DNA of 39,356 nt from Vasconcelosia minhoensis LEGE 07310 (GTDB taxonomy: Bacteria > Cyanobacteriota > Cyanobacteriia > Phormidesmidales > Phormidesmidaceae), in the NCBI RefSeq assembly GCF_015207255.1, contig NZ_JADEXG010000051.1, positions 1 to 39,356 on the forward strand, written 5' to 3'. This document shows, one piece after another, positions 1-39,356 of this stretch (its first letter is position 1; the number at the start of each line of letters is the position of its first letter). Both the position numbers and the translations under genes were made by a program. A model generated the notes under the pieces. It was not told where the DNA came from and made no database searches. It was given only the letters and a program-made list of their open reading frames with translations.

Positions 1-55
1 CTGTTAGTTTGTAAGCTGCATCCTTGAAGGTGGCTTTGACTTGCTCTGTTAACAT
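1..55 (-). CDS. Possible start of a transposase (ISAzo13-like), cut by window edge
   Basis: An open frame reads leftwards from an ATG at 55-53 and runs off the window after 18 codons. The peptide (MLTEQVKATFKDAAYKLT) resembles the opening of DDE transposases of the ISAzo13 / Rhodopirellula type, which often begin with a leucine-threonine-charged helix followed by a DAAxKLTG segment. Only this short stretch is visible, so the assignment is by memory of the family and weak. If right, an insertion sequence lies immediately left of the window, next to the broken phospholipase-like gene. Confidence 0.3.
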   Translation of the reverse strand, partial: MLTEQVKATFKDAAYKLT

Positions 56-240
56 CCGCTCTACCGATGGCTCTCTATAAGCCCAGTTTAACCTCATTCA
101 GGGGAGGTTATTTCAACGCTGCTCCCTAAGATCCAGCTTGAGCTAATTGGATCTTAATCGCTTTGTCAATTTCCGTCGCTGCCTGCATTACGCTGCTAAT
201 GCCGCTACTTTTTTTTCGAAGGAACCCCCGTCGTTTTCCT
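56..240. other. Non-coding stretch left of the PLD pseudogene
   Basis: No convincing gene is seen here. The stretch holds a T-run at 210-217 and no recognisable terminator stem. If the leftmost frame is a transposase, part of this stretch may be its upstream insertion-sequence end, but no terminal repeat could be identified. Confidence 0.4.
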
Positions 241-978
241 TTACAAACCGCAGGCTTGCTTTTGCCGATCGATTTTACTCTGGAGCAGCGGCGTCAGGCC
301 GGTGTAGGCATCGCGGTTGAGCCGTTCAAATTCACGCTTGAAGTGGGCGGCGACGGTAGGGTTTTGGATCACCAGCAGGTTTTCGTCATTCTGGGTATTG
401 GCGGCTTTGCTCCAGTTTTGCGAACCGATAATCACGGTGGCATCGTCGATGACGGCGAATTTGTGGTGCAGTTTATCCCCCTTGAGTAGTTTGGGAGAGC
501 CGACAGTGGTGATTGGCGCGGGCCAGGGATGGTTGTTGGCCTCAATGCGGCAGCGGTGGTCGGGGAGAGTAACGCCCAGCAGGTCGAGGGCTTCACTGTA
601 GCTGCGATAGACAAAGCCGGGGTCGATCAGGGCGCGGAGGGCGACACCGGTTTTGACTTCGGCTTCCAGCTGGTTGGCGATGCCCTGGTCTGAAAAGACG
701 AAAAGGGCCAGATCGATGCTGCGGCTGGCGCGGCTGAGGGTGCTGGCAATCAGGCCGTTGACGCTCTGCTGCCAGGGCTGGGTCGGCGAGAGGGGAGAAA
801 ACATGACGGTGAGCGAGCTGCCCGGAATCAGAAAGGTCTCCGAGCCGCGATGGCGCTTTTGCAAGCCAAACTAACTGTCCTTCTGCCCGTCAGGACCATC
901 GCCCCACATCAGGTTGAATTCCGTCTGGAGCAACAGGATTAGCGACTGGGTGAGCCGGAATTTCTGGAGATATGGGAT
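241..978 (-). pseudogene. Phospholipase D-like (HKD) gene remnant with in-frame stop
   Basis: The 3' part (864-241) is open and encodes one complete HKD motif, H-x-K-x4-D-x6-G-S-x-N (HHKFAVIDDATVIIGSQNW), the phosphodiesterase signature of PLD-type nucleases and phospholipases. Upstream in the same frame, past a TAG at 873-871, the sequence still encodes family-like residues (FNLMWGDGPDGQKDS, then stop, then FGLQKRH). The frame closes at a TGA at 981-979. No first HKD domain or start region is present, although cyanobacterial members of this type usually have two HKD motifs and are about twice this length. The gene has therefore lost its N-terminal half and gained a nonsense codon. A TTG at 864 could in principle start a 207-residue product, but homology running through the stop argues for a pseudogene. 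Confidence 0.75.
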
Positions 979-1052
979 TCATGTTCTAGCTTTTAATGAA
1001 GTTCTGTTAGTAACCTAATCCGAGATGAACCATCGGCGTTCATAGGCAGCGC

Positions 1053-1069
1053 TATGAAGTGGGTTATGA
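1053..1069. repeat. Copy A of a 17-base repeat flanking the receptor-kinase gene
   Basis: TATGAAGTGGGTTATGA lies just beyond the stop codon of the receptor kinase gene. It matches 16 of 17 bases of a copy at 3485-3501, just upstream of that gene, in the same orientation. The function is unknown. Confidence 0.5.
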
Positions 1070-1071
1070 CC

Positions 1072-3378
1072 TCACTCGGGTAGCGGCACAAAATCATAGC
1101 CGTAGCCCGAGCGATCGCCCTGTCTGACCGTCACTAGCTGAGGCCGCTGGTTGCGATCTCCCGACGGCAGAAACTTCACGCTTTGAGTTGCGCCCTCTGT
1201 CAGAGCCCGATCGCCGCTGAGTACGGCTTCGATCCCCTTGCGGCTAGGCTGATGCTGCAAGGCGGCGACAATCGCCTGGGCCGCGTCATAGGTCGTAGCG
1301 GTACGCCAGCTGACATCGCCGCCCCAGTAGTCGTGAGAGCGTTGGGCAAACGCCGATGCTCGATGCGCTTGTAGATGCCAGGGAATGGCTACGACTAGCT
1401 GGGTTGCGGCTGGCCCAGCCCGGTCTAAAATTTTGGGATTGTACAAGCTATCACCGCCCAGCAGCGGCAGTTCGCCTTGGTTCGCGGCAATCACCCCCAA
1501 GACCGGGTCAAGAGTCGGGGTATTGGCGGCCAGCATCAGCACCTCAGCTCCCGCTTGCCGGGCTCGCTGAACGGCTCTAGCCGCATCGTTGCGAGTGTTT
1601 AACTGGGTCAGATCGAACTCGCTGACTACCTCGCCGCCGTCGCTATAGAGCGCCTTGGTAAATTCATGTTTGAGCGATTGGCTGTAGTTACTTTCGGAGT
1701 TATAAAAAATGGCGGCCTTACGGTGGTGCAGCGTTTCGAGCTGATAGCTGGCGAGGGCAGAAGCGGCAAAGCGATCGCTCGGCGCGGTGCGAAAGATATA
1801 GTCGCCCAGGCTAGAAATTTCAACTGAAGTACTCGTAGGCGAAACCATGGGCAGCTCTTTCTGTTGATAAACTGGGGCAGCAGCCAAAGTAGTATCGCTG
1901 CTGAAATGACCAATAACTGCCAGGATGGAGGGGTCTGAAGTTAGCGTATGCGCTAGCTGCCGGGCAATGATAGGATTGTTGTCGTCGTTTACAATCAGGA
2001 CTTTAAGGGGGATGCCAGCAATACCTCCGGCCCGATTGACTTCATCTTGGACTTGAGCCATGCCACGCAGAATTTCTAAGGCCGGATTTGTACTTTCTTT
2101 GAGTGGGGCCGCTACCGCAAATGTGTAGGCACGGCGCTCGCCAATTCGGGCATTGTTTAAGTAAATCAGTGCTTCTGGGTCATTGCGCTGGGTTCCGAGT
2201 AAGGCTTCGAAAAGGTCGGTTGCCAGCGAATAGCGACTGTCAGCGTAAGCTGCAATCGCAAGCTGTTTGAAGTCAGAAGTCTGGGGGAGCAGGCTGCGTT
2301 CCCCAAAGCTAAGCCGATTGGCCATGGTATCTGGGTTAGGGTCAGACCGATCTGCGCTATTGCTGGCTGCCGTAACCGCTACAGTCGGCTGTGGCGAGTG
2401 CGCTAGCTCCCTAAAGAGCGTAGCTGAGCAGAGTGCAACGAAAACGACAAAGCTAACTATGCTAGCGTTGGACAGGGTTTGCCCATCCTTAAGCCTCGGA
2501 GTTTGGTCAGCGTGGGAATTCTTTACTTTGGCGATATCAGGGGCATAGCCGTGCTTCTGGCGATTGGGCCTGACCGGATTTAGTGCCGACTGAGCCTGTT
2601 GTACGGTTCGAAACCGGTCTTCAAGATCAGGTTGTAACAGCCTCTCTAGCCATCTGCACAAGACGGGTGAGAGCGATACCCGCGAACGAAACCAGATTTG
2701 ATTGCGCCACCTTGGCAGAGTTTCGGGTGACTCTCCCAAAGCCAGAAACAGCAGGGTCAGGCCCAAGCTGTATAGGTCTGAAGCAAAGCAAGCCTGGCCG
2801 CGGAGCTGCTCGGGGGGCATGTAGTCCAGCGTGCCAACGAGAGTGTCGCTGCCAATCGCGGTCTGACGATAAATATTTTTGACTGCGCCAAAGTCAACCA
2901 GAGAGAGCTGACCTTGGGACTGGTAAATTAGGTTGTCGGGCTTGATATCGCGGTGGATGACGGCGGGTTCACAGGTGTGCAAATATTGCAAAATAGTGAG
3001 AATCTGCTGCGCGATCTCAACTATCTCCGTTTCGCCAAATTGCCGTCCCGCTTTCACTAGATTTGCCAAAGATTCCCCAGCAGCCAGCGACTGCACGAGA
3101 TGAAAATGTTGATCGGCGTCTTCGTTGGTCTGGAAATAGTCGATATATCTGGGAATACCGGGGTGATCCAGCCGTTTTAAGACCTGAGCTTCTCGCTCAA
3201 ACAGGTCGAGCATCTTCCAATCGTCAATTTGCTTCAGTGAGAGGACTTTGATCGCCACCGGGCAGTCCAAGTCAATCATTTGAGCTTTATAGGTATGGCC
3301 AGTGCTGCCCTGGCCCAAAGTTGACAAAATTTGATAGCGATCGCTCAGGGCGTGACCGCGAGTATAGGGAATCAGCAT
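1072..3378 (-). CDS. Ser/Thr protein kinase fused to a periplasmic ligand-binding domain
   Basis: A membrane receptor kinase of 768 residues. The Hanks-type kinase domain spans about residues 15-265: Gly-rich loop GQGSTG, K44 in VAIK, E63 of helix C, catalytic HRDIKPDN with D144, and DFG at 162-164. One membrane segment (306-325) follows. A TPR-like stretch (about 368-412) precedes a type I periplasmic-binding fold of the branched-chain amino-acid (Peripla_BP_6) type from about 418 to 755. This architecture is known in cyanobacteria; it would sense an extracytoplasmic ligand and phosphorylate cytoplasmic proteins. The start was set at the ATG 3378-3376 because GGAGGT lies at 3389-3384, six bases upstream; a longer frame back to 3444 lacks such support. 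It is divergent from the STAND ATPase gene. The ligand is not predictable. Confidence 0.88.
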   Translation of the reverse strand: MLIPYTRGHALSDRYQILSTLGQGSTGHTYKAQMIDLDCPVAIKVLSLKQIDDWKMLDLFEREAQVLKRLDHPGIPRYIDYFQTNEDADQHFHLVQSLAAGESLANLVKAGRQFGETEIVEIAQQILTILQYLHTCEPAVIHRDIKPDNLIYQSQGQLSLVDFGAVKNIYRQTAIGSDTLVGTLDYMPPEQLRGQACFASDLYSLGLTLLFLALGESPETLPRWRNQIWFRSRVSLSPVLCRWLERLLQPDLEDRFRTVQQAQSALNPVRPNRQKHGYAPDIAKVKNSHADQTPRLKDGQTLSNASIVSFVVFVALCSATLFRELAHSPQPTVAVTAASNSADRSDPNPDTMANRLSFGERSLLPQTSDFKQLAIAAYADSRYSLATDLFEALLGTQRNDPEALIYLNNARIGERRAYTFAVAAPLKESTNPALEILRGMAQVQDEVNRAGGIAGIPLKVLIVNDDNNPIIARQLAHTLTSDPSILAVIGHFSSDTTLAAAPVYQQKELPMVSPTSTSVEISSLGDYIFRTAPSDRFAASALASYQLETLHHRKAAIFYNSESNYSQSLKHEFTKALYSDGGEVVSEFDLTQLNTRNDAARAVQRARQAGAEVLMLAANTPTLDPVLGVIAANQGELPLLGGDSLYNPKILDRAGPAATQLVVAIPWHLQAHRASAFAQRSHDYWGGDVSWRTATTYDAAQAIVAALQHQPSRKGIEAVLSGDRALTEGATQSVKFLPSGDRNQRPQLVTVRQGDRSGYGYDFVPLPE

Positions 3379-3383
3379 GGAGC

Positions 3384-3389
3384 ACCTCC
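3384..3389 (-). promoter_or_regulatory. Strong Shine-Dalgarno fixing the receptor-kinase start
   Basis: GGAGGT on the minus strand, with its last base five nucleotides from the ATG at 3378. It decides in favour of the internal start over the upstream frame beginning at 3444. Confidence 0.7.
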
Positions 3390-3484
3390 AATAGTAGAAG
3401 CCATAGGCCGAAAAGCTTGGCTTAGAAAATTTAGGTACCCTCAAACTTAGTTAGGCCAGATGCCATCCGGCGGATAGAAGCGGT

Positions 3485-3501
3485 TATGAAGTTGGTTATG
3501 A
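3485..3501. repeat. Copy B of a 17-base repeat, in the divergent promoter region
   Basis: TATGAAGTTGGTTATGA sits between the divergent receptor kinase and STAND genes. It pairs with the copy at 1053-1069 (one mismatch). Inside it GGTTATGAA is repeated with a three-base gap (3482-3490 and 3494-3502), which would suit a dimeric regulator, but this is inference. Confidence 0.45.
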
Positions 3502-3564
3502 ACTGTCAGCTCAGGCGAACAGTTCCGCTAGGATAAAGTCACTCGTTAGCGGATTGCCCAATCC

Positions 3565-4911
3565 ATGCTTCCTCCGCCTACGCTATTTACCGAAGCGGCT
3601 CAGGGCTGGCACTTAGAGCGCCTCTATGCCGACCTGGCGGTGGCCAAGGGCCAGTTCGCTTCCCATAAGAAGCCGGGTCTTACCTCGGTTGAGAAAGTCA
3701 GGCTGCGAGGATTGCTGTGTGGTTACAGCCCCGCCGAAATTGCTCAACAGCAGTTCACGGCGATTAAGACAGTGGAGGTTGCCCTGAGTCAGACGCTCTA
3801 TCGCTACGTCGAGGCGCTAACTGCGCGATCGCTGAATACCTTAGAAAGCTGGCGCAATGTCGCCGACTGGCTGCGGCAGGCGGGGTACGAAAACGCGGTG
3901 ATTGAAATTAACTGGCAGCAGGTTCCTGACGTGCCAGTTTTCTACGGACGGCAGACAGAGCTGAGCCAGCTTCGGGACTGGGTCGAGCCATCAGCCGCAT
4001 TGGCCTGCCGCCTGATTACGCTCTATGGCCCCGGCGGCATTGGTAAGACGACGCTGGCGATTAAGCTGGCGGAGGCGACGCGATCGCGCTTTGACTGTCT
4101 GATTTGGCAGTCCCTCCGTCACCGGCCCCAGCTCACCGCCGTCCTCTCTCATTGGCTCAAAGCTTTGCCCCAGCTACCGACGGCTCCTGCTGCATCGCTG
4201 TATGAGCAGATCTCTCAGCTCATGGCCTATCTGCGCGATCGCCGCTGCCTGATCCTGCTCGACAATCTCGATACAGTGCTACAACCGGGCAACCTGGCGG
4301 GTCAATACCAGGAGACTTACCGCGACTACAGCGAGCTAATTCGACGTTTGGGCGAAGAGCAGCATACCAGCTGCGTTATCATCACCAGCCGCGAACTCAC
4401 CCGCGAGATTGCCCGACTGACCGGACCGCAGTGTCCCGTGCGATCGCTAAAGATTCAGGGATTGGGTCCCGCCGCCCGCCAGATCTTGGCCGAAGAAAAT
4501 CTACAGGAAGATCCGCAGTGGAACCAGCTGATTCGGATCTACCGGGGCAATCCGCTGATTCTCAAGCTAGTCTCTAATACGATTCGGGAAATCTTTAGCG
4601 GCAGCGTCATCAGCTTTCTCAGGCAGGGGATTACGCTGATTACGAGCGACGTCAGTCGGCTGATTGAGCAGCAGTTTGAGCGGCTTTGCCCGGCTGAGCA
4701 AAGCTTGCTCTACCGGCTGGCTAGGGCAGGCGAACCGCTCCCGCCGGAAGCCCTGCAGCAGCCCCCCGGGCCAGAGACTTTCCAGGCGCTGGAGTCGCTG
4801 GTGCGGCGCTCTTTGGTTGAGCGCAGCGCCGCTGGCTTCACCTTGCGCCCGGTGGTTAAAGAATACGTCTATGCCCGCTGGCAGCGTGAGCAAAGAGAGA
4901 CCTCAGCGTGA
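3565..4911 (+). CDS. NB-ARC STAND ATPase without sensor repeats
   Basis: A 448-residue signalling ATPase. The N-terminal part (about 1-120) contains a helix-turn-helix-like segment (SPAEIAQQQFTAIKTVEVAL), similar in position to the N-terminal domains of cyanobacterial NB-ARC proteins. The NB-ARC core has Walker A GPGGIGKTT at 155-163, Walker B LILLDNLD at 229-236, a sensor-like IITSRE segment and a GLPL-like GNPLILKL motif, followed by a winged-helix region. The usual C-terminal sensor (WD40, TPR or HEAT repeats) is missing, as the protein ends soon after the winged helix. Its TGA overlaps the GTG start of the next gene (GTGA), so the two are probably translationally coupled. Inference: an ATP-dependent switch acting with the adjoining kinases. 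It could instead be a truncated transcription regulator. Confidence 0.85.
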   Translation: MLPPPTLFTEAAQGWHLERLYADLAVAKGQFASHKKPGLTSVEKVRLRGLLCGYSPAEIAQQQFTAIKTVEVALSQTLYRYVEALTARSLNTLESWRNVADWLRQAGYENAVIEINWQQVPDVPVFYGRQTELSQLRDWVEPSAALACRLITLYGPGGIGKTTLAIKLAEATRSRFDCLIWQSLRHRPQLTAVLSHWLKALPQLPTAPAASLYEQISQLMAYLRDRRCLILLDNLDTVLQPGNLAGQYQETYRDYSELIRRLGEEQHTSCVIITSRELTREIARLTGPQCPVRSLKIQGLGPAARQILAEENLQEDPQWNQLIRIYRGNPLILKLVSNTIREIFSGSVISFLRQGITLITSDVSRLIEQQFERLCPAEQSLLYRLARAGEPLPPEALQQPPGPETFQALESLVRRSLVERSAAGFTLRPVVKEYVYARWQREQRETSA

Positions 4912-6017
4912 GCTACTGTATCAACCCCAAATGTAGCCATCGGCTCAATCCAGACGCGCAGCAGACCTGTCAAGCCTGCGGGACGCCGCTGATGGTGCAG
5001 CAGCGATACCGGCTGCTGGAGCCTCTGCGGGCGCTAGACGAATGGGACACGACCGAGATTTTTGAGGTCGATGACGGCGGCCAGCGGCGGGTGTTCAAAA
5101 TTCTGAAGGCGGCTAAGCTGCTGCCCCATTTTCAGCGAGAGGCTCAGACCCTGCAGCGGGTCAGGCATCCTGGGATTCCACAGGTCGAGCCAGACGGCTT
5201 TTTTACGATCGAGGTGCCCGCTGGGCAGGTGCATTGTCTGGTGATGGAGAAGGTTGCAGGACACACGTTAGAGCAGTGGCTCAAAGAACACGGCCCGATT
5301 TCAGAATCATTAGCGGTTGAATGGCTGGGCCAGATGGGTGAAATTCTCCATCAGATTCACACCCAAGGTCTGTTTCATCGGGATATCAAACTCTCCAATA
5401 TGATGCTGCGGCCCCAGGGTCAGCTGGTCCTGATCGACTTTGGGACGGTGCGTCCTGTTACCAATACCTATCTGGCTAAAATCGCGGTTGCGCAAGAGGT
5501 CACCAGCGTGGTTTCTCCGGGGTATACCCCGCTGGAGCAGATCAACGGCAAGGCCGTCCCGCAGTCCGACTTTTACGCCCTAGGTCGCTCTATTGTGCAT
5601 CTGCTTACCGGGCAGCACCCCGTTGGCCTCCCTGAAGATGACCAGACCGGCGAGCTGGGCTGGCAGCCGAGCGCCCCGCCCCTTTCTCCGCGACTGGCAC
5701 AGTTGATTGACCAGCTCATTGCGCCCTTTCCCCGGCAGCGCCCGCTCAGTGCCCAGGCCATTTTGCAACAGCTGGCCCAGCTGTCTGCTTCAGCGCCATT
5801 GGCGGCTCAGCCTTTGCCCCAGTCAGCGCTGAAAAGGATTCTTCAGCCGTCGCTGCGAACTTTAGTTGCGCTCAACGTGGGGCTGCTGTGCTTAAATCTA
5901 CTGCTGGGCTGGTATCGATTCGCGTCACCTGCGGACACCGATCAGAGCTATGAAGCGGCTAACGGGGTTAGTTTGCCGCTAGCCAACGTCAGCCTAGCGA
6001 AGTTCAACCGGCTTTGA
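4908..6017 (+). CDS. 4-Cys-type Ser/Thr protein kinase with C-terminal membrane anchor
   Basis: 369 residues. An N-terminal zinc-ribbon-like motif has cysteines at 4, 9, 21 and 24 (CINPKC ... CQAC), as in cyanobacterial 4-Cys kinases. The kinase domain (about 33-290) has K64, E78, HRDIKLSN with D159 and DFG at 177-179. The Gly-rich loop is degenerate, with no GxGxxG, and the usual HRDIKPxN proline is Leu, so catalytic strength is uncertain. A hydrophobic segment at 317-337 probably anchors the protein. The GTG start overlaps the STAND gene stop, which implies coupled expression. The 3' end overlaps the convergent binding-protein gene by 14 bases. Substrates are unknown; the adjacent STAND ATPase is the obvious candidate partner (inference). 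Confidence 0.85.
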   Translation: MSYCINPKCSHRLNPDAQQTCQACGTPLMVQQRYRLLEPLRALDEWDTTEIFEVDDGGQRRVFKILKAAKLLPHFQREAQTLQRVRHPGIPQVEPDGFFTIEVPAGQVHCLVMEKVAGHTLEQWLKEHGPISESLAVEWLGQMGEILHQIHTQGLFHRDIKLSNMMLRPQGQLVLIDFGTVRPVTNTYLAKIAVAQEVTSVVSPGYTPLEQINGKAVPQSDFYALGRSIVHLLTGQHPVGLPEDDQTGELGWQPSAPPLSPRLAQLIDQLIAPFPRQRPLSAQAILQQLAQLSASAPLAAQPLPQSALKRILQPSLRTLVALNVGLLCLNLLLGWYRFASPADTDQSYEAANGVSLPLANVSLAKFNRL

Positions 6018-7317
6018 GCAGCGCCCGAGTCTGAGCCGCCGCTTCCTGCATCTCAGTTTGGATGAACGTCTGCGATCGCGCCCCCACCAAAATCCGCGAG
6101 AGATGATCTTGCAGCACTTCAGAAAGAGCTGAGTAATGTGGCGACTGGGGCCTTAGCACCGAGCGGGTCTGGAGCCAGTCTAGGATCTGCGGCAGCTCTG
6201 GATAGGCTTGAACCAAATCGGCATCGTTAAATAACGCCGTCCGACTGGGCAGGTATCCCGAGGCTAGCGCGAGTTTTTTCTGAGCTGCCGCGCTCGTCAA
6301 ATATTCCAATGCCCGCCAGGCTGCCTTGGGATGGGCGGTATTGCTGGCGATGCCTAGCCCCCAGCCCCCCTGACAGCCTTCGCCGATACCGCCCTGACTC
6401 GGGACCGGGCGTACCCTGAGCTGAGCCGCTACCGCTGGCTGGCTGGCTTGAATCCGCTTTTGGAAGTAGTGCCAGCCCCGCATCGCGGCGACTTTCCCGG
6501 CCAGAAAGCGGCTGAGCGTCGCCTCTTCATCATCGCTGGTGACATCCCGGGGCGAAATTCCCTGCCGGATCAGCGCCTGTAGCCAGGTCGCAGCCTGAAT
6601 CGCCGCTGGCTGGTCGAGTCCGACTTCCCCTGTCTCAGCGTCCAACCAAAATCCGCCAAACCCGGCTAAAACTTCGCTGAACATCACCGCTAGCCCCTCA
6701 TATTGCCTGCCCTGCCAGAGATAGCCCGCGCTCAGAGACTGCGCCTGCTGGGCCGCTGCGATCGCGGTTTGCAGCTGCTCAAAGCTGATGGACTCTGCGG
6801 GTGGCAGAGACAGTAAGTCCTGCCGGTAGAACAAAAGTCCCAAATCGGTATGCATTGGCAGCCGATAGAAATTGCCTCTGTGCTTTCCGGCTTCTACCTC
6901 ACTCGGTAAAAATGCGGCCAGATCGACCGAGTCTGACCGCGAAATATCTTGGGAGAGATCTCGCAGTCCCCCGGCGGCGGCAAACTGCTCTAGCCAGACG
7001 ATATCGATATACACCAGGTCATATCGAGACCTAGCGGTTTCTGACTGAGCCGCGGATTCGAAACTGTCTGCATAAATTGCCCGCAAATTGTCTGTCGTAT
7101 AGTCATTGTCTACCCGATAAGCGATGTGAATGCCGGGGTTTTGGGCTTCGAAGTCCTCAATTAGCTCGCTCCAGTAGGCTGCTTCCACTGAGGGAATTCT
7201 CAGCGAAAGCGTCACTGGCCAGGTTGACCACCAGAAAATCAGCGCAATCAGCTGGAGGACTAACAGCAGCCACAGGAACTGAAAGGTTCTAGTTCGTCGC
7301 CGAATTGCTTTGCTCAT
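6004..7317 (-). CDS. Orphan ABC-type extracellular substrate-binding protein (sugar type)
   Basis: 437 residues with a positively charged N-terminus and one hydrophobic segment (about 13-32, FLWLLLVLQLIALIFWW) that would act as signal sequence or anchor. No lipobox cysteine is seen. The rest fits the family 1 / MalE-like solute-binding fold, for example the WGLGIASNTAHPKAAWRALE region near the C-terminus that is typical of trehalose/maltose-type binding proteins. No permease or ATPase gene lies nearby, so any transporter must be encoded elsewhere or the protein serves as a sensor input. It follows glcD by 26 bases on the same strand and may be co-transcribed. Its 3' end overlaps the convergent 4-Cys kinase gene. 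The substrate is unknown. Confidence 0.82.
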   Translation of the reverse strand: MSKAIRRRTRTFQFLWLLLVLQLIALIFWWSTWPVTLSLRIPSVEAAYWSELIEDFEAQNPGIHIAYRVDNDYTTDNLRAIYADSFESAAQSETARSRYDLVYIDIVWLEQFAAAGGLRDLSQDISRSDSVDLAAFLPSEVEAGKHRGNFYRLPMHTDLGLLFYRQDLLSLPPAESISFEQLQTAIAAAQQAQSLSAGYLWQGRQYEGLAVMFSEVLAGFGGFWLDAETGEVGLDQPAAIQAATWLQALIRQGISPRDVTSDDEEATLSRFLAGKVAAMRGWHYFQKRIQASQPAVAAQLRVRPVPSQGGIGEGCQGGWGLGIASNTAHPKAAWRALEYLTSAAAQKKLALASGYLPSRTALFNDADLVQAYPELPQILDWLQTRSVLRPQSPHYSALSEVLQDHLSRILVGARSQTFIQTEMQEAAAQTRALLKAG

Positions 7318-7343
7318 CAGGAACTCTGCGCACGGTTGGCCAG

Positions 7344-8807
7344 TTAAAACCGCTCTATTAAATCATTGACCCTGATGGAAACATTGGCGGCTTCTCCGCA
7401 GGTGCGCGGCGTCGGAAAAATCTTAGTCGGGTTCGCTAGTCCTTTTGGATTGAAGCTGTGCCGCACCCACTGCATGGTTTCGAGGTCGGCGGCGCTGAAC
7501 ATGTCGGGCATGTAACAGCGCTTGTCGGCCCCAATCCCATGTTCACCCGAAATGCTGCCGCCGACCTGAACGCACAGCTTGAGGATATCGCCGCCCAGCG
7601 CTTCGACCGCCTCTAGCTCGCCGGGAACGCTGTTGTCATAGAGAATCAGCGGATGCAGGTTGCCGTCTCCGGCATGAAAAACGTTGGCCACGCGGTAGCC
7701 GTGCTTTTGACCTAGCGCCTCAATTTCCTGTAGCACCCGGGGCAGCTGCGTCCGGGGAATCACGCCGTCCTGCACGTAGTAGTCGGGGCTGAGCTTGCCC
7801 ATGGCGGCAAAGGCAGCCTTGCGGCCCTTCCAGAGTCGCAGCCGGTCTTCGGGCGCGATCGCGACGGTAATCTGCCTTGCCCCATTTTTGTAACAGAGGG
7901 CTTCGATCTCAGCCGCATGGGCTGCCACTTCAGCGGTGGCGCCGTCGATTTCGATCAGTAGAATCGCGATCGCGTCGCGGGGATAGCAGTTCGTTGCCAC
8001 CACATCCTCGACCGCATTGATGCTGAAGTTGTCCATCATCTCCATTCCAGCGGGAATGATGCCAGCGCCAATAATGTCCGAGACCGTAGCCCCTGCTGCT
8101 TCGACGCTAGCAAAGTCGGCCAGCAGCACTTGGACAGATTCAGGAGACTTAAGAATTTTTAGCGTAATCTCAGTGACGATGCCCAGCGTTCCTTCTGAGC
8201 CGACAAACAACCCAGTTAGGTCATAGCCCGGCGTTTCCGGCACCGTACCGCCGACTTCGATCACGTCGCCATTGGGCAATACCAGCTTCAGTCCCAATAC
8301 GTGGTTGGTGGTGACCCCATACTTAAGACAGTGGACCCCGCCGGAGTTTTCCGCCACGTTGCCGCCAACCGAGCAGACCGACTGACTAGACGGGTCGGGG
8401 GCATAGTAGAAGCCTGCCCCGCTGACGGCCTCAGTCACCCAGTTATTGATCACGCCGGGCTGGACGACAACGCGCTGATTGTCGTAGTCGATTTCTAGAA
8501 TCTGTCGCATACAGGCGGTGACAATCAGGACGCAGTCCTCGATCGGCAGGGCTCCGCCCGAAAGGCCGGTACCGGCGCCACGAGTGACGAAGGGGACCTG
8601 GTAGCGATCGCAGATTTTTACCGCCGCCGCGACTTCCTCGGTTGTTCTCGGCAATACCACAATTGCGGGTCGCTGCCGATAGCTGGTCAGCCCGTCGCAT
8701 TCGTAAACCAGCAGTTCCTCTTTGCGCCGAACGACCCGGTTTGGGTCCAGGACAGCTTCAAAGTCGGCGATCAGCGGCTGCCAGCGGCGAGTAGCGACTA
8801 TGACCAT
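7344..8807 (-). CDS. glcD: FAD-linked glycolate (or D-lactate) dehydrogenase subunit GlcD
   Basis: 487 residues, the usual length for GlcD-type FAD-linked oxidases. The FAD-binding PCMH domain contains PFVTRGAGTGLSGGA (72-86). Further conserved segments are the SVGGNVAENSGG nucleotide-binding stretch, VFHAGDGNLHPLI and SGEHGIGADKR near the C-terminus, which hold metal- and substrate-binding histidines of the family. In cyanobacteria these enzymes oxidise photorespiratory glycolate to glyoxylate or D-lactate to pyruvate; sequence alone does not separate the two. No glcE or glcF lies beside it, as is usual for cyanobacterial genes of this type. It is the first gene of a possible two-gene unit with the downstream binding protein. 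Confidence 0.88.
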   Translation of the reverse strand: MVIVATRRWQPLIADFEAVLDPNRVVRRKEELLVYECDGLTSYRQRPAIVVLPRTTEEVAAAVKICDRYQVPFVTRGAGTGLSGGALPIEDCVLIVTACMRQILEIDYDNQRVVVQPGVINNWVTEAVSGAGFYYAPDPSSQSVCSVGGNVAENSGGVHCLKYGVTTNHVLGLKLVLPNGDVIEVGGTVPETPGYDLTGLFVGSEGTLGIVTEITLKILKSPESVQVLLADFASVEAAGATVSDIIGAGIIPAGMEMMDNFSINAVEDVVATNCYPRDAIAILLIEIDGATAEVAAHAAEIEALCYKNGARQITVAIAPEDRLRLWKGRKAAFAAMGKLSPDYYVQDGVIPRTQLPRVLQEIEALGQKHGYRVANVFHAGDGNLHPLILYDNSVPGELEAVEALGGDILKLCVQVGGSISGEHGIGADKRCYMPDMFSAADLETMQWVRHSFNPKGLANPTKIFPTPRTCGEAANVSIRVNDLIERF

Positions 8808-8881
8808 TTTAGGGGATCCTCAAAGGACGGATAGCCCGATCGTAGCCTAAGATACCGCCCTCTGGCCTACTCTGCTTTGGC

Positions 8882-11800
8882 CTACTCTACGCCTTTGCCT
8901 GTCTTCACCAGAGATTCGCCGTTGAGCATCCGCTGTGCCGCATCGAGCAGCGCTTCTTCCAGGTAGGGCTTGGTGAAGTAGCCGCTGGCTCCCAAGTCAA
9001 CCGCCATCTGCCGATGTCGGTCGGCCCCGCGAGAGGTCAACATGGCGATCGGGGTCCGCTTCAGGCCGCCATCTTTCTGCATCCGGGAAAGCAGCTCCAG
9101 GCCATCCATCCGCGGCATTTCAATGTCGCAGAAGACCAGGTCGCAAGGCAGACCTGAGCGTAGCTTCTCCCAGGCTTCCTGACCGTCGCGGGCCTGCTCG
9201 ACCCGGTAGCCGACTTTGTGGAAGCTCATTGACAGCAGTTCGCGGACCGTAATTGAGTCGTCTACGATCAGCACCGTCGGCTCTGTCTTCACCGGCACGA
9301 CGTTGTCAGCCGCGTCCTGATCGCCCTGAGCCCACATCATCGAAGCGGTCTCACGCCGCATCCGCCCGGTGGCAATATCGATCAGCTCTAGCACATCGGC
9401 AATCGGCATCACCCGTCCATCACCGAGCACAGTGGCCCCGGCAATCCCAACTGGCTTCGGCACAGGAGCCTCCAGCTGCTTGATCACAATCTCCTGCTCG
9501 CCAATCACCTGATCGACTTGGAGCGCGATGAAGCTAGTCGCACTGCGCAGTACGATGACCGAGACGATATCTTCTTCCTGGTTGCCCCCGTAGACTCGGC
9601 CCCGGCCCAGCATCCGATTCAGCTTCAGAAGATCAGTCAGAGACTGATAGGGCAGTAGCGAATCACGCCAGTGGATACAGGGCTGTCCCTGAGCATTGTG
9701 GGGAATCTGATCGCGAGGCAGGTCAAACATGTCCTCCACCCCATCCATCGGGAAGGCGATCCGGGCCTGGTTGCTCACACAGCTCAGCGCTTTAGAGATG
9801 CTCAGCGTCAGCGGCAGACGAATCGTAAAGCTTGTGCCTTTACCCAGCTCAGAGTCAATCGTAATCGTGCCGCGGATCTCAGACAGGGAGGTTCGTACCA
9901 CATCCATGCCGACGCCCCGACCCGAATAGTCATCGACCTGATCGCGGGTACTGAAGCCCGGATGGAATAGCAGTTCGTAGATGTCGATGACAGACAGAGT
10001 ATTGGCCTCAGCCTGGCTAATTAGCCCTTTCTGTACGGCTTTGCCTTTGACTAGCTCCGGGTCAATGCCGCCGCCGTCATCAGCCACATAGATAACGGTT
10101 TGATTGCCTTGGTAGAAGGCGCGGACGGTGATCGAGCCTTCTCGGGGTTTGCCTGCCGTCTCACGAACCTCGGGCGATTCAATGCCGTGGGCAATGGCGT
10201 TGTTGACCAGATGCGTCATCGGGTCGTAGAGCTGCTCCAGGAGCATCTTGTCGATTAGCGTATCGCGGCCTTCGACCACCAGCCGGGCCTCTTTACCGCA
10301 TTTGATGGAAATATCTCGAACGGCTCGCGGCAGCCGATCGGCGGTTTGGGAAAAGGGCACCATGCGGGCTTTGTTTAGACCTTCTTGCAGCTGCATGGTC
10401 GCCTGCCGGAACTGGCGCGTCACCTGGTCTGACGACTCGACCGTATAGCTGATGTCAGAAGCCGACTCTCGCACCCGGACGGTCAGCTCAATCATCTCCT
10501 GAGACAGCGAGTGAAAGCCGGTAAAGCGATCCATTTCCAGCGCGTCAAAGGTCGCTCCGGTTGCATGGCTAGTCGTGGACGTCTCGCGAGTGCCGGCCAG
10601 CTGATAAGCCTGGCGGCTGGCCATGAGGGAGCTTTCGAGCAGCGATCGCTCATAGAGATCGCGGATTCTCTGGCCGACGTCGTTCAGCTGCTGGACTTGG
10701 AAGAGCAGATTGTCTAAAAACTGCCGCATCCGCTCCTGGTCTTGCTCCAGCGTGTTCCGATTGACGACGAGTTCTCCAACTAGGTTGCTAAGGTTGTCTA
10801 GGTCTTTGACGACGACTCTCATGGTCTGGTCGCTGAGCCCGGTCGAACGGCGCGGCGGTGGAGCAGCCGGGCGGCGCGCGATGGGTGCTGAAGCAGTCGG
10901 CTCCGGCGTATCACCATCTTCTAGCAGCCGCTCCAGGTCACCAAAGTCAGTTTCATCGTTGGCATGGGACGGTGCCGGAGACGCGATCGCGCTGGGTGTT
11001 TCATCCACTCCGTCGTCTTCCAAGAGTGCATCTAGAACGTCAAAATCGAAGTCGGAACCGTCGGTCGCCAGGGCTGCGTTTGCAGTGCCCACAGCAACGT
11101 TTGCTGTGGGCTCAGGGGAGTCCTCTAGCAAGGCATCTAAATCGTCAAAGTCAGCATCGTCAACCGCCCCGTCTACGGTTTCATCGGCGTTCTCAGTGCT
11201 GCTCGGGGTCAGCTCCAGCAGCAGATCGGCGTCCTCTTCTAGATCAGCATCCAGACTCAGGTCAGGGGCGTCAGTATTCTCTTCCCAGATGCGATCTAGG
11301 TCGGGTCCATCAGACGCAGCTGCATCGCCGAACAGGTCTTCCTCAGCAGCGTTTTCTGCCTCGGTAGAAGCATCATCCCAATGTTGGGATGATGCTGGCG
11401 CGACAGTCTCTAGGATTGGCGCCGCTTCCGCATTACCGAAATCCGCCGCATCAAAGCCTAAGTCTGGGTTATCGGCCTCCAATTCTTCAGCACTAGCCGC
11501 AGCCAGATCGGTCTCGTCTAGCTCGAAGCTCAGGTCGTCAATCAGTGCGGCTGCTGCTGACGCTACCTGGGCAGGCGGTGTTTCATGGTCAGGTGCAACC
11601 GCGTTGGGTTCGATGTCGTTCCGGTCTAAACCGACCGCGCCGCTATTTTCGGTTTCAGCGAAAAAGTCATCAAACCCGTTAGCAATCTCTGAAGTGTCAT
11701 GGTCTGTATCCAGGTCAAACAGATCTGTGGACTGTTCACGTGCAGTATCAAGCTCCACTGTGACGCTATCCGTATCGACGCAATCGTCTTCTACCGGCGC

Positions 11801-13711
11801 TTCTACTACTTCCACCTGGCTGTGGAGCGCTTCACCTAAGTCGAGCGTACCGAAGTCAAGGTCAAAGGACTCTTCTACACTGCTCGCATCTGCCGATAGG
11901 GGAGCTTCCTCTACAGCGGTGGCGGATAGCGTTGCTGCTGTAGCCATTGATTCAGTTACAGCCAGTCCAGCGCTATCGAGGTTGTCAAAGATCGAGTCAG
12001 CTCCTAGCTCCGTTTCATTCATGCTGAGCTCAGCCAGCTCCGCAGTCAGATTGTCGTCGCCTAAATCTAGACCATCTAACGAAACTTGACTCTCTTCAAG
12101 CTCAGCTACACCATTGCCAGATTGATAGATACCATCGGTTTCGGCCATCGGTGAATCAGCCGGGGCCGACTCATTCTCTGAGAGCATATCGCCAAACAGG
12201 TCGGACAGCTCATCGCTAGAGTCAGCAATCGGTGGGCTCGCTTCCGAACTCTCATCCTCTAGCAAATCGGCAAAGTCTACAGAGACATCCAAGTCTAACA
12301 GCTCAGGTTCGGCCTGGGGCGCTGCCTTAGGGGATGCTTCCGCCTGCCAAGCCGTATCGAGGTCGCTGATATCCCCGTCAAACAGATCGGCCAAACTGTT
12401 GAGCTCAGCTGTACCGACATCTGGGCCAGTGATATCCATTGTCGCTAGCAGAGCATCGAGAGATTCGTCCGCTCTCTCACCGCTGCTGTCGTTTCGATCT
12501 AAGGTAGAAAGTTCCGGCGGGACTTCACCAAAATCTAGATCGAAGTTGAAGCTGTCAGTTTCAGTCTCGCTATTTTCTAACCAGTCATCGCCCAAGTCGC
12601 CCTCATCCGCTGCGATCGAAACCGCGGCCTCTGGCTCAGTCTCCTCAAAAAGATCGTCAAAGTCGGCTGGATCAACCGCTTCATCAACTTCTAGCTCAGG
12701 TTCTAGCTCAGGCTCGGGTTCTAACTTAGCAAGACTTGCTTCTGGCTCAGATGCTTCTGGCTCAATCTCCTCTGCGGCCTCTGGTACGGTAACCACGTCA
12801 GCCGCTGCCGGTGCCAGTTCTAGCTCGGTAACACTGACAGGCGGCTCGGTAGGGCTGAACCGCTGCTCGCTCTCTTCCAACAAGAGCGCCTGTAGCGCCT
12901 CTGAGACTGCAATCTCGGCTGCCCGTCCTGACAGGACCCATTCCTGTGCTTTTTTAAGCTCTTTGATCAAAACTGGCGCCAGCATACGATAACTATTCTC
13001 TTCAAAAGAGAGCGCGAGCCAAGCAGTCTGCATCAAATCACACCAGGCCAGTAGTCCAAATCGCTCACCGAGCTGGTTGAGCTGCTGGCAAATATCCTGT
13101 AATCTCTGCCGAGACTGATCCGTATCAGCCTGTTTGAAGAGTGCTAGCATCTGGCGAAGCGCGGCAGAGACTTCTGCCGTGAAGGTCGTTTGCAGCGCCT
13201 CATCTGAAGCAGCTGAGACCGCACCATTCTGGATTGCGTAGCCGTTAGTGCCGCTGACCGCTGCGACAGGCGGCTGAACTGAGCTGGCGCTCTGTACCAG
13301 CTGATTCAAATGCGTCGCTAGCTGGTCAAAGAGGGGTTGAACCCCTGACATGATCTCTTCAGACTTGTCTTGAGTCAGGCCGAAGGGTCCCTGAAGCTGC
13401 TCGACCAGCTCCTTTAGAATGTCAAAAACTTGCAGGAATAACGATTCCAACGTGCGGTCTGCCTGGACCGGAGATTCCTTTAGAATCTTAAAATAGTCTT
13501 CCATCCGGTGGGCCGTATGCTGAATACTTTCCAGTCCCAGCATGGCAGCCCCACCCTTGACTGAGTGAGCCGCTCTAAAAACTTCGTTCGCCATTTCTGG
13601 ATCTTCAATCGTGGCCTGAAGCTTTAATAGCCCCTGCTCGATTGTGTTGAGGTGGTCTTTGGCCTCCTCGATGAAATAGCCCATGATGCGCTGTTGTTGT
13701 TCAGGCAGCAT
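8882..13711 (-). CDS. hmpE: CheA-type hybrid histidine kinase of the hmp (pilus chemotaxis) system
   Basis: 1609 residues. Domains in order: an Hpt/P1 domain with phospho-acceptor H49 (AAHSVKGGA); a second helical, Hpt-like domain without the histidine motif (about 170-275); a very acidic linker (about 290-960); the dimerisation and ATPase core with N-box HLVNNAIAHGIE near 1170, VADDGGGID and GRGVGMDVV; a CheW-like domain (about 1350-1475); and a C-terminal receiver (about 1485-1605) with DD, the phosphorylated D in FCDIEMPRMDG, and YFTKPY. This is the ChpA/PilL/Hik43-like plan used for type IV pilus motility. It is the last gene of the four-gene minus-strand operon, 93 bases after the receptor gene. 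The linker carries a repeated acidic LLED motif and two DNA palindromes (see findings). Confidence 0.9.
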   Translation of the reverse strand: MLPEQQQRIMGYFIEEAKDHLNTIEQGLLKLQATIEDPEMANEVFRAAHSVKGGAAMLGLESIQHTAHRMEDYFKILKESPVQADRTLESLFLQVFDILKELVEQLQGPFGLTQDKSEEIMSGVQPLFDQLATHLNQLVQSASSVQPPVAAVSGTNGYAIQNGAVSAASDEALQTTFTAEVSAALRQMLALFKQADTDQSRQRLQDICQQLNQLGERFGLLAWCDLMQTAWLALSFEENSYRMLAPVLIKELKKAQEWVLSGRAAEIAVSEALQALLLEESEQRFSPTEPPVSVTELELAPAAADVVTVPEAAEEIEPEASEPEASLAKLEPEPELEPELEVDEAVDPADFDDLFEETEPEAAVSIAADEGDLGDDWLENSETETDSFNFDLDFGEVPPELSTLDRNDSSGERADESLDALLATMDITGPDVGTAELNSLADLFDGDISDLDTAWQAEASPKAAPQAEPELLDLDVSVDFADLLEDESSEASPPIADSSDELSDLFGDMLSENESAPADSPMAETDGIYQSGNGVAELEESQVSLDGLDLGDDNLTAELAELSMNETELGADSIFDNLDSAGLAVTESMATAATLSATAVEEAPLSADASSVEESFDLDFGTLDLGEALHSQVEVVEAPVEDDCVDTDSVTVELDTAREQSTDLFDLDTDHDTSEIANGFDDFFAETENSGAVGLDRNDIEPNAVAPDHETPPAQVASAAAALIDDLSFELDETDLAAASAEELEADNPDLGFDAADFGNAEAAPILETVAPASSQHWDDASTEAENAAEEDLFGDAAASDGPDLDRIWEENTDAPDLSLDADLEEDADLLLELTPSSTENADETVDGAVDDADFDDLDALLEDSPEPTANVAVGTANAALATDGSDFDFDVLDALLEDDGVDETPSAIASPAPSHANDETDFGDLERLLEDGDTPEPTASAPIARRPAAPPPRRSTGLSDQTMRVVVKDLDNLSNLVGELVVNRNTLEQDQERMRQFLDNLLFQVQQLNDVGQRIRDLYERSLLESSLMASRQAYQLAGTRETSTTSHATGATFDALEMDRFTGFHSLSQEMIELTVRVRESASDISYTVESSDQVTRQFRQATMQLQEGLNKARMVPFSQTADRLPRAVRDISIKCGKEARLVVEGRDTLIDKMLLEQLYDPMTHLVNNAIAHGIESPEVRETAGKPREGSITVRAFYQGNQTVIYVADDGGGIDPELVKGKAVQKGLISQAEANTLSVIDIYELLFHPGFSTRDQVDDYSGRGVGMDVVRTSLSEIRGTITIDSELGKGTSFTIRLPLTLSISKALSCVSNQARIAFPMDGVEDMFDLPRDQIPHNAQGQPCIHWRDSLLPYQSLTDLLKLNRMLGRGRVYGGNQEEDIVSVIVLRSATSFIALQVDQVIGEQEIVIKQLEAPVPKPVGIAGATVLGDGRVMPIADVLELIDIATGRMRRETASMMWAQGDQDAADNVVPVKTEPTVLIVDDSITVRELLSMSFHKVGYRVEQARDGQEAWEKLRSGLPCDLVFCDIEMPRMDGLELLSRMQKDGGLKRTPIAMLTSRGADRHRQMAVDLGASGYFTKPYLEEALLDAAQRMLNGESLVKTGKGVE
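11087..11111. repeat. 25-base hairpin inside the CheA linker coding region
   Basis: Perfect 11-base arms (GCCCACAGCAA / TTGCTGTGGGC) with a CGT loop. It lies in coding sequence for the acidic linker, so it is not a terminator by position, although it could affect mRNA structure or be a template-switch scar. Confidence 0.7.
11369..11396. repeat. 28-base near-perfect palindrome inside the CheA linker coding region
   Basis: Perfect 13-base arms (AGCATCATCCCAA / TTGGGATGATGCT) separated by TG. On the coding strand it specifies the A-S-S-Q-H-W-D-D-A-S region of the linker. Its size and perfection within a coding region are unusual. Confidence 0.8.
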
Positions 13712-13804
13712 AGCTGCTTTCTCCCCTAGATACTTAAATTATGGCTAATGAAATGCCGTTGGCAAAGACCGCCGCTGGCAGAACGTAGGCTTAGAGAACC
13801 GGGC

Positions 13805-16411
13805 TTAGCGGCTCTTCTCAGAGTTATCCACCTTGAATCGATCCACTGATGTGAGCAAATCTCGCGCCACTCCAACCAGGTTCTGTAGGGAGCCCGATAC
13901 CCGCTGAGATTCCTGTGAGGTTTCTTGAGCTGATAGCTCCACCGACTGCATAACCTGGGCTACGGCGCGCGACGTCTCGGTTTGCTCCACGGTATCGGCG
14001 GTAATCGAGCGGACTAGGACATCAATCCGGTTAGAAACCTGAATGATATCTTCAAGCGATCGCTTCGCCTGCTCGGCCAGTCGGGTCCCTTCAATTACCT
14101 GCTGGGTTCCTTCCTCCATTGCCGTCATGACGCCGCCCGTCTCGCTCTGAATTTGCAAGACAATCTGCTCGATTTCTTTCGATGCCTTGGCGGCTCGGTC
14201 CGCCAGCTGGCGGACTTCGTCAGCCACGATGGCAAAGCCTCGCCCAGCTTCACCTGCTCGGGCCGCCTCAATACTGGCGTTGAGAGCTAGCAGATTAGTC
14301 CGAGAGGCAATTTGAGAAATCAGCGCCACGATTTTGGAAATTTCTTGGGAAGATTCGGCCAGGCGCTTGACCTTACGCGTGGTGTCAGCCACCGTCTCGC
14401 GAATTTCAAGGATTCCCGCAACGGTCCGCTCCACTGCTTCCCCTCCCCGTAGGGCCGTCGCCGATGCGGTGCGAGCCACTTCCTCAGCTTCGCGGGCGCT
14501 TTCAGCGACTCGCTGAATCGAGTCGGTCATCACCTGCACTGAGTTAAGCGTTACAGCAAGCTCCTCAGCCTGGCGCAGCGCATCCGCAGACAGGCTGCGG
14601 GCAAAATCCTCATTTTCGGTGGAGCCTTTGCTCACCTGGCGAGCCGCTATGCTGACCTGCTGAACAATCTCTCTTAGATTTTGAATCGTCAGGTTAAAGG
14701 AATCGGCTACAGCCCCGAGGACGTCGGCAGTGACTTCGGCTTTAACCGTCAGGTCACCCCGAGCGGCGCCCTCAACGTCATCGAGTAGGCGAATCACCTG
14801 ACGCTGCAAATCTTCCTTGGCCTGCTCCTGTTCTTGGGCTTTGCGTTGGGCCTCACCCGTCGTGGTCAAAATAATCCGGGCCATCTGATTGAAGCTGGCC
14901 GACAGCTGCCCAAACTCGTCTTCGGTATAGACGGTTGCCCTGGCCGTCAGGTCGCCCTGAGACACCCGGTCAAACTGCGACTTGAGATTGTCCACGGATT
15001 GCTGAACTCGCCGATCGATAAGGTAACCGAGCCCCATCACCGTGCCAAAGCTAGCGATGAATGCCATGCCGCTGGTGGCGACCGCAGCTGGATAGTTGCG
15101 GCTGACTGTGTCTGGTGTATCGACGGCAGGCCGCCCCGCCGCGAACAAATAGTTCACAGCTGCGACTGAAATCATGGAAACAGCGCCTACCGAAGCGGCT
15201 AGCACAAGCCGCTTGATTAGAAGGGGCGCGTTTTCCAGCGGAGCCAGCCAGCCCTGCTCAACCGCGACCGGTTCGCTAGCGGCTTCTGATTTAGTAAATA
15301 CCGGCAGCGGTTCGACCGGTTCAGTGGAACTGGCTCGGCTCTGATGTTTAGCCGGAGCGGACTGGCTGCGACCATATCCAGAGCTCTGAGCAGTTTCTAA
15401 AGCCTTTGCTGGCATTGCACTCGCCCCAACCGACGGGCCCCCAACCGACGGGCTAGTGAAGCCAGCGGAACTGTCAGACAGCTCAAAGTCAGATAGATTG
15501 TTAAAGTCATCAAATTCGTCAAATTCATCTAGAAAGTCATCGCTTTGCTTCGCCTCAGGCGGATTGAGCGAACCGGAGCCAGCAGACAGGGAGTCTAGCT
15601 CACCCAGACCTGCCAATCCCGCCTGCTCAGGTGCAGCGGGATCTGCCTGAGGCGATGAGGAAGACGAAAATCGTTCGGAAGCAGGGCCAGCCATAGAATC
15701 AGGCTCTGACACAAATAGGGTCTGATCTTCTGAGGAGAAATTTTGAGATTCGAACGAAAAGTCTGATAGTTCTGCGCTTAGGCTATCGCCATCCGACATC
15801 TCAGCCGAGAGAAAATCATGCTGCTCTGGCGCACTAGCCGAGCTATGTAGCGGCTCTGACGACCCAAAGGCCTGATCAAACTCGTCTATATCAAAGGGCG
15901 ACGGTGCGCTAAAGGAGGTAGCATCATCTTCTGCATCTAAGGTTAGCTCAGAGTCAGCTAGCGCAAAGTCCTCTGCCTCACCCCCAAACGGGTCGAAAAA
16001 GTCCGTACTGGAATTTCCTGCGCCATTAGTCTCTACAGTTGACATGGCAGCATCTTCAAGCTTGAACTCGGCATCGCTGTGGACCTCCGGTTCGTTCAGT
16101 TCGTCGTCAAATTCATCGGGTCCGCCTCCACCCTCAGCGGCCTGCTTGGCATAGGCCAAGCCATTGTTGGCGTAGTCTATAAATTCGGGGTCCGAAGTCA
16201 GATTCAGCACTGACTGATATTGGGCCTGGGCAACTTCGAACTGATTGAGGCCATAGCAATAAATATGTCCCTTCAGCAGCAGCACGTTCGGGTCAGTCGG
16301 GTAGTCATCAGCCAACTGATCAATCGCGCTGGCCGCTTCTTCGTAGCTCCCCTGCATGTAGGCTTTTTCAGCGGCTTGATAGGATTGTGAGTAGCCAGTG
16401 CCTGATGTCAT
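13805..16411 (-). CDS. hmpD: Methyl-accepting chemotaxis protein (PilJ/HmpD type) with TPR and acidic linker
   Basis: 868 residues. A TPR-like N-terminus (about 8-92) is followed by an acidic Ser/Asp-rich linker (about 95-390), two membrane segments (about 400-422 and 440-465), a HAMP domain ([15 protein letters not shown]), a second HAMP-like unit and the MCP signalling hairpin, whose tip is [18 protein letters not shown]. The gap between the membrane segments is only about 20 residues, so there is almost no external sensor domain; input probably comes through the cytoplasmic N-terminus or pilin contacts (inference). PilJ-type receptors are required for type IV pilus motility in cyanobacteria. 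It lies between cheW and the CheA hybrid in one operon, 54 bases after cheW. A 15-base tandem duplication in the linker is noted separately. Confidence 0.9.
15425..15454. repeat. 15-base tandem duplication in the receptor linker
   Basis: Two adjacent 15-base units (CCCAACCGACGGGCC and the same ending in T) encode consecutive five-residue units in the [12 protein letters not shown] region of the acidic linker. They differ at one base, so the duplication looks fairly recent. Confidence 0.75.
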
Positions 16412-16465
16412 TTGTCTTCTCCTAGCCAGTTCTAGAGTCCCAGTGGGTATGGTGTGCGCAATGTG

Positions 16466-16996
16466 CTAAGCTGCCCAGCGAGCCGAGCGAAGAATAGCCA
16501 GATGGTCGAGCAGTCGCAGTGAGCGGTTCGTGGCTGCATCGAGCACCCACTCCCCCTTTAGAAAGGGTGCCATTGCGTCTGAATAGTCGCGTGACACCTG
16601 GACCGAATCAATATCTAACCAGTCTGTACCCACGATATGGTCAACCGCTAGGCCTAACATGGTTCCCTGTTCCTCGACTGCAATCACAGGAATCTCCGCC
16701 CGGTCGGTACTCATCGGCTTGGGATGACCTAAGAACTGACCCAAGTCAGCAACCCAAATCACCCGGCCCTGCTCATTTAGAGTACCCAACAGCAGCGGTG
16801 ATACATTCGGTACGGGCGTAATTCTATCGGGAGCCTGCTCAATGATGCGTCGAATTCCAGTTGCCGGGAGCGCAAACTCATCTCCGGAAGTGACATAAAA
16901 GCGCAGATGCAGTTCGCCCTCGGGCGTCTCTAGCTCTTGCAGCTCAGGAGCTTGGTCTTGCCCGATGCCAGTTTGAAAGTCAGGATTTCCTATCAT
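16466..16996 (-). CDS. hmpC: CheW-like coupling protein of the hmp system
   Basis: 176 residues that fit a single CheW fold: LHLRFYVTSGDEFALPATGI near the start, then NVSPLLLGTLNEQGRVIWVADL and GLAVDHIVG, the typical strand-loop pattern of CheW. CheW proteins hold the receptor signalling tip and the CheA kinase together. The gene lies 15 bases after the response regulator gene and 54 before the receptor gene on the same strand, as expected for a pilus chemotaxis operon. It has no enzymatic motif and the length is normal. Confidence 0.9.
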   Translation of the reverse strand: MIGNPDFQTGIGQDQAPELQELETPEGELHLRFYVTSGDEFALPATGIRRIIEQAPDRITPVPNVSPLLLGTLNEQGRVIWVADLGQFLGHPKPMSTDRAEIPVIAVEEQGTMLGLAVDHIVGTDWLDIDSVQVSRDYSDAMAPFLKGEWVLDAATNRSLRLLDHLAILRSARWAA

Positions 16997-17011
16997 AGAT
17001 CCTCTCTTTAA

Positions 17012-17377
17012 CTATCCCCGTAAAAGCTGTTTGACGGTGCCGACGAGTTCCGTCGGCTGAAATGGTTTGGCAATGTAGGCATCGGCCCCTTGCTTCATGC
17101 CCCAGTAGCGGTCGAAGTCCTCGCCTTTAGAAGAGCACAGAACGACGGGAACGCTTTGGGTCGTCGGGTCAGATTTAATCCGACGGCATACTTCGTAGCC
17201 GTTCATTTTGGGCATGACGATGTCCATAACGATAATGTCGGGCAGATGTCCTTGAATACATTCAAGCGCTTCCATCCCATCTCCTGCCACGCTAACGTCT
17301 AGGCCACTTCCTCGCAGCAGGTCTGTGATCATTTCTCGCTGGGCAACGCTGTCTTCGACAACTAATACTGTGCTCAT
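17012..17377 (-). CDS. hmpB: Single-domain response regulator (CheY/PilH-like) of the hmp system
   Basis: A stand-alone receiver of 121 residues from the ATG at 17377. The acidic pair is E8/D9 in VVEDS, the phosphorylated aspartate is D52 in VMDIVMPKMNG, and the conserved lysine is in IAKPF. The start was chosen because homologous receivers begin directly before the first strand and GGATGAG lies just upstream; the frame extends to 17404 without support. It is the first gene of the operon and precedes cheW by 15 bases. In Nostoc punctiforme the related hmp operon begins with an additional PatA-type regulator, which is not found between this gene and hmpF. Confidence 0.88.
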   Translation of the reverse strand: MSTVLVVEDSVAQREMITDLLRGSGLDVSVAGDGMEALECIQGHLPDIIVMDIVMPKMNGYEVCRRIKSDPTTQSVPVVLCSSKGEDFDRYWGMKQGADAYIAKPFQPTELVGTVKQLLRG

Positions 17378-17404
17378 AATCTCATCCATTGCCCGCGACT
17401 CCAA

Positions 17405-18056
17405 TGCCCGCGACGGGCTGTCTCAAGTTCAGCCCAGTTTATTATGCCCCCATTGTCTGAGCCCGATCGGCCTGCAAAATAAATCAGGAATCGCTGCTCC
17501 TCCGTTGGCGGTGACGGCGTCACCATAGCGCTAGATTTGCGCTTAGATGTTTAGATAAAGTACCCTCAGTTGCATGGCTTTTATAGCAGTCTTCCTAGTT
17601 TTTTACCGCTCTACCTCAAATTGACGGCCTGATCAATCAATCGTCGATTCTGAGGCAGCAGTTTTTGTTTGCAGCAAACGCTTGAAAAGCTCAGCCTGTG
17701 AGGCTCAATAAGGCCCAGATAAAGCTCAGTGGTTCACTATGGTTTAAGCCTGCCCGGGATGGATCGATTTCTAACTTATTTTGCTTGATATTTCAGCTGT
17801 AGCCCGGGTTTAGGCTCATGCTTTGCGAAAGATGGGGTCGGTTTGCTCAGTTGCGATCGCGTTGCGATAGGGGCCAGCCGAGACGATATCGATTGCTGTT
17901 GATTAACCCAGAAAGCCGGGTAATCTAAGCCCAAGAGACCAGCGTCAGCGGGCAGCTCGAGCGGATATAGTCGGCTGCTACCAGCGGTTGCTCCCGACTT
18001 ATCCGTGGGCATACTAGGTCTCAACCCGATACCAGCCTATGCGAGGACTTGCAAGC
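17405..18056. promoter_or_regulatory. Long divergent intergenic region between hmp operon and hmpF
   Basis: About 650 bases between divergently transcribed motility genes must hold both promoters. No protein with family features was seen; an 82-codon minus-strand frame at 17776-18024 looks spurious. The region holds a GCGATCGC site near 17865 and AT-rich stretches around 17545-17600. No exact promoter consensus could be assigned by eye. Confidence 0.5.
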
Positions 18057-19820
18057 GTGCTTTATCTAGCTGAAGTACAAAGGAAGAGTGGATTCATTGG
18101 CAGCAGTAAGGCCGAGTTTAAGTTCCTTGCCTGCCAGCGTTCTGAGCAAAATTGGAGCGCCGTTCCCGGAGACGAGCATATCCCAGCCCCAGACGATGCG
18201 ACCTACGGAGCAGGCGCGTTGGTCATGGTCGAACTGACCAACAGCCGTCAGATCCAGCGCCACTACGAAGCGGGTCGCTCGCTGGTCAATATTCTGCAAA
18301 ACTTTTCTAGCCTCAGCAAAAAATTTAAGACTCAGGAAGACGAAATCGAGCAGTGGAAACAGTCGCTGACCTACCAGAGTCAGGAGCTGAACCGACGTGA
18401 GATGGAAATTGAGGTGAAGCAGGAAGAAATTGAGCAGGCTGCCGCTGAGCTGGATCAGGTCGCCATTGAGCGGAATGAATTAGAGCAGCATAAGGCCGAG
18501 GTTGAGGAGCTGAGAATCGATCTAGAGCGCAAGAATAGCGAACTAGAAGGCGCCTGGGCCCACCTCAATGGCGAAATTCAGCGGTTTGAAGAACGTCAGG
18601 CCGCCGGGATTGCCAGTTCTGGCCTGGACGAACAGCAGATGCAGCAAGTTCAGATGGCCCTAGAGCAGCTGATGGGTACGGTGATGCCGACCGAAAGCGT
18701 GCGCGAGCATGTGACTCAGTCTTTTGACCTGATCGCTCAGCAGCAGGCCGGCCTAGATCAGCATTGGCAAGCCCTTGAGCAGAAGCAGTCTGCCGTAGGC
18801 GACCGGCAGCACAAGCTCAGCTCCCAGTCCGAAGCGCTCGACCAGCAGAAACAGAGCGTTGCCGAAGCTGAATCGCAGCTTCAGTCGGCGCAGGTCACCC
18901 AGCAGCAGCAGCAGGCGCGACTAGAGCAGCTCGAGCAGCAAAGCCAGACCTTTTCGCAGCAAATAGAGGCCCAAAATAGCCTTCATCAGCGCGTATACGA
19001 CTTGCTCAACGCTTCTGACCAGGTGCGACTGGGCAAAAAGGTTGATGTCTCGGCGCTAGAGGAGATGCCGATTGAGGCGCTCCAGTCTTTGGTCAGTGAC
19101 CTAGAGCAGGACCTCGACAAGATGTCGCGCTTTGTCAGCGACCAGGAAGAAGAGCTAAAGCTGGAACAGCAGGCAATTGACGAGCTGGGCAGCAAGATTG
19201 CCGCCGCCAACGAATACGATCGAATGCAGCTAGAAGCGGAAATGACCGATGAGAAAGACCGCTACCAGATGCTCAACCAAACGCTGGTGGGCCAGCGGCG
19301 TAACCTGCAAGAGCGGGGCGAAATGCTCAGCCAGCATCGGGCTGTGCTGCTGCGACGCCAGGGCCATGCGATCGAGAGCGAAAATCCAGAACCCGCTGAT
19401 CTAGAGCCGGTTTTAACGCACATTGATGAGATGCGGCAGCAGCTAGCCGAGCGGGTTCAGCAGCTAGACGCAGAAGCCGCTGGTCTTCGGTCCCAGATCG
19501 AATCCTGCCAGCAGGAAGTTGAGCGAGGGCAGCAGGAGCTGGACAATCAGCGACAGGCGCTGCACCAGGCAGAAGCCCAGTTCTCCAGTCAGCAGGCTGA
19601 GGTGGTAACGCTCCAGGGTCAAATTCAGCTTTACGAAGGCATGCTGCATCCGGTGCAGGGCCGCCTGAATGACTACCGGCAGCAGCTGGAGCAAATTTCA
19701 AACCTGATCGGTCAGTTTCAGGAAACCAGTGACTATCAGCTGCAGGCGATCGCGGGTATGCAGCAGACCATCCAGTCGCTTGCTGCCGCTGAGTCCACTC
19801 CAGAATACGCCGCCGTTTAG
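18057..19820 (+). CDS. hmpF: HmpF-like coiled-coil motility protein
   Basis: 587 residues from a GTG at 18057. The N-terminal globular part (about 1-70, VLYLAEVQRKSG ... ALVMVELTNSRQIQRHYEAG) is followed by almost continuous Gln/Glu-rich coiled coil to about residue 560. The motif LTYQSQELNRREMEIE and the early YLAEVQ are what I remember of HmpF, a filamentous-cyanobacteria protein that activates type IV pili in hormogonia and lies divergent from the hmp operon, as here. The GTG was preferred because GAGG lies about ten bases upstream and family members start at this point; an ATG at 18039 lacks a ribosome site. It probably acts at cell poles with the pilus motor (known for the family). Confidence 0.82.
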   Translation: MLYLAEVQRKSGFIGSSKAEFKFLACQRSEQNWSAVPGDEHIPAPDDATYGAGALVMVELTNSRQIQRHYEAGRSLVNILQNFSSLSKKFKTQEDEIEQWKQSLTYQSQELNRREMEIEVKQEEIEQAAAELDQVAIERNELEQHKAEVEELRIDLERKNSELEGAWAHLNGEIQRFEERQAAGIASSGLDEQQMQQVQMALEQLMGTVMPTESVREHVTQSFDLIAQQQAGLDQHWQALEQKQSAVGDRQHKLSSQSEALDQQKQSVAEAESQLQSAQVTQQQQQARLEQLEQQSQTFSQQIEAQNSLHQRVYDLLNASDQVRLGKKVDVSALEEMPIEALQSLVSDLEQDLDKMSRFVSDQEEELKLEQQAIDELGSKIAAANEYDRMQLEAEMTDEKDRYQMLNQTLVGQRRNLQERGEMLSQHRAVLLRRQGHAIESENPEPADLEPVLTHIDEMRQQLAERVQQLDAEAAGLRSQIESCQQEVERGQQELDNQRQALHQAEAQFSSQQAEVVTLQGQIQLYEGMLHPVQGRLNDYRQQLEQISNLIGQFQETSDYQLQAIAGMQQTIQSLAAAESTPEYAAV

Positions 19821-19844
19821 GAATAGAACGATCGATCGGCTTGG

Positions 19845-19885
19845 GGACTCTGCCTAAATTTGGTAGAGTTCCTTTAGCCTTTTCT
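19845..19885 (+). terminator. Putative Rho-independent terminator after hmpF
   Basis: GGACTCTGCC (19845-19854) can pair with GGTAGAGTTCC (19862-19872) with one bulge and a seven-base loop, followed by a T-rich stretch (TTTAGCCTTTTCT). It sits 24 bases after the hmpF stop and before the next gene's ATG. Confidence 0.5.
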
Positions 19886-19894
19886 GAGCCCGGC

Positions 19895-20098
19895 ATGATT
19901 TGGATTAATGAACAGGTGGATGGCTGCGGCATTGTACATGCCTGCATTGCCTGCCAGAGCGAAGCCTATGCCCGGGACTGCCATCAGTCATTTCAAGATA
20001 ACCTGACCGAGGCCCAGAAGCAGGCTGGCTGGATGGCGCAGCTGCGTACGGTACAGTCTTGGGACGAGGTACCGGTAATCGCGCTGAAGCTAGGCTAG
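19895..20098 (+). CDS. Small conserved protein of unknown function
   Basis: 67 residues starting MIWINEQVDGCGIVHACIAC and ending with a WDEVPVIALKLG tail. The ATG at 19895 is preferred to an upstream one at 19841, because the upstream part overlaps the terminator-like hairpin and looks non-coding. Three cysteines occur in the first half, but there is no clear metal motif. I believe similar short proteins occur in other cyanobacteria, but no function can be given. It is convergent with the next gene, whose stop lies 2 bases away. Confidence 0.6.
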   Translation: MIWINEQVDGCGIVHACIACQSEAYARDCHQSFQDNLTEAQKQAGWMAQLRTVQSWDEVPVIALKLG

Positions 20099-20100
20099 GC

Positions 20101-20436
20101 TTAGCGGTGCCAGTGCCAGCGGCGATCGAGCAGGGTTTTGCTAAAGACCTTCAGGGGGGTCTGGGTTTCGCCTGAAAACAGGGCGAAGTCTACAGCCCCC
20201 CGATGTCGCTGAATCTGATCGGCCAGCTCCAGCAGGTCGGGATCGTCAAGGTGAACGCGATAGTCAAACCGCAGCACCATTAGCGGATAGCCCTGGTATC
20301 CCGCACCCGGCACAAAGTTCCAGTCGCAGCGATCAAGCAGCACCTGGGCAGACGGGCTAAGCTGTGCCCTGAGCTGTCCGAGCTGGGCAGAGATGCTGGA
20401 TATTTCTTGGGCTAAACTGACATCTGATCTACTCAT
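20101..20436 (-). CDS. Hypothetical protein, 111 residues
   Basis: No family was recognised. The sequence begins with a helical stretch (SLAQEISSISAQLGQLRAQL) and continues with a mixed strand/helix part containing RCDWNFVPGAGYQGY and HRGAVDFALFSGETQTPLKVF. Composition is soluble and without membrane segments. It is convergent with the 67-residue gene and divergent from the S4-domain gene. Codon use and HIP1-type GCGATCGAG-like sites match the neighbours, so it is probably a real native gene. Confidence 0.6.
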   Translation of the reverse strand: MSRSDVSLAQEISSISAQLGQLRAQLSPSAQVLLDRCDWNFVPGAGYQGYPLMVLRFDYRVHLDDPDLLELADQIQRHRGAVDFALFSGETQTPLKVFSKTLLDRRWHWHR

Positions 20437-20563
20437 AGAGACCCCAGGCTAAAAAAGCGATGGTGGTAGCATGGACAATATTGGGTGACCCTCTGGAATT
20501 TGAATCTAAATGCTACTGTCTATTGTAGGTGTTCAGGCTTTGTAGAGCCGTATTTTGGCGATT

Positions 20564-20806
20564 ATGATTGAGGGCTTTATCAAACTCGACCAGTTCCTAA
20601 AGCTGATGCAGACTTCTCAATCGGGCGGTGAAGCCAAGATGATGATCCGCAGCGGCCTGATCTCGGTGAACGGTGAGCCAGAGCTGCGGCGGGGCCGCAA
20701 GCTCTATGAGGGCGATGTGGTCGCAGTCGATGAGCAGCTGTTCACCGTTCATTTACCACCGGCTCCCGAAGCGGGTTCCAGAGGAAATCTGGAGACTCGG
20801 CCCTGA
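20564..20806 (+). CDS. Small S4-domain RNA-binding protein (YbcJ/YaaA-like)
   Basis: 80 residues from the ATG at 20564; a TTG three codons upstream is the alternative. Almost the whole protein is an S4 RNA-binding fold: IKLDQFLKLM, then SGGEAKMMIRSGLISVNGEP and RRGRKLYEGDVV, the helix-turn-strand pattern seen in S4, YbcJ and YaaA proteins. Such proteins are thought to bind structured RNA, often ribosomal. No operon partner is evident; grxC begins 96 bases downstream on the same strand. Confidence 0.85.
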   Translation: MIEGFIKLDQFLKLMQTSQSGGEAKMMIRSGLISVNGEPELRRGRKLYEGDVVAVDEQLFTVHLPPAPEAGSRGNLETRP

Positions 20807-20902
20807 AACTGGGCAACAGCCGCCCGGGGCAGGCCAATCACTGCCCGAAACTTTACACTTGTAAAACACGCTATTTGCCAATCGCCGTCACGGAGGCTGA
20901 CA

Positions 20903-21169
20903 ATGAACCCAAACGTTGAAATCTATACCTGGACCTGGTGTCCCTACTGCATTCGGGCCAAGGCGCTGCTTGACCGCAAGGGCATTGACTACACCGAATA
21001 CTGCATTGACGGAGATGAGGCAGCGCGAGCCGAGATGACCGAGCGGGCGGGGCGGCGATCGCTGCCGCAGATCTTTATCAACGGGCAGCCGATTGGCGGC
21101 AGCGACGACCTGCACGCCCTTGAGCAGCAGGGCGAACTGGATAGCCTGCTGAGCTCTAGCGCCAGCTGA
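20903..21169 (+). CDS. grxC: Glutaredoxin 3
   Basis: 88 residues with a dithiol active site C13-P-Y-C16 (WCPYC), the cis-proline segment RRSLPQIFINGQ and the glutathione-binding GGSDDLHAL near the C-terminus. It reduces disulfides and mixed glutathione disulfides using glutathione. GGAGG at 20892-20896 lies six bases before the ATG, a strong ribosome site. The length is typical. It is convergent with the hibernation factor gene; no gshB lies adjacent. Confidence 0.92.
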   Translation: MNPNVEIYTWTWCPYCIRAKALLDRKGIDYTEYCIDGDEAARAEMTERAGRRSLPQIFINGQPIGGSDDLHALEQQGELDSLLSSSAS

Positions 21170-21230
21170 CCCGCTTATTCTCCTCGGAAGGGTCATGTAG
21201 TGGGCTGTAGCTACCGCACATAAACCAGCA

Positions 21231-21884
21231 TCAGGAAGCTTTAGAGATCGGCGGCGCGGCCTGGTCAGACTGATGCCCATTGGCAGCGCTAGACTGGCCT
21301 TTTCGGGGCTGCAATAGACCATAGCCGCCGTGATTGCGCTCGTAAATGACATTAATTTCGTTCGTTTCTGCGTTCAGAAACATGTAGAAATCGTGGCCAA
21401 CCAGCTCTAGATGTTCTAATGCTTCGTGAACAGACATGGGCGGCACTGCAAAATACTTTGTGCGGACGACATCAGACGGCAGCTGGGGCTGATGATTCAG
21501 AATTTCAGAAATATCGGAAGTGTTGGTAGCGTCTTCGTCAATGGGGGCATCTCCGTTAATGGGGCGAACGGAAACATGTTCCTTGGTGCGACGCTTCTCC
21601 TTATATTTTCTCAGCTGGCGGGTAATCTTGTCGGTGACGAGGTCAATGCTGGCATAGAGGTTTTCACTGCTCTCTTCAGCCCGAACTACGGCACGGTTGA
21701 TATAGATGGTGACTTCGGCAGACTGCTTTGAGGTAACGCGGGGGTTGCGCTCGACTGAGAGGCAAACGTCTACTTCGTTGATTAAACTCTGAAAATGAGC
21801 GGCGGCCTTTTCGATTTTCTGATGCACATAGCTGCGGATAGCGTCCGTAATCTCGATATTTTTACCTTGGATAACCAGCTTCAT
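21231..21884 (-). CDS. hpf: Long-form ribosome hibernation promoting factor (LrtA)
   Basis: 217 residues: an N-terminal HPF/YfiA-type S30AE domain ([20 protein letters not shown] to about residue 105, KYKEKRR), a charged linker, and the C-terminal dimerisation domain ([18 protein letters not shown] ... [18 protein letters not shown]). Long HPF proteins join two 70S ribosomes into inactive 100S dimers. In cyanobacteria the orthologue is the light-repressed transcript LrtA. GGAGG (21897-21893) lies eight bases before the ATG. It is divergent from lipB across about 125 bases; no leader structure was identified with confidence. Confidence 0.92.
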
Positions 21885-22009
21885 ACCAGCTGCCTCCGTT
21901 TCTGTAGATGAATTTTGGCTGATTTCACCCTAGCACCTTAAAAATTAGGACAGGGAGCTCAGTTAAGATCTTTTGCATCCGTTGATAATTCTTGACCTGA
22001 TTAAATCTT

Positions 22010-22768
22010 ATGAACAGCGCGAATGTAACCTATCGCTCAGAAAGGGATGCTGCTGTTGGTTCAAAGGTGCAGCTTTATGAATGCGGTCTAGTCCCCTATC
22101 TGACGGCTTGGGACTGGCAAAGGCGACTGGTCGCAGAGCGTAAGCAAAACGCTGCCGCTGACCTGCTGTTGCTGATGCAGCATCCTGAGGTCTACACGCT
22201 GGGCCAGGGTGCCAGCCTGAAACATCTCAGGTTCGATCCCGACCGAGCTGAGTATGCCTTATATCGGGTTGAGCGCGGCGGCGAGGTGACCTATCACTGT
22301 CCTGGCCAGCTGGTGGGCTACCCAATCTTGAATCTACAGCACTATCAGACTGACCTGCACTGGTATCTGCGGCAGCTGGAAGCCGTTTTGCTGCGCACGC
22401 TCTGGCATTACGACCTGCCCGCCGAGCGGATAGCCGGGCTGACCGGGGTTTGGATAGAAGGCTACAAGGTCGCGACCATTGGCATCAAGGTCAGCCGGTG
22501 GATTACGATGCATGGCTTCGCGCTGAATATCTGCCCTGACCTGTCTGGCTTTGAGCGCATCGTACCCTGTGGCCTGACGGGGCGTCCGGTGGGGCGGCTA
22601 ACCCAGTTTTTGCCAGAGCTTGATTTTGCCGAAGTCCAGCAGGTGCTGCGGCGGCAGTTTGCTGCGGTATTTGGGGTGCAGCTGGTGGGTGGGGACATCC
22701 CCGATTCGCTCGTACCTATCCCCCAGCCCACATCGGCGACGCTTCAGACCGAGTCGTCGGCTGTCTGA
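22010..22768 (+). CDS. lipB: Octanoyl-[acyl carrier protein] : protein octanoyltransferase
   Basis: 252 residues of the LipB family, which moves octanoate from ACP to lipoyl domains before LipA inserts sulfur. Visible motifs are [10 protein letters not shown] (58-67), [37 protein letters not shown] with the catalytic K153, and RIVPCGL with the catalytic C187. The ATG at 22010 was kept, but the first 20 residues are not family-like and a GTG near 22067 (before QLYECG) is a plausible alternative start. The 3' end overlaps the convergent cutA by 25 bases. Confidence 0.92.
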
Positions 22769-23070
22769 GCCTGTATCCAATCCAGGTAGGAAGCTGCTCC
22801 CTGCTGAATCGGCAGCGCAATGACCTCCGGTACCTCGTAGGAGTGGAGCGCCTGAATCCGGGCTTCGAGCTCGGCAAACTCGTCCAGGCGGGTTTTGATC
22901 ACCAGCTGCCACTCGTGATCCTGCTTGACTTCTCCTTGCCAGCGGTAGACTGACCGGATCGGCAGCAGGCTCACGCAGGCCGCCAGCCTTTCCTCAACCA
23001 GGGCAGCGGCAATGTGCCTGGCCTCTGCCTCACTGCCGGCGGTGACTAAAACGATGCCAAACTGCGCCAT
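22744..23070 (-). CDS. cutA: CutA-like trimeric signalling/metal-tolerance protein
   Basis: 108 residues from the ATG at 23070. Family segments are [41 protein letters not shown] and [13 protein letters not shown], then [13 protein letters not shown], the hallmark of CutA, which forms a ferredoxin-like trimer related to PII. The role is unsettled; copper tolerance was proposed in E. coli. The start was chosen at MAQFGIV because GTGAGG lies just upstream; three codons further up is an alternative. The gene tail-overlaps lipB. Confidence 0.9.
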
Positions 23071-23100
23071 TGGCCTCACCCAAAATCCCGATAGATGATT

Positions 23101-23988
23101 CTATCCGTAGCTTGGCGCTAGATGCCAGCCGCGATCGCGGCCCGGGTCAGGCACGGCCAGCGCTGATGAACGATTGATATTAGTCTCGGTATCAGTCTCA
23201 GTGAGCGTAGCACCGACCAGGCTAGCTTCAGAAAAGTCCGTATCGTGCAGGATGGCCCGGCGTAGGTCGGCACAGTGTAGGACAGCCTGCTTGAAATAGG
23301 TTGCCGTCAGGTTAGCCCCCGCCAGACTGACGTAGGCCAGGTTGGCGTTTTGCAGATTTGCCTGGGCCAGGTTGGCCGCACTGAGATTAGCCCCTGCCAG
23401 ATTCGCCCCTTTGAGCTGGGCTTCGCTGAAGTTGATGCCGCTGAGATCGCCCTGCTGGAAATCTAGCCCGTTCAGGTGAGCCCGGGCCAGATTGACGCCG
23501 ACAAAATGGGTCATTTCTAGCTGGGCACCATAGAGCCGTGCTCCGCTCAGATCGGCCCAGGCTAGATTGGTCTGGCCGAGGTTGGCCTCTCGCAGGTTGA
23601 CGCCCTGTAAATTTGCGCTGGTCAGGTTAGCGGCCAGTAAACAGGCCCGGCGCAGGTTGACGTGGGACAGGTTTGCGCCGCTGAGCTGAGCTTTGGACAG
23701 GTCAGACTGAATCCAGAAAGCACCCTGTAGGTTAGCCTTAGTCAGATTGGCCAGAGAAAACCGGCTTTGGCTCATTTTGGCGAAGCGCAGGTCGGCCCGA
23801 TGGAGCTCAGCTGCTTCAAAATTGGCGGCGGTCAAAAAAGCGCGGCTGAGGTTTGCGCCAGCTAAATTCGCCTCGGCCAAATTGACCGAGACCAGAATGC
23901 AGCCGCTGAGGTCTACTCCACTCAGATCAATGCGGCGAAAGTCGCGATAGCCGGTTTCGTAGAGCCTAAGAAAATCTTCTCTTTGCAT
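23101..23988 (-). CDS. Pentapeptide-repeat protein
   Basis: 295 residues, most of which are pentapeptides of the A(N/D)Lxx type (for example LAEANLAGANLSRAFLTAAN), arranged from about residue 20 to 270, giving a predicted right-handed quadrilateral beta helix. A short N-terminal helix (MQREDFLRLYETGYRDF) probably caps it. No signal peptide or extra domain is seen. Function is not known; such proteins are abundant in cyanobacteria. It lies 30 bases upstream of cutA on the same strand, so the two may be co-transcribed. Confidence 0.9.
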   Translation of the reverse strand: MQREDFLRLYETGYRDFRRIDLSGVDLSGCILVSVNLAEANLAGANLSRAFLTAANFEAAELHRADLRFAKMSQSRFSLANLTKANLQGAFWIQSDLSKAQLSGANLSHVNLRRACLLAANLTSANLQGVNLREANLGQTNLAWADLSGARLYGAQLEMTHFVGVNLARAHLNGLDFQQGDLSGINFSEAQLKGANLAGANLSAANLAQANLQNANLAYVSLAGANLTATYFKQAVLHCADLRRAILHDTDFSEASLVGATLTETDTETNINRSSALAVPDPGRDRGWHLAPSYG

Positions 23989-24085
23989 ACCCTGTGAACA
24001 TAAAGCGTCAGCAGATTGGGTCCGTTTTTGGATCGCCTTTATTCAGTGCACACCGGAGAGCATCCCAGTTTTCTCGTCGCTGCGT

Positions 24086-24190
24086 GCCCTCTCCCTAAGT
24101 TCCTCTCCCCGGGGAGAGGGGCTTTGAGTTTTACTCAGCTTTCTGGCCGAGTTCCGGCTCCCCTTCTCCGATAGAGGGGTTGGGGTCTGA
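24086..24190. repeat. Interspersed cyanobacterial-type repeat with CT-rich ends
   Basis: The unit begins CCCTCTCCCTAAG, contains the perfect 18-base palindrome CCTCTCCCCGGGGAGAGG at 24102-24119, and ends with a G-rich stretch (AGAGGGGTTGGGGTC) roughly complementary to its start. This resembles non-coding repeats found many times in filamentous cyanobacterial genomes, which may be non-autonomous mobile elements. Copy number in this genome cannot be seen here. Confidence 0.6.
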
Positions 24191-24245
24191 CTTACCCTTC
24201 AAGGTAGAACTTAAGCCCTGAACTGGACTGTCTGCGTTAACTTGA

Positions 24246-24272
24246 TTGACATAGGCGTTTAAATCTTAAAGA
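24246..24272 (+). promoter_or_regulatory. Putative promoter for the 220-residue membrane protein
   Basis: A consensus TTGACA lies at 24246-24251 with TAAAGA 15 bases downstream (24267-24272). The spacing is shorter than ideal, so the -10 assignment is weak. Confidence 0.3.
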
Positions 24273-24336
24273 AACGAAAAAAAATGCTACTTAAGCGTGA
24301 GCGCTTACGCAGCGGTACAGGTATGGAGGGGCGAAG

Positions 24337-24999
24337 ATGGTGAGGCGAGCTGGACTAGGGCTGCTGTGGCTGGGGTTTGTCGTCTATGCGTTTGGCTTTG
24401 CGCCGCCTAACCAGCCCGATACCTTCGATTTAATCATGCGGCTGTCGTCGGGCCAGTGGGAGGGGATCAATCCGGCGGTGGTTGCCCTGTTTAACCTGAT
24501 GGGGATTTGGCCCCTGGTCTACGCGGCGATGGTGCTAATCGACGGGCAGCAGCAGTCCTTTCCGGCCTGGCCCTTCGTCGTCGGCTCCTTTGGGGTCGGC
24601 GCTTTTTTGCTGCTGCCCTACCTGATATTGCGAACGCCGAGCGCTCAGTTTGACGGCCCCAAGGGCGGCCTGATTAGCCTGCTGGATTCGCGCTGGTTGG
24701 GGTGGGGACTGACCGCGATCGCAACTCTCCTCATCGGCTATGGCCTAATCGCCGGAGACTGGTCTGACTTTGCCCAGCAGTGGCAGACCAGCCGCTTTAT
24801 CCACGTCATGAGCTTAGACTTTTGCCTGCTCTGCGGCCTGGTACCAGCCCTGCTTGGCGATGACATGGCCCGGCGCGGCCTGAAGCGACCCGCCATCTTT
24901 TGGACGGTGACGCTATTGCCCCTGATTGGCCCCTCGCTCTATCTGGCGCTGCGCCCCCCGCTACCTGCCGATCAGCCAGTGGAAGCCGCAGCCCGCTAG
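24337..24999 (+). CDS. Integral membrane protein of unknown function
   Basis: 220 residues with about five to six hydrophobic helices, for example LGLLWLGFVVYAFGF at the N-terminus, ALFNLMGIWPLVYAAMVLI, FVVGSFGVGAFLLLPYLIL, LTAIATLLIGYGLIA and TLLPLIGPSLYLAL at the end. A polar GDDMARRG loop lies before the last helix and FDGPKGGLISLLDSRWLGW in the middle. I believe similar proteins are widespread in cyanobacteria, but I cannot name the family. GGAGG lies seven bases before the ATG. The stop overlaps the convergent neighbour by four bases. Confidence 0.75.
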   Translation: MVRRAGLGLLWLGFVVYAFGFAPPNQPDTFDLIMRLSSGQWEGINPAVVALFNLMGIWPLVYAAMVLIDGQQQSFPAWPFVVGSFGVGAFLLLPYLILRTPSAQFDGPKGGLISLLDSRWLGWGLTAIATLLIGYGLIAGDWSDFAQQWQTSRFIHVMSLDFCLLCGLVPALLGDDMARRGLKRPAIFWTVTLLPLIGPSLYLALRPPLPADQPVEAAAR

Positions 25000-25616
25000 C
25001 TTTTGCGCGATCGCAGCCAAAACCCGACTCCTTTAACGAAAGACAGGGCAGGATTCTGCCGCTTGATCACCTGCTTACGCCGCAGGGCTTCTTCCTTTGC
25101 CTTCGTCCATAGCAGGTCTACAGTTGGCGCGGCGATGGGCTCTACCCCCTTGGCCTCACACAGGCGGGCTCGGTCTTCCAAATGCCGCACCAGCAGCTGG
25201 TCAAGGGGCGTAGTTGGGTAGCGGTGCCAAACCAGCTGACCTGGCTGTGAAAGCTGCTCCAGCAGCGTCGCCGCCCGGTTGCTAGCGCGCAGCGTCCAGG
25301 CGTCAGTCAGAAAACTGCTCAGCGTGCAGTGGGCTGAAGCCAGCTGGGCAAAGCACCGGTGTTCTGGATGGTAGAGCAATCGCCCAGAGGAATGCCGCAG
25401 CTGGCCGCGTTCGGCTGCTATCCAGTAGTCTAGCGGTGAGTCAAAGCCCAGATTCAGGAGCGTTTGAGTGGCTGTATCTGGTTCAGGCTCTGATGCGGCA
25501 ACCGGATGGAAGTCTAGCCCGCTGGGTAGGGTTTGGGTATATTGCTGCCAGCGCGCCAAGACGACTAGGAGCACACCTGAGATCGCGGCAATAGTCCAAA
25601 TCAGGGCTGACGGCAT
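24996..25616 (-). CDS. Membrane-anchored hypothetical protein
   Basis: 206 residues. The N-terminal helix (about 4-22, ALIWTIAAISGVLLVVLA) is a likely membrane anchor, followed by a soluble domain with FDSPLDYWIAAERGQLRHSS and LYHPEHRCFAQL, and a basic C-terminus. No family was recognised. It is convergent with the preceding membrane-protein gene, overlapping by four bases. Codon use and a HIP1-like site match the surroundings, so it is probably genuine. No catalytic motif is apparent. Confidence 0.65.
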   Translation of the reverse strand: MPSALIWTIAAISGVLLVVLARWQQYTQTLPSGLDFHPVAASEPEPDTATQTLLNLGFDSPLDYWIAAERGQLRHSSGRLLYHPEHRCFAQLASAHCTLSSFLTDAWTLRASNRAATLLEQLSQPGQLVWHRYPTTPLDQLLVRHLEDRARLCEAKGVEPIAAPTVDLLWTKAKEEALRRKQVIKRQNPALSFVKGVGFWLRSRKS

Positions 25617-25858
25617 TTAAGGAATCATTAATCAGGGGTTAGAGAATAAAAATAGCTGCGGTCTAAACCCACACGTGACCTAGACTCAAGACAAAACTTG
25701 GCAGTAGGGTCTCGCCTATCCATTTTAGCGTGGTGGTTAAAAGCCGCGCCCAGATCAGCCCTAGCTGGGAAGCCTGACTACAGGTCTCGTAAGTGGCTGA
25801 GTTGAAATAGCGGCGTTAAACTAGGCGGAGCAAATCCCTAATCTGAGCGCTGGCCCCT

Positions 25859-26707
25859 ATGATAAATCACTATACGCTGATTATTGGGTCTCAAAAATGC
25901 GGCACGACTAGCCTTTTCAACTATCTTGCCCAACATCCTCAGATTGCACCTTCTAGCCGTAAGGAAACTAACTTTTTCGCCAACGATGAGGATTGGGAAC
26001 GCAGCCTGGCCTGGTATCAAAGCCTGTGGCAATGGGACCCGGAGGTGCATCGCACGGCTTTAGAAGCCTCTCCGCTCTATACCTTTTCCCAATCGACCTC
26101 GGCCAAGGCAACCCGCCGCATTGCCTCTGTGGACGCGCAGTTTAAGTTTATTTTTATCATGCGCGACCCGATTGAAAAAATTGATTCGGCTCGCTACCAG
26201 GGCTACTATCAGGGCTGGTTAAAGCCTTCAGAGACAGATGAGGTGCCGCCCAGGCTAATCGAAAGTGCCCAATATGCCAAACAGCTTGATGAGTATGCTC
26301 AGCAGTTTGGCAAAGACAGCCTGCTGCTACTCCGGCTCAGCGTGCTCAAGCACGAGCCTCAAGCCTGTTTGCAGCAGGTCTGCAATTTTTTAGAGCTACA
26401 GCCCCATCAGTTCGCGGCGCTCGAAAAAATTCACAACGCCCGCAATAGCTACCGCGAAGATACGCCCTGGCGGAAGCTGAGTCAGATATCCCTATTGAAG
26501 TCGGCGGCGGACCTGGTCCCAGACCGCTATAAGAATCATCTGCGCCAGCTTTTATCTCAGCCTGGGCGTTCAAAAAAAGATGAAGTACCGGCCCTGACTG
26601 AAGCCCAGCGGCGCTCAATTCAGCAGGCCCTGCGGCCAGACCTGCAAAGGTTACGGCAGGAATATGGGGTAGATATTTTTGAATGGGATATTGGCTGGTC
26701 TGAGTAA
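25859..26707 (+). CDS. PAPS-dependent sulfotransferase family protein
   Basis: 282 residues. The 5'-phosphosulfate-binding loop is GSQKCGTTSLFNYL (10-23) and the 3'-phosphate-binding region is FIMRDPIEKIDSARY, with R102 and S110 in the conserved positions. Both are hallmarks of P-loop sulfotransferases that move sulfate from PAPS to hydroxyls of sugars or other acceptors. The ATG at 25859 directly precedes the first strand. The C-terminal part (from about 200) is variable in the family and holds the acceptor site, so the substrate is unknown. No glycan gene cluster surrounds it. Confidence 0.85.
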   Translation: MINHYTLIIGSQKCGTTSLFNYLAQHPQIAPSSRKETNFFANDEDWERSLAWYQSLWQWDPEVHRTALEASPLYTFSQSTSAKATRRIASVDAQFKFIFIMRDPIEKIDSARYQGYYQGWLKPSETDEVPPRLIESAQYAKQLDEYAQQFGKDSLLLLRLSVLKHEPQACLQQVCNFLELQPHQFAALEKIHNARNSYREDTPWRKLSQISLLKSAADLVPDRYKNHLRQLLSQPGRSKKDEVPALTEAQRRSIQQALRPDLQRLRQEYGVDIFEWDIGWSE

Positions 26708-26892
26708 GCTCACGACGGCTGACTCCTTCCGTTTAACCTTCGAGGTCAGCTTTTTGCAAAATTGCTGGCTGTCGCAGGATAATACGTTGAAGCGGTGCTG
26801 AGGCAGTTTTAGGGCAGTCATGGGTCAGTTCTGAGGCAGCCTGGAAACCGACATTAGACGTTGAAATCGAGCCGTTGAACCGGTGCAGATGT

Positions 26893-27261
26893 ATGGAAGT
26901 CAAAACGGTTGAAGCCAAAGCCCGAGGCATTCGCATATCAGTTCACAAGGAGGACCGCGAGGTTGGGCGGGTTTACCTCTATGTTTTGTACAACGATTTG
27001 CACCAGGAACCCTTTGGTCTGATTGAGGATATCTACGTTCAGGATGCCTATCGGGGCCAGGGCATCGGTTCTCAGCTGGTGCAGCTGGTGATTGAGCGGG
27101 CCAGGCAGGAGAACTGCTACAAGCTGGTGGCCACCAGCCGCACCAACCGTCCCAACGTGCATGCGCTCTATGAGCGGCTAGGGCTCGGAGCCTACGGGAT
27201 TGAATTTCGCCGAAACTTTGACTTAACAGCGGCCCCAAGCGAGCCAGACCGTCAGGTATAG
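26893..27261 (+). CDS. GNAT-family N-acetyltransferase
   Basis: 122 residues from the ATG at 26893; a TTG at 26875 could add six. The acetyl-CoA-binding motif A is IYVQDAYRGQGIGSQLVQLV (the R/Q-x-x-G-x-G/A signature), followed by KLVATSRTNRPNVHALYERL, the helix-plus-strand end of the fold. It transfers an acetyl group to an amine; the acceptor is unknown. The gene stands alone between the sulfotransferase and selD genes on the same strand. Confidence 0.85.
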   Translation: MEVKTVEAKARGIRISVHKEDREVGRVYLYVLYNDLHQEPFGLIEDIYVQDAYRGQGIGSQLVQLVIERARQENCYKLVATSRTNRPNVHALYERLGLGAYGIEFRRNFDLTAAPSEPDRQV

Positions 27262-27339
27262 CTGGCCTCTCAGCCGATTCTCAGCGCAGTTTGAGTGACC
27301 CTCGCTATGGTGGAGTAGGCGGTTTCAGGACTCTCAAAA

Positions 27340-29595
27340 ATGCAAACGGCGGTGCCTATCCACACCGATTTGGTCTTAGTCGGCGGCGGTCATAGCCACG
27401 CTATTGTGCTGCGTCGTCTGGGGATGCAGCCGCTGCCGTCCGGTGTGCAGCTGACGCTGATCACTAACCTCACCGACACGCCCTACTCCGGGATGTTGCC
27501 CTGTCATATTTCAGGTCGGTACGACTTCGATACGGCTCATATTGACCTCAGGCCGCTGACTCGGTTTGCCCAATGCCGCCTGTTTATGGATGAAATGGTT
27601 GGGCTAGACCTGGACAATCAGCGAGTGCTCTGCCGCCGTCATCCGCCGGTGGCCTACGACCTGCTTTCCCTCGATATTGGCAGTACGCCGACGGTTGCAG
27701 CGGTACCGGGTGCGGCTGAAAACGCAATCGCGGCCAAACCCGTCCCCCATCTGCTCCAAGCCTGGCAAACTTACCTAGATACCCTCGCGGCCCAGCCGAC
27801 CGCTACCATCGGCATTGTCGGCGGCGGCGTCGGCGGGGTGGAGCTGGCGCTGAATATGCAGGCGCGGCTGTGGCAGCTAATGGAGCAGCAAGGTCTACCG
27901 CGTTCCAAGGTGGTCGTCCATCTCTTCCATCGCGGCTCGCAGCTGGCGACGGGGCGCAACCGGCTGACGCAGTGGCTGCTGGCTCGGAAATTTCGCGATC
28001 GCGGCATTCACACGCACCTAAACGAATCCGTCTGTGCCGTCGATCCGGGCCGGGTGATCTGCGAATCGGGGCTGACGGTGGAGTGCGATCGCGTCTTCTG
28101 GGTAACCAATGCCGCAGCACCCGAGTGGATTGCCGACACGGGCCTAGCCACCGACTCAAAGGGATTCATTGCCGTCGAAGATACGCTGCAAAGCTGCTCT
28201 CATCCGAATATCTTTGCGGCGGGCGATATCGCCACCATGGTCAACTATAACCGTCCCAAAGCAGGCGTCTTTGCCGTACGCCAGGGCCGCCCGCTGGCTG
28301 AAAATCTCAGGCGCTATTTGGCTGAACAGCCGCTGCAAGCCTATCGGCCCCAGAAGCGCTTTCTGAATATTATCGACACTGGCACAGGAACCGCGATCGC
28401 GTCCCGAGGCCCCTTTGCCGGTGAATCGCGGCTTTTTCGCTGGTGGAAAGACCGGATCGACCAAAAGTTTATGGGCTTGTTTAAGGAATTTCCGCCGATG
28501 CGGCCTGAGCAGCCCGAAGCCGTTGACTCGATCCAAAATGCTAAACCCACGATGTACTGCGCAGGCTGCGGTTCCAAAGTCGGCAGCCTGCCCCTGAAAA
28601 AGGCATTGCAAAGGGTTCGAGCAGAAGCCCCTAGTGATGCGGATTGGCCCCACCGTGAGGATATTTTCTCGGGGCTAGACCAGCCTGACGATGCGGCAGT
28701 CGTTCGGGTCCCGGCAGGCAAGCTAGCCGTGCAGACGGTGGACCAGTTTCGGGCCATGCTCGACGATCCCTATGTGTTCGGCCAGATTTGCGTGAATCAC
28801 TGCCTCAGCGATATTTTTGCGATGGGGGCAACGGCGGCGCAGGTACTCGCGATCGCGACTATCTCCTACGGCACCGATGCCAAGCAGGAAGAAACCCTAT
28901 ACCAGCTGCTTTCCGGTGCGATGCAGGCCCTGGCCCAGTCCAAGACTTTCCTAGTCGGCGGCCATACGACCGAGGGGCCGGAGCTGTCACTGGGCTTTGC
29001 CTGCAACGGCTGGGTCGAACCTGACCAGATCTGGCGTAAAAGCGGTTTGCAGCCCGGACAGTCGCTAATCTTAACCAAACCGCTGGGTACGGGAACGCTG
29101 TTCGCCGCCGATATGCAGCTCGCCGCTAAGGGCCGCTGGATCGATGCCGCCGTGGCCAGCATGGCGCAGTCCAACCAGAACGCTGCGGACTGTCTGCGGC
29201 GCTACAGTACGACGGCCTGTACGGATGTGACTGGCTTTGGCCTGGTGGGGCATCTGCTAGAAATGGTGCAGGCGTCCCAAGCTGACGTCATCCTCGATCT
29301 AGCGCGGCTGCCCGTACTGTCGGGCGCGCGGCAGACCCTGGCGCAGGGCTGGGTCAGCTCACTCCAAGAGCGCAATCGGCAGGCGGCTGCGGCGATACGG
29401 AACACGATCTCGTCCCACCCAGACTACCCCCTCCTGTTTGACCCGCAGACGGCAGGCGGCCTGCTGGCAGCGGTCCCAGCGGCAGAAACGGAAGCCTGCC
29501 TGCACCAGCTGCACCGCCTGGGCTATCCGCAGAGCCGCTGCATTGGACGGGTAGATGCTGCCTCAGTCAGGCCAACGATTACAATTAACGAGTAG
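27340..29595 (+). CDS. selD: SelD selenophosphate synthetase fused to a pyridine-nucleotide oxidoreductase
   Basis: 751 residues in two parts. Residues 1 to about 370 form an NDH-2-like FAD/NAD(P) oxidoreductase (LVLVGGGHSHAIVLRRL at the FAD site, IGIVGGGVGGVELAL at the second dinucleotide site, IFAAGDIATM). From about residue 400 the SelD domain begins, with CAGCGSKVG, where C410 and K413 align with catalytic C17 and K20 of E. coli SelD, then DDAAVVRVP, LVGGHTTEGPEL and TDVTGFGLVGHLLEM. SelD makes selenophosphate from selenide and ATP. This fusion is known in cyanobacteria and some eukaryotes; the oxidoreductase may supply reduced selenium (inference). Its TAG is followed in the same frame by mnmH. 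Confidence 0.92.
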   Translation: MQTAVPIHTDLVLVGGGHSHAIVLRRLGMQPLPSGVQLTLITNLTDTPYSGMLPCHISGRYDFDTAHIDLRPLTRFAQCRLFMDEMVGLDLDNQRVLCRRHPPVAYDLLSLDIGSTPTVAAVPGAAENAIAAKPVPHLLQAWQTYLDTLAAQPTATIGIVGGGVGGVELALNMQARLWQLMEQQGLPRSKVVVHLFHRGSQLATGRNRLTQWLLARKFRDRGIHTHLNESVCAVDPGRVICESGLTVECDRVFWVTNAAAPEWIADTGLATDSKGFIAVEDTLQSCSHPNIFAAGDIATMVNYNRPKAGVFAVRQGRPLAENLRRYLAEQPLQAYRPQKRFLNIIDTGTGTAIASRGPFAGESRLFRWWKDRIDQKFMGLFKEFPPMRPEQPEAVDSIQNAKPTMYCAGCGSKVGSLPLKKALQRVRAEAPSDADWPHREDIFSGLDQPDDAAVVRVPAGKLAVQTVDQFRAMLDDPYVFGQICVNHCLSDIFAMGATAAQVLAIATISYGTDAKQEETLYQLLSGAMQALAQSKTFLVGGHTTEGPELSLGFACNGWVEPDQIWRKSGLQPGQSLILTKPLGTGTLFAADMQLAAKGRWIDAAVASMAQSNQNAADCLRRYSTTACTDVTGFGLVGHLLEMVQASQADVILDLARLPVLSGARQTLAQGWVSSLQERNRQAAAAIRNTISSHPDYPLLFDPQTAGGLLAAVPAAETEACLHQLHRLGYPQSRCIGRVDAASVRPTITINE

Positions 29596-29610
29596 TCAAC
29601 GCTCCGTCCT

Positions 29611-30642
29611 TTGTCCCTATCGCTTGCCATTGAAGACTTTCTGACCGAGACTGGCCCCATTCTGGATGTCCGCAGCCCCGGCGAATATGAGCAGGGCCAC
29701 ATTCCCGAGGCAATCAGCTTTCCCCTCTTTACCAATGACGAACGGGCGCAGGTGGGTACCTGCTACCGGCACCAGGGCCGAGAAGCGGCGGTGGAGCTGG
29801 GGTTTGAGCTAGCCGGGCCAAAGTTTGCGGAGATGATTCGGCGGGGAAACGCGATCGCGCCTGACCGCACCGTCCGACTCCACTGCTGGCGCGGCGGGAT
29901 GCGTAGCGGCGCGGTGGCCTGGGTGCTGTCTCTTGCCGGATTCCAGGTCGTCACCTTAGCCGGAGGGTACAAAGCCTTCCGCCGCTGGGTGCGATGCACG
30001 TTGGAAACGCCGCGCCCGATTCAGCTGCTGGGCGGCATGACCGGCACCGCCAAGACTGACATTTTGCAGGCGATGGCCGCCCAAGGCGCTCAGGTACTGG
30101 ATTTGGAAGGCTATGCCAACCATCGCGGCAGCAGCTTTGGCGCACTTTGCCTGCCGCCGCAGCCGACGACCGAGCAGTTTGAGAATTTGGTGGCGATGCG
30201 GTGGGATAGCTTTAAGCGCGATCGCCCCGTCTGGATTGAGGCCGAAAGCCGCCGCATTGGCCCCTGCCGCATCCCCGCTGAGCTATTTGCCCAGATGGAA
30301 GCCGCCCCCGCTGTAGAAATTGTGCGTCCGATTGAGGAACGGCTAGCGCTACTGGTTGACATCTACGGCCAGGCTGACCCCGAAGACCTGGTGGCCGCCA
30401 CCGAGCGAATTCAAAAACGCCTGGGCGGCCAGCGCACTCAGCAGGCCATCACTCTGATCCGCCAGGGCCAGCTCACCGAAGCCTTCGCCATCCTGCTGGA
30501 CTACTACGATCGCGCCTACCGCTACGACCTGGAACGTCGCCAAAAGCAAATTCCCCAGGTTGATGTTACAGGCCTATCGCCCACCCAAGCGGTTCAAAGG
30601 CTACTTGAAAAAGCTCAGATTAGCTCAATCTTTGTTGCATAA
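29611..30642 (+). CDS. mnmH: tRNA 2-selenouridine synthase
   Basis: 343 residues from a TTG at 29611; no ATG or GTG precedes it after the selD stop. An N-terminal rhodanese domain has PILDVRSPGEYEQGHIPEA and the active cysteine C92 in HCWRGGMRSG. A P-loop ATPase-like domain follows with GGMTGTAKTDIL, where the usual TGSGKT reads TGTAKT. Conserved MnmH segments such as YANHRGSSFGAL and IEAESRRIG are intact. The enzyme replaces 2-thiouridine sulfur with selenium at wobble positions using selenophosphate, so selD and mnmH form one pathway. A weak start and the same-frame junction suggest coupling or rare read-through (inference). No Shine-Dalgarno is seen. Confidence 0.9.
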   Translation: MSLSLAIEDFLTETGPILDVRSPGEYEQGHIPEAISFPLFTNDERAQVGTCYRHQGREAAVELGFELAGPKFAEMIRRGNAIAPDRTVRLHCWRGGMRSGAVAWVLSLAGFQVVTLAGGYKAFRRWVRCTLETPRPIQLLGGMTGTAKTDILQAMAAQGAQVLDLEGYANHRGSSFGALCLPPQPTTEQFENLVAMRWDSFKRDRPVWIEAESRRIGPCRIPAELFAQMEAAPAVEIVRPIEERLALLVDIYGQADPEDLVAATERIQKRLGGQRTQQAITLIRQGQLTEAFAILLDYYDRAYRYDLERRQKQIPQVDVTGLSPTQAVQRLLEKAQISSIFVA

Positions 30643-30654
30643 ATGAAGCCTGTA

Positions 30655-30674
30655 GCTGGCCTTTTATGGCCAGC
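30655..30674 (+). terminator. Hairpin 12 bases after mnmH
   Basis: GCTGGCC and GGCCAGC form a 7-base perfect stem around TTTTAT. There is no T-run after it, so it may be an attenuating or mRNA-stabilising hairpin rather than a full terminator. Confidence 0.4.
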
Positions 30675-30771
30675 ATTCTAACGCTTCTGAGAAAAATTCA
30701 TCCCTCACGGATACTTTCCAAAAGCGCGATCGCAAATCCAAAGCCCCAGTGATTCTGGCACGCTCTCGAAT

Positions 30772-31469
30772 ATGTTCGATGCCATCTGTAAGTACCTGGT
30801 AGAGGCCTTTTCGGCAGACATAGCTCAATGGCTGCTAGGCGAAGCCGTCAGCCTGAGCGAGCTGAGCCCTTCAGAGCTGCTGCTCGAACCCATCCGTGCT
30901 GATGCCCTGTTGCTCCAATCGGGGGGACGGCTGCTTCATGTCGAGTTCCAAACTCAGCCAGACCCAACCATCCGGCTAAGAATGCTGGATTACTGGGTGC
31001 GACTGCGTCGTCGTATACCTTTTTAAGCGCACCGGGTTTATTACCGCTTGCTGTCCTCAGTCAGACCGCCGATCGCGCTGCTACCCTACAGCAGGTCACC
31101 GAACAGATAGAAGCGATAGTAGACCGTAGCATCCAGAGTAATCTAGCCGCATCTGCGGCCATCTTGGCAGGGTTAGTATTAGAGAAAGGAATAGTCGAGC
31201 AGATTCTGAGGAAAGGACTCATGCAAGAATCAGTAATTTATCAGGATATCAAGGCTGAAGGATTGCAGCAGGGGCTGCAGCAGGGGCTGCTGCAGGAAGG
31301 TAAATCACTGGTGTTGCGACTGCTGAACCGACAAGTGGGGACGGTGCCTGAACAGCTGGTAGTTCGGGTCGAGGCCCTGGAGCTGGAGCAGGTTGAGGCC
31401 TTAGGAGAGACACTGCTCGATTTTGAAGGGCAGGATGACCTGGTGAAGTGGCTGGAGCAGCATGGCTAA
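30772..31469 (+). pseudogene. Rpn-type recombination-promoting nuclease, internally deleted
   Basis: The first 84 codons (30772-31026) give the start of an Rpn / PD-(D/E)XK protein, with conserved ADALLLQSGGRLLHVEFQTQ and RMLDYWVRL, but the frame stops after RRRIPF. In another frame the family continues directly with APGLLPLAVLSQTADR, SNLAASAAILAGLVL and a C-terminal part containing GLQQGLQQGL repeats and LEQVEALGETLLDF, the usual end. The middle (VVIYL ... LWE in intact relatives) is missing, so a deletion of a few dozen codons plus a frameshift broke the gene. Intact members promote RecA-independent recombination and are common, variable accessory genes in cyanobacteria. Confidence 0.8.
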
Positions 31470-31643
31470 TGAAATGCTTGCCCAGCGATAACCGGAGGGA
31501 GAGATTGCGGGATGGCCCGCCGTCATGACCAGCCCCAAGGGTTCATCAACGATGATTCAGTTCTTCGGGCAGACGCTTCCGATGGAGCTGCTGCAGTTTG
31601 TCCCTGGCCAATAGGGTAATACTACTAACGGCTCTGATGGCGA
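31470..31643. other. Stretch without a recognisable gene
   Basis: Lies between the Rpn pseudogene and the mnmH fragment. Short frames such as one starting MTSPKGSSTMIQFF (31527 onwards, 29 codons) are too short to assign and may be remnants of another gene. GGAGGGAG at 31495-31502 resembles a ribosome site before a short ATG frame (31512), but no family is seen. Confidence 0.4.
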
Positions 31644-31751
31644 GATCGCGCCTACCGCTACGACCTGGAACGCTGCTAAAAGCAGATTCCTCAGGTTGAC
31701 GTTGAGGATTTATCGCCCACCCAAGCGGCCAAGCGCCTGTTTGAAACAGTT
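31644..31751 (+). pseudogene. Diverged fragment of the mnmH 3' end
   Basis: Aligns without gaps to mnmH 30508-30615. The first 27 bases are identical and, by hand count, 22 of 108 bases differ. Translation gives DRAYRYDLER, then C and a stop, then KQIPQVDVEDLSPTQAAKR, matching the MnmH C-terminus. Many differences are at third codon positions, so the copy diverged as a functional gene before it was left here; this points to a xenologous scar rather than a recent tandem duplication (inference). Confidence 0.85.
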
Positions 31752-32621
31752 TGGATGAGTGTGGGTACTCTAGCCTTAATAAACGTTACGTGTTCGAAAA
31801 GTGTTCAAGCAAACCGGATAAGTTTCTTGAAATCTCTTCAATCTATTTTTCATTTGTTCTGGAAGACGCTTGGTTCATGAGGCGACTGGTTGAACTCTCA
31901 AGCAAAGAGGCAAAACGGCACTTCTTGAAGGGAAGTAGCTACTTTAATGGAGATATGCCAAGCTATATCAGCTTTGAGCCAATTTTGAGTGATGTTGATA
32001 CAGCCTTAGGGAGTCGCTATTACTCTGAACTCAAGAATAAAAATCCATGCGATTCTCAAGGCGTAAATTATAACTTCATTGCTAATAAGGATGGGAGATT
32101 TTCTTGGAGACCTTTAGAGCTAATGCATCCGGCTATTTATGTTTCCTTAATATATGTGATTTGTGAGTCTCAGAATTGGGAGCACATTACTCAGCGTTTT
32201 TCGGAGTTTGAAGGTGGAGCAGTTGACTGTTGTAGTACTCTAGTGGTGTCAGTTGATAGTCAAACAGATGTAGCGACACAAATTAAGAGTTGGTGGCAAA
32301 GGGTTGAACAGCAATCTCTTAGCTACTCCCTAGAATTTAGTCGTATTCTTCACACTGATGTAACGGATTGCTATAGCTCTCTCTATACACATAGCATTTC
32401 TTGGGCTCTTCATGGTGTAGAAGAAGCTAAACAGAAGAGAAGAATGAATGCTCTCCTCGGTAACAGGATTGATTCACACATACAAGCAGGTCGGCACGGC
32501 CAGACCAACGGTATTTCGCAAGGTTCAGTTTTAATTAATGGACTTCATAGCAGAAATTGTGCTTGGTTTTGTTGACCAGCAAGTTTTCATGAACGAAATT
32601 AGGCATCAGCGCTTTGTCTGA
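31751..32621 (+). pseudogene. Abi/defence-type reverse transcriptase, frameshifted and truncated
   Basis: The main frame (31751-32575) encodes RT features: GRFSWRPLELMHPAIYVSL, the palm motif HTDVTDCYSSLYTHSI with the first catalytic Asp, LLGNRIDSHIQ and GQTNGISQGSVL, the conserved NG(I/V)xQGS motif. A small insertion at about 32531-32537 shifts the frame; the true continuation MDFIAEIVLGFVDQQVF is read from 32538 and ends at a TGA in the hairpin at 32619. The part with the catalytic YxDD box is absent. The true start is also lost behind the mnmH fragment. The layout resembles RTs of the abortive-infection/unknown-group class used in phage defence (family knowledge). The segment is visibly more AT-rich than its neighbours, which suggests acquisition. 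Confidence 0.78.
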
Positions 32622-32650
32622 AGGAACTTCAGACAAAGCGCTGATGCCTA
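32600..32650. repeat. 51-base perfect hairpin (24-base arms, GAA loop)
   Basis: The left arm 32600-32623 and right arm 32627-32650 are exact reverse complements with a three-base loop. The right arm codes for TSDKALMP of the following gene, while the left arm falls in the truncated end of the RT. This fits a fold-back (template-switch) copying event at a deletion junction, not a natural terminator: there is no T-run. Confidence 0.9.
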
Positions 32651-32989
32651 TGCTAAGTTGGCTGCTTCAGAATTGTTTACCAGAGTATGCTGTTCAGGCA
32701 GAATGGGCAGATTTGAGCAGACTTCCCAAACCTCCCAAATCGCTATCGGAACGTATTCAGCTGAGCATTAAATTCTATCCCTGCGATGTTCTATTTGTTC
32801 ATATTAAGTTGTGCAAGTAGCGCTTCAGGTAGACGGCTTAAAAAATTTAACTCTCGGATAGGCGCAAAAGTGCAGCGCATTTCAGAATTAGTGGATGACT
32901 TTTCACCCCTGCGAAAACTGGAAGCTTTTCGGGCTTTAGAAGCTGAGGTCAAAAGGTTTACAGAACAGAAGCCCAATCGCCAGCAGTAA
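32614..32989 (+). pseudogene. EGTSD-type hypothetical gene, 5' end lost and middle deleted
   Basis: The first piece (32614-32820) reads SEGTSDKALMPMLSWLLQNC and LPKPPKSLSERIQLSIKFYPCDVLFVH. The second, in another frame to the stop at 32989, reads ASGRRLKKFNSRIG and ISELVDDFSPLRKLEAFRALEAEV. I recall proteins of about 200 residues that begin with an EGTSD motif, have YPCD(I/L)LFVHRDAE and end with ELIDDFSPLR...FQALE. Here the start is replaced by the hairpin and the middle, including the DAE part, is gone. EGxSD followed by HRDAE recalls TOPRIM-like nucleases, which would fit a defence neighbourhood, but that is inference. Confidence 0.6.
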
Positions 32990-33055
32990 TATTGTGAAAC
33001 CAAATGTTACAGACCTGAATTAAAACTGGCTGGTTTCTCAATTGACAATTTCAGG

Positions 33056-33771
33056 ATGACTGAGACGCCACTGATTCTAATTGTCGATGACGATCGCGAA
33101 ATTCGAGACTTGCTATCGCAGTTTTTACGAAGCATGGCTATCGGACTGAGGCGGTCTCAGACGGGCAGGGAATGTGGCGATCGCTAAACCTCCATTCCAT
33201 CAACCTAGTTGTGCTAGACCTAATGCTGCCCGGTGAAGATGGTCTAGCCCTCTGTCAGAAACTCCGGGCGACATCGACCTTGCCCGTAATTATGCTGACG
33301 GCTATTGGCGAAGATGCGGACCGGATTGTGGGACTGGAGCTAGGGGCCGATGACTATGTGACCAAGCCGTTCAACCCGAGAGAGCTGCTGGCGCGGATCA
33401 AGGCTGTCCTACGACGAATTGACTACGCCACTGCTGAGACCCGCTAGACCGCGCCAAAGCGGTTCGCGTTCAACGGCTGGCAGCTCAACATCGCGATGCG
33501 AGAACTCACCTCTCCCGAACAGGTACTGATGCCGCTGACCGCGAGTCAGTTTGATCTGCTCGTGGCGTTTGTAGAACATCCCCAGCAGGTGCTCAGCCGC
33601 GACCAGCTGCTGGAACTCACCAAGGGCTATGAGGCAGCCCCCTTTGACCGCAGTGTCGATGTGCAGCTCAGCCGTCTGCGTCGCAAAATCGAAGCCGATC
33701 CCAAAGTGCCTACTCTGATTAAAACCGTGCGGGGCGGCGGCTATCTCTTTACGCCAGCCGTAGAGCGATGA
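33056..33771 (+). pseudogene. OmpR-type response regulator, frameshift plus nonsense
   Basis: From the ATG at 33056 the receiver starts normally (LILIVDDDREIRDLLSQF). One base is missing at about 33122-33127; the correct frame resumes as TKHGYRTEAVSDGQG and carries the phosphorylation site VVLDLMLPGEDG and the lysine in YVTKPF. A TAG at 33445-33447 then separates it from the winged-helix DNA-binding domain, which is otherwise complete (LTASQFDLLVAF, RSVDVQLSRLRRKIE, VRGGGYLF). Two independent lesions mean no full regulator can be made. The last codon overlaps the histidine kinase start (ATGA), showing they were one operon. Confidence 0.88.
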
Positions 33772-35126
33772 GACTGCTACCCGGCAGACTGACCGGACGG
33801 ATTACCCTAATTCTCACAGCAGGGTTGTTTTCTGCTCAGGCGATCGCGCTATGGCTATTCATCCACGACCGGCTGGTGACTTCAATGAAAGTGTTCGGTC
33901 TGCTGTTTGCCGACCGGGTGGTGACCGTCGTCGATGTCCTGGACGAAACGCCGCCAGCTGAGCAGGCAAAGCTACTTCAGGTATTGAATGGCCCGTCGCT
34001 GCAGGTCGGCATTCTAGATGCGCCGCCGGCTAAGCCCGAGCGCGAAGCTTGGCACGCGGAAGAGGTACGGCAGGCGGTGCGATCGCGCCTCCAGATTGAG
34101 TTAGCCCGCCCCGTCCAGGTGCAGGACTTAGACCGCTGGGCGGGCAGCCCCCTAGCCGAGCCTACGTCAGCTATCCCCAGTCGTCAGAGCATGGTAATCG
34201 CCATTGGCCAACCGGACGGGCGCTGGCTGATTTTTGTAACGCCGTCCAACATTGCTTCTCTGCGCCGCAGCTGGCGGATTGGGTTCTGGCTGTTGACGAT
34301 GGGCCTCGCCATCTGGCTCATTTCAATTTGGGCGGCCCGGCGAGTGACCCAACCGATTATGCGGTTCGCGATCGCGGCCGAGCAGTTTGGTCAGGATATT
34401 AACGCCCCACCCCTGCCCGAGACGGGTTCCCGCGAACTGCGCCAGTCGATCCAGGCGTTCAACCAAATGCAGGAGCGGCTGCGCCAGCTGGTAAATGACC
34501 GCACGTTTATGATAGCCGCCATTTCTCACGATTTGAGAACGGTGCTGACCCGACTCAGGCTGCGGGCCGAATTTATCGAGGATGCGGAACAGGCCCAAAA
34601 GGCGATCGCGGATATGGACCAGATGCAGGCCATGCTGACCGAAACCCTCGCCTTTGCCCGCGCAGAATCGATGACCGAAGCGCCGGTCAGGTTCGACCTG
34701 GCCGAACTGCTGCAAAGCCTATGTGATGACTTTGCCGATGCGAACCAGCGAGTCACCTATGACGGTCCAACTCGGCTGACCTACGTAGGCCGCCCCACTA
34801 CCCTGCACCGGGCTTTCATGAATCTAATTCACAACGCGGTGACCTACGGCTCTGAAGCCGATGTGAGCCTTGCCTTGAAAGAAAAATCAGTGCAGGTGAC
34901 AATTGGCGATCGCGGTCCGGGCATTCCTGCCGAACTGAGAGCAAAGGTCTTCACGCCCTTCTTTCGCTTGGAGCAGTCTCGCAACCGCGAAACCGGCGGC
35001 ATCGGTCTGGGTCTCGCGGTTGCCCAAGCCGCCATCCAACGCCACGGCGGCAACATTACCCTAACCGAGCGATCTGAAGGCGGCATGTTCGCGGTAGTCA
35101 GGTTAAGGAAACAGTCCGGGTGCTAA
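33768..35126 (+). CDS. EnvZ-like sensor histidine kinase with altered H-box
   Basis: 452 residues: membrane segments at about 12-32 and 170-190 flanking a periplasmic region of about 135 residues, a HAMP domain, and a kinase core with H-box AAISHDLRTVLTRLRL (phospho-acceptor H254), N-box NLIHNAV, GDRGPGIP, FTPFFRLEQ and GGIGLGLAVAQAA. The usual H-box proline (HDLRTPLTRL) is valine at 259. The frame is fully open, but the cognate regulator gene upstream is broken, so it is either an orphan, acts on another regulator, or is in early decay. The first codons overlap the regulator pseudogene's stop. Confidence 0.88.
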   Translation: MRLLPGRLTGRITLILTAGLFSAQAIALWLFIHDRLVTSMKVFGLLFADRVVTVVDVLDETPPAEQAKLLQVLNGPSLQVGILDAPPAKPEREAWHAEEVRQAVRSRLQIELARPVQVQDLDRWAGSPLAEPTSAIPSRQSMVIAIGQPDGRWLIFVTPSNIASLRRSWRIGFWLLTMGLAIWLISIWAARRVTQPIMRFAIAAEQFGQDINAPPLPETGSRELRQSIQAFNQMQERLRQLVNDRTFMIAAISHDLRTVLTRLRLRAEFIEDAEQAQKAIADMDQMQAMLTETLAFARAESMTEAPVRFDLAELLQSLCDDFADANQRVTYDGPTRLTYVGRPTTLHRAFMNLIHNAVTYGSEADVSLALKEKSVQVTIGDRGPGIPAELRAKVFTPFFRLEQSRNRETGGIGLGLAVAQAAIQRHGGNITLTERSEGGMFAVVRLRKQSGC

Positions 35127-35205
35127 CGAATGAAGTCTGCTAATCATACTCAAGGCGCTGTATTCTCCGACTGGAGAGGGGTTCTTGAGACCGACGTGGC
35201 CCGAA

Positions 35206-36024
35206 TTATCTCGGCAAATTCAACCCGACATAGCCCATGATGCTGTCTCGCCCGGGGTTGTCGTCAAAGGTATTGGCATTGGAAATATGATGCCAGCGGA
35301 CGCCGACCATGAGCCGCCGATTGTTCTCTAGGCCGACAGTAGCGCCGATGCCAGCCTGGGGCGTGAAGTTAAACGGTGAGCCGTCACTGGGAACATCATC
35401 GGTGCTGCCGAGAACACCTGCACCGCCGTCAATGTAGAGTGACCAGTTGGGCTGGCGGACGAGGTGCGAGCGGATGAGAACAGCCAAATTGAGACCTACC
35501 GCGTCGTCTCCGTTCTGGCTGAAGTAAAAGCTGTTGAGTTCCCCATTAATACTGTGGCGGGCGACAAAGAAATGGGAAATGCCCGCCCCAACCATGCCAA
35601 ACTGGCCGTTTTCCTGATTGTCAATATGGGTAGCCGCAGCGCCCTGGATGTACCAGCGGTCATCGCCGCGATCGCCAAATCGCGCCTCAGCTTCCGGCGA
35701 TTCAGGCAACTCGGGCGGTTCTATGGCCGGCGGCGGGCTTGGAAACGGCGCAGCCTGGACAACTTCGGTTCTAGGCTGCGCCAGCATCAAGGGCGTTTTC
35801 TCATCGATTGGGGTAGTCTGCGAATCAAACACCGCAGCTCCTAGCCGATCGGTAGCAGAGAATAATTCGGGTTCCGATGTCATCGCGGGGGACGGTTCCG
35901 CTGCAGCGGGGGCGGTAGCTATCACCTGGGTTAGAAGCAGTCCGGCCAGGGCGATCGCGCCTGAGTAGACCGTCAAATTGCGCGGAGTCCCGTTATTCAT
36001 ACTAATCGGCGGTAGTAAAGACAT
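35206..36024 (-). CDS. Acyloxyacyl hydrolase / lipid A deacylase PagL family outer-membrane protein
   Basis: 272 residues. A signal peptide is visible (SGAIALAGLLLTQVIATAPAAAE), then a Pro/Glu-rich stretch (about 45-115) and an eight-strand-barrel-like C-terminal domain with VRWHHISNANTFDDNPGRD, where H-x-S-N is the catalytic motif of PagL-type deacylases. The likely role is removing an acyl chain from outer-membrane lipid or sensing envelope damage (family knowledge; the substrate in cyanobacteria is unclear). The start is uncertain: ATG at 36024 or 36000, neither with a clear ribosome site. It is convergent with the histidine kinase. Confidence 0.8.
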   Translation of the reverse strand: MSLLPPISMNNGTPRNLTVYSGAIALAGLLLTQVIATAPAAAEPSPAMTSEPELFSATDRLGAAVFDSQTTPIDEKTPLMLAQPRTEVVQAAPFPSPPPAIEPPELPESPEAEARFGDRGDDRWYIQGAAATHIDNQENGQFGMVGAGISHFFVARHSINGELNSFYFSQNGDDAVGLNLAVLIRSHLVRQPNWSLYIDGGAGVLGSTDDVPSDGSPFNFTPQAGIGATVGLENNRRLMVGVRWHHISNANTFDDNPGRDSIMGYVGLNLPR

Positions 36025-36061
36025 GCAGCGTTGGTAACGACTGTGAGCCCTAGAGCGCGAT

Positions 36062-37744
36062 TTAGTCTACCACCTTGGCGGGGTCAGCTTGCCACAGCGT
36101 CAGGCCAAGTTCCCGAGAAATTAATTTTTCGGGCTGAAAAATGGGTTTTAGCGCCTGACCGGCAGCCTGGGCTTGCTGCCTAAGCGGCTCTGACGGGTTG
36201 AAGAGAAAGACGGGCTGGCCCGGCACGGCATGACGGGTTAGCACCCGTTCAAACTGGTCTAGCTGGGGCAGAACGCAGATCGTCACGTCTGGCTGGAGCT
36301 GATAGCTAAGGGAAATCAGGTCGAGGACCTGGTCAGCGGTGGCAATCAGCAGCGGCGATCGCGCCTGATTGACCTGGGCCACAATAGCCGGATTGCTCAA
36401 ATTTCGGCTTTTTTGGTAGCGCGGCGAGTGACGCCCCTGAACCAGGCAAGACAGCAGACTCACCCCAATTAGCGCCGCCGCAATCAGCTGCCAGCGGCGG
36501 CGCTGGGCCAGCGGCGTCGGGCGGAGCCAGGATTGGCTGAGCAGATAGGCGATCGCGATTAGCAACCCCAAATAGCCCGGAATAAAATAGCGCGCCGCTG
36601 TCGAGAGCTGTCCACCCCGTATCAGGTCGAGCAGCATCAGCGAGCCGGGGGTCGAAACGGCCAGCGCTAGCCCCAAGCCGCCAATGGCAGGAACCCGCCA
36701 CAGCCGATAGAGGGCGTAGCCCATAAAGCACACAATCACCGTTGCCGTCCCCATCTGAGCGGCCAGGCCGGGCAGCTGCGTCGCCACCGGAAAGTCAAAT
36801 ACCAGCACCGCCAGATTATGCAGCCAGATTGCCGCCAGCGCCCAGAGTGGAATCGTTTCCTGCGCCCAGGTCGTATTCCCCTCCAGCGTTTGCCAGGCCG
36901 TCAGCATCAGCCCCACCCAGGGTGAAAAGGCCAGCAACCCGCCGCCAGTTGCCCATAGATAGGGCCGCCAGCGCGATCGCTGATTTGCCCACACATACAG
37001 CCCCTGGCCCAGCAGCACGAACATCGTCAGCAAAGAGGTATAGAGACTCAGGGTCAGCACCACCCCATAGGCCAGCCAGTGCCGTCGTCGGTTTGCTTGC
37101 AGCGCCTGCCATAGCACATCGCATAGCAGCAGCAGCAGCAATGCCCAAAGGCTATAGGGTCGCGCTTCCTTGGCATAGGCCACAAAGAAAGGTGAAATGG
37201 CCAGCAGCGCCGTCGCCGTCCAGCCCAGCCGACTGGCGCGAATTAGCCGGAACCGAGCTGCAAACAGCCGTCGGCAAAAGCCATACATCACGGGCAGCGT
37301 CAGCAGGCTAAACCCCACCGACAGACTTCGCATGGCTACTACAGAGCTACCGAATAGCTGAGCCCAGACCCGAGCCAGCAGAAAATATAGAGGACTGTGC
37401 TCAGGACTTTGGCTCAGGGCATAGAGCGTATCTGACCAGCCGCGTTGGCCAAGCCTCTCGCCAAGAGAATCGCGCAGCATCTGAAACTGTTGTAAATCCG
37501 TCACTCCCAGCGGCTGCCCGGTTGCCACCCACTGCACTACCTCCGCCCGGGTATACCCCGCCACCCGCATCGAAGTCGCTACCTCGTCTACCCAATAAAC
37601 CGGCTGCCCAATCAGCGTTAGCCGAAAGACCACGCCCAGCACTACCAGCCCTAACCAAAGTGTAGGCCAGCCCAAAAACCCCGTCTCTTTCCCTCTTCCC
37701 TCTTTACCCTCTTCCTTCTTGCCTCTTCCCTCTTTACCCTCCAC
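36062..37744 (-). CDS. GT39-type membrane glycosyltransferase
   Basis: Up to 560 residues, with about ten or more membrane helices and a Pro/Phe-rich dolichyl/undecaprenyl-linked glycosyltransferase plan. The motif PVYWVDEVATSMRVAGY near residue 50 includes the acidic DE typical of the catalytic loop, and HSPLYFLLARVWAQLFG is the second conserved loop. It likely moves sugars from lipid carriers to glycans or proteins outside the membrane. The annotated GTG start gives a simple-sequence N-terminus (EGKEGRGKKEEGKEGRGKE), which is probably non-coding; TTG at 37675, before GWPTLWLGL, is a better start. It follows hisH by 3 bases. Confidence 0.8.
   Translation of the reverse strand: MEGKEGRGKKEEGKEGRGKETGFLGWPTLWLGLVVLGVVFRLTLIGQPVYWVDEVATSMRVAGYTRAEVVQWVATGQPLGVTDLQQFQMLRDSLGERLGQRGWSDTLYALSQSPEHSPLYFLLARVWAQLFGSSVVAMRSLSVGFSLLTLPVMYGFCRRLFAARFRLIRASRLGWTATALLAISPFFVAYAKEARPYSLWALLLLLLCDVLWQALQANRRRHWLAYGVVLTLSLYTSLLTMFVLLGQGLYVWANQRSRWRPYLWATGGGLLAFSPWVGLMLTAWQTLEGNTTWAQETIPLWALAAIWLHNLAVLVFDFPVATQLPGLAAQMGTATVIVCFMGYALYRLWRVPAIGGLGLALAVSTPGSLMLLDLIRGGQLSTAARYFIPGYLGLLIAIAYLLSQSWLRPTPLAQRRRWQLIAAALIGVSLLSCLVQGRHSPRYQKSRNLSNPAIVAQVNQARSPLLIATADQVLDLISLSYQLQPDVTICVLPQLDQFERVLTRHAVPGQPVFLFNPSEPLRQQAQAAGQALKPIFQPEKLISRELGLTLWQADPAKVVD
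37691..37740. repeat. Purine-rich simple-sequence repeat upstream of the GT39 gene
   Basis: CCTCTTCCCTCTTTACCCT occurs twice, 30 bases apart (37692-37710 and 37722-37740). It covers the 5' end of the glycosyltransferase frame and the gap after hisH. Such CT/GA tracts are typical spacer repeats in some cyanobacteria. Confidence 0.7.
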
Positions 37745-37747
37745 CCT

Positions 37748-38401
37748 CTACCCCATTACCCCAACCTCAACCCGCTGCTCCCGCTCCACCAGCTGGACAA
37801 AATTCGCCAAAATCTGCAATCCCGCCGTCGAAGACTTCTCCGGGTGAAACTGCACCGCCATCAGATTATCCTTAGCGACAGCAGCCGTAACGGTTTGGCT
37901 GCCATGGGTGACTGTCGCCGCGCAGACACTTGGGTCAGCAGGGGCAGCATAGTAGGAATGAACAAAATAGACCCAAGCCGCTGGCGAAATCTGATTCCAC
38001 AATGGGCTGTCAGGCTGTCTCAATTCCAGCTGGTTCCAGCCCATGTGGGGAATCTTCAAGTCGGGTTCAGCTTGGAAGCGACGGATCGTCCCCGGCAAAA
38101 CGCCGAGCCCGGCCTCATCACCCTCATCACTAGATTCGAACAGCACCTGAAGGCCCAGACAAATCCCCAAAAAAGGCTTGCCGCTGGCGATAATCTGCCG
38201 AATCGGCTCGACTAGGTGGCGCGATCGCAGATGCTGCATGGCTGGGTCAAACGCCCCTACCCCCGGCAGCACCACCCCATCGGCCCGCTCTAGCTCCGCC
38301 ACATCATCGGTAATCAGCGTCGTCGCACCCGCCTTTTGCAGCCCCTTGCAGGCCGAATGCAGGTTGCCCATGTCGTAGTCAATTACCGCGATCGCGCTCA
38401 T
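37748..38401 (-). CDS. hisH: Imidazole glycerol phosphate synthase, glutamine amidotransferase subunit
   Basis: 217 residues of the class I glutamine amidotransferase fold. The nucleophile C81 is in FLGICLGLQ, and the other triad members are H186 and E188 in VQFHPEKSS. PGVGAFDPAM and IPHMGWNQLEL are HisH-specific. HisH makes ammonia for HisF in histidine synthesis and also links to purine synthesis through AICAR. HisF is not in the window. The ATG at 38401 is directly followed by the first strand (IAVIDYDMGNLHS). The short tail VEVGVMG is variable. Confidence 0.94.
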   Translation of the reverse strand: MSAIAVIDYDMGNLHSACKGLQKAGATTLITDDVAELERADGVVLPGVGAFDPAMQHLRSRHLVEPIRQIIASGKPFLGICLGLQVLFESSDEGDEAGLGVLPGTIRRFQAEPDLKIPHMGWNQLELRQPDSPLWNQISPAAWVYFVHSYYAAPADPSVCAATVTHGSQTVTAAVAKDNLMAVQFHPEKSSTAGLQILANFVQLVEREQRVEVGVMG

Positions 38402-38483
38402 CGGGCCAGCTCCTGCAAAACGAAGGCTTACGCTTCACACTGTACTGTGACTCACCGATAGAAATCAACGGTTCACCGCCGCA

Positions 38484-39089
38484 ATGACGCCTCCGATACT
38501 GCTTACCTCCTTCACGCCCTGGCGAGCCCACCAGCGTTCCAATTCATCGGATGACTTAATCGCGAGTCTGCAGCGGCAGGCGCTACTGCCGCCTGAAGTC
38601 GTTTGGCTGCGTCACCTTCCCGTCAACTTCGAGACTGCCCCCATCCAGGTGACCGGCCAGATCTATCGAATTCGTCCCCAGGTTGTGGTCTGCTGCGGCA
38701 TGGCCGAAAAGCGGCAGCGGCTTTCATTGGAGCGGCAGGGCATCCATCAGCAGCAGATCCAGAAGACCAGCCTCGACCTGGACTGGCTGATAGAAGACAC
38801 CATCTACACCGAAATCAGCCATGACGCAGGCGGCTTCGTTTGCAACCGGCTCTACTATCGGGTGCTGAGTTTTCTAGCCGCATATCTGCCCGAAGTTCAA
38901 GCGCTGTTCATCCATATTCCCCTGCTGACACCAACCAATCTGCCCCTGCTCCAGTCAGATTTTCTCACTCTGCTCAGCAAGCTAGGCCCATTCGCCGCAC
39001 CGTTGGCTGGACCAGCAGCCTGGGCTTTCCCGCCAAGGGATTCAATACAGTATCCTTGGCGAACCGATTCAAAGTTGGTAGTACCTTAG
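38484..39089 (+). CDS. Pyroglutamyl-peptidase I-like (C15 family) protein, C-terminus possibly replaced
   Basis: 201 residues. Triad candidates are E83 in LSLER, C120 in SHDAGGFVCNRLYY and H144 in LFIHIP, in the order and spacing of the C15 peptidases that remove N-terminal pyroglutamate. Homology holds to about residue 165 (LLTLL); the last 35 residues (from about 38980) look unlike the family and run up to a transposase remnant, so the natural C-terminus may have been cut or altered. A stem of about 10 bases (CGCCAAGGGAT / ATCCTTGGCG, 39031-39063) sits in this tail. Divergent from hisH. Confidence 0.75.
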   Translation: MTPPILLTSFTPWRAHQRSNSSDDLIASLQRQALLPPEVVWLRHLPVNFETAPIQVTGQIYRIRPQVVVCCGMAEKRQRLSLERQGIHQQQIQKTSLDLDWLIEDTIYTEISHDAGGFVCNRLYYRVLSFLAAYLPEVQALFIHIPLLTPTNLPLLQSDFLTLLSKLGPFAAPLAGPAAWAFPPRDSIQYPWRTDSKLVVP

Positions 39090-39356
39090 AAAGGCTTTAG
39101 AGTATCATGCCGCCTTGGAGGCCCGAGGGAGCCTGACCGTTTGGATAGATGAAGGGGTGCTGAGCGCCTGGAAGAACAAGCAAAAGACTGGCAAGCGAGG
39201 CGCGTCGAATACCTACAGTGACCTAGCGCTAGAGACCTTGCTGACGCTGAAGACAGTGTATCGCTTGAAGCTGCGCCAGACAATCGGGTTTGCTCGCTCT
39301 TTATTCGAGCTGATGTCAGTCGAGCTAGACCTGCCGCACTACAGCACGCTCTCACG
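39082..39356 (+). pseudogene. IS5-type transposase fragment, 5'-truncated and cut by window edge
   Basis: After an in-frame TAG at 39079 the frame reads YHAALEARGSLTVWIDEGVL, then KTGKRGASNTYSDLALETLL, LKTVYRLKLRQTIGFARSL and ELDLPHYSTLS. This matches the N-terminal region of IS5-family DDE transposases (RGSLTxW, TGKRGA, YSD, LTLKxVYxLPLR, LPxPxYSTLSRR). No ATG or GTG precedes the conserved part; only a TTG at 39115, inside it, is available, so the 5' end has been lost. The catalytic DDE region would lie beyond the window. Confidence 0.75.

Follow-up and report, generated by a model that had tools for sequence, protein, structure and literature searches.

The short STAND ATPase of Vasconcelosia minhoensis LEGE 07310 is encoded in a tight pair with a 4-Cys-prefix Ser/Thr kinase, and the conserved third gene of this locus turns out to be a convergent gene for a solute-binding protein (SBP), not the divergent receptor-like kinase gene. 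We give about an even chance to the interpretation that the locus specifies a three-protein transmembrane relay, composed of a periplasmic sugar sensor, a kinase and an HTH-STAND regulator. The sequence shows the architecture of the proteins, their conserved linkage, the missing sensor of the STAND protein and a pair of intramembrane Gln and Asn residues; the ligand, the contact between the helices, the phosphorylation, the DNA binding and the target genes are inferred.

Organization of the locus

The window analyzed, the whole stretch of DNA considered here, comprises positions 1-39,356 of contig NZ_JADEXG010000051.1 (assembly GCF_015207255.1). The receptor kinase, the STAND ATPase and the 4-Cys kinase were all found where the original prediction had placed them (Table 1). 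The divergent gap of 186 bases that it described is exact, extending from the receptor kinase ATG to the STAND start codon, and the GTGA overlap is borne out by the GTG start of the kinase gene at 4908, which overlaps the STAND stop codon. The SBP gene, the conserved third member, had been omitted; it is convergent with the kinase gene and overlaps its 3' end.

Table 1. Features of the STAND-kinase-SBP locus (window coordinates).
Feature	Coordinates	Strand	Basis
Receptor-like kinase	1072-3378	-	Pkinase + Peripla_BP_6; ATG at 3378; local, no conserved member
Divergent intergenic region, 186 bases	3379-3564		Partly kept in the contig C14 duplicate (alignment with L050)
Short STAND ATPase, 448 aa	3565-4911	+	Pfam NB-ARC/AAA_16/NACHT; AF2; structural alignment
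STAND N-terminal domain, probably LuxR/NarL-type HTH	3565-3894	+	AF2 of residues 1-115; structural matches
4-Cys-prefix Ser/Thr kinase, one C-terminal TM helix	4908-6017	+	NF045510; alignment; TM analysis
Membrane-anchored solute-binding protein (SBP_bac_1, trehalose/maltose type)	6004-7317	-	Pfam; 1eu8 profile match; anchor; neighbourhood

A STAND ATPase without sensor repeats

The STAND protein has a P-loop NB-ARC module (Walker A motif GPGGIGKTT; 38.7 bits in Pfam, cutoff 23.5, with further matches to AAA_16 and NACHT) followed by a winged-helix domain. The AF2 model (pLDDT 88) consists of an HTH-like domain (residues ~1-110) and the NB-ARC nucleotide-binding module with its winged helix (~112-445), and residues 112-446 aligned structurally with Apaf-1, PH0952 and MalT (Z 23.6-23.9) over the core of these proteins from the NBD to the winged helix. 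C-terminal sensor repeats are usual, but not universal, among STAND ATPases. This protein lacks them, as predicted, because it stops about 10 residues past the winged-helix domain; superstructure-forming repeats were absent from the Pfam matches and the AF2 model, and likewise from the orthologues (430-455 aa).

The N-terminal domain is probably an HTH of the LuxR/NarL type. Almost all of the structural matches listed for it were to DNA-binding domains of the LuxR/NarL family (best Z 7.1). A search for the same fold gave Foldseek E values of at least 0.08, below significance, and Pfam GerE scored only 12.6 bits, under its cutoff; distant paired STANDs have a GerE HTH at the corresponding N-terminal place, which in L193 passes the cutoff (33.9 bits). 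A single-query search of the genome contigs with the STAND protein recovered no relative.

The STAND-kinase pair is conserved

The kinase passes the curated 4-Cys prefix domain model NF045510 (41.4 bits, cutoff 24), having the N-terminal CxxxxC...CxxCG motif of the family and then a kinase domain. In the alignment, C4, C9, C21 and C24 are each at least 90% conserved and nearly invariant across the clade, and Lys64, Glu78, HRD and DFG are also conserved.

We sampled 388 genomes of the class. Each of the 23 close STAND orthologues in them (E≤1e-107) adjoins this 4-Cys kinase, and the STAND accompanies 25 of the clade's 27 kinases (E≤1e-115; next kinase match only 2e-102). The chance overlap of the two genome sets was 2.5e-33, without correction for shared ancestry. 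At the loci measured, the two genes overlap or lie no more than 60 bp apart. The STAND-paired kinases (25 of the SBP type and five of the TPR type) formed a single branch with a support value of 99, separate from 10 unpaired 4-Cys kinases, and distances in the STAND and kinase trees were correlated (0.78; permutation maximum 0.57). The kinase is kept without the STAND in G018 and G009, and in G018 a TPR-CHAT gene occupies the place of the STAND gene, directly before the kinase. The plasmid relatives that we inspected belong to other, long types of NB-ARC protein and lack the STAND-kinase pair. The original prediction of a conserved and undescribed pairing is thus supported by these counts and by the open-access literature searched, in which we found no description of a short STAND with a 4-Cys kinase; STAND genes mostly alone or with a sensor of their own, which would have refuted it, were not what we found.

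The convergent SBP as the third member

The SBP has an SBP_bac_1 fold (Pfam, 1.6e-30), and its closest solved relative by alignment profile is the trehalose/maltose-binding protein 1eu8 (E 3.7e-92). Its N-terminal TM anchor looks uncleaved, with a conserved Gln22, and no lipobox was found on the protein. The SBP gene is convergent with the kinase gene at 21 of the 27 clade loci and lies at matching contig ends in two more, and a linked-type SBP is present somewhere in each of the 27 kinase-clade genomes, although broken in one. In G005 and G016, it lies elsewhere, behind a different NB-ARC-TPR gene. The SBP linkage is weaker evidence than the operon linkage, because convergent genes are not co-transcribed. 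The SBP is beside the pair almost always, whereas the kinase partner is always there.

The linked SBPs differ from those of transporters. Every one of the 25 linked-type SBPs has Gln22 at its anchor core, a residue that none of about 55 other SBPs has there. No ABC-transporter permease or ATPase genes were found beside the linked SBPs checked, whereas a permease adjoins 19 of 20 fetched unlinked relatives; the relatives in ABC-transporter operons look secreted. In a quick SBP tree, 11 unlinked transporter-type SBPs formed one clade and the linked SBPs did not. The kinase, for its part, has a single C-terminal TM helix (residues ~316-334 by TM analysis) containing a conserved Asn323 and usually also a Gln, with a short tail outside. 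This Asn was present in the helix of every SBP-type kinase examined and absent from the TPR-type kinases, in which, when paired with short STANDs, the TPRs are located after the membrane helix. Distant STAND-kinase pairs without the SBP sensor likewise have no helix Asn; their kinases mostly bear TPR repeats instead. Outside the kinase clade, G205 has both the Gln and the Asn and G158 has neither, although the matching follows the gene tree and amounts to one independent contrast only. Sensing is probably supplied by partners, as originally proposed; the conserved candidate is the convergent SBP, the receptor kinase being no member.

In a rather unlikely alternative, the relay would have two parts only, the STAND and the kinase, the Cys finger sensing redox state or a metal, and the SBP would be a conserved neighbour engaged in separate sugar scavenging. 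The STAND-kinase operon link is indeed stricter than the SBP link, and the near invariance of the four Cys residues is in keeping with a sensory finger. The Synechocystis kinase SpkB also bears the 4-Cys motif. Its knock-out has a redox-sensitive phenotype (PMC11863333). Against this alternative, it is precisely the anchor (Gln22, uncleaved) that sets the linked SBPs apart from transporter SBPs, ABC genes are missing beside them, the linked type occurs in all 27 genomes of the kinase clade, and the Asn of the kinase helix accompanies it.

The defence question

Cyanobacterial conflict systems commonly contain NB-ARC/STAND and CHAT proteins (PMC7159879, PMC8195603), and the locus might be a counter-invader or cell-death module, in which an NLR-like STAND would oligomerize upon a kinase report of an invader and kill or arrest the cell. 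The TPR-CHAT gene of G018 and the matching of the kinase by the PADLOC PD-T4-6 models (up to 360 bits) are compatible with such a module, which we nevertheless consider improbable. The STAND protein has an HTH-like N-terminal fold and no effector domain, and the scanned neighbour genes are metabolic, transport-related or of unknown function, none being a known defence gene. No match to the MoxR or vWA partners of the VMAP/iSTAND ternary conflict systems was found among the Pfam-scanned genes in and around the locus. The PD-T4-6 models are generic kinase profiles that also match the receptor kinase, and their matches, which we set aside as generic, do not tell a dedicated defence kinase from an ordinary Ser/Thr kinase. 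The defensive option of the original prediction thus has little in its favour, because the N-terminal domain is LuxR-HTH-like and the PADLOC matches are generic, and a regulatory role is more likely for the STAND-kinase-SBP system.

The receptor kinase is a local addition

The receptor kinase consists of a Ser/Thr kinase domain (Pkinase, E 2.9e-43), a TM segment, a TPR-like stretch and a branched-chain amino-acid-type binding domain resembling leucine-binding protein (Peripla_BP_6, 1.9e-35). Among the genomes examined, the complete kinase-PBP fusion adjoins the STAND gene only at the locus of the source genome and in G000:C14, a decayed copy of 3 kb; it is found away from the STAND in G005:C1346 and G052. 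The divergent place is taken by a gene for a kinase-less TPR-PBP protein in G005 and G016 (one related genus) and by a DUF2207 gene in many other genomes of the family. We therefore rejected the receptor kinase as a third member on the basis of its distribution. It is, from its sequence, a local addition of an already known kind, with the same architecture as the kinase-ANF-receptor fusions described from Nostoc in 2005 (PMC1262709), from which it shows no essential difference. A relay of the kind originally predicted, in which this kinase would sense an amino acid and use the shared promoter region to signal to the STAND, is very improbable: it fits the divergent arrangement in the source genome, the receptor kinase and STAND start on C14 and the position of the TPR-PBP gene, but no other genome examined has the fusion next to the STAND, it occurs apart from the STAND elsewhere, and on C14 it is accompanied by STAND residues 1-179 only.

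Discussion

In the three-protein relay that we favour, the SBP would be a former sugar-transporter subunit tethered to the membrane by its uncleaved N-terminal helix, binding a disaccharide-type ligand outside. Its helix is predicted to meet the single helix of the kinase through the buried Gln and Asn residues, and the ligand state of the SBP would alter kinase activity via this contact; the 4-Cys finger may supply an additional zinc or redox input. The kinase, co-translated with the STAND, would phosphorylate it or otherwise hold or release it. The STAND, needing no sensor of its own, would switch between a closed form with ADP and an open one with ATP. Its output would pass through the N-terminal HTH, and it would most likely regulate transcription by binding DNA at putative target genes. 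We are slightly less inclined to the broader proposal, to which we lend just under even weight, that these proteins constitute an undescribed split STAND family in cyanobacteria, an old HTH-STAND/4-Cys kinase pair in which the sensor has been exchanged: outer-side kinase TPRs in one branch and, in another, a tethered transporter SBP docking by the membrane Gln and Asn.

STAND proteins are normally self-contained, uniting sensor and switch. If confirmed, a conserved family in which a partner kinase and a recruited transporter subunit take over the sensing would reveal how signal input is swapped during evolution. The relay would also provide two things rarely available for a bacterial Ser/Thr kinase, a likely partner and a likely class of stimulus (disaccharides or compatible-solute sugars), both directly testable, with Gln22 and Asn323 as the residues to mutate.

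Compared with known systems, the proposed relay would resemble PknG/GlnH coupled to AfsK/AfsR. AfsK of Streptomyces, a membrane-linked Ser/Thr kinase, phosphorylates the NB-ARC STAND regulator AfsR encoded in the same cluster (PMC10936776). The likeness lies in the clustering of such a kinase with a STAND transcription regulator, and the AfsK and AfsR models gave weak NCBIfam matches at the locus (36 bits against 1430 for the STAND with AfsR), AfsR structures also being among the profile matches. To our knowledge, AfsK has no 4-Cys prefix. In AfsR, a SARP domain for DNA binding is combined with a TPR sensor, whereas the STAND has an HTH-like domain and no sensor; neither the AfsR/SARP domains (Trans_reg_C and BTAD) nor a TPR sensor was found in it with Pfam. 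AfsK-AfsR, as described in the cited literature, has no SBP partner, unlike the locus studied here.

In actinobacteria, GlnH controls PknG in nutrient signalling (PMC6069109, PMC9769921), and an SBP outside the membrane thus has a cytosolic Ser/Thr kinase under its control. There, the SBP is a lipoprotein that acts via GlnX, a distinct membrane protein, and the kinase has GarA/OdhI as its substrate, whereas here the SBP and kinase each have a membrane helix, the partner is a STAND and no GlnX-like gene was found at the locus in the window.

MalT of Escherichia coli, a regulator of sugar use, also has a STAND core, joined to an HTH of the LuxR type that the STAND probably has as well, and was among the best structural matches (8bob_C, core Z 23.6). 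It differs in having its own TPR sensor, a C-terminal HTH, direct inducer binding and no kinase; the STAND does not have this MalT/LAL layout, since it lacks TPRs and its HTH-like domain is N-terminal. Finally, the cyanobacterial NB-ARC-WD40 proteins (~1200 aa), which add about 750 C-terminal residues (WD40 in annotated cases) absent from the short STAND family, have an NB-ARC to winged-helix core 39-46% identical over STAND residues 115-440.

Conserved pairing of the STAND and 4-Cys kinase genes

The three genes of the original prediction (receptor kinase, STAND and 4-Cys kinase) were recovered with their coordinates, as were the divergent region upstream from STAND and the overlap between the STAND stop and the kinase start.

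Genes and intervals of the window locus
Feature	Position	Strand	Remarks
Receptor kinase	1072-3378	minus	Kinase domain and branched-chain amino-acid-type binding domain
Divergent gap, receptor kinase to STAND			186 bases
NB-ARC STAND, 448 residues	3565-4911		Stop overlaps kinase GTG start
4-Cys-prefix kinase	4908-6017		GTG start; NF045510, 41.4 bits (cut-off 24)
Solute-binding protein (SBP), SBP_bac_1 family	6004-7317		Convergent with kinase gene, overlapping its 3' end

In a sample of 388 genomes across the class, STAND was identified (E ≤ 1e-107) in 23 genomes from five families, and was followed by a 4-Cys kinase in 23/23, although this adjacency was read via two overlapping contigs in G101 and the genes were parted by an inserted ORF in G002. 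Reciprocally, STAND adjoined 25 of the 27 kinases grouped at E ≤ 1e-115 (next match, 2e-102), consistent with the conserved pairing initially proposed. The exceptions were G009, which kept the kinase and lost STAND, and G018, in which a gene encoding a 1430-aa TPR-CHAT (caspase-like) protein lay in STAND's place, 22 bp upstream from the kinase (locus L141, 1308-6831). The overlap of the two genome sets had a chance probability of 2.5e-33, a figure that ignores shared ancestry.

Sampling of the kinases just beyond this group showed that a short STAND (440-480 residues) also preceded the kinase in G375, G154, G347, G328, G149 (cut by a contig end) and G040. A second class of short STAND and 4-Cys kinase pairs, with TPRs after the kinase membrane helix, was observed at loci L182, L183, L193, L194, L195 and L144. 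These TPR-type kinases had 559-595 residues, with the repeats lying past the helix where scanned. A tree of the kinase domains united 25 SBP-type and five TPR-type kinases in one branch (support 99), with ten unpaired 4-Cys kinases separate; a sixth, diverged pair (G382), with a kinase lacking the 4-Cys prefix, was placed outside the paired branch. The STAND and kinase tree distances were correlated (0.78; permutation maximum, 0.57). Judging from the shared branch and this correlation, the pairing is old and mostly co-inherited. The alignment of the SBP-type clade (A2) also showed, throughout the clade, a degenerate glycine-rich loop (LRELDEWxPTEIFEV; window kinase residues ~38-62), with the Lys, Glu, HRD and DFG kept.

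The third member of the unit

The receptor kinase, originally considered part of the unit, lay beside STAND only in the window and in a 3 kb copy on contig C14 (L050, 2976-6008; 79% DNA identity to window 1042-4089). This copy comprises the receptor kinase and the start of STAND, which is cut after residue 179, with no kinase downstream. The full fusion was rare in other genomes and located away from STAND, the divergent neighbor of which was a kinase-less TPR-PBP protein in G005 and G016, and a DUF2207 gene in many others. Given this local distribution, the receptor kinase was rejected as a conserved third member. Separately, window 39099-39235 (137 bp) matches the beginning of C14 at 99% identity and is probably a repeat at a contig end.

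The nearest solved structure to the SBP is the trehalose/maltose-binding protein 1eu8. Of the 27 kinase-group genomes, 21 had the SBP in convergent orientation beside the kinase. The two genes lay at matching contig ends in G007 and G321, were ~9 kb apart in G045 and were on different contigs in G005 and G018; in G009, the SBP was interrupted by an in-frame stop (L238, 4845-6148). The linked-type (Gln-type) SBP therefore occurs in 27/27 genomes, including the broken copy.

Other arrangements were also observed. In one genus (L147, 518-4305, G005; L236, 2139-5886, G016), an anchored Gln-type SBP not adjacent to the kinase followed, as second gene, one for an NB-ARC protein of 809-813 aa, the reading frames overlapping; TPR repeats were found in the G005 NB-ARC copy. 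A neighbor of the Gln-type SBP in G045 was a fusion of a CHAT domain with a periplasmic binding domain of the branched-chain amino-acid type (L148, 7045-9699). Finally, 4-Cys kinases with, as judged by eye, a formylglycine-generating-enzyme-like C-terminus faced, in convergent orientation, the SBP gene of a sugar ABC transporter (L231, 3482-5347; L232, 6777-8657; L234, 2889-4751).

Features of the linked SBP and of the membrane helices

Relatives of the window SBP were present in about half the genomes (186/388). An ABC permease gene adjoined 19 of the 20 relatives fetched, whereas no ABC genes were found beside linked SBPs. In the fetched transporter-type proteins, a signal-peptidase-like junction came after the hydrophobic leader; the linked-type leader typically continued into ...LWxxTWP, without such a junction. 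Both types kept aromatic and charged residues of the sort lining sugar sites (e.g. D100, D105, W108, Y151, W201, E207, W224, R280, W282 and W319); sugar binding has therefore probably been retained in the linked type.

Comparison of 18 linked-type and 19 transporter-type proteins revealed eight positions conserved solely in the former, including Gln22, located midway along the membrane helix. This Gln was present in 25/25 linked-type SBPs examined and, at that position, in 0 of ~55 others. Every SBP-type kinase had an Asn in its membrane helix, most with a Gln, Asn or His ~7 residues beyond; TPR-type kinases lacked this Asn pattern. Because the SBP and kinase helices are both oriented inside to outside, they could plausibly meet through a Gln/Asn contact. 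This matching tracks the gene tree, the sole contrast apart from it being provided by two STAND-kinase-SBP loci outside the group, which fit the pattern: in G205 the SBP carries the Gln and the kinase the Asn, and G158 has neither residue.

Structure of STAND

An AlphaFold2 model built on 26 relatives (pLDDT 88) displayed the entire core through to the winged helix, preceded by a helical N-terminal domain; the core matched Apaf-1, PH0952 and MalT (Z 23.6-23.9). The modeled chain ends at the winged helix with no sensor repeats, as predicted. Modeled separately, the N-terminal domain had, among the matches listed, hardly any hits other than LuxR/NarL-family DNA-binding domains; the scores were modest (Z no higher than 7.1; Foldseek E 0.08), and the window STAND scored below the Pfam GerE cut-off. 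A GerE HTH occupied this position in the distant paired STAND of L193 (33.9 bits; cut-off 23.5) and, with a weaker match, in that of L144; the G192 STAND had an unrelated N-terminal sequence.

Regulation or defense

PADLOC PD-T4-6 models scored up to 360 bits on the window 4-Cys kinase, but they also matched the receptor kinase; the models would therefore label many ordinary cyanobacterial kinases as defense genes, and the matches were set aside as generic. The parts of the conflict-system literature consulted do not describe the short STAND and 4-Cys kinase pair. A role in cell death, to which the CHAT gene neighboring the kinase in G018 might point, has a low probability. Of the regulatory and defensive roles originally suggested, regulation is favored, given the lack of effector domains, the sugar-type SBP and the HTH-like domain.

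In such a regulatory system, the membrane-tethered SBP would read a putative sugar ligand outside the cell, and the signal would cross via the paired SBP and kinase helices to the kinase, which would control, putatively by phosphorylation, the sensor-less HTH-STAND, itself a putative DNA-binding regulator of target genes. The 4-Cys finger could provide an additional redox or zinc input. This combination of SBP, kinase and STAND was not found in the open-access literature searched. The pieces of the proposed relay have precedents. In actinobacteria, an SBP controls the kinase PknG (PMC6069109, PMC9769921), as in the proposed SBP-to-kinase step. AfsK phosphorylates the STAND regulator AfsR, as in the proposed kinase-to-STAND step, although phosphorylation alters ATPase activity more than activation (PMC10936776). 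MalT, a STAND regulating sugar use (PMC10427625), provides a precedent for a sugar-linked STAND.
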